Under the pieces are notes generated by a model. That model saw only the letters and a list, made by a program, of their open reading frames with translations. It did no database searches and was not told the DNA's origin. DNA of 64,000 nt. Origin: Alkalicella caledoniensis (GTDB taxonomy: Bacteria; Bacillota; Proteinivoracia; Proteinivoracales; Proteinivoracaceae). The position numbers were made by a program, and so were the translations under genes. The DNA is taken from contig NZ_CP058559.1 in the NCBI RefSeq assembly GCF_014467015.1, positions 2,356,001-2,420,000 of the forward strand, in the 5' to 3' direction. Positions 1 through 64,000 of this stretch are shown in pieces. Numbering within the stretch: position 1 is the stretch's first letter; each line of letters opens with the position of its first letter.

Positions 1-2
1 TT

Positions 3-65
3 TTGTATTTAGTTGCACACTGGTATGATAAAAAAAATAATATTATGACCATGCAGGAGGAATAG
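3..65 (+). CDS. C-terminal end of a YeeE/YedE-like membrane protein (partial)
   Basis: An open frame runs in from the left edge and stops at TAG 63-65, directly overlapping the ribosome-binding site of the next gene. The visible 20 residues begin with a hydrophobic stretch (LYLVAHWYD) and finish with a charged tail, as at the end of a membrane segment. Because the next two genes are a TusA-like protein and a YeeE/YedE half, the likeliest identity is the first YeeE half of a thiosulfate importer. This rests mainly on context; the piece is too short for recognition by itself. Confidence 0.4.
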   Translation: MYLVAHWYDKKNNIMTMQEE

Positions 66-66
66 T

Positions 67-294
67 ATGGCTGAGTACACGTTAGATTGTTTATATGAGG
101 CATGTCCGATACCTTTGTTAAAGGCCCTAAAGCAACTTAATAAAATGAATATTGGTGATATTTTAATCATGCATACTGACCATAATTGTTCTATTATTCA
201 TGTTGTAGAATGGACAAAAAAGGAAGGACACTATATTGACTATATAGAAATAGCAGAAGGTGAATGGGAAATCTATATTGAAAAAGCAAAATAA
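67..294 (+). CDS. TusA/SirA-family sulfur carrier protein
   Basis: A 75-residue protein with the family's CPxP motif (ACPIPLLKALK, about residues 12-22), whose cysteine carries persulfide sulfur. TusA-like proteins next to YeeE genes (YeeD type) receive sulfur from imported thiosulfate. The start has CAGGAGG seven bases upstream. It sits between a probable YeeE tail and a YeeE/YedE half-protein in one operon, so it is more likely the YeeD-type import partner than the tRNA-thiolation TusA. Length is normal for the family. Confidence 0.85.
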   Translation: MAEYTLDCLYEACPIPLLKALKQLNKMNIGDILIMHTDHNCSIIHVVEWTKKEGHYIDYIEIAEGEWEIYIEKAK

Positions 295-314
295 GTATAA
301 TAAGGGGGAGGAAA

Positions 315-833
315 TTGGAGATTTATAAAAAAGTTTTCAAAGAACCATGGCCCTATTGGGTAGGAGCAATTATTTTGGCATTACTAAATATTATTCTATT
401 AACTACTACGGGCTCCTCATGGCGGATAACCGCAGGTTTTTTAAATTGGGGCTCATTATTTTTAGAAAAAATAGGATTTGACCCTGCCAGCTGGTACTAT
501 TTTCAGGTGTATGATCACGGTTTAAAAGATGGAGAAACTTTTTTCATGAATTATTATACAATTATTAATATAGCAATTATAATAGGTGGGCTTTTATCAG
601 TATTATGGGCAAATGAATTTAAGTGGAAAAAAATTAAGAGCCTAAAGCAATTCCTATTTGCTTTAGGTGGCGGAATTATTATGGGGTATGGTACACGGCT
701 AAGTTTTGGTTGCAATATAGGAGCTTACTTCTCCGCTATACCTTCCTTTTCTTTGCATGGATGGGTGTTCGCTATCTTTATGTTTGTTGGTGCTTGGATA
801 GGTGTGAAAATACTCCTAAAATATATTATATAA
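315..833 (+). CDS. YeeE/YedE-family sulfur transport membrane protein
   Basis: A 172-residue membrane protein with about four hydrophobic segments (roughly residues 16-32, 83-100, 115-135, 148-168). It contains the family signature GYGTRLSFGCNIGAYFS (about residues 124-140), with a cysteine of the kind that in characterised YeeE proteins passes thiosulfate along the pore. The start is TTG 315 with GGGGGAGG just upstream. At half the length of fused YeeE it is a two-gene form; the other half is probably the gene entering at the left edge. A terminator follows. Confidence 0.85.
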   Translation: MEIYKKVFKEPWPYWVGAIILALLNIILLTTTGSSWRITAGFLNWGSLFLEKIGFDPASWYYFQVYDHGLKDGETFFMNYYTIINIAIIIGGLLSVLWANEFKWKKIKSLKQFLFALGGGIIMGYGTRLSFGCNIGAYFSAIPSFSLHGWVFAIFMFVGAWIGVKILLKYII

Positions 834-836
834 GTA

Positions 837-867
837 AAAGGTAGCCAATAATTTAGGCTACCTTTTT
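837..867. terminator. Bidirectional terminator between yeeE-like gene and lysR
   Basis: An 11-bp stem (AAAAGGTAGCC pairing with GGCTACCTTTT) with an A-tract on one side and a T-tract on the other, placed between two converging genes. It can stop transcription from both sides and overlaps the lysR stop codon. Confidence 0.85.
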
Positions 868-1756
868 AACAAAATCCTCGTTTGCCAGACTTAATAAAAT
901 TGATAAAATCCTTTTCATAGCTTGTTAATAGATGACCTTTACGATAGGCCACATAGAAATCACTTTGTAAGTTAAGGTTTTCAACTTCTATTTCCCGTAA
1001 AACACTATCCTTAAGCTCTCGCTTTATAGTTAATTCAGGGACAAAAGAGATTCCCTTTCCTGAGATAATTGAGGACTTGATTGCCTCCATAGAGTTCAAT
1101 TGATAGATAATGTTTAAGTTCTCTAAACCTATGTTATATTTTGATAAACATTCAGAGATTGTTCTTCTTGCGCCAGATCCAGTTTCTCTGAAGATCAGCG
1201 GCAATTTACACAATTCCTTCAATGTAATCTTGCTTCTTAACATAGGCAGAGATGTTACTAAGAGCAACTTATCAGAAGTTATTTTCTCCATTATAATATC
1301 CTTTTGTTCTACGAAGTTTTGAATAATCCCGAGGTTAATAGTCCTATCAGATAGTTTCTTTAGTACATCCTCTGTATTAGCAATATCATAATCTATATAA
1401 ACTTCAGGATGAGCCTGTTTGTAAACATATATACTACAAGGAAGAGCATATTCACCGATTGCTTTACATGACCCGATAATCAGTTCTTTTTTGCTAGTTT
1501 TTAGATTCTCTAAGTCTCGCTCAATATTATGTTGCATTGAAAGCATAGTATCAGCATAATCAAAAACTACTTTCCCAGCTTCCGTAAGTTCAACACCTTT
1601 ATTACTTCTAATAAGTAACATGACCTCCAATTCCTTTTCCAATGATTGTATCTGCATACTAAGACCTGGTTGAGTCAAATGTAGTTCTTTGGCTGCTTTA
1701 GAGATACTATTTAGTTTAACAGTAATATAAAAAGCCTTTAAATATTGTAGATTCAT
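866..1756 (-). CDS. LysR-family transcriptional regulator
   Basis: A 296-residue protein with an N-terminal winged helix-turn-helix (residues 1-60, ending TQPGLSMQIQSLEKEL) and a periplasmic-binding-like effector domain (about 90-290) containing the typical hinge phrase GKGISFVPEL. This is the standard LysR length. It converges on the YeeE/TusA operon, and E. coli yeeE-yeeD is also next to a LysR gene (yeeY), so control of sulfur import is plausible. A perfect 21-bp inverted repeat lies 40 bp upstream of the start codon and may be the autoregulatory site. The effector is unknown. Confidence 0.85.
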   Translation of the reverse strand: MNLQYLKAFYITVKLNSISKAAKELHLTQPGLSMQIQSLEKELEVMLLIRSNKGVELTEAGKVVFDYADTMLSMQHNIERDLENLKTSKKELIIGSCKAIGEYALPCSIYVYKQAHPEVYIDYDIANTEDVLKKLSDRTINLGIIQNFVEQKDIIMEKITSDKLLLVTSLPMLRSKITLKELCKLPLIFRETGSGARRTISECLSKYNIGLENLNIIYQLNSMEAIKSSIISGKGISFVPELTIKRELKDSVLREIEVENLNLQSDFYVAYRKGHLLTSYEKDFINFIKSGKRGFC

Positions 1757-1795
1757 TGTGTATGCTCCTTTGAAAACAATGATATATGAAATTAT

Positions 1796-1843
1796 CTATA
1801 AAGTTATTTCATGTTAATATTATAACATGAAATAACTTTATAG
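1796..1843. promoter_or_regulatory. Perfect 21-bp inverted repeat upstream of lysR
   Basis: Arms 1796-1816 and 1823-1843 are perfectly complementary with a 6-bp spacer, centred about 63 bp upstream of the lysR start. Neither side has a T-tract typical of a terminator. LysR proteins bind interrupted dyads near their own promoters, so an operator is likely. The rest of 1844-2073 shows no gene apart from a short open tail (LIPAIERQIAQEDD then stop) that could be a gene remnant. Confidence 0.6.
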
Positions 1844-2073
1844 AGTCGTCATTAATTTCTATATATTGAGATTTAATTCAACCTCTGAACTTATTCCAGC
1901 CATAGAGCGACAAATAGCACAGGAGGATGATTGAATTGTATAGTATGGTTAAGTAAACCTATTGTATCTAGGGGTTATATGGGATTGAAAAAAATGGATA
2001 AGCGTGATAAAGTTGTACTATAGTTAAATTATTAGAAAAAAAAGATAATTTATTAAACAGGGGGTACTTATCA

Positions 2074-3222
2074 TTGGAAGATAGTAGGAAGTTTGACATA
2101 TCCTTTTTAGGTGAATTTAAGAACAAAGCCATTGAAAGTGAATTTATTGAATATGACATGAGGCGTTATGCAAAAGTCTTAGGTCCTATTGCACTTATCT
2201 TTGGCACAATTTATATGATGTTCCTAATTGCAGACTATTTTGCCATTGATAGTCCTTATGCTTTCACTATTATATTAGTGATAAGATCACTGTTTCTAGT
2301 TGTATCGGTAGTGGTATCTTTAGCTATAAAGAAAGTTAATAATTATATCAACCTGCCTTATATGATAACTGCATATGAAATTTTAGCTATTATCGGTTTC
2401 GTAGTGATAATCGGTTTTTATGAGTCTCACACTGTTTTATTATTTTTCAGCGTAACGGTTTTGACGTTAGCAATCTATATTATGCCTAACAGGCCTATCT
2501 ATTCACAGTTTATAGTTATTTTTCTCAGTATGCCTTTTTTCATGTTCCATGCTAAAAATATAGAAGGTATTGATACAACTGTTTTTTTGAAAATAATTGC
2601 ATATTATCTTATTATGATTATCTATTGTAGTATAGGGGCTTACCTGACTAATTTTTATAAAAGGAAACAGTTCCTAGACAGAAGGGAGCTTTTAAGAGTT
2701 TCTGTAACTGATCCATTGACAGGTATTTATAACAGAGCTAAATTCAATGAAGAAATTAGCCAATGGACTGACAATTGTAACAGATATGAGAATATATTCT
2801 CTCTCGTTATGCTCGATATAGATGATTTCAAAAAGATCAATGATAGGTATGGACATATTATTGGTGATAGTGTTATTCAAAATCTAGCAACAACAATTCA
2901 AAAAGTAATTCGGCATACTGATATTTTGGCTAGGTGGGGTGGGGAGGAATTTGTAATACTTCTTCCAAATACTGAGATTAATCAAGCCCTGGAAATGACG
3001 GAAAGAATCAGAATTTGTATTGAAAAAAGCAAATACCACAAAGTAGAAAATATTACTTGCAGTTTTGGATTGGTGGCCCATAGAAAAAATGAAGACTCAG
3101 AATCATTACTGTGCAGAGTGGATAAGCTTCTTTATGATGCTAAAAACTGCGGTAAAAATGTTGTTGTAAGTGAGGCTAACAAAATAGGGGAGAGAGTTCT
3201 GGAGATAGATTTTCAGATATAA
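2074..3222 (+). CDS. Membrane-anchored diguanylate cyclase (GGDEF)
   Basis: A 382-residue protein. Residues about 30-195 hold some six hydrophobic segments, and about 205-370 form a GGDEF domain with the active-site motif GGEEF. An RHTD sequence lies exactly five residues before it, which matches the product-inhibition I-site (RxxD). The enzyme should make cyclic di-GMP from two GTP at the inner face of the membrane and be feedback-inhibited. The start is TTG 2074 behind AGGGGG. No EAL domain and no partner gene are adjacent. The membrane part is not a domain I can name. Confidence 0.9.
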   Translation: MEDSRKFDISFLGEFKNKAIESEFIEYDMRRYAKVLGPIALIFGTIYMMFLIADYFAIDSPYAFTIILVIRSLFLVVSVVVSLAIKKVNNYINLPYMITAYEILAIIGFVVIIGFYESHTVLLFFSVTVLTLAIYIMPNRPIYSQFIVIFLSMPFFMFHAKNIEGIDTTVFLKIIAYYLIMIIYCSIGAYLTNFYKRKQFLDRRELLRVSVTDPLTGIYNRAKFNEEISQWTDNCNRYENIFSLVMLDIDDFKKINDRYGHIIGDSVIQNLATTIQKVIRHTDILARWGGEEFVILLPNTEINQALEMTERIRICIEKSKYHKVENITCSFGLVAHRKNEDSESLLCRVDKLLYDAKNCGKNVVVSEANKIGERVLEIDFQI

Positions 3223-3287
3223 AATTTTATATCATCAATGGAGGGAGGCAATAAGAAATGCATTGTATACTATAGATTGGTTAATTC

Positions 3288-3318
3288 ACCTCTCTTTATT
3301 AGGCAGGAAAAGAGAGGT
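3288..3318. other. 10-bp hairpin in the GGDEF-ASCH gap
   Basis: ACCTCTCTTT (3288-3297) pairs with AAAGAGAGGT (3309-3318). No clear T-tract follows on either strand, so it may be a weak terminator or a leader structure for the ASCH/DUF5131 pair rather than a proven terminator. Confidence 0.4.
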
Positions 3319-3363
3319 AGAAGTATATGGAATAGAGTATACTGTTAGGAGTGAAGTTATGTA

Positions 3364-3816
3364 ATGGTACATTTAGTGTATTGTGACAACAAAGAAAAGG
3401 TAATAGAAAAAATTTTAGATGGTTCTAAAACAATGATTATCAGAGCAGCAGCAGGGAGAAAGATTCCTCATAGTAGAGTGTTTGAGGGCGAGAAACTTTA
3501 CTTTATGCAAAAAGGTACAGCAAAAATCTCGGCAACTGCAACTGTGAAATCAGTTCAAAATTACGTTAAATTAGCAGAAGATGAAATAGTAAAGGTCCTT
3601 GCTGATAATCAAGAGAAATTGAGTTTATCTAAAAAGCAGCAAGAACGCTGGCATAAAAAATGTATGTGCTTGGTAGAGTTTGAGAATGTGAGTGAAATAA
3701 AGCCTATTGACTTCGAGCATCAGGGAAACATGGATGATTGGCTTATTATTGAAAAAATCGAAGATGTAGTTGTTGGCACAAGCATTCCGTATAACTATGA
3801 CAAATCAAAATTTTAG
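3364..3816 (+). CDS. ASCH/PUA-like domain protein
   Basis: A 150-residue soluble protein. The pattern KILDGSKTMIIRAAAGRKIPHSRVFEGEKLYFMQKG (quoted in parts: GSKTMIIR, GEKLYF) fits the ASCH fold, a PUA-like beta barrel that binds RNA or modified nucleotides; a later phrase reads WHKKCMCLVEF. AGGAGTG lies about ten bases before ATG 3364. The stop codon overlaps the ribosome-binding site of the DUF5131 gene 12 bp on, so the two are probably translated from one message. The substrate is unknown. The ASCH assignment is by pattern only. Confidence 0.65.
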   Translation: MVHLVYCDNKEKVIEKILDGSKTMIIRAAAGRKIPHSRVFEGEKLYFMQKGTAKISATATVKSVQNYVKLAEDEIVKVLADNQEKLSLSKKQQERWHKKCMCLVEFENVSEIKPIDFEHQGNMDDWLIIEKIEDVVVGTSIPYNYDKSKF

Positions 3817-3827
3817 GAGGTCATGTT

Positions 3828-4535
3828 ATGGCCATGTGGAGTCCTTGGCGTGGTTGCAATAAGTATAGCGAAGGATGTAAATACTGCTATATTCATAAAG
3901 GTGATGCTAAAAGAGGAGTAGAAACAAGTACTATCGTAAAAACAGATAATTTTAATGCTCCTGTTGCAAAAAATAAAAAAGGTGAATATAAAATCAAACC
4001 GGGCCAAACCGTATACCTATGCTTTTCTACAGATTTTCTTATTGAAGAAGCTGATGAATGGAGAGAAGAATGTTGGAAAATGATAAAAGAACGCTCAGAC
4101 TTGAATTTCATTTTTCTCACAAAGAGAATCGAAAGGTTTTTACACTGCATTCCAAATGACTGGAACAATGGATACGACAATGTGACTGTTGGTTGCACTG
4201 TTGAAAATCAAGACAGAGCAGACTTTAGGCTCCCTATGTTTGCTACATTTCCAATAAAGCATAGGAATATAATTTGCCAGCCACTTATTGAAGAGATAAA
4301 TATTGAAAAATATCTGGACAATGTTGAACTGGTTGTAGTTGGTGGTGAATCTGATAGAAATGCAAGACCACTGAATTACAATTGGGTTTTATCTATTAGA
4401 GAGCAGTGCATAAATAAAGGAGTTAGTTTTGAGTTTAGACAATGTGGAACTCGCTTTATCAAAGATGGTAAGGAATATACACTTAATGTCAGAGAATTAT
4501 GCAGTCAAGCAAGAAAGGCAAATATTGACTGTTAA
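3828..4535 (+). CDS. DUF5131 (phage Gp37/Gp68-like) protein
   Basis: A 235-residue protein starting MAMWSPWRGCNKYSEGCKYC: cysteines at 10, 17 and 20 resemble the iron-sulfur cluster site of the DUF5131 family, distant relatives of radical SAM enzymes often found in phages and mobile DNA. Later family phrases are FLTKRIER and VVGGESDRNARPL. The biochemical activity is not established. It follows an ASCH-like gene by 12 bp with AGGAGG between them. It ends before a clear terminator, so the pair is an isolated two-gene unit, possibly acquired. Confidence 0.8.
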   Translation: MAMWSPWRGCNKYSEGCKYCYIHKGDAKRGVETSTIVKTDNFNAPVAKNKKGEYKIKPGQTVYLCFSTDFLIEEADEWREECWKMIKERSDLNFIFLTKRIERFLHCIPNDWNNGYDNVTVGCTVENQDRADFRLPMFATFPIKHRNIICQPLIEEINIEKYLDNVELVVVGGESDRNARPLNYNWVLSIREQCINKGVSFEFRQCGTRFIKDGKEYTLNVRELCSQARKANIDC

Positions 4536-4583
4536 AGAATTTGATGCCTTGAAAGATATTTGTTACTAGTCATAGGATTTATT

Positions 4584-4612
4584 AAACTCCCCTTTGAATT
4601 GGGGAGTTTTTT
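4584..4612 (+). terminator. Terminator after the ASCH-DUF5131 pair
   Basis: AAACTCCCC and GGGGAGTTTT form a 9-bp stem with an 8-base loop followed by TTTTTTC. The remaining gap to the next gene (4613-4819) shows no open frame or structure I can name. Confidence 0.85.
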
Positions 4613-4819
4613 CTTATTATTTAATACATATTTAATAACTTAGGCTGTATCTGACGTTTAGTTCAGAAGGAAATAGTTAAATTTTGGAGAATATACGAGA
4701 TATATTGAAAATGCCTTATCCATAAGAATTTATGAGGTTAGCTAAATCAACGCTAACATAAAAAGCATGTTCTTAATCGAGAAGTAAGTTTAAGGGATAT
4801 CTAAAGGAGGAATAGGTAG

Positions 4820-5410
4820 ATGAAAAAAATATTAGTATTTATTTACGATCAGATGGCTGACTTTGAAGTGACATATGCTGCTCACTTACTTGGTGCAAGT
4901 GCTGGAAAGAAAATTATAACAGTTGGATATGAAGACAAGGTTGTAAGGAGTAAATGTGGTGTAGCATATATGCCAGATCAAGTTATTAAAAATGTAGAAG
5001 TAGATGATGATGTTGAGGGATTGATTATACCTGGTGGATGGAATCATGAAGTAAGGGAAGAGCTAATTAGTTTAATTAGAGCACTAAACGAGAAACATAG
5101 ACTTTTAGCAGCAATATGCGCAGGGCCTAGGTTCTTAGCTAAGGCAGGTGTTTTAGACCACAAGAAATTCACCACATCCCTTACTGAGTGGAAAGATACT
5201 CATAGAGAGTTGTTTAAAGAAGAGGATCCTTTTCCAAGAGAAAACTTCCAAATGGCAAGAGTTTTAACTGACAGAAATATAGTTACTGCACAAGGCTATG
5301 CTTTTATCGATTTTGCCATTGAAATATGTGACTGGTTATCCCTGTTTGATACAAAAGAAGAGAAGGATGACTTTGCTAAAATATTAGTGGACTATAACTT
5401 CAACAGCTAA
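4820..5410 (+). CDS. DJ-1/PfpI-family protein
   Basis: A 196-residue protein with the DJ-1/PfpI fold. It has a VEGLIIPGG motif near residue 75 and the nucleophile elbow AAICAGPRFLAKAG with the conserved cysteine near residue 99. Family members act as glyoxalases/deglycases, amidases or chaperones, and the sequence alone does not tell which. AGGAGG lies ten bases before the ATG. It stands alone, with a terminator behind it. A role in carbonyl stress would fit the AKR-rich window but is speculation. Confidence 0.85.
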   Translation: MKKILVFIYDQMADFEVTYAAHLLGASAGKKIITVGYEDKVVRSKCGVAYMPDQVIKNVEVDDDVEGLIIPGGWNHEVREELISLIRALNEKHRLLAAICAGPRFLAKAGVLDHKKFTTSLTEWKDTHRELFKEEDPFPRENFQMARVLTDRNIVTAQGYAFIDFAIEICDWLSLFDTKEEKDDFAKILVDYNFNS

Positions 5411-5445
5411 TATATAAGGACACATGCACCTAACTGATCAATACA

Positions 5446-5482
5446 GAAGGGGATATCCTGAAATATAGGATATCCCCTTCTT
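5446..5482. terminator. Bidirectional terminator
   Basis: Perfect 14-bp arms (5446-5459 and 5467-5480) around a 7-base loop lie between the DJ-1-like gene and the converging flavoprotein gene. Confidence 0.8.
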
Positions 5483-5517
5483 GTGATTATTTTAAAGAGG
5501 TAATGCGGATTTACAGA

Positions 5518-6753
5518 TTATTTACTATTTTTGCAGAATGCATCAATTGAGTTAGCAACGATCTTGGCATGGTTAACAGCTTCAACTACTGTTCTAGCAC
5601 CTGTAACCACATCTCCTGATGCAAAGACACCTGCCCTTGAAGTGTGTCCGGCATTATCAGTTACTAATAATCCATGTTTATTAGTTTCAAACCCTCTATT
5701 ATTTGCAACTATATTATTTTTAGGAGACTGACTGACAGCTATTATCACAGAATCACATTCAAAAATATTTTCTGTACCAGTTAACTGATCTATACTAACT
5801 GATCCATTTTCATTAACAACTTTTTTAGTTTCAATATATCTAACACCTTCATCGAGTATTTCTAGTGGAGCCTTAAAGAGTTCAAACATAATGCCATCTT
5901 CTTTTGCTTCCTCAATTTCTAACTTTGTAGCTGTCATCTCTTCAAAGCCTTTTCTATAGAGGATAGTTACCTCAGCTACACCATTTCTCTTGGCAGTTCT
6001 TGCAGCGTCCATAGCTACATTACCTGCACCTATAACACAAACCTTCTTGCCTAAATCATAGACATCCGGATCTCTTAAATAATCTATAGCATAATGGACA
6101 TTTCCTAAGGTTTCTCCTTTAATATTTAGGGTTTTGGGGTTCCACACGCCAGTACCAATGAATATAGCCTTATATCCATCCTCAAAAAGTTTATCTATAG
6201 TAATAACAGGGCCAATTAGTGTATTGGGCCTTATTTTAACACCCAACTGTATAAGTTTTCCAAGAATTTTATCTAAAATATCCTTTGCTAGCCTAAATTC
6301 AGGTATACCATATCTTAATACTCCACCAATTTTAGGATTATTATCAAAAAGTGTTATTTTGTAGCCCTTCATAGCCAGTAAAAAGGCAATTGTAATACCA
6401 GCTGGTCCTGAACCAACGATAGCTACTCTATGGTCTAATATTTTATTTTGCTTAAATTCTATATTATTCAAAAAATTCTTTGAAATATATTTTTCGATCT
6501 CATGGAATTCAACTGGTTGTCCTTTTATTCCTTTAATACAATTTCCCTGACATTGGCTTTCATGAGGGCATACTATTGAACAGATAAGTGAAAGTGGATT
6601 ATTATTAAATAATAACTCTCCTGCTCTATCCAGTTCATTATTTTTAAATAGTTCTATTATCTCTGGTATTGGAGTATCTATAGGACATTTTTGCTGACAT
6701 TTGGGGTTTTTGCACATTAAACATCTATTAGCATCTTCTTTTAGTGTATTCAT
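5518..6753 (-). CDS. GltD/PreT-like FAD- and NAD(P)-dependent oxidoreductase
   Basis: A 411-residue flavoprotein. The N-terminus carries the cysteine-rich cluster region (CLMCKNPKCQQKCP, then CSIVCPHESQCQGNC) of the glutamate-synthase small-subunit superfamily. FAD binding is seen at VAIVGSGPAG (about residue 109) and NAD(P)H binding at VCVIGAGNVAMDAAR (about residue 239). Such proteins pass electrons from NAD(P)H to a partner (GltB, PreA or NfnA). No partner gene is adjacent. The length equals that of PreT better than GltD, but the partner and reaction remain open. Confidence 0.8.
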   Translation of the reverse strand: MNTLKEDANRCLMCKNPKCQQKCPIDTPIPEIIELFKNNELDRAGELLFNNNPLSLICSIVCPHESQCQGNCIKGIKGQPVEFHEIEKYISKNFLNNIEFKQNKILDHRVAIVGSGPAGITIAFLLAMKGYKITLFDNNPKIGGVLRYGIPEFRLAKDILDKILGKLIQLGVKIRPNTLIGPVITIDKLFEDGYKAIFIGTGVWNPKTLNIKGETLGNVHYAIDYLRDPDVYDLGKKVCVIGAGNVAMDAARTAKRNGVAEVTILYRKGFEEMTATKLEIEEAKEDGIMFELFKAPLEILDEGVRYIETKKVVNENGSVSIDQLTGTENIFECDSVIIAVSQSPKNNIVANNRGFETNKHGLLVTDNAGHTSRAGVFASGDVVTGARTVVEAVNHAKIVANSIDAFCKNSK

Positions 6754-7045
6754 TGCTTGCCTCCAAGGTATATAAATTTTAGTTCACAAATACATTCTAT
6801 AGTTTTTGAATTGATTAAGCAATTTAATACAGGCTATAGTATAACGTTTATGTTTTTAACTTGAGAGATTTCACTACTAGTAGAGGATGCCCTCAAATCT
6901 TAACAAATGCAGTGATATAATCATAAGTTAAAAAGTATTAAAGGAAAAATTTTTTTATATAAAGGCTTTTTTCTTTACTTTATTGAATATATAAAGAGCT
7001 GTTGAAAATCAAAATCGAAGCTAGCTATATTAAGGGGGAGTCATC

Positions 7046-8122
7046 TTGTTACAAATTAAAGGGTTATATAAAATGCAAAGGAACAATAAAATCAATAATA
7101 TTGATTTATCAATACATACAGGTAATATAGCAAGTATCGAATGCAGTAGAGAGATTAGTGATATGCTGATCAATTTAATTTTAGGTAAAGAAGTACCTAC
7201 TAAGGGTGAGATATTTATAGATGGTCAACAGAACATTGAATTCATAAAAAAAGGTTTAAAAAATGTTGGAATTGTTTTTGCTGTAGAGGGTCTTTATGAA
7301 CGGATAACGGTAGAGGAGTATTTGAAATTTTATAGTGAGTTATTAAACAGTAGTAGTAACTACAAGGATATTATGATGAAGCTTGGTTTGCTAGATATAG
7401 GTAATCTAAAAATATCTAGCTTATCATACTCGCAAAAAAGGAGATTGAGTTTTGCCAGGGAAAGGTTGAAAGAGCTTAAGCTCCTGATATTTCAAGAACC
7501 TATATTAAATATGGATAAAGATGGATCAAGAATGATACTAGAAAACATAGAAGAGTTAAGGGGAAAGGGTGTAGCTATATTAAACACTTCTGTCTCTTTT
7601 AAGGATACAATTTTACTTGGAGGGCATATCTATACTCTTGACGAAAATGGGATAGAACTTTATGAGGATAATAAAGAGGAGTTCCAAAATGTAGCAGAAT
7701 CTGGAATTAAAGAAGAAATAAGTACTAGAGAGATAAAGCAGGTCGAAGAACTGGAGGCCGAAGAATTAGAGGAAACACCTATGTATAAAATTGAAAAAAT
7801 TCCAGCAAAGATTGATGACAGAATATTACTTTTTAATCCTATTGAAATAGATTATATAGAAAGTGAGAAAGGTACAAGTCACTTAAACGTAAGGGGAGAG
7901 AAATTTACTTGTACACTTACTTTAAATGAACTGGAAAATCGATTAATACATCTAGGGTTTTTTAGGTGTCATAGATCCTACCTAGTAAACCTACAACGGG
8001 TGAGAGAAATGATTACATGGACAAGAAATAGTTATAGCTTAATCTTAGACGATAAAAATAAAAGCACCATCCCTTTATCTAAGGGAAGGATAGATGAACT
8101 GAGGCGCATTTTAAATATATAA
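7046..8122 (+). CDS. Degenerate ABC ATPase domain fused to a LytTR DNA-binding domain
   Basis: A 358-residue fusion. Residues 1 to about 215 have the layout of an ABC ATPase: a signature-like LSYSQKRRLSFARE, a Walker-B-like LLIFQEP, and a switch-like region. The Walker A P-loop is absent; the place reads ASIECSREISDMLI without GxxGxGK. Residues about 265-358 are a LytTR domain (HRSYLVNLQRVREM). The start is TTG 7046 after GGGGGAG. Just downstream is a complete ABC exporter, so this is probably its regulator, with the dead ATPase domain as a sensor or docking part. The upstream gap 6754-7045 holds only promoter-like AT-rich DNA. Confidence 0.85.
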   Translation: MLQIKGLYKMQRNNKINNIDLSIHTGNIASIECSREISDMLINLILGKEVPTKGEIFIDGQQNIEFIKKGLKNVGIVFAVEGLYERITVEEYLKFYSELLNSSSNYKDIMMKLGLLDIGNLKISSLSYSQKRRLSFARERLKELKLLIFQEPILNMDKDGSRMILENIEELRGKGVAILNTSVSFKDTILLGGHIYTLDENGIELYEDNKEEFQNVAESGIKEEISTREIKQVEELEAEELEETPMYKIEKIPAKIDDRILLFNPIEIDYIESEKGTSHLNVRGEKFTCTLTLNELENRLIHLGFFRCHRSYLVNLQRVREMITWTRNSYSLILDDKNKSTIPLSKGRIDELRRILNI

Positions 8123-8125
8123 ACT

Positions 8126-8158
8126 ACTCCTAGTGGAGTGGGTATATACTCCATTTGG
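8126..8158. promoter_or_regulatory. ACTCC/GGAGT dyads downstream of the LytTR fusion gene
   Basis: Two overlapping dyads: ACTCC-tagt-GGAGT and TGGAGT-N8-ACTCCA. They could be a terminator remnant or sites acting on the ABC genes that follow. They resemble the MerR half-sites elsewhere in the window, but the spacing is different. Confidence 0.35.
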
Positions 8159-8206
8159 GTATCTAATGTGAAGTTTTAACCTTAAAATACAGCCATTGAA
8201 CATCTT

Positions 8207-8230
8207 AAATACTCCTTCTAAGGAGTATTT
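8207..8230. terminator. 11-bp hairpin before the ABC operon
   Basis: AAATACTCCTT pairs perfectly with AAGGAGTATTT across a 2-base turn. The A/T flanks suggest a terminator for the LytTR-fusion gene or an attenuator ahead of the ABC genes. It is 60 bp before the next start codon. Confidence 0.5.
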
Positions 8231-8290
8231 ATAGTTTGCATATTTTCCTTATGAGATAATATCTGTAGAAAAAGAAAGTGAGGTTAATCT

Positions 8291-9133
8291 ATGGATAATA
8301 TTATTTCAGTTAGAAGTGTATCAAAAAACTTCAAGGAGAACGTAGCTATCAAGAACTTAACATTTAATGTTAAGGAGGGTGAAATTTTTGGTTTTCTAGG
8401 TCCCAGTGGAGCAGGGAAAACAACTACAATAAAACTATTGACTTCACAGTTGATACCTTCTGGTGGAGATGCTATGGTTTTTGACAAACATGCATATTTG
8501 CAGAAAAAAGAAGTTTTTAAACAGATTGGTGTGCTTACCGATAATAGTGGTATATATGAAAGACTTTCTGTTAAAGACAACTTGAGTCTATTTGCAGAGA
8601 TAAATGAGGTTCCTAAAGAGAACATTGCTCATGTTTTGGATAAGGTGGGATTGTTACCTTATCAAAATAAGGAGGCAAAAAAGTTGTCTAGGGGAATGAA
8701 ACAAAGGCTCATGTTAGCTAGGGCAGTACTTCATAAACCTAAGCTTTTATTCTTAGATGAGCCTACATCTGCGCTAGATCCTGGCACTACCTTGGAAATT
8801 CATAGGCTTTTGCGACAACTAAATGAAGAAGGAACAACTATTTTTTTGACCACCCACAACATGGAGGAGGCAGATAAGCTTTGTCATAGAGTGGCCTTTT
8901 TAAATGAAGGAGAAATAGTTGAGATGGGGGAGCCCCAAAAACTAAAGTTAAAGTATACTAATAACAATATAAAAGTAATACTAAAAGACGATAATCATGT
9001 GGTGATTAAAAATGACAAAGAAGGTGCTGCTAAAATTAATTATTGGATGGCTAGAGGGGATTTAGCAGCAGTTCATTCTATGGAACCAAACCTAGAAGAG
9101 ATATTTCTAAGATTAACAGGGAGGGAATTATAA
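8291..9133 (+). CDS. ABC transporter ATP-binding protein
   Basis: A 280-residue ABC ATPase with all motifs: Walker A GPSGAGKTT (about residues 38-46), signature LSRGMKQRL, Walker B LLFLDEPTSALDP and switch histidine in TTHNMEEA. It belongs to the ABC-2 export type (antibiotic or sodium exporters). The last base of its stop codon is the first base of the permease start, so the two are translationally coupled. The LytTR fusion upstream is the probable regulator. The substrate is unknown. Confidence 0.9.
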   Translation: MDNIISVRSVSKNFKENVAIKNLTFNVKEGEIFGFLGPSGAGKTTTIKLLTSQLIPSGGDAMVFDKHAYLQKKEVFKQIGVLTDNSGIYERLSVKDNLSLFAEINEVPKENIAHVLDKVGLLPYQNKEAKKLSRGMKQRLMLARAVLHKPKLLFLDEPTSALDPGTTLEIHRLLRQLNEEGTTIFLTTHNMEEADKLCHRVAFLNEGEIVEMGEPQKLKLKYTNNNIKVILKDDNHVVIKNDKEGAAKINYWMARGDLAAVHSMEPNLEEIFLRLTGREL

Positions 9134-9858
9134 TGGAGGGTTCAATAAGAAGAGTAAAAGCACTGTTTAAAAAGGAGATTAAGGATTTCCCTAAAAACAT
9201 GAATGTATCACTAATGTGCCTTCTTCCCCTTGTGTTAATACTGCTGTTCTCTAATATCCAAGGAGATAGCCCTAATCAGGGGATGAAAGGGATAGATTTA
9301 CTAAACACGGGTTTAAGTACAAATCTTGTTGTTGTATCTACATTTGCTATTTCCATGTTAATTGCAGAAGAAAAAGAAAAAAATACAATGAGGACGCTGA
9401 TGTTGTCATCAGTAACTCCCGCTGAGTTTTTGGCAGGGAAGGCAATAGTTATTTTTCTATTTTCAATAGTAACTAATACAATTATTTATTTTATAGCTGA
9501 AATAGATCAACAATATTTTGGGCACTATTTTTTATGGTCGGTGATTGTAACTGGTATTATGATGCAAATAGGAGGAATCATCGGCTTAATTGCTCAAAAT
9601 CAGATGTCTACAAGTGTTCTTGGTGTGCCTGTAATATTTGCCTTTATGATAATTCCTATGCTTGCACAAGCCAATGATATTTTAGAGAAAATTGCTTCTA
9701 TATTACCGAATCATAACCTGAGTATATTATTGGAAAACATTTTTTCTGGTAAAGGGTACACCAACTCATCTTATAATATATTAGTCATTTTAGCATGGCT
9801 CATCCTAGCAGCCATAGCATTTATCTATACTTACAACAGAAAAAGCTTGGATAAATAA
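9133..9858 (+). CDS. ABC-2 type permease
   Basis: A 241-residue membrane protein with about six hydrophobic segments (near residues 25-42, 58-76, 98-116, 132-152, 158-175, 212-233). It has the ABC-2 phrase AEEKEKNTMRTLMLSSVTPAEF (in parts: EEKEKNT, TLMLSSV) after the second segment. It starts within the stop codon of the ATPase. It is the membrane half of the exporter. Its own terminator was split by the IS insertion just downstream, which may alter 3' processing of this message. Confidence 0.85.
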   Translation: MEGSIRRVKALFKKEIKDFPKNMNVSLMCLLPLVLILLFSNIQGDSPNQGMKGIDLLNTGLSTNLVVVSTFAISMLIAEEKEKNTMRTLMLSSVTPAEFLAGKAIVIFLFSIVTNTIIYFIAEIDQQYFGHYFLWSVIVTGIMMQIGGIIGLIAQNQMSTSVLGVPVIFAFMIIPMLAQANDILEKIASILPNHNLSILLENIFSGKGYTNSSYNILVILAWLILAAIAFIYTYNRKSLDK

Positions 9859-9886
9859 AAATTATTTTAGAAGATTATACTCAAAA

Positions 9887-9906
9887 AGGCACACCCTAGT
9901 GTGCCT
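9887..9906. repeat. Left copy of 20-bp target duplication (terminator hairpin)
   Basis: AGGCACACCCTAGTGTGCCT, preceded by AAAA. It is identical, including the asymmetric CCTA loop, to 11840-11859, so it is a direct repeat rather than an inverted one. It keeps a T-tract only on the minus strand. Confidence 0.8.
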
Positions 9907-11839
9907 CATCTTGTAGACAAACCTAAGATAAAGTCATTGACCCTAGATCTGTATATTAAAAAGCAGTACAATTAATTCGAGGAGATAGACTTAAGAGCTG
10001 AATAGCTAAACGGAAGAAGGGGCGAGAAACAGGACGTCAGACTGTGTGGCTAATCTCTAAAAACTCAAAGATTAGCCGTAAATTTCCTGTCTTTTGGTGC
10101 AATATGACTTAAACATATAAAAATACAATGATAAAGTGGGTCTAAGAGCTACTAATATCCTTAGTAGTTCTTTCACTCCTATAATATTTATTACTCTTTT
10201 AAAATTATAGGCTAGCAAAACTAGGGCTGTCTCTGTAGTTACAGAATCCATCCCTCTTGTTAAAAAATACCCAGCATTCATTGTCCTTTTGATGGTTCCA
10301 TAAGGATGCTCAACAATCATCTGCCTTTGTAGGTATTTGTCCATATTTGCTTCTGTTCTAGCATCTATAGTATCCAAAAAATCTTGGTTAGGTGACCGAT
10401 TTATTATCCTGCCTTTGGCTGCAGTGGTGCATTTGCTTTTTGATTCACAGTTTTTACAGGCATCGTAGTTTCTATATTTTATTCTTTTTGGTTCTTTTGA
10501 TTTGTGGTTTATTCTGCGTAATTCATGGCCCAAAGGACAAATATATAAGTCTTTTTCAGGCACATAAGTAAATTTATCTCCGTAGAAATCTTTGTCTCCT
10601 GTGGCGTTAGAATACGACTGTTTTGGCAAATAGACTGTTGTTTCGTTTCTCTCACATTTCATAAGGTCGTCTGCTTGGTAATAGCCTTTATCTGCTGCTA
10701 CTTCAAGTTTCCTTTTTCCAAATATATCTTTAGCCTTTTCTGCAAGTGAATTTAGATTACCTTGATCTGCGGGATTGTTTGTAACATCATATGCCACTAT
10801 AATACTATGCTTAGAGTCTACAGCTGTTTGTATGTTATATGCTACAGTAACACCATTGTTTTTGTTGTCCATAAGCCTAGCATCTTCGTCAACTGTAGAT
10901 ATTTCATTACTTTCGCTATCCTGTAGTTTTTTTTCCAACTCTTCAAATTTAATTTTACGCTCCTTGAGTTTTTCAATTTTTTGCTGAATTTCTTCAGGTG
11001 TATACTTAAGTTTAGGTGAATCGTCTTTGTCACTGCTTTCTAACAAATCTAGATAGGAATTAACCTTATCTTCGATATATTGTTTGTGTCTTTGTATTTT
11101 TTTCTTTGAGAAATTATTCTTCTTTGAATTATTAGCTTGAATTTTAGTCCCATCTATTGCTATGAATTCCTCGCCTAATAGTTTGAGATCCTTACACAAC
11201 TTAGTAAAATCCTTGAAAACTTGTTTTAGCTGAGTTTTATTTTCTTTCCTGAAATCAGCTATTGTTTTAAAATCAGGTTTTAGTTTTTGTAATAGCCAAA
11301 CCACTTCTATATTCCTGTGAGATTCTGTTTCTAGCTTTCTAGATGATCTTATGCCATTTACATACCCATATAGATATAACTTCAATAAAACAGAGGGATG
11401 ATATCCTGGTGCACCTCTGCGGTGTTCCTTTGATTTAGTGAATGCACTCATATTGACCAGTTTTACGTATTCATCAATTACCCTAACGGGATTATCCTCA
11501 CCTATGTAATCTTCTATGCAGTCAGGAAACATTGTTTTTTGCTTTCTATCTGTACCTTGTATAAATGACATTTAAAATCCCCTCTCCGATATTCTATAAC
11601 TTAATTATACTACAGAAAAAGGGAAAAGTACTGTATTTACAGTACTTTGTAGGCATTTTAGACATATATTATTGTTTAATTCTCACACAGTCTGACGTTT
11701 CGAGAGCTCCATTTACCATGGACGGTGAATTGGAGCGGTACCCTTCTGGAGTTTAGATAGAAGCCTTAAGTCTCGACGCAGAATTTTGTACAGCGTTTAA
11801 TATGCGACATTCCTAAAAAATGACTTTGTCATCAGTCTG
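9907..11839 (-). mobile_element. IS1182-family insertion sequence with long imperfect terminal inverted repeats
   Basis: The element lies between 20-bp direct repeats and is 1,933 bp long. The outer about 130 bp at each end are imperfect inverted copies; shared blocks include GACAAA, ATATTAAA, GTACAA, AGACTTAAG, CTAAAC and AGAAGGG in the same order. An inner perfect 15-bp pair is 10034-10048 / 11684-11698. The transposase gene occupies the middle on the minus strand. From memory, IS1182 elements reach this size and some favour palindromic targets. An alternative is a 1.67-kb IS inserted in an older palindromic element. Confidence 0.75.
10072..11571 (-). CDS. IS1182-family DDE transposase
   Basis: A 499-residue transposase that looks intact. 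It has an N-terminal domain (FRKENK, HPSVLLKLYLYGYVNGIRSS), a catalytic core with AIDGTKIQAN (first Asp), AADKGYY (second Asp) and VEHPYGTIKRTM (Glu region), and a cysteine set CxxC...C typical of the family's insertion. It would cut and paste the surrounding element. A hairpin (10048-10077) overlaps its 3' end and may terminate its message. Confidence 0.9.
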   Translation of the reverse strand: MSFIQGTDRKQKTMFPDCIEDYIGEDNPVRVIDEYVKLVNMSAFTKSKEHRRGAPGYHPSVLLKLYLYGYVNGIRSSRKLETESHRNIEVVWLLQKLKPDFKTIADFRKENKTQLKQVFKDFTKLCKDLKLLGEEFIAIDGTKIQANNSKKNNFSKKKIQRHKQYIEDKVNSYLDLLESSDKDDSPKLKYTPEEIQQKIEKLKERKIKFEELEKKLQDSESNEISTVDEDARLMDNKNNGVTVAYNIQTAVDSKHSIIVAYDVTNNPADQGNLNSLAEKAKDIFGKRKLEVAADKGYYQADDLMKCERNETTVYLPKQSYSNATGDKDFYGDKFTYVPEKDLYICPLGHELRRINHKSKEPKRIKYRNYDACKNCESKSKCTTAAKGRIINRSPNQDFLDTIDARTEANMDKYLQRQMIVEHPYGTIKRTMNAGYFLTRGMDSVTTETALVLLAYNFKRVINIIGVKELLRILVALRPTLSLYFYMFKSYCTKRQEIYG

Positions 11840-11859
11840 AGGCACACCCTAGTGTGCCT
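11840..11859. repeat. Right copy of 20-bp target duplication (terminator hairpin)
   Basis: Identical to 9887-9906. It is followed by TTT on the plus strand, so this copy terminates only rightward transcription. On the minus strand, where the acetyltransferase gene reads through, the T-tract has been replaced by IS sequence. Confidence 0.8.
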
Positions 11860-11884
11860 TTAATCAGTTTTGAGTATATGTTTA

Positions 11885-12397
11885 TTATTTTATCTCGAAT
11901 GTATATGCCGAAGCTAGAGCATCGTCGTAAACTCCACAAATATTTTCATGATGTTTATAATTTTTTCCAACTTTTTCTTCTATTACATTCTTCCAAAATT
12001 TGATGGCCGCTGGGTTTTTAGGATGTACTGTCATTTCCCATTTACCCTTATGTAGATTGAATACCTCTCTTGCAGCAAACTTACCGATGCCTAGTTTTCT
12101 ATATTTTTTCATTACAAAAAATTCAGACATAAATAGAGTGTCTGGATCCTTAGACACATAGCAATAATCACAAACCATCACAAAGCCTGCTAGTTTATCA
12201 TCAACCTTAATAAAATACGGGAAGCGTCCTTTCTCTGTCCAATAATAGTCCAGGTAAGAATATCCATATAGCCCCAAGGCATTAACATCACTATTTTCAA
12301 ACTCTGAAAAATCATATTCGTACAATTCTATAAGACGAGCTAATATTGTCTTTTCTTCTTCTAGCACGGGAACAATCTTAATCTGCATCTTTTTCAA
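11885..12397 (-). CDS. GNAT-family N-acetyltransferase
   Basis: A 170-residue protein with the GNAT core: FMSEFFVMKKYRKLGIGKFAAREVF (in parts: FFVMKKYR, RKLGIGK) is motif A, the acetyl-CoA pyrophosphate loop (family Q/RxxGxG/A; here RKLGIG), and NPAAIKFWKN is motif B. The acceptor substrate is unknown. It runs toward the IS element; its former terminator was split by the insertion. Confidence 0.8.
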   Translation of the reverse strand: MKKMQIKIVPVLEEEKTILARLIELYEYDFSEFENSDVNALGLYGYSYLDYYWTEKGRFPYFIKVDDKLAGFVMVCDYCYVSKDPDTLFMSEFFVMKKYRKLGIGKFAAREVFNLHKGKWEMTVHPKNPAAIKFWKNVIEEKVGKNYKHHENICGVYDDALASAYTFEIK

Positions 12398-12706
12398 TCT
12401 CCTCTCTCATTATTTTAATATTAACATGTATATTTCCTCCGCTATTTATATTATATAATAAATGTACACCAAGGTAGATAAAAAAATAAATAGGCACAAA
12501 TATGAGCCTTTAGCTTACTTCTTTTATGGAATAATATTTTAAAAAGATCAAACTAATCACTCAAAAATATAAGTGTTTGCAATTATTGTTTTGACTGGTT
12601 TAAAAAAGCTTTTAAGTGATTATAGCATTACAAAGATGATAAAAGATATCAAGAAATTATCATTTCAAAATTGTATTATAAAACTAGGTCTAGGGGAGGA
12701 TTTGCT
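12398..12706. other. Intergenic gap between divergent GNAT and AraC genes
   Basis: About 309 bp of AT-rich DNA holding the divergent promoters of the acetyltransferase (minus) and the AraC-type regulator (plus). I see no open frame, strong dyad or repeat in it. Confidence 0.5.
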
Positions 12707-13582
12707 TTGAGTTACTATGTTAATCTTCAAAAAGCAATCGATTATATTGAGTATAATTTAAAGAACGATGTTAGTTTGGGGCAAATAGCAGAGGTTGCTG
12801 GGTATTCAATCCCTCATTTTTACAGGGTGTTTACTGCAATTGTTGGATGTCCAGTGAAGGAATATGTGCGTAAAAGAAAACTGAGTAACGCAATGTTTGA
12901 TATAGTAACTTCAAGGCGGAGTATATTAGATATAGCTTTTGATTATGGATTCGAATCCCATGAGGCATTTACCAGATCATTTAAATTGGCATATGGTATG
13001 CCACCAAGTGGTTTTCGTAAAGTTCAAGCAGAGCCAATTCTATATGAAAAAATTAATTTACTTACTAGAAATAATGAAGATGAAGTGGTAAAAGTGAATC
13101 CAGAAATTATTTGTAAAGACGAGAGACTTCTTATAGGGATAGCTAGTAAAATCAATCAAAGGCAAAACATAAAGTTTGAACTTTTATCAAAGATAAGAAA
13201 CCAGTATAAATCTACATTAAAAAGTATTGAAAACAGAATCGATACTGAATTGTACTACGCAGTATATGACTATAATCCTGAAGATATAAGCAAAGCTGAT
13301 GATGAGATCAATTACACCTATTTATATTGTGTAGAAGTATCGGAATACAGAGATGTTCCTATTGGTATGTTAAAAAAGGTGCTACCCCAAGGGAAATACG
13401 CAGTTTTTACCTATGATACTAAGAATAGAACTTTAAATGGAAGAATATTAAAACAACCAATTTATGACTATATCGATGGTATTTGGCTTCCTAATTCAGG
13501 TTTTAAACTTGCTGAAACTCCTGACTATGAAGTTATAAATGAAGAACAAGAACGTATTGATTATTACATTTCTATTAAGTGA
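12707..13582 (+). CDS. AraC-family regulator with GyrI-like effector domain
   Basis: Two AraC helix-turn-helix units occupy residues about 1-105 (IAEVAGYSIPHFYRVF and LDIAFDYGFESHEAFTRSFKLAYGMPPSGFR). A GyrI-like ligand domain follows to the end (WLPNSGFKLAETPDYEVI). I chose TTG 12707 because GGGGAGG lies eight bases before it; the frame is open 12 codons further upstream. The layout matches multidrug-sensing regulators such as Rob/BmrR-like proteins. It probably controls the acetyltransferase gene 37 bp downstream. It is a paralogue in layout of the regulator at 15135. Confidence 0.85.
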   Translation: MSYYVNLQKAIDYIEYNLKNDVSLGQIAEVAGYSIPHFYRVFTAIVGCPVKEYVRKRKLSNAMFDIVTSRRSILDIAFDYGFESHEAFTRSFKLAYGMPPSGFRKVQAEPILYEKINLLTRNNEDEVVKVNPEIICKDERLLIGIASKINQRQNIKFELLSKIRNQYKSTLKSIENRIDTELYYAVYDYNPEDISKADDEINYTYLYCVEVSEYRDVPIGMLKKVLPQGKYAVFTYDTKNRTLNGRILKQPIYDYIDGIWLPNSGFKLAETPDYEVINEEQERIDYYISIK

Positions 13583-13619
13583 ATTGTGAATTAACCAACG
13601 TATATGAGGAGGAGAAAGT

Positions 13620-14141
13620 ATGTTTTATAATATTGAGACAGATAGATTATTACTGAAAAACATAGACAATGGTGATAGAGAATTTATTTTTAGTCAATTT
13701 TCCGATGATGATATTAATAAACATTTGTTTGATGCTGAACCATTGAAAGATTTAAGTGGAGCTGATGAAATTATAGATTTTTATTTGAAAACTGAGCCAC
13801 GACTACAACATAGATGGGTAATACAAGATAAAGCCCATGGTGTGAAAATGGGAACCTGTGGATTTCACTGCTGGAGTATTAAAGATTCTAAAGTGGAAAT
13901 AGGATATGATTTAAAAAAGGAATTTTGGGGAAATGGATATATGTACGAATCCTTAAATCATATAATTGAGTTTTCTAAAAAAAACATGAAGGTAAAAGTG
14001 ATAAATGCTTGCATCTATATTGACAACACAAGATCAATTTCTTTAGTTGAAAAATTAGGGTTTATTTTAACTGGGTCAAAACATGAGATTTTTCGAGGCG
14101 TAGAATATTTACATAACATATACTCACTGAATTTGAAGTAA
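13620..14141 (+). CDS. GNAT acetyltransferase, RimJ/RimL type
   Basis: A 173-residue protein opening with the RimJ/RimL phrase ETDRLLLKNI. It later shows EIGYDLKKEFWGNGYMYESL (parts: GYDLKKEFWGNGY), the acetyl-CoA loop, and NTRSISLVEKLGF, the typical C-terminal helix. It acetylates either a protein N-terminus or a small molecule. AGGAGG lies just upstream, 37 bp after the AraC-type regulator, so co-transcription is likely. A weak hairpin at about 14187-14213 may end the unit. Confidence 0.8.
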   Translation: MFYNIETDRLLLKNIDNGDREFIFSQFSDDDINKHLFDAEPLKDLSGADEIIDFYLKTEPRLQHRWVIQDKAHGVKMGTCGFHCWSIKDSKVEIGYDLKKEFWGNGYMYESLNHIIEFSKKNMKVKVINACIYIDNTRSISLVEKLGFILTGSKHEIFRGVEYLHNIYSLNLK

Positions 14142-14357
14142 AGATTTCACATGCATAATAAGAAGGTTTGTTACAAAGGGGTTATAAAAAGGCTCGCTAA
14201 TTTAGCGGGTCTTTACTTATATAAAAGTTTTATTTAAAAAAACTTTACATATAAATATTGAGGAATTAATTGTAATATTAGATTAAAGTGTGGACAATTA
14301 GGGACTGGTAAATGAGTTAAACTTATTAAGGGCTATTAGACAAAGGAGAGTGAGCTT

Positions 14358-14900
14358 ATGATTGAAATTAGGGAATTAACGGGACATGATATGCAAGAAG
14401 CAATGGAATTAAAGGTGATGTGCTGGACAGAAGAATTGGCTGGGAAGGCTAAAAACACCCTATCTGTTAATAAAGAACTGGATTTTTGGGTTGACTGGAT
14501 GAATTCAGCCCAAGAAAACAATGATGTTCGTCAGCTTATGGGTGCATTTGAGGATGATAAAATGCTTGGTGTAGCTTTCGGTAGTTTTGCTGAGACTTAT
14601 GATATACCTGAAAAAGGAATAGAACTCAACGGTCTTTGGGTTTATCCTGAGCATAGAGGGAGGGGTGTTTCTCTAATGCTGATGGTCCACATACTAGAAT
14701 TTTATTTAACAAAAGGTATGGAGAACATAGTTATATATAACCCACACCATGCACCATCCAATGGATTTTACCGTAAATTTGGTGCACAAGTTGTTAGACA
14801 GGACTATCAAATGGATGGTAAGTTATTGGTGGATATTTTTATAGCAGACATTTTATCTATGAAAAAAAGTATTGCAGGAACTCTTAAAAAGTATATATAA
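14358..14900 (+). CDS. GNAT-family N-acetyltransferase
   Basis: A 180-residue protein with a standard GNAT core: LNGLWVYPEHRGRGVSLML (about residues 94-112) carries the RGRGVS acetyl-CoA loop, and APSNGFYRKFGAQVV is motif B. It has its own ribosome-binding site (AAAGGAGAG) and an upstream gap of 216 bp, so it is probably a single-gene unit closed by the long terminator that follows. The substrate is unknown. Confidence 0.8.
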   Translation: MIEIRELTGHDMQEAMELKVMCWTEELAGKAKNTLSVNKELDFWVDWMNSAQENNDVRQLMGAFEDDKMLGVAFGSFAETYDIPEKGIELNGLWVYPEHRGRGVSLMLMVHILEFYLTKGMENIVIYNPHHAPSNGFYRKFGAQVVRQDYQMDGKLLVDIFIADILSMKKSIAGTLKKYI

Positions 14901-14930
14901 AATTGAATTAGGTTGTTTAGAGAATAATTT

Positions 14931-14987
14931 ACAAAGATAATAGACCAGTTTGCTCTTTTTGAGTCCAAACCGGTCTATTATCTTTGT
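14931..14987 (+). terminator. Long terminator hairpin
   Basis: Sixteen-bp arms (14931-14946 and 14972-14987), with further pairing inside, enclose a T-rich loop. Confidence 0.75.
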
Positions 14988-15134
14988 ATGTCTTTATAAG
15001 AAACGACAAGATGTACTCAATCAAATGTTCCGCGCTATATCTTGAGATATGCAAGGGGTGGACATTAGTTAGCACTTAAAAACAGTGCAAATAGTAAATG
15101 AAATTGATATAATTCTGGTAAAGGGGAGATAGTC

Positions 15135-16007
15135 ATGGATTGGATAAGTAATATGCAAAATGCTATAAATTATATAGAAGATAACCTGTTAGAAGAAATT
15201 AGCTATGATAAAATAGCTCAAAGGGCCTACTCTTCCACTTACCATTTTCAGAGAATGTTTAGCATGCTGACAGGCTTTACAATAGGTGAATACATAAGGA
15301 GAAGGAGATTAACCCTTGCTGCACAGGAGATATCAGTTTCTAGCATCAAGATTGCAGATATTGCCTCAAAATATGGTTATGAAACATCAGAAGCCTTTAC
15401 AAAAGCATTTAAGCGGCTTCATGGTGTAACACCTTCTGTTGCCCGCGAGTCTGGAGTGAAACTCAAATCTTTTGCTAGGCTAACAATTCAAGTCTCATTG
15501 AAAGGAGATAAAGAAATAAACTATAGAATAGTTGAAAAGGGACCATTTAAAGTTTTCGGTAAAGATTTTAAAACAAATGTTTTAGAAGGTAGATGTTTTA
15601 GAGAGATACCTGAATTTTGGGAGCAATGTAAGTCTAATGGGATATTTGCTAAACTATTAACAAGTGTTGGGAAAGATGAAAGTGGAATTGTAGATGCAGG
15701 GGTTCTTTTTAATCATAACCCTCAAGATGGCTCTCTAAGATATATGATAGCATGTGAATTTCCAGTTACTCATGTGCCTGAAGAATTTCAGGTCCTAGAA
15801 ATACCATCAATGACTTGGGCAATTTTTGAGGTAGAAAGTAATAGGGATGAAGATCTACATGAAGTCTGGAGAAGAATTGGATCGGAGTGGTTTCCTGCAT
15901 CAAACTATGAACATGCCGATGCTCCGGAATTAGAAAGGTATTATGGTAATAGTTCTACAGATTATACGTGTCAAATTTGGATACCTGTTATTAAAAAAGG
16001 GTTTTAA
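15135..16007 (+). CDS. AraC-family regulator with GyrI-like domain
   Basis: A 290-residue protein with paired AraC helix-turn-helix motifs at residues 8-105 (SSTYHFQRMFSMLTGFTIGEY and ASKYGYETSEAFTKAFKRLHGVTPS, split here as recognised halves). A GyrI-like domain covers about 120-290, ending YTCQIWIPVIKK. The second half should bind a hydrophobic ligand and modulate DNA binding. GGGGAG lies eight bases upstream. The DUF2268 gene follows after 54 bp. It has the same architecture as 12707-13582, which suggests duplication of a regulator module. Confidence 0.85.
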   Translation: MDWISNMQNAINYIEDNLLEEISYDKIAQRAYSSTYHFQRMFSMLTGFTIGEYIRRRRLTLAAQEISVSSIKIADIASKYGYETSEAFTKAFKRLHGVTPSVARESGVKLKSFARLTIQVSLKGDKEINYRIVEKGPFKVFGKDFKTNVLEGRCFREIPEFWEQCKSNGIFAKLLTSVGKDESGIVDAGVLFNHNPQDGSLRYMIACEFPVTHVPEEFQVLEIPSMTWAIFEVESNRDEDLHEVWRRIGSEWFPASNYEHADAPELERYYGNSSTDYTCQIWIPVIKKGF

Positions 16008-16061
16008 AATCATCTGGATAACTATAGGAAATCAAGTACAACATGGAATCAGGGGGGAATT

Positions 16062-16907
16062 ATGAAAATCAAGTTTATAAATACATTAAAATCAGCTCAA
16101 ATGTATGTGGGAGCATCTGGTATTAGTAATAAAAGTTATGATGAGCTGTGGGATGAGTTTTTGGTAAGTCCTTACTGGCAAGAGCTATCTCAATGGGCAC
16201 CTTTTGATTGCTCTTTTATGAAACCATCTCCAATAAAGGATATACAAACCTTAAAAAAGCAGTTAGAAATATTTCAGGAGACTGATTTTGAACAGATTAA
16301 AAAAGGACTTGAAAATATTTCACAAATATTGCCTAAAAAAGATGATGATACATTAGTTGTTGCATTTTATATAATGGATGATTCAAACTTGATAGTTAAA
16401 GAACAACAAAATGGAGTATTAGGTACAGGAGTATTTGGAAATATAATTATCAATATTAATCCACTTGCCAAAGATTATGAAAAATGGATTCCTTATGTTA
16501 TGGCCCACGAGTACCACCATTCAGTGTGGGGGCACAATTGGTATGTTTTAAGAGGAGATTCCAAGGGAACACTACTGGAATATATGATAAGTGAAGGGCA
16601 AGCAGATGCATTTGCCAAAAGCTTATATGGTGATTTAGAACCGAAATGGTTGAGTAAACTATCGGAAGAGGAAGAAAAACTATACTGGAGTAAATTTATA
16701 AAAATTCTAGAAAGTACTGATAAGCCAGAGCATTATACATACATGTTTGGGGACCCTAGCAAAGGGCTTCCATGGTGTATTGGATATTATTTTGGATACG
16801 AAATAGTCAAATCTTATTTATTGAATAATCCTCAAATAAGCTATACAAAGTTAGTTGATATAGAACCATGTACTGTTTTAAGTAATAGTAGATTCTTTCA
16901 ACTATAA
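16062..16907 (+). CDS. DUF2268 putative zinc-dependent protease
   Basis: A 281-residue protein with a metalloprotease-like motif HEYHH in VMAHEYHHSVWGH (about residues 148-160) and a downstream glutamate in SEGQADAFA (about 178-186), the DUF2268 pattern. Expected activity is zinc-dependent peptide hydrolysis, not shown for this family member. No signal peptide is visible, so it is probably cytoplasmic. It likely shares a message with the AraC-GyrI regulator 54 bp upstream. The gene ends just before a MerR-type promoter. Confidence 0.7.
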   Translation: MKIKFINTLKSAQMYVGASGISNKSYDELWDEFLVSPYWQELSQWAPFDCSFMKPSPIKDIQTLKKQLEIFQETDFEQIKKGLENISQILPKKDDDTLVVAFYIMDDSNLIVKEQQNGVLGTGVFGNIIININPLAKDYEKWIPYVMAHEYHHSVWGHNWYVLRGDSKGTLLEYMISEGQADAFAKSLYGDLEPKWLSKLSEEEEKLYWSKFIKILESTDKPEHYTYMFGDPSKGLPWCIGYYFGYEIVKSYLLNNPQISYTKLVDIEPCTVLSNSRFFQL

Positions 16908-16914
16908 ATACTTA

Positions 16915-16945
16915 TTGACATGGAGTTAACTCTAAATGCTATCCT
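16915..16945 (+). promoter_or_regulatory. MerR-type promoter for AKR 17014
   Basis: -35 TTGACA (16915-16920), 19-bp spacer containing TGGAGT-ta-ACTCTA, -10 TATCCT (16940-16945). The overlong 19-bp spacer with a central dyad is the hallmark of MerR-activated promoters. It matches three other promoters in this window in spacing and dyad. Confidence 0.75.
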
Positions 16946-17013
16946 TACTATATGATATCTCATCCTACTATTAGGAAAAGAAGAGATATAATATATTTTG
17001 AGGAGGAAGGAAA

Positions 17014-17976
17014 ATGGAGTATTCGAAATTAGGAAATTCAAACCTTCAAGTTTCTCGTCTTTGCGTAGGTTGCATGAGTTTCGGGAACCCTGAAAGCAAT
17101 ATGCATGCTTGGACTTTGAACCAAGAAGATAGTGAGGCACTGATTAAGCGTGCCCTTGACTTAGGTATTAATTTCTTCGACACAGCCAATGTTTATTCAG
17201 CAGGAACCAGTGAAGAGTACCTAGGACGGGCAATTAAGAACAATGTTTCCCGTGATAAGGTTGTTTTAGCGACTAAAGTTTATTTTAATGAGGGTAAGTT
17301 GACAAAGAGAGCCATACTAAATGAAATTGACGGATCATTAAGGCGCATTGGGACAGATTATGTTGACCTATATATTATTCACCGATTTGACGCTGATACA
17401 CCCATAGAAGAGACCATGGAGGCCCTTGATAGTTTGGTGAAGGCTGGCAAGGTGAGGGCCCTAGGAGCTTCAGCAATGTATGGTTATCAATTTCATAACA
17501 TGCAGATAGCAGCGGAGAGAAACGGTTGGACACCCTTTGTTTCCATGCAGAACCATTATAACCTAATTTACCGTGAAGATGAGAGGGAGCTTATCCCCAT
17601 CTGCAGACAACAAAATGTTGCACTTACTCCCTATAGCCCCCTTGCTGCAGGTAGGCTTTCCCGCCTTGAGTGGAATGCTGATACTAAGCGCAGCCAGACA
17701 GACAAAGTAGCAATTTCTAAGTACGATAGCACACAAGAGAGTGATTTTGGCATAGTGCAAAGGGTTGATGAACTTGCACAAAAATATGGCGTTACAATGA
17801 CACAGATTTCCCTTGCATGGCAGTTTGCTAAGGGGGTTACATCGCCAATTATTGGGGCGACCAAGGCTAAATATTTCGATGATGCTGTGGGAGCATTTAG
17901 TGTAAAACTTACAGAGGATGACCTTGCTTACCTTGAACAGCTATATGTTCCCCATAAAATAGTTGGTGCCCTTTAG
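17014..17976 (+). CDS. Aldo/keto reductase
   Basis: A 320-residue AKR with the catalytic tetrad readable as D and Y in FFDTANVYS (near residues 50-58), K in VLATKVYF and H in YIIHRFD. NADPH-site residues lie near the end (SPIIGATKAKYFDDAV). It reduces aldehydes or ketones. It belongs to the YajO/Tas-like branch and resembles the AKR at 35607 closely (shared YIIHRxD, YNLxYRE). It is transcribed from the MerR-type promoter 70 bp upstream and closed by a strong terminator, so it is an outlying member of the redox regulon at 35-47 kb. Confidence 0.9.
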   Translation: MEYSKLGNSNLQVSRLCVGCMSFGNPESNMHAWTLNQEDSEALIKRALDLGINFFDTANVYSAGTSEEYLGRAIKNNVSRDKVVLATKVYFNEGKLTKRAILNEIDGSLRRIGTDYVDLYIIHRFDADTPIEETMEALDSLVKAGKVRALGASAMYGYQFHNMQIAAERNGWTPFVSMQNHYNLIYREDERELIPICRQQNVALTPYSPLAAGRLSRLEWNADTKRSQTDKVAISKYDSTQESDFGIVQRVDELAQKYGVTMTQISLAWQFAKGVTSPIIGATKAKYFDDAVGAFSVKLTEDDLAYLEQLYVPHKIVGAL

Positions 17977-18095
17977 TGTCGAATTGCTAGTCACAGGCAA
18001 CTTAAATTTACGGTCATGTATCGGATCGCATTGGATATGCAAAATCGCTGTTACTAGGTGCTACTCTTCAAATGGTTTCGATGCTCTTTAGGAAA

Positions 18096-18137
18096 AATAC
18101 CCCCCTGCTATTTTGAAAAAAATAGCAGGGGGGTATT
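18096..18137. terminator. Strong bidirectional terminator
   Basis: Near-perfect arms built on AATACCCCCCTGCTATTTT and its complement lie between the AKR and the converging MoaD gene. Confidence 0.8.
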
Positions 18138-18214
18138 CAAAAACTTATACTATTGCTATTCTTGATAATTTTGCCATGGACAAATTGAAGGAAAGCTTAA
18201 ACCTCTCAAAATTA

Positions 18215-18439
18215 TTAGCCTCCCCCAACTGGAGGGAAAAGGGCCAAGGTATCACTATCCTGCAAGATTGTGTCTAGCTTCTGGTGCCGGCCGTTTATCA
18301 TGATGATTGCTACCTCTTTTACGGGGATATCTAAAGATTCTATCACTTCTTTAGGTGTAGTTCCTTGTTTTAAGTCTAACACCATTTCCTTATGGCGATT
18401 GATTCTGAAAGTTGCAAATAACTTTACTTTAATCTGCAT
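18215..18439 (-). CDS. Small MoaD/ThiS-family sulfur carrier
   Basis: A 74-residue ubiquitin-fold protein ending in PPVGGG; a C-terminal Gly-Gly is the thiocarboxylate-bearing end of MoaD. Start 18439 is chosen because GGGAGGTG precedes it; an upstream in-frame ATG would put that ribosome-binding site inside the gene. It is the last gene of the AOR-maturation cluster and probably supplies sulfur for pyranopterin (tungsten cofactor) synthesis. Confidence 0.85.
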   Translation of the reverse strand: MQIKVKLFATFRINRHKEMVLDLKQGTTPKEVIESLDIPVKEVAIIMINGRHQKLDTILQDSDTLALFPPVGGG

Positions 18440-18515
18440 ATATTCACCTCCCATATTCACACTATACTAGCTATGCTACTGCTAGTAAAGAAGGTAGTCC
18501 CTAAAATCAACTATG

Positions 18516-19709
18516 CTATGGACAAGCAATAATTCGTCTGGCCCATAGACATTCTCCACAGGAAGGGCTATTTCCCCAGCAATCCATTTCGTTAGTATCT
18601 GTATAAGTACACCCTTCTAAGGCTCTACAGTCTGTACAAGAAGGAAAGTGGTTTTCGTTTACGGCTCTTCTAAAGTTGACATATCCAGAGTCCATCCAGA
18701 TGTTTTGTAGGCTGGTATTATTAACATTACCCACATAACAGGGAAAAATTTCTTTTTTCCTTCCATAAATATAACAATGGTAAGAATGCATAAGAGCATA
18801 ACACGGACTAACTTCTCCTAGATAATTGATAGATAACGTATTATCTTTTACAAACTTACAGCTGCGCTCTGTTCTCAACTTCATATTAGACATCTGGGCT
18901 TTGATAGTGGTTAGTAGGGAGTCGTTACCAAACATACGACCAGTATCATCCATGTCATATACAATTTCATCCTTCATAGACTCATGGTAAGGAATCAAAT
19001 TGCTTACAATAATTTGACTTGCCCCTAGCTCATAGGCCATGCGGATTAACTTAGGTAAACTATTGTAGTTTTTTTTCATGGCCACAAACTCAATACCTAG
19101 CTCTGGATTTCTAGACTTTAGTTTTCTTTTCATTGCTTGCAACTGGGCAATATTTCCTGAAACACTCTGGAAGTCGGCACCTTGGCGGATGGAGTTGTAT
19201 TCTTCCTCTTCGGGACTATCTAAGGAAGTAAAGAGTACATCCAGCTCTAGGTCGATTAACTGTTTAATATTCTCTTTTGCCAAGTAAGAACCATTGGTAA
19301 TCATCTCTACTTTTACACCAAGGGCTTTTACTTCTCTTAACATATCAAAAATTCTGGGGTGCATCATAGGTTCGCCAAATCCACCAAAATGAACAGATTC
19401 TAACTTTGGTAATTCTTTAAGGCTTTTTAAAATATTTACAAAGGTACTCCACTCCATATGTAGCTCAGAATCATGCCATGAACTACGGATACAAGTGATG
19501 CAATCAAAGTTGCATTTTGTTGTTACCTCAATATAAACTCTTTTTATGTCAGGTTGTAAGGGAACTAATCGGTACCCATCCTCCGTAGTAATAATTAGAA
19601 CTTCTTGCTCTTTTTCTAAAGGCAATTTAATACTGCCATCTTTTTCAATCTTTGATTTTTCTCCTGTAGAAAACAAGCTAGTGTCTAGACTATTGATTTT
19701 TTTCTTCAT
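18516..19709 (-). CDS. Radical SAM/SPASM protein, tungsten-AOR maturase type
   Basis: A 397-residue protein. The radical SAM cluster motif is CNFDCITC (about residues 87-94), the SAM-binding GGFGEP follows, and the C-terminal SPASM-like cysteine region ends CGECLWARRIIACP. Proteins of this type are encoded beside aldehyde ferredoxin oxidoreductases and are thought to modify the cofactor or the enzyme. GGGGGTGG lies before ATG 19709. It sits between two MoaD-like genes, 25 bp after the larger one, in one leftward unit. Confidence 0.85.
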   Translation of the reverse strand: MKKKINSLDTSLFSTGEKSKIEKDGSIKLPLEKEQEVLIITTEDGYRLVPLQPDIKRVYIEVTTKCNFDCITCIRSSWHDSELHMEWSTFVNILKSLKELPKLESVHFGGFGEPMMHPRIFDMLREVKALGVKVEMITNGSYLAKENIKQLIDLELDVLFTSLDSPEEEEYNSIRQGADFQSVSGNIAQLQAMKRKLKSRNPELGIEFVAMKKNYNSLPKLIRMAYELGASQIIVSNLIPYHESMKDEIVYDMDDTGRMFGNDSLLTTIKAQMSNMKLRTERSCKFVKDNTLSINYLGEVSPCYALMHSYHCYIYGRKKEIFPCYVGNVNNTSLQNIWMDSGYVNFRRAVNENHFPSCTDCRALEGCTYTDTNEMDCWGNSPSCGECLWARRIIACP

Positions 19710-19734
19710 AGCGCCACCCCCATTGCGTTGATAA

Positions 19735-20067
19735 CTATTCCCTGCCTTTTATTTTAAAAGCTGCGGGATTCCCTTGGTTTTTACTGTAAAATCCCATGGC
19801 TATCCGGTATGGGCCAGGACATCCTGGAGGGAGGAAGGCGACCCTGTCGCCAGGGTGAATAACATAATCTAATGCTTGAACAAATCCATTGACAAAAATG
19901 ACTTCAACTTCATCCCAAGAAACCCCCATTTTGTGGGCTAGTTCTGTACCTTCCATAGGCCCTTCTAAATTTATTATTACAGGCATCGAACCATATTTCT
20001 TTCGAAGGAACGCATCTAAATGAAGAAACCCTCTAACCTCAATGGTCTTTTTATCTTCTTCAGCCAT
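19735..20067 (-). CDS. MoaD/ThiS-like protein with extended C-terminus
   Basis: A 110-residue ubiquitin-like protein. The MoaD-type phrase PGDRVAFLPPGCPGPYR appears near residues 80-97, but instead of ending at Gly-Gly the chain continues about 20 residues (RIAMGFYSKNQGNPAAFK). Start 20067 is chosen for AGGAGG eight bases upstream. If it works as a sulfur carrier the tail must be cleaved, as in some AOR-linked MoaD proteins; otherwise it may be a structural partner of AOR. It is separated from AOR by a terminator. Confidence 0.75.
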   Translation of the reverse strand: MAEEDKKTIEVRGFLHLDAFLRKKYGSMPVIINLEGPMEGTELAHKMGVSWDEVEVIFVNGFVQALDYVIHPGDRVAFLPPGCPGPYRIAMGFYSKNQGNPAAFKIKGRE

Positions 20068-20170
20068 AAGATAACCTCCTATAAGATTAAATCTAATTTT
20101 CAAAGTAAATAATTTTATGCTAAGGACTGCACAAAATGAACATACAGTCTTAGCTGGAAAGGTTATAAAA

Positions 20171-20198
20171 CTGAAGCCAGACCTAGGTCTGGCTTCAG
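20171..20198 (-). terminator. Perfect 28-bp palindrome after AOR
   Basis: CTGAAGCCAGACC and its complement meet at TAGG. On the minus strand it is followed by TTTTATAA. It stands between AOR and the maturation genes, so AOR is probably made in excess of the downstream proteins. A second, weaker hairpin (20117-20153) follows. Confidence 0.8.
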
Positions 20199-20252
20199 TA
20201 AATTAGGTAGTATTTTAGAAATACATTGTGTTTTTGCTAAAATAGAACTAGA

Positions 20253-22010
20253 CTATTCGTTATCTTCGTTTTCAAAATTATATACTTGATCGATTTCTTC
20301 AGGAGTAAAGTCCCAAACTGCATTATGTGGAGGACATGGCTCATACTCGAAGAATTCAGGCAATCTGTCATGGGCGTTAGTAAAGCCAGCAGCTTTGTTG
20401 AATTTACGTTCAACTTTAAGTACAGACTCGCCAAGTTTATCAACATCTTCGGAAGTTAAGTTAATGCCATATTGAGCATTAATCATGTCGATTAGAGCTT
20501 GATATCCTCCAGGATTATCAGCAACACCAAAATATACGAATAAACACATACCTGTGCTATCAACAGCAGCTGTTCCTATTTGCATAGCACGGGAATATTC
20601 GATTTGACCCTCTTTTTTAAGTGGATCTATATCTGCGCCTATCTTTAGTATGTTGCCTGAAATACAGTAACCTGCAGTATGATCAGCTCCCATAGGAGTT
20701 GTAGCATATGTTAAGCCAATACCCTTAATTGGACGTGGGTCATAAGCTGGGATAGCTTGGTCCTTTACTACAGGAGTTCTGTAAAGTCCACAGGCTTTAC
20801 CTACCACAGCGGTACCACTGCCTATAAGCCTCCCTAAAGGAGTAGGCTTGCGGATTTCTTTAATTGCTTCTAAAGCAGCTTTACCATCGCCCCAAGGTAG
20901 TAAGCCACCCTCCATAGCAGTAGCTATAGCAACTGCAGTTTCTATACTATCAATACCGATATCGTCCATTTCACGGTCGCAATAAGCAATATCATCTAAG
21001 TTTTGAATACCAGCATCTGCACCAAGTCCCCAAATAGTTTCATATTCGAAACCACTGGTTATATATTTACCATCTTTGTCTGGGTACCATTGAGAACACC
21101 TGATGACACAGCCGGCATGACAGCCATGGGACACTTTGCCTTCTCCGCCACGTTCTGTGATAGTAGCATTTAATGTTTCACCAGAAATATTGTCGTTGTG
21201 CTCGATGCGTCCAGCTGTAAAGTTATTGGCTGGTAAACCACCAGCTTCGTTTAAGATATTAACTAATACGTTAGTACCGTACGCGGCTAGACCTTGGCCA
21301 GCAACTGGATGATCTAATAATGCCTTAGCAAACACTTTAGAAGCTGCTTTGAATTTCTCTGGGTCGGCTATAGAGACTTTAGCAGCGCCAGTATCATCAA
21401 TTACAACCGCTTTTATTTTCTTAGAACCTAAAACTGCTCCTAAGCCCCCACGACCTGCACTACGAATGTTGCCTTCTGGATCTTTGAAAGAAATATTGGC
21501 AGAGGGTAAGCGGTGTTCTCCTGCGGGCCCAGTGATACCAACACCAACTTTTTCTCCATACTTTTCGCTTAATATTTTGATAGCTTCGTAGTTACCACAT
21601 CCTCCAATGATTTCCGTTGGAGCTTCATCAATAGTGACTCCATTCACATCTACCTTGATTACATAAAACTTGTCATCTGTAGGCATTCCTTCGATTACCA
21701 GGGCTTTAATACCCATTTTAGCCATTTTTTGAGAGAAAGAACCACCAGTGTTACTTTCTTTAATAGTGCCTGTTAGTGGACTTTTAGCACCTACAGAGAG
21801 ACGTCCTGAGTTTGGTGCACTAGTACCGCTTAATAACCCAGGTGCAAAAATTATTTTGTTGTTTTTTCCTAATGCATGGCAAGTAGGTTTTACTTCATCA
21901 GCAATAAAATTAGAAGTAAGAGCACGTCCGCCTAATCCTGCATATTTAGCAGGTACTTCTTCGGTAGAGACTTTTAATGAAGTCATGTCAATTCTGATAA
22001 ATTTGTTCAT
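20253..22010 (-). CDS. aor: Tungsten-containing aldehyde:ferredoxin oxidoreductase
   Basis: A 585-residue AOR, slightly shorter than archaeal enzymes. N-terminal pyranopterin-binding domain phrases are seen (YAGLGGRALTS, GRLSVGAKSPLTG). Cluster cysteines lie in GCHAGCVIRCS (about residues 298-308) with a further cysteine in STGMCLFVYFG near 495. It oxidises aldehydes to acids with ferredoxin as acceptor, or the reverse. It is the first gene of the leftward cluster with MoaD-like and radical SAM genes and is preceded by a sigma-54 promoter. Tungsten rather than molybdenum is inferred from the family. Confidence 0.95.
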   Translation of the reverse strand: MNKFIRIDMTSLKVSTEEVPAKYAGLGGRALTSNFIADEVKPTCHALGKNNKIIFAPGLLSGTSAPNSGRLSVGAKSPLTGTIKESNTGGSFSQKMAKMGIKALVIEGMPTDDKFYVIKVDVNGVTIDEAPTEIIGGCGNYEAIKILSEKYGEKVGVGITGPAGEHRLPSANISFKDPEGNIRSAGRGGLGAVLGSKKIKAVVIDDTGAAKVSIADPEKFKAASKVFAKALLDHPVAGQGLAAYGTNVLVNILNEAGGLPANNFTAGRIEHNDNISGETLNATITERGGEGKVSHGCHAGCVIRCSQWYPDKDGKYITSGFEYETIWGLGADAGIQNLDDIAYCDREMDDIGIDSIETAVAIATAMEGGLLPWGDGKAALEAIKEIRKPTPLGRLIGSGTAVVGKACGLYRTPVVKDQAIPAYDPRPIKGIGLTYATTPMGADHTAGYCISGNILKIGADIDPLKKEGQIEYSRAMQIGTAAVDSTGMCLFVYFGVADNPGGYQALIDMINAQYGINLTSEDVDKLGESVLKVERKFNKAAGFTNAHDRLPEFFEYEPCPPHNAVWDFTPEEIDQVYNFENEDNE

Positions 22011-22056
22011 TATATTAAACCCCCTTTAGATAATTTTGTTCTCATAGTTAAAACAT

Positions 22057-22072
22057 TGCAATAAATGTGCCA
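22057..22072 (-). promoter_or_regulatory. Sigma-54 (-24/-12) promoter of aor
   Basis: On the minus strand the sequence reads TGGCAC-ATTTA-TTGCA, an exact match to the TGGCAC-N5-TTGCA consensus, 47 bp upstream of the aor start codon. Transcription would need RpoN and an enhancer-binding ATPase. Confidence 0.85.
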
Positions 22073-22162
22073 AAAGAAGGAGGTTGGAGGGAAAATAAGA
22101 ATGCTTTGAATACAGTGTTCTGTTATTAAAGTAAATAGGACATTTATTATAACTATATCAAC

Positions 22163-22213
22163 TGTTCCTAAATGGAGCAAAAAATCAAAGGAAAATTGCT
22201 CTATTTTGGAACA
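22163..22213. promoter_or_regulatory. Paired dyads upstream of the aor sigma-54 promoter
   Basis: Two 18-bp arms (22163-22180 and 22196-22213) are inverted copies with 16 of 18 bases matching. Each is itself a TGTTCC-N5-GGA(G/A)CA-like dyad. They lie 91-141 bp upstream of the -24 element, the usual place for enhancer-binding-protein sites. The rest of the 22011-22502 gap shows no gene. Confidence 0.7.
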
Positions 22214-22502
22214 ATGTATCAATTTATAACACCCATACTTCAGTAGTTTAGCATGATACTAAAAAATGCTAGATTGAAAGGCTGTCAAAAATACATTATA
22301 ATTCTCTATAAAAAGGTTATATAATCTACTGAATAAAAACTATGAAAAAGATGTATAATCAGATGAAAACCTTAGTTATCCTATCAGATACTAGAAATGC
22401 AACCTCAAGTTGCCTAAAAGCAAAGATAAGTTGGTTGAGTTATTACATAGATAGAAGGATAATTAGTATAAAGACTTTATATACAAGGTAAGGGGGAGGA
22501 AA

Positions 22503-23042
22503 ATGAGTTTTGGCGAAAATTTGAGAAAACTGAGAAAAGAGAGAGGTCTTTCTCAGGAACAGTTAGCTGAGAAGATCAATGTTTCCAGACAAGCTGTATC
22601 AAAGTGGGAGCAGGGTGGGGGTTACCCAGAAACCGAGAAAATAATTTTGATTGCAAAGAATCTTAATGTGTCTTTAGACTATCTATTAGTAGGAATTGAA
22701 AGTGAAGAAAAAAGTGAAATGCGGAAAGAAAAAAATGTGGTCCCCACAGGGAAAATATCAATTAGAACATTTGATGGTAAAACTGTAGTGACATGCCATA
22801 AAGTAAGTGTCTCTAATGTGATATTAGCAGGTAAAGATGAACCTAAGTATGTTCTAAATGGGGTTGATAAAGTTTCTTTTTGGGGTGAAAACACTACTAC
22901 TTTAGGTTGGTATGCCAATGAAGAAGATATAAAGAAAGAAATTGTAGACATAACAAAGGCAATTAATGGAGGTTTACAAGCATATGATTTAAAATACGCT
23001 GCAAAAGTTAAAATCGGGATTATAGGGGTTAAACTAGAATAA
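22503..23042 (+). CDS. XRE-family transcriptional regulator
   Basis: A 179-residue protein. Residues 1-60 are a Cro/XRE helix-turn-helix (LRKLRKERGLSQEQLAEKIN, then SRQAVSKWEQG). The C-terminal about 100 residues (KISIRTFDGKTVVTCHKVSVS onward, first part quoted) form a beta-rich domain I do not recognise; similar tails occur in clostridial XRE proteins. GGGGGAGG precedes the ATG. No obvious partner gene: the next gene is 330 bp away. Confidence 0.85.
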   Translation: MSFGENLRKLRKERGLSQEQLAEKINVSRQAVSKWEQGGGYPETEKIILIAKNLNVSLDYLLVGIESEEKSEMRKEKNVVPTGKISIRTFDGKTVVTCHKVSVSNVILAGKDEPKYVLNGVDKVSFWGENTTTLGWYANEEDIKKEIVDITKAINGGLQAYDLKYAAKVKIGIIGVKLE

Positions 23043-23375
23043 TTAAGCAAATTAACTCTTATCATTTTACGTGAAGGGAGTTTTTTGTATGAGTAGAATT
23101 TTACTAAACTATACTGAAGTTAAAAGATAGGTTGGAAACAATGGATCATAAGCTATGGTATTATGATACGGCAATAGAGGCTGGTACAGAGGAAATTCAC
23201 AAAAAGAACAAACAACACTAGTAAAGGGAAACGCACAGACAAATACATTCAAGTCAAGTGTTATGTTTAGGTTTGTTTAGAAATGTTCTTTCAAAAAAGG
23301 TATACTAAATTAGTGATGGTAATTCTCATAGGTAAATTATGAATTATTAAGTTACTAGGAATGGAAGGTGCTAAC
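23043..23375 (+). other. Intergenic gap, possible weak terminator and remnant
   Basis: About 333 bp. A loose AACTC...GGGAGTTTTTT pairing (about 23053-23086) may terminate the XRE gene. A 26-codon open frame at 23141-23221 (starting MDHKLWYYDTA) has no good ribosome-binding site and is more likely a remnant than a gene. Confidence 0.35.
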
Positions 23376-24398
23376 ATGAGTAAAGTTTATTTTATTAAGA
23401 ATTCAGAATCAGACTATAATCAACTGGGGAAAGAGGCTCTGGACTTATTAAAAAAAGTTGTTTCGGAAACTAATTATAAGTTTGAGAAGGAATTACCCAT
23501 AAAGGTTCATTTCGGTGAAAAAGGTAATACAACCTTTATACCAGCGAAATGCTATGATGAAACAATAAGTTATCTCAAGGAACAAGGAGTATCTCCATCT
23601 TATATAGAAACTAACGTACTATATAGGGGATCAAGAACTACCACAGATGCTCATATTGAAACTGCAAAATCCCATGGCTTCACACAGATCCCAATTATAA
23701 TAGCCGACGGGGATATTGGGACACAATACGATGAAGTAGAAATAAACAAAGAATATATCAAAAACTGTAAAATAGGTAAGGGCTTTGGACAATTCAAGCA
23801 GTATATTGTTATGAGTCATTTTAAAGGTCATGTTGCTGCAGGATTCGGTGGAGCACTAAAGCAGCTTGCCATGGGTTTTGCCGCTAGGGGTGGAAAGTTG
23901 GAGCAACATTCAGGGATATCTCCTGTAGTTTCATCAGAAAAATGTATTTCCTGTGGTATTTGTGTGGAAAAATGTAACTATGCCGCCATTGAAACTCCGG
24001 ATATTGCCATTATTGATCAGAATAAGTGTATAGGATGTGCAGGCTGTATTGCTGTTTACCCAGAAGGGGCAATTAAAAATACATGGGGCGGAGCTCATTT
24101 CTTAGAGAAACTCTCTGAGTATGCCTATGGAGCAGCAAAAGATAAAGATATCATATACATAACCTTTGTTCATAATATTACAAAGGAATGTGATTGTGCT
24201 GGTACACCCATGGAGCCTATTACAGGCAATATTGGTATTCTTGCATCAAAGGACCCTATAGCTTTGGATACAGCATGCCTAGATTTAGTGCAAAAAAACA
24301 GTGGAGAAAAACTATTTGACAAAGGTAGGGCATCCCTAGTTCATGGAGAGAAGATTGGACTTGGAATGATGGAGTACGAACTTATCGAGCTTAATTAG
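23376..24398 (+). CDS. DUF362 protein with ferredoxin-like domain
   Basis: A 340-residue protein: a DUF362 region flanks a two-motif ferredoxin insert near residues 190-230. The first motif is complete (CISCGICVEKCN). The second reads CIGCAGCIAVYP, so tyrosine replaces the fourth cysteine. In classical 2[4Fe-4S] ferredoxins that residue would ligate the first cluster. Start 23376 is preferred over 23361 because GGAAGGTG lies between them. The function of DUF362 proteins is unknown. It is a single-gene unit, followed by the hairpin at 24499. Confidence 0.8.
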   Translation: MSKVYFIKNSESDYNQLGKEALDLLKKVVSETNYKFEKELPIKVHFGEKGNTTFIPAKCYDETISYLKEQGVSPSYIETNVLYRGSRTTTDAHIETAKSHGFTQIPIIIADGDIGTQYDEVEINKEYIKNCKIGKGFGQFKQYIVMSHFKGHVAAGFGGALKQLAMGFAARGGKLEQHSGISPVVSSEKCISCGICVEKCNYAAIETPDIAIIDQNKCIGCAGCIAVYPEGAIKNTWGGAHFLEKLSEYAYGAAKDKDIIYITFVHNITKECDCAGTPMEPITGNIGILASKDPIALDTACLDLVQKNSGEKLFDKGRASLVHGEKIGLGMMEYELIELN

Positions 24399-24498
24399 CT
24401 GCAGCTTGTTTGATTCAACAATAGCTATTTTGTCTGGATACTACCCACCCCTAACCAATGCTTTAGCCCGTTCCTGATGAAGAATTCAATATCATTCG

Positions 24499-24520
24499 AG
24501 AGCCTTTATGGCTCTTTTTT
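24499..24520 (+). terminator. Terminator after the DUF362 gene
   Basis: AGAGCC pairs with GGCTCT and is followed by a run of eight T. Confidence 0.7.
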
Positions 24521-24609
24521 TAATGGATTTTTTATATGAAAACATTGACATTGAATAAACAATTATATAAAATGTTTATAAATAAATCAAACAGATAGGA
24601 ATGATGTTT

Positions 24610-25383
24610 ATGGAAAATTTATCTCAATTGTTTTGGCAAGCTTCAATTGAAGAAATTGTTCAAGGATATATTTATGATAAAGAAAAGGAAGAGTTTATAT
24701 GTCTAATATGCGGAGGAGCCTTTGTTAAAGGTAAAATTTATAATGATAATGAAGGGTACTATGAGGCAGAAAAATATACAAGAATCCACATAGTTAAAGA
24801 GCACAAATCGATGTTTGACTATCTGCTTAATTTAAATAAAAAACTAACAGGTCTTACTGATCACCAAAAAACATTGCTTGGTTTGTTCTACAACGGCTAT
24901 ACTGATGCAGAAATTGTAAAGGAACTTGGAGGTGGAAGTACATCTACAATAAGGAATCATCGTTTTACACTTCGAGAAAAGGAAAAGCAAGCGAAACTAT
25001 TTCTATCTATAATGAAGCTTTTAGAGCTTAGGGACCAGGGAAAAGGAAAAGATGAATTTATACCAATTCATAGGGGGGCTACCGTCATAGATGAAAGATA
25101 CGCTATTACAGAAGAAGAAAACGAAAAGATACTAAACACTTATTTTAAAAATGGCCTAGAGGGGCCTTTAAGCAGTTTTCCCGTTAAAAAGGAAAAAAGA
25201 AAAATTGCCATACTACGACATATAGTTAAAGGTTTTGATGTAGGGGTTAACTATACAGAAAAGGAAATAAATGAAGTACTAAAAAGTATTTACGGAGACT
25301 ATGTGTTAATTAGAAGGTATCTTATAGAATATGGATTTTTAGATAGGGAAAAGGATGGGAGTAAGTATTGGGTAATAGAGTAG
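24610..25383 (+). CDS. DUF2087-type transcriptional regulator
   Basis: A 257-residue protein. The N-terminus has a zinc-finger-like CLICGGAF followed by histidines (RIHIVKEH). The middle holds a LuxR-like helix-turn-helix (LTDHQKTLLGLFYNGYTDAE, and STSTIRNHRF). The C-terminal about 70 residues match DUF2087 (SSFPVKKEKRKIAILRHIV ... RRYLIEYGFLDR). I take ATG 24610 because TAGGA abuts ATG 24601 too closely. It is probably a DNA-binding regulator with metal or redox input. The next gene starts 50 bp later and may be co-transcribed. Confidence 0.75.
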   Translation: MENLSQLFWQASIEEIVQGYIYDKEKEEFICLICGGAFVKGKIYNDNEGYYEAEKYTRIHIVKEHKSMFDYLLNLNKKLTGLTDHQKTLLGLFYNGYTDAEIVKELGGGSTSTIRNHRFTLREKEKQAKLFLSIMKLLELRDQGKGKDEFIPIHRGATVIDERYAITEEENEKILNTYFKNGLEGPLSSFPVKKEKRKIAILRHIVKGFDVGVNYTEKEINEVLKSIYGDYVLIRRYLIEYGFLDREKDGSKYWVIE

Positions 25384-25432
25384 GGTGAACTAGAGTTACT
25401 ACTTATTAGGGGAATTGAAGGGGAGTTTGTAA

Positions 25433-26089
25433 ATGGATACTGAATTAAAGACTATTTTGAAAGAAAAAGGAGCCAACATTGTTCGTTTTGTAGATATATC
25501 TGAACTACCACAACAACAGACCCAAGGCTTTACTAAGGCCATTGTATTCTGCATCGCGTTATCGAAAGAGTTTATTACAAATATCTATAATAATGTACAT
25601 GTGGAACACGATGAGTTCCTAGAAAAAGACGAAAAAGTGAATGAACTTGCCGAATGGATCGAGGATTACATTCAACAAAAGGGTTATGGTGCCTATGCTC
25701 AATCAGAAAATAATAATTCACTAAAGGGAAATTATGATAAAAATACAAGAACAAGTGTTTTGCCACACAAGACCATAGCACGACTTGCAGGGTTAGGGTT
25801 TATTGGTAAGAACAATTTGCTTGTAACAGAAGAATATGGTTGCGGATTTTGTATGTGTACTGTGTTGACAGATGCACCAATTTTAGGAGAAAAATATCCC
25901 ATTATTGATTCAAAGTGTGGTAAATGTGAAATCTGTAAAAGAGTTTGTCCAGCACAAGCTATTCGTGGAAATCAGTGGACTCAAAGGGATGGTAGAGAAA
26001 ACCTTGTAGATGTTTTTAGGTGTTCCTGTGCCTTAAAGTGTATGATAAATTGTCCATGGACAATAAAATATGCTGGATTTAAGAAGTAG
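25433..26089 (+). CDS. QueG-like iron-sulfur protein (4Fe-4S double-cluster domain)
   Basis: A 218-residue protein related to the C-terminal part of epoxyqueuosine reductase. It shows LAGLGFIGKNNLLVTEEYG (in part) and cluster cysteines KCGKCEICKRVCP followed by CSCALKCMINCP. It lacks the HEAT-repeat tail and part of the cobalamin domain of full QueG (about 380 residues), so it is a shorter relative of unknown substrate. AAGGGGAG precedes ATG 25433. It may form a unit with the DUF2087 regulator; a terminator closes it. Confidence 0.75.
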   Translation: MDTELKTILKEKGANIVRFVDISELPQQQTQGFTKAIVFCIALSKEFITNIYNNVHVEHDEFLEKDEKVNELAEWIEDYIQQKGYGAYAQSENNNSLKGNYDKNTRTSVLPHKTIARLAGLGFIGKNNLLVTEEYGCGFCMCTVLTDAPILGEKYPIIDSKCGKCEICKRVCPAQAIRGNQWTQRDGRENLVDVFRCSCALKCMINCPWTIKYAGFKK

Positions 26090-26114
26090 TAAAGGTGTAG
26101 AAGTTAATAAACCT

Positions 26115-26144
26115 AAAAAGGCACACTATATGCGTGCCTTTTTT
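26115..26144 (+). terminator. Terminator
   Basis: AAAAAGGCAC pairs with GTGCCTTTTTT. The stem start is the same as in the terminator hit by the IS1182 element, but the loop is different. Confidence 0.8.
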
Positions 26145-26223
26145 CTATATTCATATTTTGAAATCTAAACCCTTAAATCATCGCCCACGAGTAATTTGGT
26201 TTCTTGAAATAATTTCTAACCAT

Positions 26224-27021
26224 TTATGCCAAAAGAACAAGGCTAATGGCCATCACGATCATTCCTGCAATTGTTCCATATACTGAAAGGTGGTGATCAC
26301 CATATTCCCTTGCAGCAGGTAATAGCTGATCCAATGAAATATAAACCATAATTCCTCCTACGCCAGCAAAAACAATACCAAAAATTACTTCTGTCATAAA
26401 GGGAGCTAAGATTAAGTAACCAACCAATGCTCCCACTGGTTCTGCCAATCCGGAGAAGAAAGAGTACAAGAAGGCTTTTAATCTACTTCCTGTGGCATAA
26501 TATATCGGAATAGACACTGCAATACCTTCTGGAATATTATGAAGAGCAATAGCTATTCCAATACTAATACCTAAAGCAGGATCTTTAAGAGTTGATATTA
26601 ATGTTGCAAATCCCTCAGGAAAATTATGAATAGCAACAGCTAAAGCTGTGAACATCCCCATTCTAAGCAAACGTTTCTCATCGGTACTTTTCTTATTACC
26701 AGTACTATTATCGTTTTTTACATCTTCTTCGAAAGAGGGGATTAGCTTATCAATTAAGCCAATAAAAAGCATACCACCAAAAAAGGCCATAACATTAACC
26801 ATAGAACCAAGTCTTAAGCCTAGTTCCTCAACGAGGGACTCATTGGCCTTAAAAAATATTTCTATCATTGATACATATATCATTACTCCAGCAGAAAATC
26901 CTAATGATATAGAAAGAAATTTTGTGTTAGTTTTCTTGGTAAATAATGCAATAAGGCTTCCAATACCCGTAGAAAGTCCTGCCAACAATGTTATAGTAAA
27001 AGCAAATAATAAATCTCCCAT
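26224..27021 (-). CDS. ZIP-family metal transporter (ZupT-like)
   Basis: A 265-residue protein with about eight membrane segments. The ZIP metal-site helices are clear: VAIHNFPEGFATL (helix 4, HNFPEG) and IALHNIPEGIAV (helix 5, HNIPEG). A short charged cytoplasmic loop (about residues 97-117) separates the halves. It should import zinc or other divalent cations. It is a single-gene unit on the minus strand. Confidence 0.9.
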   Translation of the reverse strand: MGDLLFAFTITLLAGLSTGIGSLIALFTKKTNTKFLSISLGFSAGVMIYVSMIEIFFKANESLVEELGLRLGSMVNVMAFFGGMLFIGLIDKLIPSFEEDVKNDNSTGNKKSTDEKRLLRMGMFTALAVAIHNFPEGFATLISTLKDPALGISIGIAIALHNIPEGIAVSIPIYYATGSRLKAFLYSFFSGLAEPVGALVGYLILAPFMTEVIFGIVFAGVGGIMVYISLDQLLPAAREYGDHHLSVYGTIAGMIVMAISLVLLA

Positions 27022-27154
27022 CTCACAACCTCCCTAATAATTTCATGTTAAGTTTTACTCTATGGGGAAAGAGTTTCCTAAACATAATACATGATATGAA
27101 ATAAAAAAAAGTTGGCTACTATTTTCAACCATCTTTTTTCGGGAGTATTGTATA

Positions 27155-27268
27155 ATGAAAGACATAAGCAAGGAAAAAGTAGTTGAATCTAAAGGTGACA
27201 AGCCCCTAACAGAGGCAAATCCAAAGCAACAGTGGGTTAAATTCTTAATAGTCATAGAAAAAGAATAA
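27155..27268 (+). CDS. Possible small ORF (37 residues)
   Basis: A short charged open frame (MKDISKEKVVESKGD... ending FLIVIEKE) has a CGGGAG nine bases upstream. I do not recognise it. It lies in the gap between the ZIP transporter and deoD; it may be a small protein or chance. Confidence 0.25.
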   Translation: MKDISKEKVVESKGDKPLTEANPKQQWVKFLIVIEKE

Positions 27269-27346
27269 GTTCCTTTTTGTAATGGAAAATAACTAGTGAT
27301 ATAATATAAATATTAAAATGTGAAATTCCAAAAGGAGGAAATATAA

Positions 27347-28060
27347 ATGATACCAACACCACATATAGAATCAAAAAATAAGGATGAAATTGCAAAAACA
27401 GTTTTAATGCCTGGAGATCCCTTACGGGCTAAGTTTATAGCTGATACATTTTTAGAAGATGTAACACAGTTTAACGGTGTTCGAAATGTTTTGGGATATA
27501 CCGGGACCTATAAGGGGAGAAGAATTTCCGTTATGGCAAGTGGTATGGGAATGCCTAGTATAGGAATCTATTCCTATGAACTTTATAAATTTTACGATGT
27601 AGAAAATATTATACGAATCGGGTCTTGTGGAGGCTACACTCCAGATGTAAAACTATATGATGTAATTTTGGCCAAGGATGTTTGGAGTGAGTCAAGTTTC
27701 GCTAAAGTACAAAGTGGATATGAAAGTGATGTGGTTGAAGGTACCCCTGAGCTAAACCAAAGACTTATGGAATATGCTGAGGAGTTAGAAATCCCAATGC
27801 ATATAGAGAGAATTCACTCCTCTGATGTATTCTATAGAGAAAACTTTGAAGAATATAAAGAAATCCACCATAAGCATGGCTGCGTAGCTGTAGAAATGGA
27901 AGCTTTTGCCCTTTTCCATAATGCACAGGTGCTTGGGAAAAATGCAGCATGTTTACTTACTGTATCAGACAACTTAGCAACCCATGAAGCCACAACTTCC
28001 GAAGAGAGACAAAATGCATTCACTAACATGATGAAGATAGCATTGGAAATGGCAGAGTAG
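27347..28060 (+). CDS. deoD: Purine nucleoside phosphorylase, DeoD type
   Basis: A 237-residue hexameric-type phosphorylase: TPHIESKNKDEIAKTVLMPG (start region), GMGMPSIGIYSYEL (phosphate/ribose site) and VAVEMEAFALF (purine-ribose site) are all diagnostic. It cleaves purine (deoxy)nucleosides with phosphate in nucleoside salvage. Length is normal. AGGAGG precedes the ATG, and a terminator follows within 10 bp, so it is monocistronic. Confidence 0.95.
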   Translation: MIPTPHIESKNKDEIAKTVLMPGDPLRAKFIADTFLEDVTQFNGVRNVLGYTGTYKGRRISVMASGMGMPSIGIYSYELYKFYDVENIIRIGSCGGYTPDVKLYDVILAKDVWSESSFAKVQSGYESDVVEGTPELNQRLMEYAEELEIPMHIERIHSSDVFYRENFEEYKEIHHKHGCVAVEMEAFALFHNAQVLGKNAACLLTVSDNLATHEATTSEERQNAFTNMMKIALEMAE

Positions 28061-28070
28061 ATATCATTTA

Positions 28071-28097
28071 AAAATCCTCCTAATGGAGGATTTTTTT
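28071..28097 (+). terminator. deoD terminator
   Basis: AAAATCCTCC-taat-GGAGGATTTTTTT. Confidence 0.85.
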
Positions 28098-28248
28098 AAT
28101 GATAAGATTGGTAGAAATACAAGAAAAGGGATTTAATTAACAATATATTAAATAATGCGGCAATATATTGAAAATAAGTGCACTGAAGATTATAATCTTT
28201 GTGTGGTGAAATATTGCATCTGTTTATATTTAGGAGGGGAAGTTTTAG

Positions 28249-29310
28249 GTGAGAATTAAAGAAGAATTACTTGATAAGTGTTTATCTAATATCATAAACA
28301 AAAAGGATGTTTATAGTGCGGTATTTTGTGTTGAAAGTGGTGATGGTTCTTTTTCTTGGACAGGAGCTGCTGGGGAGATGCAAAGGGATAGCCAGTTCAT
28401 GATCGCAAGTGTTACAAAACTATATGTTACTGCAGTTGTCATGGGTCTTGTGGAGGAAGGGAAACTAAAACTAGAAGACAAAATCGGTAAGTATTTGCCT
28501 AATGAGTACATGCAGGGGCTTCATGTACTTAAAGGAGTAGAGTACTCCAATGAAATAACTGTTAAACACCTTATTTCAAATACCTCAGGCTTGCCAGATT
28601 ACTTTTTTCATAAAGAACATAACAAGAAAACATCTGCATCACAATTACTAACAGGGCAAGATGAATCTTGGGATGTAGAAAAAACCATTGAAACAGTAAA
28701 GAAATTAACACCCAACTTTGCTCCAGGAAAAAAGGGGAAAGCGGCATATTCCGATACTAACTATCAGATCCTTGGTAAAATTATTGAGATAATTATAGGT
28801 AAAAACATAGGCGAAGTATTTAAGGATTATATCTTTGACGAGCTCAATTTACAAAAATCCTATGTTTATAACGATATTTCCGATACTAAGCCTGTACCTT
28901 TCTACTATAAATCACAAAAGTTGTGGTTGCCTAACTACATGGCGTCCGTTTCAACTGAGGGCGGTATAGTCTCAACCGTAGATGAGTTAATGATTTTCCT
29001 AAAAGAGTTTTTTAAGGGGCGTTTTCTCCCAAAGGAGAAGATAGAAGGACTAAAAAAATGGAACTTAATATTGCCTCCACCTAGTCTTTTCTATTACGGT
29101 ATAGGTCTAGAGAAATTATTCACTCCAAGAATAGTATCACCTTTTAAACCTATAACGGAGGTAGTAGGATTTTGGGGACAAACTGGTTCCTTTGCGTGGT
29201 ATAACCCTGAAACTGATCTATACTTTACAGGAACCACTAACCAGATTAACGGATCAGGGCATGCTGTTGCAGGAAGTGCAATTTTGAGGATAATTAAATC
29301 AGTATTATAA
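28249..29310 (+). CDS. Serine hydrolase, class C beta-lactamase-like
   Basis: A 353-residue protein with the penicillin-binding fold motifs SVTK (SxxK, about residues 51-54), YSDTNY (YxN) and a C-terminal region WGQTGSFAWYNP near 305 where the HxG/KTG equivalent would lie. No signal peptide is seen, so it is probably a cytoplasmic esterase/peptidase relative rather than a secreted beta-lactamase. The start is GTG 28249 behind AGGAGGGG. It is monocistronic, with a terminator after it. Confidence 0.8.
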   Translation: MRIKEELLDKCLSNIINKKDVYSAVFCVESGDGSFSWTGAAGEMQRDSQFMIASVTKLYVTAVVMGLVEEGKLKLEDKIGKYLPNEYMQGLHVLKGVEYSNEITVKHLISNTSGLPDYFFHKEHNKKTSASQLLTGQDESWDVEKTIETVKKLTPNFAPGKKGKAAYSDTNYQILGKIIEIIIGKNIGEVFKDYIFDELNLQKSYVYNDISDTKPVPFYYKSQKLWLPNYMASVSTEGGIVSTVDELMIFLKEFFKGRFLPKEKIEGLKKWNLILPPPSLFYYGIGLEKLFTPRIVSPFKPITEVVGFWGQTGSFAWYNPETDLYFTGTTNQINGSGHAVAGSAILRIIKSVL

Positions 29311-29333
29311 TAAACCAGTAAAATGTCAATATT

Positions 29334-29369
29334 AAAAGACCTTAGCTTATTAAATTGCTGAGGTCTTTT
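29334..29369 (+). terminator. Terminator after the serine hydrolase
   Basis: AAAAGACCT/AGGTCTTTT stem extended by AGC/GCT with one unpaired base on each side. Confidence 0.8.
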
Positions 29370-29381
29370 AGTTTTCTCAGC

Positions 29382-29410
29382 TAGTAACATAAATATTTTT
29401 TATGTTACTA
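29382..29410. promoter_or_regulatory. 12-bp perfect dyad next to the ECF promoter
   Basis: TAGTAACATAAA and its complement are separated by five bases, eight bases upstream of the -35 element of the ECF operon. It is likely an operator for an additional regulator. Confidence 0.5.
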
Positions 29411-29417
29411 TTAAAAA

Positions 29418-29446
29418 TGAAACTATTTTTCCATTTTCCCCGTTTA
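29418..29446 (+). promoter_or_regulatory. Candidate ECF-sigma autoregulatory promoter
   Basis: TGAAAC, 17 bases, CGTTTA: a -35 AAC motif with CGT-type -10, as for sigma-W-like ECF factors. It lies 25 bp before the ECF sigma gene, so self-activation is likely. Confidence 0.6.
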
Positions 29447-29469
29447 TATTGTGAAAGGGAGGTGAGGGA

Positions 29470-30054
29470 GTGCACCTTGGAGATGATCAGCTAGTGAAAG
29501 AGATAATTTCTGGTAGCAAATCTTCTTTAGATGTCCTTGTGAATAGGTATTATGAACTTATTTATAGTTATTCAATGCGGCAAGTAAATGACTATCATTT
29601 GGCTTGTGATTTAACACAGGAAGTTTTCGTTAAAATGATGATGAATATAAATAAATATAGAGTGGGTACTGATAGCTTCAAGTACTGGCTCCTTAAAATA
29701 GCATTGAATCACATCAGGGATTACTTTAGGAGTGAAAAAAACAGAAAAAGCACAGCTTTCGATAACATGGAGTATCTATCCAATAATGACATTAACAATG
29801 ACAATATGATAAATATGTTAGAAATTCACGAAAAGAGCAAGGAAGTAAAAAAAGCTATATATAGTCTCAAGGAACAAGAAAAGGAAATTGTTATTCTTAA
29901 GTATTATAACGATATGACTATTAAAGAGATAAGCGGTATAACAGGCAACAATGAATCCACAATAAAATCAAGACTGTACAGGGCCCTTGAAAAACTGCGT
30001 AGACATTTAAAGGGAGGAGATATAATTGAGAAAAGATCAAATGGAAAGAGATAG
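29470..30054 (+). CDS. ECF RNA polymerase sigma factor
   Basis: A 194-residue sigma-70 family ECF protein: region 2 (YSMRQVNDYHLACDLTQEVFVK and KYWLLKIALNHIRDYFR, quoted in pieces) and region 4 (EIVILKYYNDMTIKEISGI...STIKSRLYRALEKLRRHL in parts). The start is GTG 29470 behind GGAGGTGAG. The 3' end overlaps the next gene by 29 bp. It should direct transcription of its own operon, which encodes an ABC exporter and membrane proteins, a cell-envelope stress setting. Confidence 0.9.
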   Translation: MHLGDDQLVKEIISGSKSSLDVLVNRYYELIYSYSMRQVNDYHLACDLTQEVFVKMMMNINKYRVGTDSFKYWLLKIALNHIRDYFRSEKNRKSTAFDNMEYLSNNDINNDNMINMLEIHEKSKEVKKAIYSLKEQEKEIVILKYYNDMTIKEISGITGNNESTIKSRLYRALEKLRRHLKGGDIIEKRSNGKR

Positions 30055-30829
30055 GGAGTATTCTGAAGAAGAATTGGATGGAATATTAGAATCCTTAGAG
30101 TTGTACCACTTTCAAATAGATAAGCCTAAAAAGAGGCAGATCGATAATTGTGTAGAATCTTTGTATCAGTACGTGCCAAGTAAAATTTCTTTTGTTGAAA
30201 GATTAGGTTTTATAATAAATGAAGTGAAGCTTGAGTTATCATACTTTAATAAATTCCAGTTAAAGTGGTTGGTAGCAATAATGATTATGTTTATGGTATT
30301 AGTGGTGACTGGTGGAAACAAGCCAGAAACTATGTTTTTAAGCCTCGCGGCAGTACCTACAGTAATAGGTTTCTTAAGTCTTAACAAAAGTAAGGGAAGT
30401 AAAATGCTAGAATTAGAGCTTAGTTTGAAAAGAAGTTGGAAGAATAGGATGTTTACAAAGTTACTGATAAACTATGGTATATCTTTAATTATTTTAGTAA
30501 TCATGGGTATATGGGGATTAAGTAATGGAGTAGGCACTGATATTATTAAGTATCTTTCCATGTCATTATCTATCATTGGGGTACTTAGTATCATAAGTCT
30601 ATGGGTTTTGTTCTATTCTAGGGGTTTGGTAGGTTCAATTGTTACCATACTATTGTGGTTAACTATAAGTGGCGGACCGTTGTATTCCACTTGGTACTTT
30701 AGTCTGTTGGAAAAAATATCAACTATAAACTATATTGTTGGATCTTTAATGACAACAGGGTTATTCATTTATTGTCTAATAAAGCTAACAAAGAGTGACT
30801 ATGATGTAACTGTTCAGATTGTTACGTAA
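30026..30829 (+). CDS. Multi-pass membrane protein, probable anti-sigma factor
   Basis: A 267-residue protein: a cytoplasmic N-terminal segment of about 80 residues rich in acidic and basic residues, then about six membrane helices. No zinc-finger HxxxCxxC is visible, so it is not a ZAS-type anti-sigma. Position decides the call: it overlaps the sigma gene by 29 bp (TTG 30026 with GGGAGGAG upstream), which implies coupled translation. It could also be a sensor permease. Confidence 0.6.
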   Translation: MRKDQMERDREYSEEELDGILESLELYHFQIDKPKKRQIDNCVESLYQYVPSKISFVERLGFIINEVKLELSYFNKFQLKWLVAIMIMFMVLVVTGGNKPETMFLSLAAVPTVIGFLSLNKSKGSKMLELELSLKRSWKNRMFTKLLINYGISLIILVIMGIWGLSNGVGTDIIKYLSMSLSIIGVLSIISLWVLFYSRGLVGSIVTILLWLTISGGPLYSTWYFSLLEKISTINYIVGSLMTTGLFIYCLIKLTKSDYDVTVQIVT

Positions 30830-30852
30830 AAGAAATAATAGGGAGGATTACT

Positions 30853-31719
30853 ATGAATTTACAGATGAGTAATATTACAAAAACATATAAAAACAAAGTA
30901 ATTCTAAAAAATGTTTCGCTAAAACTATTTGGTGGCATATATGGACTAGTAGGGCCCAATGGAGCAGGTAAAACCACACTTATGAGAATAATTAGTGATA
31001 TTTTACCTCAAGATAGTGGGGGAATTTATTTTAATGGTATGAGTAAAGAAGATCTTAATGAGAGATATAGGGAATTGCTTGGGTACCTGCCACAGGAAAT
31101 GGGATTTTACGAACATTTTACTGGTGAGGAATTCTTGAAGTATATTTCTGCTCTCAAAGGTTTAACAAAAGAGCAGGCAGACGAAAGAGTACGGGATACT
31201 TTAGATTTTGTAAACTTAACCCTTGAAAAAAAGAAAAAGATAGCTAAGTATTCAGGTGGAATGAAAAGACGGCTGGGAATTGCCCAGGCATTACTGAACG
31301 ATCCTAAAATCCTAATACTAGATGAGCCTACAGTAGGACTGGATCCCATGGAGAGGATTCGTTTTAAGAACCTTTTATCAAGGATTTCTGTGAATAAGAT
31401 TATAATTTTATCAACCCATATAGTATCAGATATAGAAGGCCTTGCAAAAGAAATAATTCTTATGGATAAAGGGAACCTTAAAGGCATTTTTTGTCCAGAA
31501 GAATTATTGAAGAGTGTTAATGGCAAGGTTTATGAAATTAGTATAGAAGAGAATATGTATGGAGATTATGATGGAACATATCTAATTTCAAAAAGGGAAA
31601 TAGAAACCAATGGAAAAGTAAAGCTAAGAATAATTAGTGATACACATGTAAAGGGGAAACTAGTACAAGGGACACTAGAGGATGCATACCTATATCATCT
31701 AGAAAGGGGAGGGGCTTAA
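30853..31719 (+). CDS. ABC transporter ATP-binding protein
   Basis: A 288-residue ABC ATPase: Walker A GPNGAGKTT (about residues 36-44), signature YSGGMKRRLG, Walker B ILILDEPTVGLDP, and switch STHIVSD. It is similar to bacitracin/lantibiotic exporter ATPases. The permease starts two bases after its stop, so they are coupled. It is third in the ECF operon. Substrate likely a membrane-active compound; this is inference from the ECF context. Confidence 0.9.
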   Translation: MNLQMSNITKTYKNKVILKNVSLKLFGGIYGLVGPNGAGKTTLMRIISDILPQDSGGIYFNGMSKEDLNERYRELLGYLPQEMGFYEHFTGEEFLKYISALKGLTKEQADERVRDTLDFVNLTLEKKKKIAKYSGGMKRRLGIAQALLNDPKILILDEPTVGLDPMERIRFKNLLSRISVNKIIILSTHIVSDIEGLAKEIILMDKGNLKGIFCPEELLKSVNGKVYEISIEENMYGDYDGTYLISKREIETNGKVKLRIISDTHVKGKLVQGTLEDAYLYHLERGGA

Positions 31720-31720
31720 A

Positions 31721-32851
31721 ATGGGGACTTTAGTCAAATGGGAATTAAAGCGATTTTTGAAAAGGAAATATATATTTGTCATCACCACATTGTTAATTTT
31801 ACTTAACTTATATATAGTTAACTATGAATATGATAGTTATATGAACTATAGTATGTATATGGAAAACATGGGAGAGGAACTATCCTTTTTACAAGGAGAA
31901 GTAACACCCCCAAAAAGGATGTTGGTGGAGGAAGAAATTAAAAAGATAGAATTAGCTAAGGAGAATGTTAGAAGTGAATCTGAGGGTTCAAGGTTGGTAC
32001 TGAAGGGATTTCTGTATAGTGACTACATAAACTACATAGACAACCCACTTTTTCCTTTTAAATATGAAGATAAGGTTTTTGATAATAGGGAGGAATTAGT
32101 AGACACATTAACAACCCTAGAGCCTAACTCCAAAGAATATATAGAGCTCAATGGCTATTTAAGTATAACTGAAAATGTAAAAAACGATAGATTTTTTATA
32201 ATGGGTTGGGACTATATTTTTCAGCAAAATTTCCTCATGTTTCTTATGGTTGTTATAATAATTTCAATGACTTCGGTTTTTGGAGAAGATTATACCAGTG
32301 GTGTTGCTTCATTAACACTAAGCACAAAGTACGGAAAAAGTAAGCTAGTCCATGCGAGGGTAATTGCTGCTGTGATATTTTCAACACTAATACTATCCTC
32401 CTTTTTTATTTCTGAGGTTGCTATGAAACTATGGCTACATGGGATAAATGGATATCAAGGAAGGTTATCACAGATGGGTTTTATATATTTAAATAATGCA
32501 ACACCGATTACCCAATTGGTAATATTCTTTCTCTTTACTTTGCTAGCAGCAGCGGTATTATCTATACTGACCTTAGGGATAAGTTTATTCACTAAGAAAA
32601 CCCTGCGCGCAATTGTAGTAATGGTTTTATTAAATATAGTTGCTGAGGCCGTAAGGATCACAATAATAAATAATTTTAGTATTAGGATATTGGTCAATAA
32701 CTTCTTTTCTAGCTTTATTGAGTATAACCCCAAAATTATATTTGGAGCTGTCATACACTATCCTGTCGTTTTGGTTTTCTGGCTATTTGTAGTGTTTGTA
32801 TTGAGTACTTTCCTGGTAGTATATAAAGGTAGACAACAGTACTTGACATAG
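31721..32851 (+). CDS. ABC-2 type permease
   Basis: A 376-residue membrane protein with one N-terminal helix (about 18-35), a long extracytoplasmic segment (about 40-165) and five more helices to the end. It is the partner of the preceding ATPase. The large external loop may recognise the substrate. A hairpin with T-tract lies 16 bp after the stop, so downstream genes probably receive less transcript. Confidence 0.8.
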   Translation: MGTLVKWELKRFLKRKYIFVITTLLILLNLYIVNYEYDSYMNYSMYMENMGEELSFLQGEVTPPKRMLVEEEIKKIELAKENVRSESEGSRLVLKGFLYSDYINYIDNPLFPFKYEDKVFDNREELVDTLTTLEPNSKEYIELNGYLSITENVKNDRFFIMGWDYIFQQNFLMFLMVVIIISMTSVFGEDYTSGVASLTLSTKYGKSKLVHARVIAAVIFSTLILSSFFISEVAMKLWLHGINGYQGRLSQMGFIYLNNATPITQLVIFFLFTLLAAAVLSILTLGISLFTKKTLRAIVVMVLLNIVAEAVRITIINNFSIRILVNNFFSSFIEYNPKIIFGAVIHYPVVLVFWLFVVFVLSTFLVVYKGRQQYLT

Positions 32852-32867
32852 ACACTTTTGATAACAG

Positions 32868-32899
32868 AAAGAATGCCCCTTAATAGAGGCATTCTTTTT
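32868..32899 (+). terminator. Intra-operon terminator after the ABC permease
   Basis: AAAGAATGCC/GGCATTCTTT stem with short loop and T-tract. The long ORF reading through it shows why I moved the next gene's start downstream. Confidence 0.8.
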
Positions 32900-32998
32900 A
32901 TTTTTATAAAAGAAGGAGAATCAATACATAAAATAGAAAGATTGATATGTCATAAATATGTTTTTAGCTATTTCTTGGCTGAAGAGGGGAGGTTTGAA

Positions 32999-34297
32999 AT
33001 GGGGATTATAATTTTTTTGACTGGATTACTTATTGAGATTGCTCTACTTATATATTGTGTAATCAGTCAATCTCAGCAACAGAAAGTAAAAGGTATTATA
33101 AGAATAATGACCTTAGTGTTGTTTGCCATATTAATTCCATTGCAAGTTATCCAGTGGAGCTTTCGTTATTACTTCATAACTGTTTTTTTATTTGCCATGG
33201 GATTAAGGGGTTTAGTTACAATTTCAAGAAAAAGTGGAATCAAAGGTTCTTTTAAACCTTCAATAATTATCCGTAACACAATAGTAAGGGTTATTTTTTT
33301 CTTTATAGCAACTTTGCCAGCAATACTATTTCCTCAATATGATATTTTACCTACCACAGGGAGCTATGAGGTATCCACAGTTCAATATATATATATAGAT
33401 GAAAATCGAGTTGAAACATTTACTGAAACTGGTGATAATAGAAAGCTAAATGTGGGATTTTGGTATCCTGAAAATGGGGAAGGTACTTACCCCCTCATTA
33501 TTTTTTCACATGGAGGCATAAGTACTAAAACCAGCAATGAGTCCCTTTACAATGAACTAGCCAGTCATGGATACATTGTTGCTTCTATTGACCATACTTA
33601 CCATAGCTTATTCACTACTGATGATGGGAAAGCCATATTAATTGATAGAAACTATATGAAGGAACTTAATGTAGAAGATGCAAAAGCAAATCCTCAGCAA
33701 AGCCATGAGTACTACCAGAAATGGATGAATGTGCGGACGGGTGATATAAATTTTGTCATAGACTATATCATTTCAAAAGCTACAGGTACACAGGATGAAG
33801 CAATTTATGAGTTGGTGGATATAGAAAACATTGGGGTAATGGGTCACTCTTTAGGTGGTTCAGCTGCCTTAGCTATAGGTAGAACTAGGACTGATATTAA
33901 GGCAGTAATCGCTTTGGAATCACCTTTTATGGGTGATATCTTGGGAGTCAAAGACGGTCAGTTCGTTTTTACAGACGATATATATCCCATACCTGTGTTA
34001 AATATATACTCAGATAGCTCATGGAATCATCTAGAAAAATGGCCACAATACAAACAAAACTATAATTTACTATCAGAAACAGATGGAGTAGCTTATAATA
34101 TTTATATCAGTGGGGCAGGTCATTTTACCCTCTCGGATCTTGGGCTATTAAGTCCTATTCTTTCAAGGGTTTTAAATGGTTTTAAATCAACCACTGATGT
34201 AAAGTATGTTTTAGAAATTATAAACGAAGTGAGTCTAGAATTCTTTAACTCATATCTAAAAGGGCAAGGGGAGTTCGATTTAGGTGGCAGTTATTAG
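32999..34297 (+). CDS. Membrane-anchored alpha/beta hydrolase (PAF-acetylhydrolase-like)
   Basis: A 432-residue protein: four hydrophobic segments in the first about 120 residues, then an alpha/beta-hydrolase domain with the oxyanion region FSHGG, nucleophile elbow GHSLGG and late histidine in SGAGHFTLSD. The layout resembles platelet-activating-factor acetylhydrolase/lipase relatives. ATG 32999 is chosen for GGGGAGG nine bases upstream; the open frame extends 47 codons further through a terminator and is not credible there. It probably acts on envelope lipids or esters. Confidence 0.8.
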   Translation: MGIIIFLTGLLIEIALLIYCVISQSQQQKVKGIIRIMTLVLFAILIPLQVIQWSFRYYFITVFLFAMGLRGLVTISRKSGIKGSFKPSIIIRNTIVRVIFFFIATLPAILFPQYDILPTTGSYEVSTVQYIYIDENRVETFTETGDNRKLNVGFWYPENGEGTYPLIIFSHGGISTKTSNESLYNELASHGYIVASIDHTYHSLFTTDDGKAILIDRNYMKELNVEDAKANPQQSHEYYQKWMNVRTGDINFVIDYIISKATGTQDEAIYELVDIENIGVMGHSLGGSAALAIGRTRTDIKAVIALESPFMGDILGVKDGQFVFTDDIYPIPVLNIYSDSSWNHLEKWPQYKQNYNLLSETDGVAYNIYISGAGHFTLSDLGLLSPILSRVLNGFKSTTDVKYVLEIINEVSLEFFNSYLKGQGEFDLGGSY

Positions 34298-34356
34298 TTA
34301 GTTTTGTTAATAAGCTGCTGAATTTCCCATTTGCAGAAAGGGGATTTAAAATAGGG

Positions 34357-35322
34357 ATGAAAGAAATAGAAAGGAATCATTTGTATATAGGGGGAGTACT
34401 TTTACTTTACTATATAATATGGAATGCTATAGAGTATTTTCTAGGAGGATATTTCAATCCTAGTGTTCAGACAGTTAGTAATATAGCAATATTTTCGGTG
34501 ATAGTAATCTTTAGTCATATGGTGACACATTTATTTCCATGTGTTCATTATGCTGCTCTACGTAAACTAGAGATAAATAAAATATTTAGATTAAATAGCA
34601 TAAACAAAAAACAACTACTTCTTACTTTGGGCATCTTTATAACATTTAATATAATGGCTTCAGTGATAATAGTAACACAGGATGCTATACTTAAGAATTT
34701 TGGAATTAGCTTTAAAATGAATGATTATATAATTGCAGATAATCTAGTAGCATGCTTAGTATTAGTTGCTATAATTGGAATACTAATCCCTATAGCTGAA
34801 GAATTGTTTTACAGGGGTTTATTATTAAGAGGTATGGAGGGGATAAACCCTTATTTTGCTATTACCCTTTCGGCTATTTATTTTGCGATTTATCATAATA
34901 ATCCTTACAGGTTAATAACATTATTCTTCTTTGCAGTACTTTTTGGATTGGTTACACATTACACAAGGTCGATTATACCAGGGATTATAATGCATATACT
35001 CAATAATACAGTCTTTGTAGTATACTCATACTTTCAAGGAAAAGAAGTAGCAACATCTCAGTACAATGGTATTTCAGAATTAGAGCTATTGTTTTTTAAC
35101 AGTTACTGGGTGCTACTTCTTTTATTTACTATTAGCGCTATTCTCTGTGTTTTATTATTTAATAAGCTAAGAGGCATATCTGACTATCCGATTAAAGGAG
35201 ACAGTCCTTGTTTATCATTGGAAGAAAAGAAGAGAGGATTACTATTTATTATCCCACCATTCGTAATTTCAGTTGCTCTCTTTATACTGAGGGCATCTGG
35301 AGTAATTAATATGACATATTAA
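34357..35322 (+). CDS. CPBP-family intramembrane metalloprotease
   Basis: A 321-residue polytopic protein with the CPBP/Abi motifs: EELFYRG (about residues 148-154), a histidine in IYHNNPYR and a final HILNNT. Such proteases process peptides or confer bacteriocin self-immunity. It follows the lipase-like gene by 59 bp with AGGG before the ATG. Together with the ECF sigma and ABC exporter it fits an antimicrobial-resistance operon. Confidence 0.85.
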   Translation: MKEIERNHLYIGGVLLLYYIIWNAIEYFLGGYFNPSVQTVSNIAIFSVIVIFSHMVTHLFPCVHYAALRKLEINKIFRLNSINKKQLLLTLGIFITFNIMASVIIVTQDAILKNFGISFKMNDYIIADNLVACLVLVAIIGILIPIAEELFYRGLLLRGMEGINPYFAITLSAIYFAIYHNNPYRLITLFFFAVLFGLVTHYTRSIIPGIIMHILNNTVFVVYSYFQGKEVATSQYNGISELELLFFNSYWVLLLLFTISAILCVLLFNKLRGISDYPIKGDSPCLSLEEKKRGLLFIIPPFVISVALFILRASGVINMTY

Positions 35323-35344
35323 AATTTTACCTAAAAAACCATGA

Positions 35345-35398
35345 AGTCTCCTCTTCTTAGCCTTCCTTACTCACAAAGTGAGAGCGTAGGAGGGAGAT
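35345..35398. other. Hairpin-rich segment of unknown role
   Basis: CTCAC-aaa-GTGAG forms a tight stem, flanked by partly pairing TCTCC... and ...GGGAGA. A T-run follows at about 35411. It may terminate the ECF operon, or be a remnant of a structured end such as an IS200/IS605 end. I cannot decide. Confidence 0.35.
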
Positions 35399-35538
35399 GA
35401 ATCGGTAGTTTTTGCCTGGTATATGTGATATTTTATAGTCAGTAGTATAAGTATAACTGAAGTGAAAAAAATGCAATTAGATTGCAATAATCATTCAGTA
35501 TTCCTAATGTATTATCAACATGTCACTACTGGATTGTA

Positions 35539-35569
35539 TTGACATGGAGTGTACTCCAAGTGTTAAACT
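35539..35569 (+). promoter_or_regulatory. MerR-type promoter for AKR 35607
   Basis: -35 TTGACA, 19-bp spacer with TGGAGT-gt-ACTCCA, -10 TAAACT (35564-35569). It shows that the AKR start must be downstream of 35570. Confidence 0.75.
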
Positions 35570-35606
35570 TGTTTATATAAAAGCAGATATACGAGGAGGA
35601 ACTACT

Positions 35607-36575
35607 ATGCAATATGTGAATTTAGGAAAGACAGGTTTAAAGGTTTCAAAAATTTGTTTAGGATGTATGGGTTTTGGAGAACTTGATCGGGGTGGTGTGC
35701 CTGGCAAGACAGGGGAAGAAGAAGCAAGAGAAATTATTAAATATGCTTTAGGTAATGGCATAAACTTCTTCGATACAGCTAATTATTACTCTTTAGGCGC
35801 CAGTGAAGAAATTCTTGGTAGAGCCCTGAAGGATTTTGCAAATCGTGATGAGGTAGTGATAGCTTCAAAATTGTACTACCCCATGTTTGATGGTGCCAAT
35901 GCAAAGGGTTTATCAAGAAAAGCTATTTTCACAGAAATTGATAAAACATTAGAGAGATTACAAACTGACTACCTTGATCTATACATTATTCATCGCTGGG
36001 ACTATACAACACCCATTGAAGAAGTGATGGAAGCATTAAATGATTTAGTGCGAATGGGTAAAGTTAGATATATTGGAGCTTCAAGTATGTATGCATGGCA
36101 ATTTATTAAAGCTAACAGCATCGCCGAAAAAAATGGATGGGCAAAATTCATCAGCATGCAGGATATGTATAACCTGCTATACCGTGAGGAAGAAAAAGAA
36201 ATGATACCCATGTGTCAATATGAAGGTATCGCCATTACACCTTGGTCGCCATTGGCACATGGAGCCTTAGTGAAATCTCCTGACGCACCTAGAACTGACG
36301 GAGTAGGGAAATTACAAAATGAATATCAATTAGAAAAGGATAGGGAAATAATTAGACGCGTTCATGAGATTGCTGAAAAACGTAATATTACACCAAGCCA
36401 GGTAGCGTTAGCTTGGGTTTTCTCTAAGCCTTATATTACATCACCACTGGTAGGAGCTTCTAAAATTGGATATGTTGAAGAAGCATTAAAAGCAATGGAA
36501 GTAAAATTAACAAAAGAGGAGATTCATTATTTAGAAGAACCTAATGTACCACATCAACAATATGGATTTAGATAG
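35607..36575 (+). CDS. Aldo/keto reductase
   Basis: A 322-residue AKR: Asp and Tyr in FFDTANYYS, Lys in VIASKLYY, His in YIIHRWD, and cofactor region SPLVGASKIGYVEEAL near the C-terminus. ATG 35607 is chosen for GAGGAGG upstream and because the MerR-type promoter overlaps the longer open frame's first codons. Very similar in motif wording to AKR 17014, and under the same promoter type, so the two are probably paralogous NADPH-dependent carbonyl reductases. A terminator lies 10 bp after the stop. Confidence 0.9.
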   Translation: MQYVNLGKTGLKVSKICLGCMGFGELDRGGVPGKTGEEEAREIIKYALGNGINFFDTANYYSLGASEEILGRALKDFANRDEVVIASKLYYPMFDGANAKGLSRKAIFTEIDKTLERLQTDYLDLYIIHRWDYTTPIEEVMEALNDLVRMGKVRYIGASSMYAWQFIKANSIAEKNGWAKFISMQDMYNLLYREEEKEMIPMCQYEGIAITPWSPLAHGALVKSPDAPRTDGVGKLQNEYQLEKDREIIRRVHEIAEKRNITPSQVALAWVFSKPYITSPLVGASKIGYVEEALKAMEVKLTKEEIHYLEEPNVPHQQYGFR

Positions 36576-36584
36576 AAAAAACGC

Positions 36585-36616
36585 AACCTCCTTGGAAATC
36601 TCGAGGAGGTTTTTTC
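36585..36616 (+). terminator. Terminator after AKR 35607
   Basis: AACCTCCT and AGGAGGTT with an 11-base loop, then TTTT. The remainder of 36617-36890 carries the two regulatory dyads below. Confidence 0.8.
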
Positions 36617-36733
36617 CATTGCAGAACTTACTACCTGTAAGGGCAAAGTTTGTCAAATTGTTTTTCAGTGGGTTAGCTAAAATTTATAACAAGCCCTTGC
36701 AATATATAGTAATAGATGTTAATATATCCTTAA

Positions 36734-36749
36734 TAGAGTGCTTACTCTA
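36734..36749. promoter_or_regulatory. TetR-class operator candidate before AKR 36891
   Basis: TAGAGT-gctt-ACTCTA. The same core stands before the tetR gene (42317) and before the MFS gene (42433). AATATA just after it could be a -10 element. Confidence 0.65.
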
Positions 36750-36808
36750 CAATATAGAGGCGATTATGTTGAATGACCATAAAAATATAGTTTCTAAACA
36801 TTGAATAC

Positions 36809-36824
36809 TAGACTGAATAGTCTA
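36809..36824. promoter_or_regulatory. Second dyad TAGACT-N4-AGTCTA
   Basis: Lies 75 bp downstream of the first dyad and 67 bp before the AKR start. A similar dyad at 42506 lies 73 bp after the first dyad of the MFS promoter. Confidence 0.55.
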
Positions 36825-36875
36825 AAGGAGAATGTTTTTAAAAATGTAGAGTCAAAGGCTAGAATAAAAAAATAA

Positions 36876-37736
<861 letters not shown>

Positions 37737-37755
37737 ATCAGTAAAATGCATAAGG

Positions 37756-37788
37756 ATAAGAATTATCTAATAAATAATTCTTATTTTA
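37756..37788 (+). terminator. Terminator after AKR 36891
   Basis: ATAAGAATTAT/ATAATTCTTAT stem followed by TTTAT. Confidence 0.6.
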
Positions 37789-37855
37789 TATTGCTTACTT
37801 AAGCTTAGCTTTAAATAATGGAATTTAAATGTGCATGTGGAGGGGATGTTTGTAA

Positions 37856-38488
37856 ATGAAAGTTATGTTGGTTAATGGAAGTCCGAATGAGAAGGGATGT
37901 ACTTATACAGCTTTAACAGAGGTTGCTGAAACTTTACAAAAAGAAGGAATAGATACAACAATATTTTGGATTGGTAAAAAGGCAATAACTGGCTGTACAG
38001 CTTGTAGGCTATGTGGTACAAAGAAAAAATGTGTATTTGATGATAAGGTAAACAAATTTCTTGATATAGCAGGAGATTATGACGGATTTATCTTTGGGAC
38101 ACCGGTACACTTTGCAGCAGCCAGTGGTTCTATGACATCATTTTTAGATAGGGTATTCTATGCAGACTTAAGGGGAGGAAGAGAATCTTTTTATCTAAAA
38201 CCAGCAGCATGTGTCATATCTGCCAGAAGAGCTGGGACGACTGCAACATATGATCAAATGAATAAGTATTTTGGATTAAAGCAAATGCCGATTATTTCCA
38301 CACAGTACTGGAATATGGTCCACGGGGCAACGCCAGAGCAGGTGAAACAGGATTTTGAAGGGCTTCAAACCATGAGGGTCCTTGGAAGAAATATGGCCTT
38401 TTTCTTAAAGTGCAAAGAAGCTGGCATAAAAGCCGGCATAGCTTTCCCAGAAAAGGAAGAACATATTTTCACGAATTTCATCAGGTAA
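37856..38488 (+). CDS. NADPH-dependent FMN reductase / flavodoxin-fold protein
   Basis: A 210-residue flavodoxin-fold protein: FMN phosphate loop NGSPNEKGCTYTAL (about residues 6-19), CTACRLC with an additional C (cysteine cluster near 45-58, as in iron-sulfur flavoproteins) and GTPVHFAAASGSMTSFLDR (FMN side). It should carry FMN and perhaps a [4Fe-4S] cluster and reduce quinones or other acceptors. The AKR 38525 starts 36 bp later, so the two are co-transcribed. Confidence 0.85.
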   Translation: MKVMLVNGSPNEKGCTYTALTEVAETLQKEGIDTTIFWIGKKAITGCTACRLCGTKKKCVFDDKVNKFLDIAGDYDGFIFGTPVHFAAASGSMTSFLDRVFYADLRGGRESFYLKPAACVISARRAGTTATYDQMNKYFGLKQMPIISTQYWNMVHGATPEQVKQDFEGLQTMRVLGRNMAFFLKCKEAGIKAGIAFPEKEEHIFTNFIR

Positions 38489-38503
38489 AGTAGCGCTCCA
38501 TAA

Positions 38504-39490
<987 letters not shown>

Positions 39491-39494
39491 AACC

Positions 39495-39524
39495 AAAGGA
39501 CTGTTACCAGCTAACAGTCCTTTT
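39495..39524 (+). terminator. Terminator after AKR 38525
   Basis: AAAGGACTGTTA pairs with TAACAGTCCTTT, T-tract follows. Confidence 0.85.
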
Positions 39525-39589
39525 ATATGTGCGCCACTTGTACAAGTGAGATATTCCTAAATATTTATCAAAATCTCTCTATAAAACTC

Positions 39590-39620
39590 TTGACCTGGAG
39601 TCAACTCCAAAGTGTATTAT
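39590..39620 (+). promoter_or_regulatory. MerR-type promoter for the AEC carrier
   Basis: -35 TTGACC, 19-bp spacer with TGGAGT-ca-ACTCCA, -10 TATTAT (39615-39620). One of four promoters of identical geometry. Confidence 0.8.
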
Positions 39621-39696
39621 ATATACTAGGCTGCATGCTACAACCAAAACAATCAGATAAAATATGAACATCTATAAAAAACTAGGAGGATATGAA

Positions 39697-40611
39697 ATGG
39701 AAGCCGTACTAATAAGATCATTTACTTTTATATTTATTATCGCTTTGGGGAACATTTTAAAGCAAAAAGGATTTTTTCAGAAAGAGGATAGCAGATTCCT
39801 TTCAAAGATTATCATGAACATTACTTTGCCTTCTTTGTTATTATCAAGTTCTTTAACTTTTTTATTTAACAGCACTACAATTGTCCTTGTGGTAATAGGA
39901 TTTTTAACTAATGTTACCTTTGCATTGGTAAGTAGACTGCTATTTTTAAAAAATTCAAAGGTAGAGCAAGGTTCATCCATGATCAGTTGTTCAGGTTTTA
40001 ACATCGGGAATGTGACGATACCATTTGCCCTAAGTTTTTTCTCAGGTACTGCATTAAGTTACGTTATGATGTTTGAAATTGGTAATGTACTGGGCTGGAT
40101 GGGTGGTGCCTATTCCGTGGCTAAAAATGTTGCTAAAGATGATGGAAGTAAATTTAGTATTAAGGCATTAGCAGCTACCTTGTCAAAGTCTTTACCATTT
40201 TTAACATATTTGTTTATCATTACCTTAGCATTACTCAAGGTTAGTTTGCCCACACAACTTATCACAGTTATAGGTACCATTGGTAGCGCAAATACTTTCC
40301 TAGTTTTCCTAATGATTGGTATTATGCTAGAAATCAAATTTGATAAGTTACAAATGGAAAGGGTATGGAAAATACTAGGGTTTAGATTAACTGGATTTAT
40401 TGTATTATCTTTGGCTGTATATTTCCTATTGCCAATACCTATGTTAGCTAAATCAATAGTAATATTATGCTTAGCATCACCAATACCAAGTGTAGCTACA
40501 GTGTTTGCCAAAGAGTTCGGAGATGATTCTTCAGTTCCTGCACTGGTAAACTCAATAGCAATTGTTGTAGGGATTTTGTTGTCGTCCCTTGTTTTACTGC
40601 TGTTTGTATAG
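39697..40611 (+). CDS. AEC-family (auxin efflux carrier-like) transporter
   Basis: A 304-residue protein with about ten membrane segments arranged in two five-helix halves, the AEC fold. It shows LGNILKQKGFF at the start and ITLPSLLLSSSL and FSGTALSYVMMFEIGN phrases of the family. Start 39697 has AGGAGG eight bases upstream; the open frame begins 11 codons earlier. AEC proteins move organic acids such as malate. Under the MerR-type promoter it may export or import a carboxylate linked to aldehyde metabolism; this is inference. Confidence 0.85.
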   Translation: MEAVLIRSFTFIFIIALGNILKQKGFFQKEDSRFLSKIIMNITLPSLLLSSSLTFLFNSTTIVLVVIGFLTNVTFALVSRLLFLKNSKVEQGSSMISCSGFNIGNVTIPFALSFFSGTALSYVMMFEIGNVLGWMGGAYSVAKNVAKDDGSKFSIKALAATLSKSLPFLTYLFIITLALLKVSLPTQLITVIGTIGSANTFLVFLMIGIMLEIKFDKLQMERVWKILGFRLTGFIVLSLAVYFLLPIPMLAKSIVILCLASPIPSVATVFAKEFGDDSSVPALVNSIAIVVGILLSSLVLLLFV

Positions 40612-40650
40612 ACTCAAGGTAGATTAAGTGGTAGATCCGATGATTGATTT

Positions 40651-40692
40651 TCAAAGGGCCATATGACAGTCCATTGTCATATGGCCCTTTGA
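40651..40692 (+). terminator. Terminator after the AEC carrier
   Basis: Perfect 18-bp arms (TCAAAGGGCCATATGACA and its complement) around a 6-base loop. The T-tract is weak. Confidence 0.75.
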
Positions 40693-40729
40693 TCTTAATT
40701 AATGATACACAGTATTTTTGAATTACCCC

Positions 40730-40760
40730 TTGCCTTGGAGTAAACTCCAAGTACTATAAT
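40730..40760 (+). promoter_or_regulatory. MerR-type promoter for the HAD remnant / flavodoxin unit
   Basis: -35 TTGCCT, 19-bp spacer with TGGAGT-aa-ACTCCA, perfect -10 TATAAT (40755-40760). It is the cleanest example of the motif in the window. Confidence 0.85.
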
Positions 40761-40831
40761 ATTATATGTAGTGATATAAAGACCACCCTTTATATCAGTT
40801 TGTTACAAAAGGAGAGGATTGAAATGAAACT

Positions 40832-41044
40832 TATACCTTTAACCTAGAAATCACCCATATGGATGGAAATAAGGGGAACGGCTTGAAAACAATGGCTCGC
40901 CATTTCAATATATCAATAGATAATACAGTTGCCATTGGAGATGAAAGAAATGATATCCCAATGTTTAAAGTAGCTGGATTATCCATAGCAATGGGCAACG
41001 CTGAAGAAGAAGTCAAAATGCATTGTGATATTTTTAAAAGATAA
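40832..41044 (+). pseudogene. C-terminal fragment of a Cof-type HAD phosphatase
   Basis: The reading frame from 40832 gives YTFNLEITHMDG followed by KGNGLKTMARHF and AIGDERNDIPMFKVAG, the C-terminal catalytic part of Cof/HAD phosphatases (GDxxND). The N-terminal two thirds with the DxDGT motif are missing. A good ribosome-binding site and ATG (40824) remain but read in another frame and stop after seven codons. So it is a deletion remnant left behind a working MerR-type promoter. Confidence 0.75.
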
Positions 41045-41090
41045 GCTGGCTATGTAAAACAAATTATTTAAAAAAATGGAGGTAAGCAAA

Positions 41091-41630
41091 ATGGAGAAAA
41101 GAATATTAGTTATATCTTCTAGTCCAAGGCATGGGGGTAATTCTGATCTGTTATGTGATCAATTCGTTCTTGGCGCTAATGATGGAGGTAATCAAGCAGA
41201 AAAAATAGTTTTAAGGGATAAGGAAATCAATTTTTGTTTAGCATGTGATTACTGCAAAAAAAATAAAGGAGTTTGTATCCATAACGACGATGTGCCAGAG
41301 GTTATAGCTAAGATGATTAGTGCAGACGTTATTGTGATGGCAACTCCAGTGTATTTTTACACTATGTGTGGACAGATGAAGACATTGATTGATAGAACAT
41401 ATCCAGGATATAAAGAGATGACAAATAAAGAAGTGTACTTCATTGTTACCGCTGCAGTGGGTAGTAAAGGAGCAGTCCAGAGAACAATAGAGGAATTTAG
41501 AGGGTTTAGCTCATTACTTTCTGGAGTAAAAGAAAAAGGGATTGTTTATGGTACAGGAGCATGGAGTATTGGAGATATTAAAACTAGCAAAGCAATGCAA
41601 GAGGCCTATGAAATGGGGAAAAACGTTTAA
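41091..41630 (+). CDS. Flavodoxin-fold NAD(P)H/FMN reductase
   Basis: A 179-residue protein: FMN loop ISSSPRHGGNSDLL (about residues 7-20), cysteine set CLACDYCKKNKGVC and TPVYFYTMCGQMKTLIDR, the iron-sulfur-flavoprotein layout. ATG 41091 is chosen because GGAGG sits inside the longer frame just before it. Downstream of the MerR-type promoter at 40730, after the HAD remnant. It probably reduces quinones or other electrophiles. Confidence 0.85.
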   Translation: MEKRILVISSSPRHGGNSDLLCDQFVLGANDGGNQAEKIVLRDKEINFCLACDYCKKNKGVCIHNDDVPEVIAKMISADVIVMATPVYFYTMCGQMKTLIDRTYPGYKEMTNKEVYFIVTAAVGSKGAVQRTIEEFRGFSSLLSGVKEKGIVYGTGAWSIGDIKTSKAMQEAYEMGKNV

Positions 41631-41677
41631 TGTCTCTAGATATTTGAAAGGAGATACTTCATATAAGTCATAAAAAA

Positions 41678-41711
41678 AGACTATCAATTATTTTTTAGAA
41701 ATTGATAGTCT
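41678..41711. terminator. Bidirectional terminator between flavodoxin gene and tetR
   Basis: AGACTATCAATT and its exact complement around a 10-base loop, between converging genes. Confidence 0.8.
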
Positions 41712-41738
41712 ATATGTCAGGATATTTACATGTTTAAA

Positions 41739-42302
41739 TTATATATTTGCCACAGACCTCCACCACATCTTAAAAGCAATATCAATGTGTTCATCTAGAT
41801 CTAGGTTTTCAGGGTTGTTTGCTATAAAACTGACAAAGGCTTTAACTGACCCATGGAATGAACTTATCATTAGGTTGGGATTTACACTAATGAGGACTTC
41901 TGCATCAATAGACTCTTGAAAGAGCTCAGATATAAAGGTAAAGTTTCTAGAAGCTTCTTCTTTGCTGAGTTTGTCTATATAGGGTGAATTAGCAAACATT
42001 GCGAAGAAAGTTGCACCATCTTTATTTTCTAAATTCCATCTAACACATGTATTCCAAAGCTGCTTAATTTTACCTTTTGTTGTTTCGCAAGGCTCCATTT
42101 GCCCTAAAAGGTAGTTTTTATAGTTTTCTTTTACTGATATATATAATCTGTTTATCAAATCTTCTTTAGTTTTGAAATGGTGAAAAAGTGTACCATTAGA
42201 TATACCTGCTTCGTTAGCTATTTTTGCTGTGGATGTGCCATGGAAACCTTCTCTAATGAAAAGTTTTAATGCTGCGTTCAATATCTTATCCTTACTGTCC
42301 AT
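41739..42302 (-). CDS. TetR-family transcriptional repressor
   Basis: A 187-residue TetR protein: helix-turn-helix at residues 8-50 (GFHGTSTAKIANEAGISNGT ... LFHHFKTKEDL), then a helical ligand domain. It is transcribed divergently from the MFS gene. A TAGAGT-N4-ACTCT(A) dyad lies directly over its own promoter and another over the MFS promoter, so autorepression and MFS repression are likely; AKR 36891 carries the same dyad. The ligand is unknown, plausibly a toxic organic compound. Confidence 0.9.
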   Translation of the reverse strand: MDSKDKILNAALKLFIREGFHGTSTAKIANEAGISNGTLFHHFKTKEDLINRLYISVKENYKNYLLGQMEPCETTKGKIKQLWNTCVRWNLENKDGATFFAMFANSPYIDKLSKEEASRNFTFISELFQESIDAEVLISVNPNLMISSFHGSVKAFVSFIANNPENLDLDEHIDIAFKMWWRSVANI

Positions 42303-42316
42303 ATAATACCTCCCTC

Positions 42317-42330
42317 AGAGTGTATACTCT
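42317..42330. promoter_or_regulatory. Operator candidate over the tetR promoter
   Basis: AGAGT-gtat-ACTCT, 15 bp before the tetR start. On the minus strand TATAGT just upstream could be the -10, so the site would overlap the transcription start. Confidence 0.65.
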
Positions 42331-42430
42331 ACTATAAATCTATCATGTAAATTAACAGTGTGTCAACAAACTCAAAAATAATTAAATAAAAATCTTGCAT
42401 TCATGGTAAAGTGGTGATATTATAATTATT

Positions 42431-42450
42431 ATTAGAGTAATTACTCTAAT
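42431..42450. promoter_or_regulatory. Operator candidate before the MFS gene
   Basis: A perfect 20-bp palindrome with core TAGAGT-aatt-ACTCTA, followed by AATATA as a possible -10. Same core as 36734 and 42317. Confidence 0.7.
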
Positions 42451-42505
42451 AATATATTGAAAGTATATATATTTTTCATATAGAATCTTTAGAAATGATC
42501 ATTTG

Positions 42506-42521
42506 TAGACTAAACAGTCGG
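42506..42521. promoter_or_regulatory. Second dyad before the MFS gene
   Basis: TAGACT-aaac-AGTC(gg), 73 bp after the first dyad core and 61 bp before the start codon; it mirrors the arrangement before AKR 36891. Confidence 0.45.
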
Positions 42522-42581
42522 CCAACAGGTTCCTTTCTGTATGGAAAGCAATACATTAAAATTGAATATAAGAGGTGGAGT

Positions 42582-43847
42582 ATGAATTCAAATATTATTC
42601 AAAATTCTGAGCTTGGAATGCAAAACAGTAAATCTAATTTATGGACTAAACACTATATCAATACCTTAATAGTTAGTTTGATTATTTTTATCCCAAATAT
42701 TATTTTAGTAAATGTGCTTCCCTTATTTACATTGTCAATAGGTGGCAACAATACTACGGCAGGCCTACTTACCAGCATACTGACTCTATCTGCACTTATT
42801 TGCAGACCAATATTCGGAAAAATGTTGGATAGTAAAGGTCGACGAATTGTGTTAATCATAGGGCTAAGCTTGTTTTCTTTTTCAACAATATCACTTCTAG
42901 CTGCAACAAATATATTTTCTTTACTTGCATTAAGGTTTTTTCAAGGCATCGGATTAAGCGGCTTTTCAACAGCCTTGGGCACTATTTTGTCTGATGTAGT
43001 ACCTAAAGAGAGATTATCCGAGGGTGTAGGGTATTTTGGAATTTCCCAAACCCTCGCTACAGCCATTGGACCAAATTTAGGGCTTTACTTATACATCAAC
43101 CATGGCTACCAGGCAACCTATATTGTTGCTTTTGGTATATCTTTATTCAGCATCATTTTTGCAAGTTTTATCACTTACGAAAAAAAGACTAAGAATACTG
43201 CTGACAATAATCATAAGGATATGGCTGTTGTCAGTGAGACTGCTGCTACAACTCATGTATCACAAAATAAAGGTTTTATTGAGAAATCTTCTATTAGGCC
43301 TTGCATAGTTTTATTACTTGCAGTATTACCAATATCATCAGTTTTTTCATTTATGCCTTTATTTGCCGTGGAACGTGGAATTAACAATATCGGATTATTT
43401 TTTACTGTCTTTTCTATATCAATGGTCGTTGCAAAGCTTATTAATGGGAAGGCTGCAGATCGCTTTGGATATTCAAGAATATTTTTTCCAGCTATTATAA
43501 TGATGTTTATGTTATTTATAACCCTTGCTTATGCAAATTCCCTTCCAATGGTTTTGCTTGGAGCAATTTTTTACGGTCTCGGATTTGGGACAGTGCAGCC
43601 CATACTGAACACAATAGTTATAAAGTTAAGTCCTCCTGAAAGAAAAGGTGCTGCTAATGCAACTTACTATGCCACATTGGATCTAAGTTTTGGAATAGGC
43701 TCCTTTTTATGGGGAGTTGTTTCGCAAATTGCTGGTTTCACTACAGTATTTCTTGCTTGTGCCCTTTTTGTTTCATTATCGGCAATGGCATATTATTTCG
43801 TGCTACACCGAGACCTTGTAAAAAATCAAAGTATGCAGGCTGCTTAA
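42582..43847 (+). CDS. MFS-family efflux transporter
   Basis: A 421-residue major facilitator with about 12 membrane segments and the family loop GKMLDSKGRRIVL (motif A, about residues 82-94) between helices 2 and 3, repeated weakly as NGKAADRFGYSR in the second half. ATG 42582 is chosen for GAGGTGG upstream; the open frame begins 29 codons earlier, across a regulatory dyad. Divergent from tetR, hence a probable drug or metabolite exporter under its control. Confidence 0.9.
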   Translation: MNSNIIQNSELGMQNSKSNLWTKHYINTLIVSLIIFIPNIILVNVLPLFTLSIGGNNTTAGLLTSILTLSALICRPIFGKMLDSKGRRIVLIIGLSLFSFSTISLLAATNIFSLLALRFFQGIGLSGFSTALGTILSDVVPKERLSEGVGYFGISQTLATAIGPNLGLYLYINHGYQATYIVAFGISLFSIIFASFITYEKKTKNTADNNHKDMAVVSETAATTHVSQNKGFIEKSSIRPCIVLLLAVLPISSVFSFMPLFAVERGINNIGLFFTVFSISMVVAKLINGKAADRFGYSRIFFPAIIMMFMLFITLAYANSLPMVLLGAIFYGLGFGTVQPILNTIVIKLSPPERKGAANATYYATLDLSFGIGSFLWGVVSQIAGFTTVFLACALFVSLSAMAYYFVLHRDLVKNQSMQAA

Positions 43848-43982
43848 ATAATAGAAAATGAAATTGGTTCAATTGAATATGTGAAACTAGGTAATGCGGG
43901 ATGCATGTATGGAGAATAGTTAAGATAGAAACGGAAGCAGTAGCTTAAGAGCCCATGTACCATATCAAATAGCTGGCCATAT

Positions 43983-44007
43983 TCTAAGTGTACTTCTCAC
44001 ACTTAGA
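43983..44007. promoter_or_regulatory. 9-bp perfect dyad before AKR 44030
   Basis: TCTAAGTGT and ACACTTAGA with a 7-base spacer, ending 10 bp before the ribosome-binding site. It differs from both other dyad classes here; it could be an operator or an mRNA hairpin. Confidence 0.45.
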
Positions 44008-44029
44008 TATTAAATAGGAGGGATTAATT

Positions 44030-45142
44030 ATGACAAAGCTAGGTTTTGGTTTTATGCGCTTACCTGTAAAGGACAAAGATGATGCAGCAAGTATTGATTT
44101 GGAAGCAGTTAAAGAAATGGTAGACAAGTTTATAGAAAGAGGGTTTACTTATTTTGATACTGCTTATCCTTATCATAAAGAGATGAGTGAATCAGCAATT
44201 AGGGAAACAGTGGTAAAGCGCTATCCACGAGATAAGTTTTTCCTTGCTACAAAATTACCAGTAGCACGTTTGAAATCAAAAGAGGAACAGGAAAATACAT
44301 TTAATGAGCAATTGGAAAAGTGTGGGGTAGAATATTTCGACTACTATCTAATCCATAACTTAGGTGAGATAAGCTATAAAAACGCTGAAAGGCTAAATAG
44401 TTTTGAGTTCATAGTAAGAAAGAAGGAAGAAGGAAAAATAAGAAATATTGGATTCTCCTTCCACGATAGAGCTGACTTGCTAGATGAGATATTAACTGCT
44501 CACCCAGAAGTTGATTTCGTTCAATTACAAATTAATTATATCGATTGGGACAATGAGAGTATTCAGTCTAGAAGATGTTATGAAGTTGCAAGAAAGCACA
44601 ACAAACCTGTTATTGTTATGGAACCTATCAAGGGTGGTATATTGGCAAATGTGCCTGAAAGTGCAGAAAATCTTTTTAAAGGTTATAATAATGATATGTC
44701 TATCCCATCTTGGGCTATCCGTTATGCAGCTAGCCTTGAGGGAGTAATGATGGTTCTTAGTGGTATGTCTAATATGGATCACTTAGTTGATAATACAGGT
44801 TACATGCAGGATTTCACACCACTGGTTAAGGAAGAGTATGATATTGTTAAAAAAGCAGTAGATATTATAAATGAATCCATAACAGTGCCATGTACCGCAT
44901 GTGATTACTGTGTTAAGGGGTGCCCAAAGAATATTGCCATACCGAATTATTTTGCATTATATAATACGGAAAAGCAATTTCCTCCAGGGTATTTTTCACT
45001 ACAAAAAGTTTACTATAATAACTATACACAAAAATATGGCAAGGCATCGGAATGTATTGACTGTAAACAATGCGAAGAGGCATGCCCACAACAGATTAAG
45101 ATTATCGACCACTTAAAAGATGTTGCAGTAACATTTGAGTAA
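44030..45142 (+). CDS. Aldo/keto reductase with C-terminal ferredoxin-like domain
   Basis: A 370-residue protein. Residues 1-265 are an AKR barrel ([23 protein letters not shown]). Residues about 280-370 hold two cluster motifs, [12 protein letters not shown] and [12 protein letters not shown], a ferredoxin-like tail seen in clostridial and methanogen AKRs. Electrons may therefore come from ferredoxin-type carriers rather than only NADPH. AGGAGGG precedes the ATG. It stands before the MerR gene and a second such AKR. Confidence 0.9.
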
Positions 45143-45167
45143 AGAGGTGTTGGTAAATCAAATAAAA

Positions 45168-45190
45168 GGAGTATGGTGTTTCCATACTCC
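45168..45190. terminator. Hairpin after AKR 44030
   Basis: GGAGTATGG pairs with CCATACTCC. The T-tract is better on the minus strand, so termination of the AKR message is uncertain. Confidence 0.5.
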
Positions 45191-45208
45191 TCAAAAATAA
45201 CTTTAAGT

Positions 45209-45222
45209 TTGAGTCAACTCTA
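45209..45222 (+). promoter_or_regulatory. MerR-class dyad before merR
   Basis: TTGAGT-ca-ACTCTA, the same dyad layout as the four MerR-type promoters, but without a recognisable -35 and -10 at the proper distance. It is 25 bp before the merR start, so it may serve autoregulation. Confidence 0.55.
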
Positions 45223-45246
45223 AGTAAAAAAAGAAAGGTGAATAGT

Positions 45247-45633
45247 ATGAGAATTGCAGAGGTAAGTAAAAAGTTCGATATTTCCCAAGATACACTCCGT
45301 TATTATGAACGCATAGGGTTAATTCCCAGTGTTAATCGAAATGAAAGTGGAATTAGGGATTATAGTGAGGATGATTGCAGGTGGGTTGAATTTGTAAAAT
45401 GTATGCGAGGAGCAGGCCTTCAGATCGAAGTGCTAAATGAGTATCTTGACCTATTTCAGAAAGGTGATTCCACCATTGAAGCTAGAAAAGAACTTTTAAT
45501 AGAGCAAAGGAATCTTTTAGCAGAAAAGATGGAAGAAATAAAAGCCACAGTAGAACGCCTTGACAACAAGATTGATAGATATGAACAAGGGTTAATGGTG
45601 AAAGAAAAGTTGCTAAGAAGAACACAAAATTAG
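45247..45633 (+). CDS. MerR-family regulator (AdhR/aldehyde-type subfamily)
   Basis: A 128-residue MerR protein: winged helix at residues 1-70 (MRIAEVSKKFDISQDTLRYY, YERIGLIP), then a coiled-coil dimerisation helix (about 80-120). It lacks the metal-binding cysteines of metal sensors, having only two cysteines near residues 43 and 50. I take ATG 45247, six bases after AAAGGTG; the frame is open three codons earlier. Located in the AKR island with matching dyads, it is the prime candidate activator of the 19-bp-spacer promoters. It is followed by an AKR gene in the same unit. Confidence 0.9.
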   Translation: MRIAEVSKKFDISQDTLRYYERIGLIPSVNRNESGIRDYSEDDCRWVEFVKCMRGAGLQIEVLNEYLDLFQKGDSTIEARKELLIEQRNLLAEKMEEIKATVERLDNKIDRYEQGLMVKEKLLRRTQN

Positions 45634-45666
45634 GATGCTTTGAAATGAAAGAGAGGTGTCGTTATT

Positions 45667-46680
45667 ATGATGAATGTTACATTGGGGAGAACTGGTATGG
45701 TTGTCAATAGAAATGGATTTGGTGCTCTTCCTATACAAAGGGTTTCCCATGAGGAAGCTGTAAAGCTGTTAAGGAAAGCTTATAATAACGGTATCAATTT
45801 TTTTGATACTGCAAAAGTATATTCTGATAGTGAATATAAACTAGGGCTTGCCTTAAGTGATGTCAGAGATGAAATATTTATTGCCACTAAGACAATGGGT
45901 AAAAATGTAGAAGAATTTTGGAGTGATTTAGATAATAGCCTAAAAATGCTTAAAACAGATTATATCGATATCTATCAATTTCACAACCCTAGTTTTTGTC
46001 CAAAACCAAATGACGGTACAGGACTTTATGAAGCCATGTTAGAAGCTAAAAAACAAGGAAAAATTCGTTTTATAGGTATTACAAATCATAGGCTATCAGT
46101 GGCTATTGATGCTGTTGAATCAGGATTATATGATACCTTGCAATTTCCCCTTAGCTATCTAGCAGATAAAAAAGAAGAAGATTTAGTAAACCTATGCAAG
46201 GAAAAGAACGTAGGTTTCATATGTATGAAGGCATTGGCAGGTGGGCTTATAACAAAAAGCCACGCTGCCTATGCATACCTTGCTCAGTTCGGAAACACAT
46301 TACCTATTTGGGGTGTTCAAAGGGAAAGTGAACTTGATGAATTCATTTCTTATAATGAGAACCCCCCAGCAATGGATGAGGAAATTAAAGAGTATATTGA
46401 AAGTGAAAGGAAAGAAATTAAGGGTGAATTCTGCCGAGGTTGCGGATACTGCATGCCATGTCCAGTGGATATAGAAATTAACAATTGTGCAAGGATGTCT
46501 CTACTTCTCCGCCGTTCCCCAACAGGGGGACACCTATCAGAAACAGGGCAAGCTAAAATGAGAAAAATAGAGAACTGTATAGAATGTGGAAAATGCAAGG
46601 AAAACTGCCCCTATGCCCTTGATACTCCGAATCTATTGAAGAGGAACTATGAAGATTATAAAACATTTTTGGAAACCTAG
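45667..46680 (+). CDS. Aldo/keto reductase with C-terminal 4Fe-4S domain
   Basis: A 337-residue protein: AKR part with FFDTAKVYS, FIATKTMG and QFHNP (histidine retained). A ferredoxin-like C-terminal region has CRGCGYCMPCP and CIECGKCKENCP. It is shorter than usual for a full barrel before the cluster domain (about 245 residues). It lies 33 bp after merR, so it is probably co-transcribed with it. ATG 45667 or the adjacent 45670 are both possible. Confidence 0.85.
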   Translation: MMNVTLGRTGMVVNRNGFGALPIQRVSHEEAVKLLRKAYNNGINFFDTAKVYSDSEYKLGLALSDVRDEIFIATKTMGKNVEEFWSDLDNSLKMLKTDYIDIYQFHNPSFCPKPNDGTGLYEAMLEAKKQGKIRFIGITNHRLSVAIDAVESGLYDTLQFPLSYLADKKEEDLVNLCKEKNVGFICMKALAGGLITKSHAAYAYLAQFGNTLPIWGVQRESELDEFISYNENPPAMDEEIKEYIESERKEIKGEFCRGCGYCMPCPVDIEINNCARMSLLLRRSPTGGHLSETGQAKMRKIENCIECGKCKENCPYALDTPNLLKRNYEDYKTFLET

Positions 46681-46690
46681 TCTTATGCTG

Positions 46691-46716
46691 AAATACTCCC
46701 ACAGGGGAGTATTTTT
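46691..46716 (+). terminator. Terminator after the merR-AKR unit
   Basis: AAATACTCCC-acag-GGGAGTATTTTT. Confidence 0.85.
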
Positions 46717-46900
46717 GTTTTTAAAAATAACTATAAATAGAGGATATAGTAATAATACAGAGAAATTGTCAAAAGAAAGCATCAATTACTAAAGGACATG
46801 ATGTAGGAGATGCTGAAATAGATATTAACTGACTAGGATACTGACAATAAGTTAAAAGAAGGGAGGGGTTAGCATTCAATAATTTTGTAGATTATTGTTT

Positions 46901-46916
46901 TGGCATGCTATTTGCT
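46901..46916 (+). promoter_or_regulatory. Sigma-54-like promoter before the GH1 gene
   Basis: TGGCAT-GCTAT-TTGCT, one base from the TGGCAC-N5-TTGCW consensus with correct GG/GC spacing, 152 bp before the start codon. The rest of the 46681-47067 gap shows no gene and no antiterminator-type hairpin I could recognise. Confidence 0.55.
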
Positions 46917-47049
46917 TTATATAAATGTGTATAACACACAAAAAAGAGCTTGCCGAAGCAAAAAAAAGTAAGGGATAGGGCAGATTGTATGTACATATAC
47001 TAATTTTTAGACTGATAGTAGTATAATTTGAATGAGTCTAAGCTTGTAA

Positions 47050-48501
<1,452 letters not shown>

Positions 48502-48517
48502 TATTATTATCTTATAC

Positions 48518-48560
48518 AAAGGGATTATGTGCGATTTTAATCGTATATAATACCCTTTTT
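48518..48560 (+). terminator. Terminator after the GH1 gene
   Basis: AAAGGG...CCCTTTTT with inner GCGAT/ATCG pairing. Confidence 0.7.
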
Positions 48561-48686
48561 CTTTTACGAGTAACTTCAGGCAGTTCTTATATAGACCCTA
48601 AGGAGAATATAATTATCAATGTGGAATGAAAACTGCTATAATGGATCTGATATGCAAAAGTGTTAAATTTTAAGGAGTTGAACAGC

Positions 48687-49187
48687 TTGAATATATCTAT
48701 GATTGTGGCTATGGGGAGGGGAAATGTTATTGGCAAAGATAATAAAATGCCATGGAACTTACCTGCTGACCTTAAATACTTTAAAGATACAACCATGGGA
48801 CATGTGGTTGTTTGCGGTAGGAAAACTCTCCTGTCCATGAATGGACCTTTAAAAGGAAGAAAGAACATAGTTCTAACAAAGGATAGGGATTTCACTTATC
48901 CTGGTTGTGAGATATTGAACTCTGTAGAAGAATTACTGAGGATTTATGATAAGAAATCTCAAGAGATTTTCATTATAGGTGGTGCTAAAGTATATGAGCA
49001 ATTTCTACCACTTGCCAACAAGCTCTATATAACTTATATAGATGAGGATTTTGTAGGGGATACCTATTTTCCAGAGTTTTCCCTAAAAAAATGGGTGTTA
49101 GTATCAGAGAGGGATGGTATTACCAACGAGACAAATCCATATAAGTACATTTTTAAGGTATATCAAAGATTGGATGAGCAAAGATAA
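48687..49187 (+). CDS. folA: Dihydrofolate reductase
   Basis: A 166-residue DHFR: ISMIVAMGRGNVIGKDNKMPW at the start (in parts: IVAMGRGNVIG, KMPWNLPADLKYFK with substrate-binding Trp and Asp), GRKTL, and IIGGAKVYEQFLP. It reduces dihydrofolate with NADPH. I place the start at TTG 48687, nine bases after TAAGGAG; the longer frame from 48660 would include the ribosome-binding site. It stands alone, without thyA next to it. Confidence 0.9.
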   Translation: MNISMIVAMGRGNVIGKDNKMPWNLPADLKYFKDTTMGHVVVCGRKTLLSMNGPLKGRKNIVLTKDRDFTYPGCEILNSVEELLRIYDKKSQEIFIIGGAKVYEQFLPLANKLYITYIDEDFVGDTYFPEFSLKKWVLVSERDGITNETNPYKYIFKVYQRLDEQR

Positions 49188-49540
49188 TACATTAAAACCT
49201 GGAATACTATTGAAGGCTTCAAACCTAAAAGTTTAATTATTTATTAATCAATTACTAGAGGATATATTTATCCTGTGTTGAAGTATATTATCAGTAAAAA
49301 TATTTTTGGTTTGGGGGAATTACCACAATGAAATTAGTAGTGCAACAAATTGTAAAGAGTTATGGGGAAAAAGAAGTATTGAAGGAAGCTAGTTATACTT
49401 TTGAATGAGTTGCCACGCATTCACGTGACTTCCGTCATGAGTTAGTGGCAACATATGTTGCTTAAAATAGATCCTATATTATTACAAATACAAGAATTAT
49501 ACATATACATATGTTAACATATAATTAAAGGATGTGACGT

Positions 49541-49942
49541 ATGGGAAAAGTTATTTATGGAAGAGGGTATGTTTATACTATCCAGTATCACATAGTTTGG
49601 TGTACTAAATATAGACACAAAATACTACAAGGAAAAGTAGAAAAGACTCTAAAAGAGATAATTAAACAGATTGCACAAGACAATCAGTTCAGGATAGAAG
49701 AAATAGAAACTGATTTAGACCATATTCATCTACTTATAGATTGTAGCCCTCAACATTATATTCCCAATATAATCAAAGCATTAAAGGGAGTAAGTGCAAG
49801 GTTACTATTTAAAGCTCATCCAGAAATAAAGAAACAGCTCTGGGGTGGGCATTTGTGGAATCCTAGCTACTTTGTAGCCACTGTATCAGAAAATACACAG
49901 GAGCAAATAAGGGAATATATAAGAGGCCAAAAGACTAAATAG
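49541..49942 (+). CDS. tnpA: IS200-type transposase TnpA (Y1 HUH)
   Basis: A 133-residue transposase: HUH motif in LDHIHLLIDC and catalytic-tyrosine helix NTQEQIREYIRGQ near the end. It nicks and joins single-stranded ends of the element as a dimer. Length is normal. It lies 15 bp before tnpB, with AAAGGGAGG between them. Confidence 0.95.
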   Translation: MGKVIYGRGYVYTIQYHIVWCTKYRHKILQGKVEKTLKEIIKQIAQDNQFRIEEIETDLDHIHLLIDCSPQHYIPNIIKALKGVSARLLFKAHPEIKKQLWGGHLWNPSYFVATVSENTQEQIREYIRGQKTK

Positions 49943-49957
49943 AAAGGGAGGCGAACC

Positions 49958-51088
49958 ATGGTGTTAAAGGCATACAAGTATAGAATATATCCAAATAAAG
50001 AGCAAAAAGAGCAACTAGCTAAAACCTTTGGGTGTGCTAGATTTGTGTATAACTACTACTTAGCCGAAAAAATAAAGCTGTATGAAGACAAACAAGAATC
50101 TCTGTCTAAAATAGATTGTAACAACCATCTAAACAGAGAACTAAAAAAAGAACTGATATGGCTTAAAGAAGTAGATAAGTTCGCCTTAACCAATTCTATT
50201 TACAACCTGGATACTGCTTATCAGCATTTCTTTAGAAGAGTTAAACAAGGAAAAGATAAGACAGGATTTCCTAGATTTAAAAGTAGACATAGCAATAGAT
50301 TAAGCTACACAACTAATTTTACAAATAACAACATAAAAATTGATTTCTCAGATAATAAAATTAAGTTACCTAAACTTAAATGGATAGAAGCCAAAGTTCA
50401 CAGAGAATTTGATGGAAAAATCAAGTCTGCAAACATAGTTCAAAACTCAAGCGGAAGATATTATGTGAGTATTCTTGTGGATACAGAAGCAAAAGATCTA
50501 CCACTACCGAAAGTAGATAAGACTATAGGGTTAGACTTAGGAATCAGTAATTTTCTGATAGACAGTGATGGAAATACAATTTCTAATCCAAAAAACCTAC
50601 ATAAACATGAAAGAAAACTGGCTAAACTACAAAGGCAATTAGCCAAGAAACAAAAAACTAGTAACAATAGAAACAAGATGAGAATCAAGGTGGCCAGGCT
50701 TCACGAAAAGATATCAGATACCAGGAGGGATTTCTTACATAAACTGTCTAAGCAAATTATCAACGAAAACCAAGTTATAGTTAGTGAAGACTTAAATGTA
50801 AGAGGAATGGTAAGGAATCATAAACTAGCTAAAGCAATATCAGATGTGTCATGGTCAGAATTCACTAGACAACTAGAATATAAAGCTAACTGGTATTGCA
50901 GAACTTACGTCAAGATAGACAGGTTATTCCCATCTAGTCAGCTATGCTCTCATTGTGGATTTAAGAACACAAAAACCAAGAGTCTATCAGTTAGAGAATG
51001 GACTTGTGATAATTGCGGAAATGAACATAATAGAGATATAAATGCCAGTAGGAATATACTGCAAGAAGGCTTGCGAATGTTAGCATAA
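49958..51088 (+). CDS. tnpB: TnpB RNA-guided nuclease of IS605
   Basis: A 376-residue TnpB: helix-turn-helix N-terminal domain (YKYRIYPNKEQKEQLAKTFG), RuvC catalytic residues Asp in GLDLGISNF, Glu in VSEDLNVRGM and Asp in NRDINASRNI. A zinc ribbon CSHC...CDNC lies between. TnpB cuts DNA guided by an omega RNA from the right end and helps keep the element. All catalytic residues are present. Confidence 0.95.
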   Translation: MVLKAYKYRIYPNKEQKEQLAKTFGCARFVYNYYLAEKIKLYEDKQESLSKIDCNNHLNRELKKELIWLKEVDKFALTNSIYNLDTAYQHFFRRVKQGKDKTGFPRFKSRHSNRLSYTTNFTNNNIKIDFSDNKIKLPKLKWIEAKVHREFDGKIKSANIVQNSSGRYYVSILVDTEAKDLPLPKVDKTIGLDLGISNFLIDSDGNTISNPKNLHKHERKLAKLQRQLAKKQKTSNNRNKMRIKVARLHEKISDTRRDFLHKLSKQIINENQVIVSEDLNVRGMVRNHKLAKAISDVSWSEFTRQLEYKANWYCRTYVKIDRLFPSSQLCSHCGFKNTKTKSLSVREWTCDNCGNEHNRDINASRNILQEGLRMLA

Positions 51089-51225
51089 CAAAAAACAAAA
51101 CATGTAGGGTAGGAGCTATCCGAATTAACGCCTGTGGAGAATGCGATGCAGTAAGGTCGGTCTGAGAAACAGGAAATTCTAGTAGTGATACTGGAAGCCT
51201 GCGAATTCATTCGTGGGAGGTTCAC
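51060..51225 (+). ncRNA. Probable omega (guide-scaffold) RNA of TnpB
   Basis: The stretch from the tnpB 3' end to the right end is non-coding and rich in short pairings (for example the GCGAAT/ATTCGT hairpin at about 51201-51218). By family rule the RNA's 3' guide would start right after the element, reading AAAGGGAAAATCTACGGG from 51226. Boundaries are inferred, not seen. Confidence 0.5.
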
Positions 51226-51292
51226 AAAGGGAAAATCTACGGGTTGCTAGGTAAAAATGGCGCTGGAAAAACCACGCTTTTAATTGTATTGG

Positions 51293-51418
51293 AAGCGACT
51301 TGAGCTACGATTTTATGGAATGGGTGGTAGTGTAGCAGATGAAAATGGGTTATGTTACTTTCCTGAATTAGAAGGTAAATTACCGATGATTCTTAGCTTG
51401 AAGGCTGAGAAAAAGTAA
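51293..51418 (+). pseudogene. C-terminal remnant of an unidentified gene
   Basis: An open frame out of phase with the ABC fragment reads ELRFYGMGGSVADENGLCYF and ends LSLKAEKK. It begins abruptly at the point where the ABC ATPase loses homology, so it marks a deletion junction. I do not recognise the parent protein. Confidence 0.45.
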
Positions 51419-51424
51419 ATTATA

Positions 51425-51470
51425 CAAAGAATAGTAGAATGTTCAACAAACATTTTACTATTCTTTTGTT
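51425..51470 (+). terminator. Terminator after the remnant
   Basis: ACAAAGAATAGTA pairs with TACTATTCTTTTGT, inner AATGTT/AACATT. The following 51471-51696 shows only AT-rich DNA with a probable promoter for the next gene. Confidence 0.75.
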
Positions 51471-51696
51471 GTATAAATACTATGTTTGAAAGGGTCTTAG
51501 TTCTTTACTTTAGGGTTTGATGTTCTATAAAATAAATATGAGACTTTGTATATTAGTATAATAGCTAACTTGTGTAAAATTATTGCAAACTAATATTAAA
51601 TGTGCTTGAGATATAGCCATTTAGAATATATAATTATTCAATAGGCATTTATTAATGACCACTATATAATACTTGTAACATATTAGGAGTGATTAG

Positions 51697-52089
51697 ATGG
51701 ACTGGTTAAAAAAGTTTATGGTAGGAAGATATGGAAGCGATCAGCTTTCTATTTTTTTAGTTGTATTATCATTAATTTTGACAATAATAGGTCTGCTAGC
51801 TGGTATATCATTTATGATTAGTTTAAGTTATGTGCCATTGTTTTTTGCTGTTTACAGAATGTTTTCTAAAGATGTACAAAAACGTAGTATGGAGAACTAT
51901 AAATTTGCCATATTTATGAGTCCAATTTACTCTAAGTTTAAAAAATATCAAAAACGGGCAAAAGACACAAAAACGCATAAATATTTTAAGTGTAATTCAT
52001 GTAAAACCACCCTACGGGTTCCAAAGGGTAAGGGGAAAATAATGATTACATGTCCTAGATGCAAAACAAAAGCTGCTAAGAAAACTTAA
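51697..52089 (+). CDS. Membrane protein with C-terminal zinc ribbon
   Basis: A 130-residue protein: two membrane helices (about residues 18-36 and 40-58) followed by a basic linker and a rubredoxin-like zinc ribbon, FKCNSC...TCPRC (about 103-124). I do not know the function; such proteins are common as uncharacterised clostridial genes. TAGGAG precedes the ATG. The DnaJ-like gene follows after 46 bp and the pair may work together at the membrane. Confidence 0.75.
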   Translation: MDWLKKFMVGRYGSDQLSIFLVVLSLILTIIGLLAGISFMISLSYVPLFFAVYRMFSKDVQKRSMENYKFAIFMSPIYSKFKKYQKRAKDTKTHKYFKCNSCKTTLRVPKGKGKIMITCPRCKTKAAKKT

Positions 52090-52135
52090 ATGTCATAGAT
52101 GTTAAAAACGTCGCATTAAGGGAGAGACTACTGAG

Positions 52136-52924
52136 ATGAATATAATTAGAAAGTTATTAGGTAAACTCTTATATTCAATAACTAAGGCATTATCTGCAAT
52201 AATGGGTACTTTAATACAAGGAACAGAATCTTTAGTGTTATTTGTAAAAAGCATTACAAAAGGCTGTTTTGCTTTACTAAGTATGGGTGGTTGCTTATTG
52301 TTTATATTTTTTGCGACCTGGGGTCTTAGAATACTAGCTGACCCAATAGGACTTGCTTTTGTGTTGACTTTACTACTATTTCCTATCTTAGGGGCTAGGT
52401 TTGTAGCCTTCATGAAGTATCAAAAATATATTATAACTGAATTTTTATTTAACCTTTCAAATCACCTTATAGATGGGAAAAAATATCAGTATAAACCTTT
52501 CAGTGAGTACAAGATGGCGTATAAAAATGCAGAGCAAGAACGTATAAGAGAAGAGCAACGTCGCTATTATGAACAGCAAAGGGAATGGGGAGAAAGATTT
52601 AAGCAACAGTGGCAGCAACAACACTCCCAAGGGCAAGGAAGTCAAGGTAATTATGGTAGTTATGGGGGACAGGGGAATTATGGGCAAGGCTTTATGAATT
52701 CTACAGTGGATTTTAAGAATAAATATGAAAAAAGTTGTGATACACTAGGTGTGCCATATAACGTCCATAAAGATCAAGTTAAATTAGCATATAGGAGAAA
52801 GGCAAAAGAGTTCCATCCAGACTTGAGCAAAGCTCCAAATGCTACAAAGATGTTTCAGGAAATTACTGATGCAAATCAGTTCTTAAATGATGAAAATATA
52901 CAAAGGTACAAAAATTATTTATAA
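52136..52924 (+). CDS. Membrane protein with C-terminal DnaJ (J) domain
   Basis: A 262-residue protein: hydrophobic helices at about residues 40-60 and 70-92, a Gln/Arg-rich coiled part (about 130-165), a Gly/Gln-rich linker (GQGSQGNYGSYGGQGNYGQG) and a J domain at about 197-262 with the essential HPD in KEFHPDLSK. It should recruit DnaK to the membrane. The J domain at the C-terminus is unlike canonical DnaJ. It shares a message with the zinc-ribbon protein. Confidence 0.85.
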   Translation: MNIIRKLLGKLLYSITKALSAIMGTLIQGTESLVLFVKSITKGCFALLSMGGCLLFIFFATWGLRILADPIGLAFVLTLLLFPILGARFVAFMKYQKYIITEFLFNLSNHLIDGKKYQYKPFSEYKMAYKNAEQERIREEQRRYYEQQREWGERFKQQWQQQHSQGQGSQGNYGSYGGQGNYGQGFMNSTVDFKNKYEKSCDTLGVPYNVHKDQVKLAYRRKAKEFHPDLSKAPNATKMFQEITDANQFLNDENIQRYKNYL

Positions 52925-52931
52925 AAGCATA

Positions 52932-52965
52932 AATAAACCAGTACTTCATAAGAAGTCTGGTTTAT
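52932..52965 (+). terminator. Terminator
   Basis: AATAAACCAG/CTGGTTTATT with inner TTC/GAA. Confidence 0.75.
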
Positions 52966-53013
52966 TTTATACGTCATTATTCTTTTCATGGATTGTCTCG
53001 TATTAATAAGAAT

Positions 53014-53865
53014 TTATGCAAGCTTTTTAGTAAAATTGTCCAAAGAAATGGAAATGTTCTCAAGCTCACTAGATAATGACTGCACAAGTTGTGTTTGATT
53101 CTTTGACGAAATAGTATGTTCTTCTATGTTCTCTGAGATATCTAAGATAATGTTTTGAATGGTTTTCAGTATATCATCTATTTGGCTAACTGAGGTTGCA
53201 GTACCGTCTGCTAGTTTTCTAACTTCACTGGCCACTACATTAAAACCTCTACCTTCATTTCCTAATCTTGCTGCTTCTATGGAGGCATTTATACCTAGTA
53301 TATTAGTTTGTTTAGAAATACTTTGGATCAATTCAATGATATGATTTGTCTTCATTACATTATCCTTGGCATTTGATATATTCTCGTTTAATCCTTCTAC
53401 TGTTTCTTCTTGTTTTTTAGCTGAAAGGGAAATTTCTTCTAAAGCTGCTGAGGATTCCTGTAGACTATTGTTGATACTATTAGCCAAACTATTCATGTTA
53501 TCCATGAATTTTTTTCGTTCATATTCTGAAACTATGACATGACTTGCTATCATAGCAATTGGTTTCATCAAATGTGGATCGCCACTAATTCCTATGGCGC
53601 CGATACAAACACTATTAGAATGAATACCTACACTAAATCCAGGCCGAGTGCCGCTCATGGTTTTAGTCATTTCTTCGGTTATGGCAATATGTTCAACTTT
53701 GCCAGATACTATATCCTTTGCACCAGTGTGAATTGTCCCCAGTCTTTCAGGCTGAGTTGTAGCGATAATCATACCACCTTCGCCAAAAATATGTGCATTT
53801 TGGTTTGTTTCCTGATGAATTAACTCAACTATTCCTTGAGCGAACTGAGTATCAATCATATACAA
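53014..53865 (-). CDS. Soluble chemoreceptor with CdaR-like sensor domain
   Basis: A 283-residue protein without membrane segments. Residues 1-110 look like the sugar-diacid-recognition (CdaR) sensor ([20 protein letters not shown]). Residues about 115-283 form a methyl-accepting signalling domain with the hairpin tip [20 protein letters not shown]. It should signal to CheA from the cytoplasm. No che genes are adjacent. Confidence 0.85.
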
Positions 53866-54036
53866 CGTATAACCCCCTTTTTTATTAAATACTGATATGT
53901 ATTAATAATTCTACGTCGGACATAAAATTCCTTTACTTAGGGCATATTATATGTTTAATAGTTTGTGATAAAAGGTTATTATATAGTTAGCAACATAAAT
54001 AAAAGTAAAGGTTTTAAAAAGGGGGGCTATTACTCA

Positions 54037-54294
54037 ATGGGAGAATATGTGCACTACTATCTTATGGGGTTTAATACACTGGGGTTTGTATTAATGTACA
54101 TAGATAAACAAAAGGCTATAAGAAATAAATGGAGGGTAAAAGAAAATACCCTGATATTTATTGCGTTGATTGGAGGAAGTTTAGGGTTATACCTAGGGAT
54201 GAAATTGTTTAAACATAAAACAAGACACGCAAAATTCAAACTTGGAATTCCTATTATAATATTTTTTCAATTATTGCTGATTTACCTATATTAG
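54037..54294 (+). CDS. DUF1294 membrane protein
   Basis: An 85-residue protein with three hydrophobic segments and the DUF1294 phrases YIDKQKAIRNKWRVKE and LGLYLGMKLFKHKTRHAKF. Start 54037 is chosen for GGGGGG 10 bases upstream; an ATG 24 codons earlier is in frame but lacks support. Function unknown. Confidence 0.8.
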   Translation: MGEYVHYYLMGFNTLGFVLMYIDKQKAIRNKWRVKENTLIFIALIGGSLGLYLGMKLFKHKTRHAKFKLGIPIIIFFQLLLIYLY

Positions 54295-54331
54295 CTTTGA
54301 CTGCCTTTCCCGTGCTTGTTAAACCCTTAAA

Positions 54332-54354
54332 ATTATAGTAAAATATACTATAAT
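54332..54354 (+). promoter_or_regulatory. Promoter-overlapping dyad before helD
   Basis: ATTATAGTA and TACTATAAT with a 5-base spacer. The right arm contains TATAAT as a likely -10 with a weak CTTAAA-type -35 17 bp upstream, so a repressor could act here. Confidence 0.5.
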
Positions 54355-54394
54355 TTCTAAAAAAAAATCGGGACAGGCGTTATGTAGGTAGGGT

Positions 54395-54487
54395 GCTGGA
54401 AATATTAACTCAATGTAAGTACGGATATTTCAGCTAGAAATAAGTGTAAGAGCTAGAAGTGTTAAAGAAACATTTCTAGCTTTTTTA
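54395..54487 (+). promoter_or_regulatory. Leader with hairpin and terminator before helD (possible attenuator)
   Basis: Hairpin one pairs 54395-54405 with 54425-54434. A terminator follows: AGCTAGAA (54451-54458) with TTCTAGCT (54474-54481) and TTTTTT. A second AGCTAGAA (54432-54439) overlaps hairpin one and could pair with the same TTCTAGCT. So alternative folds exist, 100 bp before the helD start. Confidence 0.5.
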
Positions 54488-54589
54488 AGACAGGGTTATT
54501 TTTCTATAAATCTGTTTAACGTGTAAGTAAAACTAAAGGTATGAATAAGTTGTTATCATATTGTAAGTAAGTAAGTAAGGAGTGATATT

Positions 54590-56821
54590 TTGGCTGAATA
54601 TAAAAAAGAACTAAAGATAGAAAGTAACTATTTAGATGAGACCCTTGCAGTTATTGAGAATAAACTTGAACAAGAATTAGATAATATTGCTATAAAAAGA
54701 GAGAACCTAATTGCAGCTAGAAGAGATATGTATGATAGCACACCACACTCTTCACAGGATTTTGAACAAATAGTTGAAATGGTTCAACAGTTGAGTCCCT
54801 TACAAACACAAACCCATGATTACGAGGCCACAGCAAAAAGAATTAGAAAATATGAAAAGCTTTTGGACTCTCCATATTTTGCAAGGGTAGATTTTTCTGA
54901 AGAAGGCCTAGAGAAAGAAAGTATTTATATAGGTCTTGCTAATCTAATGGATGATAAGACATATAACATTTATGTTTATGATTGGAGAGTGCCCATATCC
55001 AGTATCTTTTACCGCTATGAGCTGGGAGATGTTAGCTACAACTCACCCTCGGGCACTATAAAAGGTGAAGTTACTCTGAAACGGCAGTATGAGATCAAAA
55101 ATAGCAAGTTAGAGTACTTTTTTGATTCTAGCGTAAATGTAATTGACGATATATTAAAAAAAGCATTGTCAGGCAACACATCATCGAAAATGAATACAAT
55201 AGTTGAGTCTATCCAGAGAGAACAAGATATTATTATCCGTGACATAGACAATGACTTAGTAATTGTCCAAGGGGTTGCAGGGAGCGGAAAGACCTCTGTG
55301 GCTTTACATAGAGTAGCATTCCTCATGTATCAAGGACTCACAGAAAAACTTAAATCAAATAATATTGTACTTATCTCACCGAATTATCTGTTCGGTCAGT
55401 ATATATCTAATGTATTGCCAGAGCTCGGTGAAGAAAACATTGCAACTCTTACATTTGAAGATCTATTTACAACTATTTGTGGAAACATTGTTGATATAAA
55501 AAGCAGAACGGCACTACTTGAAAAGATAATATCCACTGATGATATCAAGAAAAAAGAGCTTCTAAAAGCAAGTATTCAATTCAAATTGTCTAAAGAGTTC
55601 ATTACTATATTAGACAGGTTTATACAGCATTTTGAACGAAAAATGATAGATTTTACGGACATACATTATAATGGCCAGTGTGTGGTAACCAGAGACCTAC
55701 TTAAGGCAGACATACTGAAGAAAGAGAAAAAATCAGTTCCAATTGAAAAAAGACTTGAACAAATTAATACTAAGATAACAAACAGACTGCAGGAATTAAG
55801 GAAAGGTAGACTAAAAAAACTAGAAAAGTTTGTACATGAACACACAGACCACCCATTCCATGAAAAAGCCTTTGCAAGGTTACTGTCTTTAAAGGAGAGT
55901 ATACCTTTAAGAAAAACAATAGATAAGTTTACCAAGATAGATTATTTACCTCTATATAAGAAACTATTTGCAGACAAGGATTTGTTTTATCGCTTAGGAC
56001 GGGGACTTAACTTGCCTGAGGATATAGAGCAAATACTTAATGAAACTAACAAAAATTTAGGTGAGGAAGAATTATCCTACGAGGATGCCATGGGGTTTAT
56101 ATGCTTAAAATTAAAGATGACTGGATTAAAAACCCATAGGGATATAAAACAGGTAGTTGTAGATGAAGCCCAGGACTATTACCCAATACATTTTGAAATA
56201 TTAAAGCTATTGTTTAAGGATGCAAAGTATACAGTTGTGGGTGATGTAAATCAGACTATAGAAAAGCAAACAGATATCTCTAGCTATGAGCTTTTGAAAT
56301 CAATTTTAAAGAAACAAAAATCTACTACCGTATATATGAATAAAAGCTTTAGGTGTTCCCATGAAATCAACACCTTTAGTTCAAGATTCGTAGACAGTGA
56401 TATCCATATAGAGAGCTTTGATAGGCACGGTGAAATGCCTAACATAGTGCATAAAGAATCGGTATCTGTACTTGATAATACAGTAGTAGAAGATGTCAAA
56501 AAAAATCAAAGTGAAGGCTATAGATCAATTGCAATCATATGCAAGAGTATGACACAGGCAACAAAACTGTATGAGAGTATAAAAGATAAAATAGATGTAC
56601 AACTAATAAGCGAGTATTCCTCTGATACAACTGATGGGATTATTATAGTGCCTATCTATATGGCTAAGGGTCTTGAATTTGATTCGGTGCTGGTTTATGG
56701 TGTGGATGATAAAAATTTTAAGGCAGATGATGATAAGAATCTTTTGTATATAGCATGTACTCGAGCTTTGCATAAGCTATCATTGTACTATACAGGCGAA
56801 ATAAGTAAATTTTTGATATAA
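54590..56821 (+). CDS. helD: HelD-like RNA polymerase-associated ATPase
   Basis: A 743-residue UvrD/Rep-fold protein. N-terminal coiled coil (about residues 1-75), Walker A VQGVAGSGKTSVALHR (about 227-242), Walker B VVVDEAQDYYPIHFE, and late helicase motifs YMAKGLEFDSVLVYG and NLLYIACTRALHKL. HelD removes stalled RNA polymerase from DNA and in related bacteria gives rifampicin tolerance. The start is TTG 54590 with AAGGAGTG upstream, next to a fourfold GTAA repeat. The leader before it may attenuate expression. Confidence 0.9.
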   Translation: MAEYKKELKIESNYLDETLAVIENKLEQELDNIAIKRENLIAARRDMYDSTPHSSQDFEQIVEMVQQLSPLQTQTHDYEATAKRIRKYEKLLDSPYFARVDFSEEGLEKESIYIGLANLMDDKTYNIYVYDWRVPISSIFYRYELGDVSYNSPSGTIKGEVTLKRQYEIKNSKLEYFFDSSVNVIDDILKKALSGNTSSKMNTIVESIQREQDIIIRDIDNDLVIVQGVAGSGKTSVALHRVAFLMYQGLTEKLKSNNIVLISPNYLFGQYISNVLPELGEENIATLTFEDLFTTICGNIVDIKSRTALLEKIISTDDIKKKELLKASIQFKLSKEFITILDRFIQHFERKMIDFTDIHYNGQCVVTRDLLKADILKKEKKSVPIEKRLEQINTKITNRLQELRKGRLKKLEKFVHEHTDHPFHEKAFARLLSLKESIPLRKTIDKFTKIDYLPLYKKLFADKDLFYRLGRGLNLPEDIEQILNETNKNLGEEELSYEDAMGFICLKLKMTGLKTHRDIKQVVVDEAQDYYPIHFEILKLLFKDAKYTVVGDVNQTIEKQTDISSYELLKSILKKQKSTTVYMNKSFRCSHEINTFSSRFVDSDIHIESFDRHGEMPNIVHKESVSVLDNTVVEDVKKNQSEGYRSIAIICKSMTQATKLYESIKDKIDVQLISEYSSDTTDGIIIVPIYMAKGLEFDSVLVYGVDDKNFKADDDKNLLYIACTRALHKLSLYYTGEISKFLI

Positions 56822-56840
56822 TATGCTTGCTCCTTTTAAA

Positions 56841-56876
56841 AAACCTTCCTAATTCTAAAAGGAAGGTATTTTTTTT
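56841..56876 (+). terminator. helD terminator
   Basis: ACCTTCCT/AGGAAGGT then nine T after an A. Confidence 0.85.
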
Positions 56877-56965
56877 TCTGTATTCGCAAAAATTATTACT
56901 AGACGTAGATAGATTTATAAATCAGACTAGATTGTAAATCTAAAGAGAATTGAAAGGAGAATTAT

Positions 56966-58120
56966 ATGAAAAAGTTAGGTTTACTACCCAAACTCCTCAT
57001 AGGTATTGTTTTAGGTATAGTCATTGGAACATTTAGAATTGAATTACTAACAAGGCTTTTAGTAACATTTAGTGGAATTTTTGGGAGTTTCTTAGGTTAT
57101 ATCATACCATTACTTATTATAGGATTTGTTGCGCCAGGAATAGCAGAATTAGGAGGTAAAGCAGGTAAGCTCTTAGGTTTGACTGCTGGCATAGCCTACC
57201 TTTCCACAGTGATAGCAGGGACACTGGCCTTTTTTAGCGCATCTTTAATTCTTCCAGGCATTATTACCCAAGGAAGAGAAACGGTGGCAGAAGGATTGGC
57301 AGCAACACCGTATTTTGAACTTTTAATACCACCAATAATGGGGGTAATGGCAGCACTTGTCACTGCATTTATGCTAGGACTAGGGATGGCAGCAATTAAA
57401 GGTGATACCATGCTTCACTTCATGCAAGAATTCCAACAAATTATTCAAAAGGTTATCGAAACAATAATAATTCCTCTGTTACCAGTTCATATTGCGGGGA
57501 TTTTCGCTAGAATGGCATACTCAGGAGAAGTAGCGGAGACATTGGCGGTATTTGGTAGAGTATTTGTGTTGGTAATAGGAATACACATTGCGTATATAGT
57601 ATTCCAGTATTTGATTGCTTCCACTATTACTAAAGTGAACCCCTTTGTGGCACTTAAAAATATGTTGCCTGCTTATTTCACAGCAATAGGTACACAGTCA
57701 TCAGCAGCTACTATCCCAGTAACAGTAAGAAGCACAAAAAACAACAAAGTCACTGATGAAGTAGCTGAATTTGCAGTTCCTTTATGTGCCACAATACATT
57801 TAGCAGGAAGCACCATAAGCTTAACCATATGTGCCATAGCTGTTATGGCTTTGGAAGGTCTAAGTCTGAACTTTGCACAAGTATTTCCATTTATCTTAAT
57901 GCTTGGAGTAACCATGGTAGCGGCCCCAGGTGTACCAGGTGGAGCTATAATGGCTGCTGTAGGATTGCTGGAGACTATGCTTGGATTTACCGATGGCCAA
58001 GTAGCATTGATGATGGCACTATATATTGCTCAAGATAGTTTTGGAACTGCTGCAAATGTAATAGGTGATGGCGCCATAGCCCTCGTTGTTAATAAGTTTG
58101 CAAGAAGCAAAGAGGTATAA
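56966..58120 (+). CDS. Dicarboxylate/amino acid:cation symporter (DAACS family)
   Basis: A 384-residue transporter with about eight membrane helices and two re-entrant loops. It has a serine-rich HP1 region AIGTQSSAATIPVT (about residues 233-246) and helix-8/HP2 phrases PGVPGGAIMAAVG and AQDSFGTAANVIGDGA (here GDG where classical members have NxxGD). It imports dicarboxylates or amino acids with sodium or protons. AAGGAG precedes the ATG; single-gene unit with terminator. Confidence 0.85.
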   Translation: MKKLGLLPKLLIGIVLGIVIGTFRIELLTRLLVTFSGIFGSFLGYIIPLLIIGFVAPGIAELGGKAGKLLGLTAGIAYLSTVIAGTLAFFSASLILPGIITQGRETVAEGLAATPYFELLIPPIMGVMAALVTAFMLGLGMAAIKGDTMLHFMQEFQQIIQKVIETIIIPLLPVHIAGIFARMAYSGEVAETLAVFGRVFVLVIGIHIAYIVFQYLIASTITKVNPFVALKNMLPAYFTAIGTQSSAATIPVTVRSTKNNKVTDEVAEFAVPLCATIHLAGSTISLTICAIAVMALEGLSLNFAQVFPFILMLGVTMVAAPGVPGGAIMAAVGLLETMLGFTDGQVALMMALYIAQDSFGTAANVIGDGAIALVVNKFARSKEV

Positions 58121-58123
58121 GTG

Positions 58124-58151
58124 AAAACTCCCAGACTAGGGAGTTTTTTTC
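58124..58151 (+). terminator. Terminator
   Basis: AAAACTCCC-agacta-GGGAGTTTTTTT. Confidence 0.85.
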
Positions 58152-58216
58152 CTATTAAATTGGCAGTAATACTGGTTGGGCTCTTTGAATAGTATATGGG
58201 TATGAGGTGATAAAGT

Positions 58217-58837
58217 ATGAAAAAGATCCCCGTTAGTAAAGAAAACTTAATTATACTAGGTTACATGTTTGCAATTCCTGGTCTTAAGTTGATTTATTTT
58301 TTTCTAAATAGAATTCCTCGACCGGCGGTAAATGTTTTAATCTGGGTCGATTCTTATATTCCATTGTTACCTGTTTTTGTTGTGCCATATATAATTTTTT
58401 ATCCCTTTGTGCTATGTTGTTTGATTTTCTTGTTTTTGCGAGATCGTAAGACTTACATACATGTGGTAAAAGCTTACTCAGTAGGTCTTATAGTATGCTA
58501 CCTTACTTACTTGTTATTCCAGACTACAGTGCCACGACCAGAACTGGTTCATGGGGATATTTTTTCTAAAATACTTGGATTTATATATCATATAGATGAA
58601 CCATATAACGCTCTTCCCAGCATCCATGTACTTGGTACCATGTTAACTATGTTGGGATTAAAAGAAGCTAAAATAGATAGCATATACATGAAAAGCATAG
58701 GGTGGTTAATTATTGTCTCAACCATGTTTGTCAAACAGCATGGCATATTAGATGTCGTGACTGGACTTGGCCTTAGCTACGGTGTCTATAGTCTAACAAC
58801 AACACAAGCTAGTTCGAAACATCAAATTTCTCAGTGA
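58217..58837 (+). CDS. PAP2-family membrane phosphatase
   Basis: A 206-residue protein with about five membrane helices. PAP2 motifs: KxxxxxxRP region degenerate (TTVPRPELV), PSIHV (PSxH, about residue 134) and KQHGILDVVTG (about 174-184, SRxxxxxHxxxD variant). It probably removes phosphate from a lipid or isoprenoid phosphate; the layout resembles inositol-phosphorylceramide-synthase-type PAP2 proteins. AGGTGATAAAGT precedes the ATG. Confidence 0.8.
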   Translation: MKKIPVSKENLIILGYMFAIPGLKLIYFFLNRIPRPAVNVLIWVDSYIPLLPVFVVPYIIFYPFVLCCLIFLFLRDRKTYIHVVKAYSVGLIVCYLTYLLFQTTVPRPELVHGDIFSKILGFIYHIDEPYNALPSIHVLGTMLTMLGLKEAKIDSIYMKSIGWLIIVSTMFVKQHGILDVVTGLGLSYGVYSLTTTQASSKHQISQ

Positions 58838-58946
58838 GGGGAGAAGGATCTCCCTAGCTAGATTAGATTTGTAACCTAGGAGGATATTCACCCAAATATA
58901 TAGAATAGTTACTTGGTAGTGTATAAATAATTTAGGAGGGATCTTC

Positions 58947-59330
58947 TTGAAAATAAACCACATAGCTTTATATACCAATGATTTAGAGGGACTGAAAGAT
59001 TTTTATAAAAAGTACTTTAATGGGAAACCCAACCAGATGTATCACAATGAAAATACCGGATTAAAAACATATTTCTTGACCTTTGAAAATGACTGTAGAC
59101 TTGAGATTATGACCCGGCCTAACGTCAAAGAATTAAGTAGAGATCTTATAAGTTCAGGTTTTATCCACTTGGCCTTTAGCACAGGGAGTAAAGAAGGAGT
59201 AGATAGCCTAACCAAACGATTAGAGCAAGATGGTTTTAAAATCCTAAGTGGACCAAGGACCACAGGAGACGGATACTATGAAAGTTGCGTACTAGACCCC
59301 GATGGAAATCAAATAGAAATAGTAGCATAA
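58947..59330 (+). CDS. VOC-superfamily (glyoxalase-like) protein
   Basis: A 127-residue protein with the paired beta-alpha-beta-beta-beta repeats of the VOC fold: metal-ligand positions at MKINHIALYTND (His), SGFIHLAFS (His) and PDGNQIEIVA (Glu). The start is TTG 58947 with TAGGAGGG upstream. Members are glyoxalases, dioxygenases or resistance proteins; the substrate is not readable here. Confidence 0.85.
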   Translation: MKINHIALYTNDLEGLKDFYKKYFNGKPNQMYHNENTGLKTYFLTFENDCRLEIMTRPNVKELSRDLISSGFIHLAFSTGSKEGVDSLTKRLEQDGFKILSGPRTTGDGYYESCVLDPDGNQIEIVA

Positions 59331-59346
59331 AAGAGCATTATGATAT

Positions 59347-59402
59347 ACTCCCCTTATATTTCACAGTTAAACAATATGACTGTCTAATATAAGGGGAGTT
59401 TC
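59347..59402 (+). terminator. Terminator
   Basis: Perfect 14-bp arms (ACTCCCCTTATATT and complement) around a 27-base loop. Confidence 0.7.
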
Positions 59403-59544
59403 TTTGAAAAATTAAGAAATTTTGTAAAAAACTAAAGGATTTTGTCACATATTTGTAGAAGTAAATGAGTAGAAATTAAAGATTGCATTTTGGTTTCTAT
59501 CAAACATATGGGGTATTTAAAAAAGGGCAAAGGAGGGGGATGAT

Positions 59545-60144
59545 GTGATCGAATGGCTCACTGAAGTTTTAGTATTTGAGAAGGTATATTGGTATTTAGC
59601 CATCCCATTTACGGTACTGTTAGTTATACAGCTTATATCTACTTTTGTAGGATTAGGCGGTAATAGTGACTTAGATGGGGGAGATGACGGTGGGGATATC
59701 GGAGACGATGGTGATATTGAGCCGGGGTTTAGGATACTAACAGTCAGAAATTTAGTTACTTTTTTCGCAGTATTTGGCTGGTCAGGAATAACATTTTCTA
59801 GCTTAGGTTTTGGGCAAGTAATTACAGCATTGATATCTACTATACTTGGTATCATTATGCTACTAGTTGTGTCAGCGCTTTTTTATTTCATTATTAAGCT
59901 AGCATATAGTGGCACCATGGATATTCAACGTGCTGTAGGAGCCACAGGAGAAGTTTATCTTCCCATTCCTGCTAACAGAAGTGGAGTAGGGAAAGTGAAT
60001 ATTACATTCCAAGGATCCTTTAGGGAGCTTGAGGCCATGACAGATGAAGGCAGAAAGATTCCAAGGGGAGCCATGATTACAGTTAAGGCTGTGGTCAACA
60101 ACAGTATTTTATTAGTAGAAAAAACAAATAAGGGGGAATTTTAA
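59545..60144 (+). CDS. NfeD-like membrane protein (YuaF type)
   Basis: A 199-residue protein: membrane helices at about residues 15-36, 70-95 and 100-120, an acidic Gly/Asp-rich loop (about 38-58) and a C-terminal OB-fold (about 128-195; GATGEVYLPIPANRSGVGKV). GTG 59545 follows GGAGGGGG. Its stop overlaps the flotillin start by one base, the usual NfeD-flotillin coupling, so the two form a membrane-microdomain pair. Confidence 0.85.
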   Translation: MIEWLTEVLVFEKVYWYLAIPFTVLLVIQLISTFVGLGGNSDLDGGDDGGDIGDDGDIEPGFRILTVRNLVTFFAVFGWSGITFSSLGFGQVITALISTILGIIMLLVVSALFYFIIKLAYSGTMDIQRAVGATGEVYLPIPANRSGVGKVNITFQGSFRELEAMTDEGRKIPRGAMITVKAVVNNSILLVEKTNKGEF

Positions 60145-61577
60145 TGGGTTTTGATTCAGGTTCAGGATATGCAGTTATTCTGATAACTGTAATTGTAATA
60201 GTTATATTTGGAACTATTACAGCGCTTTTTAGTAGATATAAAAAGTGTCCATCAGACAAAATTTTAGTGGTTTATGGTAAGGTTGGAAAAGTGGGGGATG
60301 AAAATAGATCTTCTAAGTGTATCCATGGAGGGGCGGCCTTTATATGGCCAGTTATCCAGCACTATGAGTTTCTAGATCTTACACCTTTATCCATAGAGGT
60401 TAATCTTCAAAAAGCCTTAAGTAAGCAAAACATCAGGGTAGATGTACCATCGAGGTTTACAGTAGGTATTTCCACTGAACCTGGTGTTATGCAAAACGCT
60501 GCCGAAAGGTTATTAGGCCTTGGGCTTACAGAAATACAAGAACTATCAAAGGATATTATCTTTGGACAGTTAAGACTTGTAATTGCAACAATGGACATTG
60601 AAGAAATTAACACAGACAGGGATAAGTTTCTAGAAGCTGTTTCAAGCAATGTGGAAACAGAACTTAAAAAAATTGGTTTGCGTCTGATTAACGTTAACGT
60701 TACAGATATCAACGACGAATCAGGCTACATAGAAGCATTGGGTAAAGAAGCTGCTGCAAAAGCAGTCAACGATGCTAAAAAGAGTGTTGCAGAAAAGGAT
60801 AGAGATGGAGCCATTGGTGAAGCTAAGGCTAGAAGAGATCAAAGGGTACAGGTTGCTGAAGCTGACGCCACTGCTGTTGAGGGTGAGAATAGATCTAGGA
60901 TCACTGTAGCTAACTCTGAAGCAGAGAAAAGAGAGAAAGCCGCTGAGGCAGAAAGAAGAGCAAGTGCTGCGGAAAAGGTTCAATCTGCCAAGGCATTAGA
61001 AGAAGCATATTTAGCAGAGGAAGAAGCTGAAATATCAAGGGCTAGAAGAGAAAAAGCAACTAAAGAAGCTGATGTACTTGTTCATGCAGAAGTTGAAAAG
61101 AAAAAGCTGGAAATTGAGGCAGAAGCCCAAGCTGAAGAGTTTAGAAGGATTGCCCGTGGTGAAGCAGATGCTATATTTGCTAAAATGGACGCTCAAGCTA
61201 GGGGTACTAAAGAGATGCTTGAAAAACAAGCTGAAGGTTTCCAAAGACTAGTAGAAGCAGCGGGAGGTATTCCTGAAAAAGCTGTAATGATGATGATCGC
61301 CGATAGGTTGCCAGAGCTAGTTAAGATACAAGTTGAAGCTATTAAAGGTATCAATATCGATAAAGTTACTGTATGGGACAGCATGGGTGGTGGAAAAGAC
61401 GGAAAACCAGCTACTGCAAACTTCCTATCAGGAATGATGCAATCCCTGCCACCATTACAAGATGTCTTTAATAGTGCCGGTTTAGACTTACCTAAGTATC
61501 TTTTGCAAAGCAAAGAAGATGATACTGCCAAAAAAGAATCTAAATCACAGGAAATGGTAGAGAATAACGAAGAGTAA
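60144..61577 (+). CDS. floT: Flotillin (SPFH/PHB domain protein)
   Basis: A 477-residue flotillin: N-terminal membrane hairpin/anchor (about residues 8-28), SPFH domain (about 35-215, RVDVPSRFTVGIST), and a long Ala/Glu-rich coiled coil (about 215-375, many AEAE repeats). It scaffolds membrane microdomains. The layout with NfeD upstream matches Bacillus yuaF-yuaG (floT). The C-terminal tail is charged and likely flexible. Confidence 0.9.
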   Translation: MGFDSGSGYAVILITVIVIVIFGTITALFSRYKKCPSDKILVVYGKVGKVGDENRSSKCIHGGAAFIWPVIQHYEFLDLTPLSIEVNLQKALSKQNIRVDVPSRFTVGISTEPGVMQNAAERLLGLGLTEIQELSKDIIFGQLRLVIATMDIEEINTDRDKFLEAVSSNVETELKKIGLRLINVNVTDINDESGYIEALGKEAAAKAVNDAKKSVAEKDRDGAIGEAKARRDQRVQVAEADATAVEGENRSRITVANSEAEKREKAAEAERRASAAEKVQSAKALEEAYLAEEEAEISRARREKATKEADVLVHAEVEKKKLEIEAEAQAEEFRRIARGEADAIFAKMDAQARGTKEMLEKQAEGFQRLVEAAGGIPEKAVMMMIADRLPELVKIQVEAIKGINIDKVTVWDSMGGGKDGKPATANFLSGMMQSLPPLQDVFNSAGLDLPKYLLQSKEDDTAKKESKSQEMVENNEE

Positions 61578-61603
61578 ATTTTGTTTATGAGCATAATTCT
61601 ATA

Positions 61604-61656
61604 AAAAAACCTTACATGTTAGTTGGGAAACTAAACATGTAAGGTTTTCTTTTTTT
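61604..61656 (+). terminator. Terminator after the flotillin gene
   Basis: AACCTTACATGTT pairs with AACATGTAAGGTT and is followed by a T-run. Confidence 0.85.
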
Positions 61657-61770
61657 AGAACACTTTAAGATATTGCTAGTGTATATACAGGCAATGTAAC
61701 ACAAACAAGTGAAATTCATAGTATACATTGAATAGGTAAACTAAGATAGCATGGTAAAGGAGGGAAGACA

Positions 61771-62241
61771 ATGAGCAGTACTTTTATATTCCGCCCAAAT
61801 GATCAAAAGAAAGAAGAGCCACAAAAGCCCGTGAATCAATCTCGCAAGATAGAAAATAAAGCTGTAAAGGAACAGATACTTTCAAAACTTAATCATAAGC
61901 TAAAAACTGATACAAATATTATCAATGAAGTGGATGAAAAGGTTGAAACAAAAGAAATATATGATACTGAGATTATAGATGAAAATGAAGTAAATATTGT
62001 TAACAATCAAGAACAGTCTTATTTAGAAAAAGAGAAGATTGAAAAAATAGAAAAAATAGAGAAAATAGAAGAAATAGAAGAAGGAACATTTTTTCAAGAG
62101 GAACTAAAGACTAAAGATCTGAGCCACAAAAGAAATAGCAACGAACAGTTGCTACTATTATTAGTGTTGTTAACTGTATTAAAGAGCCCTAAGAAAGACT
62201 TAGCATTAATAGGAACCTTACTAATTCTCTTAGTAAGCTAA
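61771..62241 (+). CDS. Uncharacterised protein with (KIE)n repeat and hydrophobic tail
   Basis: A 156-residue protein I do not recognise. The first 90 residues are highly charged; residues about 88-104 form a repeat of EKI/EEI units (EKIEKIEKIEKIEEIEE), encoded by tandem 9-base-like repeats (62036-62080). The last 35 residues are hydrophobic Leu-rich (LLLLLVLLTVLKS ... LIGTLLILLVS). Clostridial spore-associated proteins often have such Leu-rich ends. AAGGAGGG precedes the ATG. It heads a group of small genes. Confidence 0.6.
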   Translation: MSSTFIFRPNDQKKEEPQKPVNQSRKIENKAVKEQILSKLNHKLKTDTNIINEVDEKVETKEIYDTEIIDENEVNIVNNQEQSYLEKEKIEKIEKIEKIEEIEEGTFFQEELKTKDLSHKRNSNEQLLLLLVLLTVLKSPKKDLALIGTLLILLVS

Positions 62242-62278
62242 AGTAAAAGGGATTCTTTAAAAAAAAGGAGGTGTTTTT

Positions 62279-62638
62279 ATGTCTAAGAATAACTTAGACT
62301 TAAACAAGCTTATGGCTATGTTTGATGGCAACGAGGAGATGAAAGAAAAGATTAGCAAAATGAGTAAGTTACTGGGAGGGTCAGAGCAAAGTGAAAAAAT
62401 TGGTGATTTAGTATCAGATCTTATGAAAAAAGAGAAGGATGACAATGATCAAGTAAAGATAGAAGCTAGGAATATAAATCACAATGAACCGTCCATAAAT
62501 TTACTTCTTGCGCTAAGGCCTTTTTTGTCTGAAGAAAAGCAATGTCAATTAGATGAGTGTATTGAGCCTTTGAATATGACCTATTTAATCCGGCGAATGG
62601 GAGAGGTAAATACAGCAGTAAGAGGTAAAGATAGCTAG
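62279..62638 (+). CDS. Uncharacterised small protein
   Basis: A 119-residue hydrophilic protein with no membrane segment. The C-terminal phrase LLLALRPFLSEEKQCQLDEC followed by NMTYLIRRMGEV resembles a short motif in clostridial sporulation-cluster proteins (ALKPFLS...), from memory only. AAGGAGGTG precedes the ATG, 37 bp after the previous gene, so both are co-transcribed. Confidence 0.6.
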   Translation: MSKNNLDLNKLMAMFDGNEEMKEKISKMSKLLGGSEQSEKIGDLVSDLMKKEKDDNDQVKIEARNINHNEPSINLLLALRPFLSEEKQCQLDECIEPLNMTYLIRRMGEVNTAVRGKDS

Positions 62639-62675
62639 TATTAATTAAAGTAAAGTGTATAAAAAATAAGTGGGA

Positions 62676-62715
62676 AAAAAAGCTAATTAAGGCAAAGTCC
62701 TTAAGTAGCTTTTTC
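62676..62715 (+). terminator. Terminator
   Basis: AAAAAGCTA/TAGCTTTTT with inner TTAAGG/CCTTAA. After it, 62872-62910 could form a hairpin (CTTGTG...CACAAG, inner TCATT/AATGA) ahead of the His-rich gene. Confidence 0.75.
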
Positions 62716-62938
62716 TTTTTTACCATGTGTAGAAAATATTTGCCAAACCAGGGCACAAAAAACTAAGCAAATGCCTATTTAAAGGGGATGGGGGCGCAAA
62801 ATTACGTTGAAAACATAGTATATATCGAGCTCAAAATAAAAACAAAATCTCAAATACTAGCTAAAAATTGTACTTGTGGTCATTGGTTAATGATCGTCCG
62901 GACACAAGGTAGCTAGAAAAATTAAAGGGGGATTATTA

Positions 62939-63103
62939 ATGAGTACAGAAGTTCAGCATCATCCACACCACCCGCATCATCCGAAAAAAAGAGACTTCCC
63001 ACTAATTCTTATTCTATTACTTTTCTTCTTACAAGATGACGGTATAGGTTTCGATGACGATATACTACCAATCATCTTATTACTTTTCTTCTTCAACAAA
63101 TAA
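62939..63103 (+). CDS. 54-residue His-rich small membrane protein
   Basis: A short gene with AAAGGGGG eight bases upstream and a strong terminator straight after the stop. The N-terminus is histidine-rich (HHPHHPHHPKK), followed by two short hydrophobic segments (FPLILILLLFFL and ILPIILLLFFFNK) split by an acidic DDGIGFDDD. The layout fits small spore or membrane peptides, and the His repeat could bind metal. Not assigned to a known family. Confidence 0.65.
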   Translation: MSTEVQHHPHHPHHPKKRDFPLILILLLFFLQDDGIGFDDDILPIILLLFFFNK

Positions 63104-63157
63104 CAACAAGAGAATCGCTGTATAGTTTATACTATGCGGCGATTTCTCTTGTTGTTA
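63102..63157 (+). terminator. Terminator
   Basis: AACAACAAGAGAA pairs with T(T)CTCTTGTTGTT, inner CGC/GCG; long strong hairpin. Confidence 0.85.
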
Positions 63158-63179
63158 TTAAGTATGTAAAGGTAAATTA

Positions 63180-63210
63180 AAAAGAGAAGGCCCAGCCTTC
63201 TCTTTTTTAA
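63180..63210. terminator. Terminator of the Mn-catalase-like gene
   Basis: AAAAGAGAAGG-cccag-CCTTCTCTTTTTT; serves the leftward gene and perhaps both sides. Confidence 0.8.
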
Positions 63211-63211
63211 T

Positions 63212-63757
63212 TTATTTTAATTGTGTTAGTAATTTATCCTGTATTTCCTGAGTGAAAGAAAACTTTTTGAATTCTTCTTTTAACCAATCATGGGTTCTAA
63301 AATGAGGGCAGTATTTCCCAATCATTTTAGTTAAACCTTGCACATGGCCAATCTCGTCATTAATTATCTGCAAAAGTATCTCCTGAACTTCTGGAACTGG
63401 GATTTGGTTAATTCGTTGATAATAATTAGAAATTGCTCCCAGCTCTCCTTGTAAATTCACCTGCAGAATGTCACAAACTTTGTACTGATAATTGACATCA
63501 GCACCACTCCAATACCTTCTGTTAGAATCATAAACCCGAGGATCTATACCATACTGCTCAAGTATATGACCTAACATTTCAAAATGCTGCATTTCATTTA
63601 GCGAGAATTTTTCTAGCATTTGCGCTACATCTTTATGCTTAACAACAAAATAGTGATGGAAATACTGTAAAATGGCTGTTAATTCACTATCGGGGCCAGC
63701 ATAATCGTCTAAGAGTAGATGAATGTTTTTTGGATGTTTTGTAATCAACTTGCTCAC
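63212..63757 (-). CDS. Ferritin-like manganese-catalase family protein (CotJC-like)
   Basis: A 181-residue four-helix protein with paired metal-site motifs: Glu in PDSELTAILQYFHH (about residues 22-35), ExxH in NEMQHFEM (about 54-61), Glu in GELGAISNYYQ (about 104-114) and ExxH in NDEIGHVQGL (about 132-141). This is the dimanganese-catalase arrangement; CotJC-type members sit in the spore coat. GGAGGTGAG precedes the start. Catalase activity or spore location are inferred. Confidence 0.8.
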   Translation of the reverse strand: MSKLITKHPKNIHLLLDDYAGPDSELTAILQYFHHYFVVKHKDVAQMLEKFSLNEMQHFEMLGHILEQYGIDPRVYDSNRRYWSGADVNYQYKVCDILQVNLQGELGAISNYYQRINQIPVPEVQEILLQIINDEIGHVQGLTKMIGKYCPHFRTHDWLKEEFKKFSFTQEIQDKLLTQLK

Positions 63758-64000
63758 CTCCTTCTTTATTAAACAAGATATGATAAGGGAGGTAAGCTTG
63801 TATAATGTAAAAGCCCGATTTGTTGGAAAACATATTAAATTACTAGTTGCTATTATCTAGGAGAGGTCTAGGGGAAATACTGGCCGTGGGATCCAAAAGG
63901 GACTGGAAAAGGAAGATAGGCCCTAGCAATTTCTGTAAAGGAGGTTACATCTAGTATTAACAAATAGGTTTTACCTAATTCAGTATCAAGGATCATAGAT
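63758..64000. other. Unresolved right-edge region
   Basis: Holds the promoter of the Mn-catalase-like gene and, on the plus strand, several ribosome-binding-like GGGAGG stretches. Frames give short pieces such as YNVKARFVGKHIKLLVAII (stop 63858) and KYWPWDPKGTGKGR, broken by stops. A pairing TCTAGGG...CCCTAG (about 63869-63930) is possible. It may be a decayed gene or a leader RNA; I cannot call it. Confidence 0.3.

Follow-up and report, generated by a model that had tools for sequence, protein, structure and literature searches.

How did one and the same hairpin come to stand on both sides of 1933 bp of transposable DNA, between two genes that converge on it? The hairpin, AGGCACACCCTAGTGTGCCT, is 20 bp long and lies in the window, the whole 64,000-nucleotide stretch of Alkalicella caledoniensis DNA that was analysed, between genes for an ABC permease and a GNAT acetyltransferase (Table 1). 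Its two copies were identical at 20 of 20 positions on the same strand, and no further copy with up to three mismatches was found in the 64 kb, where none was expected (100 shuffles). The direct repeat described in the original prediction was thus confirmed. In reading order, the left copy stands between AAAA and CATCTTG and the right copy between CAGTCTG and TTAATCAG; the A-flank is kept on the left only and the T-flank on the right only, as had been claimed, with a right T-run that is short. Each copy has an 8-bp stem (-12.3 kcal/mol), and a consensus terminator scan called neither of them a terminator. We read them as a terminator because of the other copies of the element described below and because the flanking genes are convergent. 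Further out, the flanks TATACTCAAAA (left) and TTTTGAGTATA (right) form an inverted repeat, except that on the right eight additional bases, TTAATCAG, stand beside the hairpin (window 11860-11880); these somewhat resemble the element end ATCAGTCTG.

Table 1. Features of the hairpin-flanked unit and its neighbours (positions in the window)
Feature	Position	Strand	Details
ABC-2 type permease gene	9133..9858	+	PF12698, 4e-12; points at the element
Hairpin, left copy	9887..9906		A-tract outside, no T-tract inside
Left terminal repeat	9907..9921	+	CATCTTGTAGACAAA; element consensus CAGCTTGTAGACAAA
MITE-like element, left arm	9907..10037	+	includes one ACGT; query 1-131 matches IS-free copies
First GGA hairpin, 5' part	10026..10037	+	GAAACAGGACGT; interrupted by IS1182
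ACGT target duplication, left copy	10034..10037		4 bp, from the nested IS1182
Nested IS1182-family IS, 1657 bp	10038..11694	-	ends CAGACTGTGTG
Transposase, 499 aa	10072..11571	-	NF033551, 393.4 bits (cut-off 270); PF13751, PF05598
ACGT target duplication, right copy	11695..11698		4 bp, from the nested IS1182
MITE-like element, right arm	11699..11839	+	query 1788-1933 matches IS-free copies
Second GGA hairpin of the TwoAYGGAY-like RNA	11715..11726	+	ACC-AUGGAC-GGU
Right terminal repeat	11825..11839	-	CAGACTGATGACAAA on the - strand
Hairpin, right copy	11840..11859		T-tract still present outside
GNAT acetyltransferase gene	11885..12397	-	PF00583, 5e-9; points at the element

The 1933 bp between the hairpins were found to be composite, an IS1182 nested in an element of about 272 bp. 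A search with the whole unit in the genome to which the window belongs (G000, a single contig of 3.7 Mb) gave 73 matches. Seven of them were whole, 13 covered the middle only (query about 126-1795), and many consisted of the two arms side by side with the middle absent. Thirteen G000 copies carried the IS1182 inside the arms at the same site; its orientation was one way round in 7 of them and reversed in 6. The nested IS is 1657 bp long (1656 bp in one copy), with a 15-bp perfect inverted repeat that includes the ACGT, and in 20 of 20 copies the same 4 bp stood on either side of it as a duplication (18 copies with ACGT, 1 with CCGT and 1 with ACGC). Seven of these 20 copies lay outside the element, and a whole duplicated hairpin around the 1657-bp IS alone was found in none of the seven. 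Since the arms are often found without the IS, the IS occurs in either orientation and it has its own 4-bp duplication, we regard it as a later guest, for which the IS-free copies of the element are the natural empty sites.

The original prediction had a single IS1182 enter the terminator and duplicate the hairpin. An IS1182-family transposase is indeed present between the hairpins, and relatives of IS1182 are reported, in the available extracts of the literature, to target palindromes. However, arms without the IS still have the hairpin duplication, the IS sits in both orientations within the arms, and its own duplication is always the 4-bp one. Its transposase is also just 22% identical to the transposase of a hairpin-duplicating IS1182 in genome G235; because of this identity and the different duplication, it is not the expected mobiliser of the element. 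It is thus very unlikely that this IS1182 duplicated the hairpin, and that part of the prediction gives way to an IS that landed inside a pre-existing non-coding element.

Outside the element, several copies of the nested IS (L008, L009, L011, L012, L013, L017 and L019) were located in GAGACA...TGTCTC sites, which we take to be an apparently dispersed REP-type palindrome. G000 also has five copies (L103-L107) of another IS1182-type IS, with the ends GAGGGCACTGAAAA. Several of them likewise occupy terminator-like hairpins, but their duplication measures about 8 bp and lies close to the tip of the hairpin.

The outer element is about 272 bp long, with variants of 174-405 bp, contains no gene and ends in CAGnnTGnnGACAAA. 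Its terminal pattern has 36 occurrences in G000 and 72 in a relative, G002, against a single occurrence of the reversed pattern in each genome. The traits of a MITE were present: the element is short and non-coding, has more than 30 dispersed copies in G000, carries CAGnnTGnnGACAAA as terminal inverted repeat and is flanked by target duplications. Its terminal inverted repeats and target duplications, together with an IS1182 partner, led us to drop readings as a group II intron or an IS605-type element. Miniature forms with both ends were also observed, of 174 bp (L128:1485-1658), 121 bp (L135:1483-1603) and 63 bp (L224:893-955), the last of which is an almost pure palindrome. The element is a landing site for further insertion sequences: a second IS1182 type lies inside one copy (L126:1009-3165, C1:1075508-1077664), and another copy (L129:1900-4116) contains a gene that is presumably IS110-like.

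To describe the target, the left and right flanks of 51 bounded copies (33 in G000 and 18 in G002) were compared, and a score of at least 12 was taken as a duplication. The comparison leaves out the single-ended copies L037, L127, L130 and L131, the divergent copies L045, L048 and L050, and those G002 copies that ran into a contig edge or did not fit a strict pattern for the ends, so that 18 G002 copies were used against 39 RF01731 matches listed in that genome. A locus-specific hairpin duplication of 17-38 bp (median 24) was observed in 40 of the 51 copies, and 11 had no clear duplication at this score. When flanks from different copies were paired, none of 632 pairs reached 12 and the best scored 7.5. 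The duplicated sequences vary between loci and almost all are hairpins. Their borders are symmetric about the hairpin: pairing among the outer 7 positions is 0.82 in register and 0.34-0.50 after a shift of 1-3 bases (37 copies whose borders were clean), so the length of the duplication is set by the hairpin. Another element with the same ends, in genome G253, gave a hairpin duplication in 26 of 30 copies (30 of the 40 matches listed) and in 0 of 870 mismatched pairs.

Hairpins stand on both sides of most copies, as would be expected if the element brought its own two terminator hairpins or if two hairpins had stood at each site beforehand. The paired hairpins, however, match within a locus and differ between loci in both elements, and a site with a single hairpin was found in a sister species. 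The flanks of the G002 copy L078 matched G001, of the same genus, at C3:331244-332690 (82%) and 332739-334185 (93%), leaving a gap of 48 bases. The gap contains one hairpin, AGAGGCAATGGAAAAACACCCATTGCCTCT, and no element, whereas in G002 the element lies between two copies of AGAGGCAATGGAAAAACACCCATTGCCTCT. For this G002 locus, which is a different one from that of the window, the empty-site comparison named in the original prediction as a possible refutation thus came out in favour of duplication. A second locus compared with G001, L079, gave no clean single-hairpin site. Own or pre-existing hairpins are extremely unlikely given these results. That insertion duplicated the hairpin, and that other copies would also sit in duplicated hairpins, was borne out generally in G000, G002 and G253, though for the hairpin-flanked elements instead of the IS1182.

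The original prediction also assigned the T-tracts to the outward sides only. Across copies, the T count in the 8 bases past the hairpin was 2.46 and 2.41 on the inward sides and 4.51 and 4.84 on the outward sides (p 5e-9 and 2e-9), indicating that the T-tract survives on the outward sides and is lost on the inward ones; the window copy is a weak example of this arrangement. That the neighbouring genes simply lose their terminator is not supported as it stands, because the hairpin near to each gene is T-less and the far copy retains its T-tract, which makes a complete terminator there. Judging from this anatomy, a message from either neighbour would pass the T-less hairpin, cross the element and stop at the far copy, and transcripts begun inside the element would be halted at both exits. 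The outward terminators may in this way insulate the neighbouring genes, as had been suggested. Insertion of this kind would be a route into a terminator that leaves a complete terminator each way.

A transposase that could mobilise the element was sought in this and other genomes. G235 contains a complete IS1182 element of 1733 bp with CAGACTGTAGACAAA at both ends (CAGACTG ends), and a transposase of 498 aa (NF033551, 453.6 bits, cut-off 270). It is flanked by an exact duplication of a 22-bp hairpin, AAGCCGTGGATATCCACGGCTT. In G001, pieces of an IS1182-family transposon with the ends CAGACTGTAGACAAA and CAGACTGAAGACAAA stop at contig edges by terminator-like hairpins, and two of these edges share one hairpin. 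The terminal pattern CAGACTGNWGACAAA was present in 57 of 398 Bacillota genomes, and many of 30 such loci examined were preceded by a hairpin end, as judged by eye. No matching autonomous transposon was found among the 31 PF13751 matches of G000, nor any element copy with an intact matching transposase in that genome; such transposons were seen only in G001 and G235. The shared ends and the shared type of duplication point to the hairpin-duplicating IS1182 subgroup (G235 type) as the probable source of the mobilising transposase.

Taken together, it is highly probable that an RNA-bearing MITE-like element entered the terminator and duplicated its hairpin, and that a different IS1182 was nested in the element later. 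The non-autonomous element of about 272 bp would have inserted into a two-way intrinsic terminator between the convergent ABC permease and GNAT genes. A hairpin-acting transposase of the IS1182 subgroup may have linked both ends of the element to the hairpin, on either strand at its 5' foot, a chemistry that we infer, and repair would then have copied the whole palindrome, consistent with the symmetric duplication observed.

In tables of IS families, IS1182 is listed with target repeats as long as 60 bp, and whole-hairpin duplications may already be among them. In the available extracts of Wan 2017 (PMC5678879), pathway b of Figure 13 is a hypothetical hairpin-duplicating transposition for which no example is given, and IS1272 removes the hairpin. 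In those of Furi 2016 (PMC4923244), the IS1272-based TnSha1 is located in terminators confirmed by RNA-seq, with the hairpin partly deleted; for the palindromic targets that some IS1182 members use, both papers refer to Siguier 2015. Like the element, IS1272 and TnSha1 are described there as IS1182-family transposition into hairpins, several of them confirmed terminators, with no primary sequence consensus. Unlike the element, they delete or replace the hairpin and do not duplicate it, whereas here the whole hairpin is duplicated. No report of a documented whole-hairpin duplication by IS1182 was found in the open-access literature searched, as far as its text was available and with ISfinder outside its scope. 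The hypothetical pathway thus gains dozens of examples together with the single-hairpin sister site.

Bacterial MITEs, according to the portions available of PMC10969869, are likewise short and non-coding, with terminal inverted repeats, a target duplication and a need for the transposase of another element. Their duplication, however, is of fixed length, whereas here its length is that of the target hairpin and the element carries a conserved RNA fold as cargo; the length of a target duplication would be set by target structure instead of a fixed cut spacing. Insertion of IS into REP palindromes, as described in the extract of PMC1525189, is similarly directed by structure, and the nested IS of the window also occurs in REP-like sites. 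REP sequences form one sequence family, whereas the targets here are unrelated terminators.

The element also appears to encode a structured RNA that is related to TwoAYGGAY (RF01731), an orphan family in Rfam, and has two hairpin loops with GGA. In the window, the nested IS1182 later landed in the first GGA hairpin with its 4-bp ACGT duplication and split the RNA. No Rfam match up to E 1 was obtained for the window copy, since the RNA is split there by the IS; intact copies match RF01731. G000 gave 13 RF01731 matches, the best at 44.1 bits and 12 of the 13 below the curated cut-off of 43, and G002 gave 39 listed matches (E up to 1e-3), the best at 45.7 bits and 14 of those listed above the cut-off. 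In a copy with 35.4 bits (L024; cut-off 43), both GGA loops align and the fold has -94.4 kcal/mol (z -7.9). Two GGA hairpin loops were predicted in 12 of 15 elements in G000, 14 of 16 in G002 and 27 of 30 in G253, and never on the opposite strand. The G253 element has these two loops yet gave no RF01731 match in the loci tested.

The conserved fold could be a feature of the DNA only, a long palindromic MITE whose GGA loops have no RNA function. Both strands are very stable (z -7.9 and -7.5), no consensus promoter was found in the element (none in L024, and in L078 a single site, on the minus strand and outside the element), and forms as short as 63 and 121 bp exist. On the other hand, the pattern of exactly two GGA loops on a single strand is repeated in elements of unrelated families, and the modelled strand was the more stable in 28 of 29 distant matches, which had been selected on that strand. 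Nearly all genomes with RF01731 also have CsrA. We consider a DNA feature only to be rather unlikely.

TwoAYGGAY has two GGA-loop hairpins on a long basal stem, as does the RNA of the element, and is presented in the available parts of Weinberg 2010 (PMC2864571) and PMC4333381 as a structured RNA with function unknown or a predicted CsrA-binding sRNA; transposition is not mentioned in those parts, whereas here the RNA is mobile. No report of TwoAYGGAY in transposable elements was found in the open-access literature searched, as far as its text was available and with ISfinder outside its scope. An RNA family of unknown function is thereby located in a mobile element, and this is relevant to the way RNAs of this kind spread.

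RF01731 was found in at least 40 of 398 Bacillota genomes and at least 21 families by our own count, in which six candidates per genome were scored so that the counts are a lower bound. It exceeded the curated cut-off in G000, G002, G035 and G121. In a duplication test of the more distant genera that required self-complementarity, and that left out L159 (which looks like an interspersed repeat) and L146 (doubtful), hairpin duplication around RF01731 was found at 2 of 2 loci examined in G035 and 4 of 4 in G121; it was not found in most other genera examined, nor at the single match of G004. The mobile form is therefore not the sole form. Related elements are thus present in other Bacillota families as well, and TwoAYGGAY is the body of a mobile element in three families. 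A pattern scan of genome contigs gave one chance match, in a Ruminococcaceae record without RF01731.

RNAs of the CsrB/RsmZ type, which titrate CsrA, have paired GGA hairpin loops and are single host genes with many sites. The RNA of the element shares the GGA loops in pairs but differs in having dozens of mobile copies with two sites each. TwoAYGGAY was proposed as a CsrA-binding RNA by Gardner and Eldai 2015 (PMC4333381), in the part of that paper available. In our survey, csrA was present in 39 of 40 genomes with RF01731 versus 246 of 358 others (Fisher p 2e-5, with genomes counted without correction for kinship). Our best guess is that the element RNA binds CsrA, and its position in a mobile element makes the CsrA-sponge idea directly testable.

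The orientation of the element relative to its neighbours was scored for 43 copies (score of at least 10). For most elements, a gene that reads toward them ends no more than about 120 bp away, and the RNA strand was antisense to co-directional neighbours in 26 of 31 cases (19 of 21 in G000 and 7 of 10 in G002; p 2e-4 overall). The G253 element had no bias, with 12 versus 11. Given the T-tracts on the outer sides only and the short distance to a gene facing it, the element might spread its RNA as a 3'-UTR module, through read-through of the T-less hairpin by the host gene. The host gene, however, would transcribe the opposite strand in those same 26 cases, and the different element in G253 is unbiased, which makes such a module improbable. 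Selection against over-expressed sense RNA is one possibility for the source of the antisense bias. Replication direction was rejected as its cause, with an origin at about 1.85 Mb by GC skew and no trend among the convergent cases by our own count; insertion mechanics are weakened as a cause by the unbiased G253, though this is a different element.

Tentatively, and with rather limited confidence, we suggest that TwoAYGGAY-type RNAs are at least partly transposable CsrA decoys. An IS1182-type transposase would plant dozens of two-site copies in terminators, each of which is duplicated, and neither neighbour would lose its stop signal. If so, copy number would set the level of free CsrA, and the antisense bias of G000 and G002 would reflect the purging of insertions that give excess sense RNA.

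Some TwoAYGGAY copies depart from the common form. The divergent copies L045, L048 and L050 of G000 have longer and different flanks, in which no hairpin duplication was found; two of them share about 100 bp upstream and are perhaps another mobile form. Two expanded copies (L038:6154-6214 and L044:1812-1888) contain a stem that scores with RF02937, Clostridiales-2, at E 9e-5 and 3e-4, below the cut-off, which suggests that RF02937 could be one of the modules of this mobile RNA.

Follow-up and report, generated by a model that had tools for sequence, protein, structure and literature searches.

Comparison of the Alkalicella caledoniensis genome with its relatives indicates that the operon of the tungsten-type aldehyde ferredoxin oxidoreductase (AOR) gene aor is very likely driven by a sigma-54 promoter together with a three-dyad UAS of the activator AorR (L006), which would act in trans and would formerly have lain beside the gene of a different AOR (AOR2). 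The gene for the activator of aor very probably lies at a distance of 315 kb, next to what is left of another AOR operon that was once under its control. The sites, their geometry and conservation, the co-occurrence with AorR, the orthology and the synteny were all computed here, starting from a 64,000-nucleotide stretch of DNA, hereafter referred to as the window.

The aor gene (20253-22010, minus strand) encodes a 585-aa protein containing the Pfam domains AFOR_N and AFOR_C, and the solved structures nearest to its product are AORs. It is followed on the same strand by a gene for a MoaD/ThiS-like sulfur carrier (19735-20103; Pfam Ub-Mut7C, above the cut-off), giving the arrangement expected of an aor-moaD target operon, and by a gene for a radical SAM/SPASM maturase of tungsten oxidoreductases (18516-19709), which is identified as a dedicated maturase by its NCBIfam TIGR04317 score of 427.5 bits against a cut-off of 380. 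A second MoaD/ThiS-like protein (18215-18460, minus strand; Pfam ThiS) is encoded by the final gene of the probable operon, and this gene order is repeated in locus L028. The AOR shares AFOR_N and AFOR_C with the enzymes of Pyrococcus furiosus (1aor) and Clostridium autoethanogenum (PMC12727526), for whose AOR/AFOR family a reversible acid/aldehyde chemistry is known, but it belongs to a separate clade of shorter proteins. The AOR is 93% identical to its counterpart in genome G001 (GlyRS, 75%; AorR, 61%), and a close relative of this aor is absent from four genomes of the same family. Given that high conservation is usual among AORs, these sequence comparisons are no more than suggestive of an acquisition of aor by horizontal transfer.

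The sigma-54 promoter sequence that the sequence-only reading had placed before aor was confirmed at the stated coordinates. The element TGGCACATTTATTGCA (TGGCAC-ATTTA-TTGCA, -24/-12; 22057-22072, minus strand) matches TGGCAC-N5-TTGCA exactly and lies 46 bases from the aor ATG (22010), which is preceded by a GGGGG ribosome-binding site; the transcript is predicted to start at approximately 22046. The -24 GG and -12 GC elements, at a spacing near TGGCAC-N5-TTGCW, and the geometry of the site are kept in 13 other species. Within 64 kb, the chance expectation of the pattern with up to one mismatch is 0.91, which is not significant. Genome-wide, TGGCAY-N5-TTGC occurs 42 times versus four times for the reversed control, indicating that such sites are mostly real in this genome. 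RpoN is encoded by a single gene in this genome (Sigma54_DBD, E 1e-59).

Two other modes of aor expression were considered and rejected: no sigma-70-like promoter directed at aor was found, and Rfam gave no match to a Mo/W cofactor riboswitch, or to any other family, across the window. Elsewhere in the window, a family 1 glycosidase-like gene (47068-48501) is preceded, at a distance of approximately 150 bp, by a second sigma-54-like site, TGGCATGCTATTTGCT (46901-46916, plus strand), and two PRD-type activator candidates (L016 and L017) are encoded elsewhere in the genome. In addition, eight sigma-54-like sites are clustered within 16 kb at G000:C1:783470-799672, near a gene for a 903-aa sigma-54 activator (795137).

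Upstream of the promoter, the same reading had described a pair of TGTTCC-N5-GGARCA dyads. Both sites are present, and their 18-bp arms (22163-22180 and 22196-22213) are inverted copies identical at 16 of 18 positions, each representing a TGTTCY-N5-RGARCA dyad; the number, however, has to be revised from two to three, because a third dyad at 22215-22231 had been missed. The proximal dyad, TGCTCC-ATTTA-GGAACA (22163-22179, minus strand), has its centre 99 bp upstream of the -24 element, counted from the first T of that element. The middle dyad, TGTTCC-AAAAT-AGAGCA (22197-22213, minus strand), follows 34 bp from it, and the distal dyad, TGTTATAAATTGATACA (22215-22231, minus strand), a further 18 bp away in the same register as in the relatives. 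Measured to the -24 element, the three centres lie at 99, 133 and 151 bp. All are of the TGT-N11-ACA type; the two strong dyads read TGT-N11-GCA or TGC-N11-ACA, whereas the distal dyad reads TGT-N11-ACA and is weak, with three mismatches.

A genome-wide search for the dyad, which had been proposed as a check, gave a mixed outcome: single dyads are not enriched (28 versus 45 in the control), but the aor pair is the only pair no more than 100 bp apart among the genome-wide dyad matches. A larger AorR regulon was rejected on these grounds, further AorR targets in this genome being ruled out by pattern search only. With a triple-dyad matrix trained on 12 relatives only and with the window left out, the array in the window scored 50.3, the top score among the 190,496 positions of its own genome that were tested.

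The arrangement is conserved across species. Among 79 loci that encode relatives of this AOR, 13 of the closest relatives carry a sigma-54 site at 62 to 101 bases from the start codon of aor, on its upstream side, with dyads farther upstream, and the register of dyads and sigma-54 site is fixed while the distance to the ATG varies over this range. When up to three mismatches were allowed, three dyads with centres 18 and 34-35 bp apart were found in the window and the relatives. In the window and 11 of the 13 relatives, 99-103 bp separate the proximal centre from the first T of the -24 element; Alkaliphilus serpentinus (137 bp) and Dethiosulfatibacter (71 bp) depart from this range. Across these 14 upstream regions, we counted 49 dyads when up to three mismatches were tolerated, versus 8.5 in shuffled sequences; at a limit of one mismatch, the counts were 17 versus 0.06. 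The earlier proposal that the dyad may be the recognition sequence of an activator gains support from the constant geometry that these candidate sites show across the 13 other species.

The presence of the array also follows that of the putative activator. The triple matrix gave at least 28.3 for all 14 aor promoters of AorR-bearing genomes, defined as those with an orthologue of at least 50% identity (L032 was counted by its adjacent activator gene), and at most -14.7 for each of the four genomes tested that lack such an orthologue (G008, G013, G014 and G015). Because the relatives are phylogenetically non-independent, this co-occurrence is taken as support and not as a formal test. At three loci (L034, L039 and L049), the aor activator sites overlap the final codons of an adjacent aorR, so that the enhancer and the coding sequence of a DNA-binding domain share the same DNA.

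These comparisons also bear on a reading unrelated to sigma-54, in which the dyads belong to the divergent gene at 22503, which encodes a helix-turn-helix protein, either as operators of this gene or as sites of the repressor. The dyads do lie within the 492-bp intergenic region that the two divergent genes share, and a sigma-70-like promoter at 22274-22302 is directed at the helix-turn-helix gene. The relatives, however, have a different upstream gene, yet the distance of the dyads to the aor sigma-54 site is unchanged, and the dyad pattern is present wherever AorR is present. We therefore regard this reading as highly improbable and interpret the dyads as candidate activator sites.

The sequence-only reading had predicted a dedicated activator encoded outside the window, and the gene inventory agrees: the genome encodes 17 convincing sigma-54 activators (EBPs), none of them within the window. 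A search for such genes near other AORs, also suggested in that reading, proved informative, as the aor-adjacent EBPs found in Alkaliphilus, Anaerovirgula, Natronincola, Lutispora and others all point to L006. This gene (L107:9663-11549, corresponding to C1:2061662-2063548) is intact, lies 315 kb from aor and encodes a 628-aa protein with GAF, PAS, sigma-54 AAA+ and Fis HTH domains. L006 is the best own-genome counterpart of every aor-adjacent EBP, with 50-62% identity over approximately 620 aa, and the second-best EBP of the genome reaches roughly half of its bits or less. In a maximum-likelihood tree, L006 groups with the aor-adjacent EBPs of Natronincolaceae (support 99/97), and it is the sole EBP of this genome in the enclosing clade, which contains all Clostridia aor-adjacent EBPs. 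It is likewise the only one to carry the recognition helix of that clade, GIGRNTLYRKI. In addition, L006 is orthologous to an orphan EBP of Geosporobacter (G002:C1:4424140).

That the promoter is sigma-54-dependent but its dyads are bound by an EBP other than L006 appears quite improbable. Fifteen clostridial EBP groups share TGT-N(10-12)-ACA motifs, according to PMC6615313, which makes cross-recognition possible in a genome with 17 convincing EBPs. However, L006 stands alone in the aor-adjacent clade with its helix, and a matching triple dyad is found at the end of the L006 gene and of its orthologues. We accordingly treat L006 as the putative AorR of this genome.

Two other assignments were rejected. 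The best NCBIfam match of L006 is DhaR (NF008485), and its 419.4 bits fall below the equivalog cut-off of 551; L006 resembles DhaR/AcoR-type activators in having GAF and PAS domains followed by AAA+ and Fis HTH domains, but differs from DhaR in target and neighbours as well as in this score. The AOR-adjacent EBPs of Geothrix/Acidobacteria (L062, L063 and L082) are 40% identical and fall outside the AorR clade, and no dyads of the AorR type were found at L063.

The neighbourhood of aorR points to a former target. Genomes of the same family carry an AorR orthologue (70-71% identity in G017 and G019, 53-54% in G018 and G020) directly upstream of the AOR2 operon, whose AOR is approximately 34-38% identical to that in the window and which has its own radical SAM protein, a MoaD-like protein and sometimes ThiF. 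In these genomes, the EBP gene carries an intact triple dyad at its 3' end, upstream of AOR2. The gene order in G019 is HCP, PlsC, AorR, AOR2, rSAM, MoaD, SbcD, SbcC and GlyRS; in the present genome it is HCP, PlsC, AorR, OYE, SbcD, SbcC and GlyRS, with AOR2-rSAM-MoaD missing, and no AOR2 was found elsewhere in this genome. In G024, the last gene of the AOR2 operon is the OYE gene.

A decayed triple dyad was detected where aorR of the present genome terminates (L107:11537-11610, corresponding to C1:2063536-2063610); its matrix score of +7.8 is the highest among the 37,995 positions of the surrounding 20 kb, whereas the ends of 14 other EBP genes of this genome scored -22 or lower. Taken alone, this array is of moderate significance (approximately 1% for the 270-bp stretch searched), and it could be a chance match in a genome that never had AOR2, the relatives having gained it. 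Each of its dyads has at least three mismatches, and tblastn detected no AOR2 coding remnant beside aorR. On the other hand, its position and its spacing (19,33) match those of the intact array in G019, and the flanking genes are the same ones. Independent remnants accompany other orphan aorR genes as well: those of G001 and of both Geosporobacter species are followed by a decayed triple, after which comes the C-terminal half of a MoaD in G001 (E 3e-12) and, in the Geosporobacter genomes, a gene for ThiF with 62-65% identity to the ThiF of an AOR2 operon. A chance origin therefore seems unlikely, and the fossil array becomes strong evidence only in combination with G001, Geosporobacter and the synteny. 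Together, the orphan-aorR remnants and the synteny suggest that the old neighbour of the activator was deleted repeatedly, and aorR appears to survive in genomes that carry, at another locus, an aor with matching dyads.

Two further loci deserve mention. The Lutispora genome G007 keeps both AOR types (L178 and L179), each with its own AorR and triple dyad. In Clostridiales GWB2_37_7, an intact triple dyad and sigma-54 site are located at the aorR 3' end (L183:7852-8025, minus strand) without a downstream gene on the same strand, and are directed, in antisense orientation, into the end of a pair of maturase and MoaD genes; this array may be either what remains of the promoter of an AOR2 operon since lost or the source of an antisense RNA.

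Under the proposed mechanism, the GAF/PAS sensor domain of AorR would detect a signal that is probably aldehyde-, acid- or redox-related. AorR, acting in trans from its distant locus, would occupy the three dyads (spacing 18 and 34 bp) through its Fis-type helix, probably as a higher-order oligomer; approximately 100 bp of AT-rich DNA would loop, allowing it to contact sigma-54 polymerase at -24/-12 and open the promoter, so that the aor-moaD-rSAM-moaD transcript would begin near 22046. The binding of AorR, the dependence on RpoN, the looping and the nature of the signal are what we infer from the computed features. As to history, aorR would once have been located directly upstream of AOR2, whose deletion would have left the decayed triple dyad at the aorR end. 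Whether the targets were actually exchanged, with AorR losing AOR2 and now serving in trans a distantly related, horizontally transferred aor operon that already carried the three-dyad code, seems to us evenly balanced. If so, the three-dyad enhancer code would be a portable plug by which one sensor takes over incoming AOR operons of different clades.

The general circuit has already been predicted: AorR, sigma-54 and aor-moaD were linked in Clostridium and Geosporobacter in 2019 (Nie, Dong and Yang, PMC6615313). According to that study, multiple UAS are common, 38 EBPs are unlinked from their targets, and 65% of clostridial EBPs control one operon each, a figure that the single strong target of AorR fits. 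The system described here resembles that AorR regulon in its sigma-54 promoter, Fis-HTH EBP, inverted TGT...ACA sites and aor-moaD target. It differs in that the operon also includes genes for a radical SAM maturase and another MoaD, and in having three sites of fixed geometry and an unlinked activator beside the place of a second AOR operon, apparently lost. Relative to the main text of that study, three features are new: a fixed geometry of three sites that both AOR clades share, the place where the activator is encoded, and a fossil enhancer that would record the proposed target exchange.

The only precedent for the regulation of tungsten AOR that we found in the literature is a computational prediction. 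The present analysis leads from a sequence motif to a circuit that can be put to the test, its proposed activator, sites and target each being specified. Furthermore, the intact linked, unlinked and fossil arrangements form a natural series in which a sigma-54 activator and its target operon become separated while the enhancer geometry persists.
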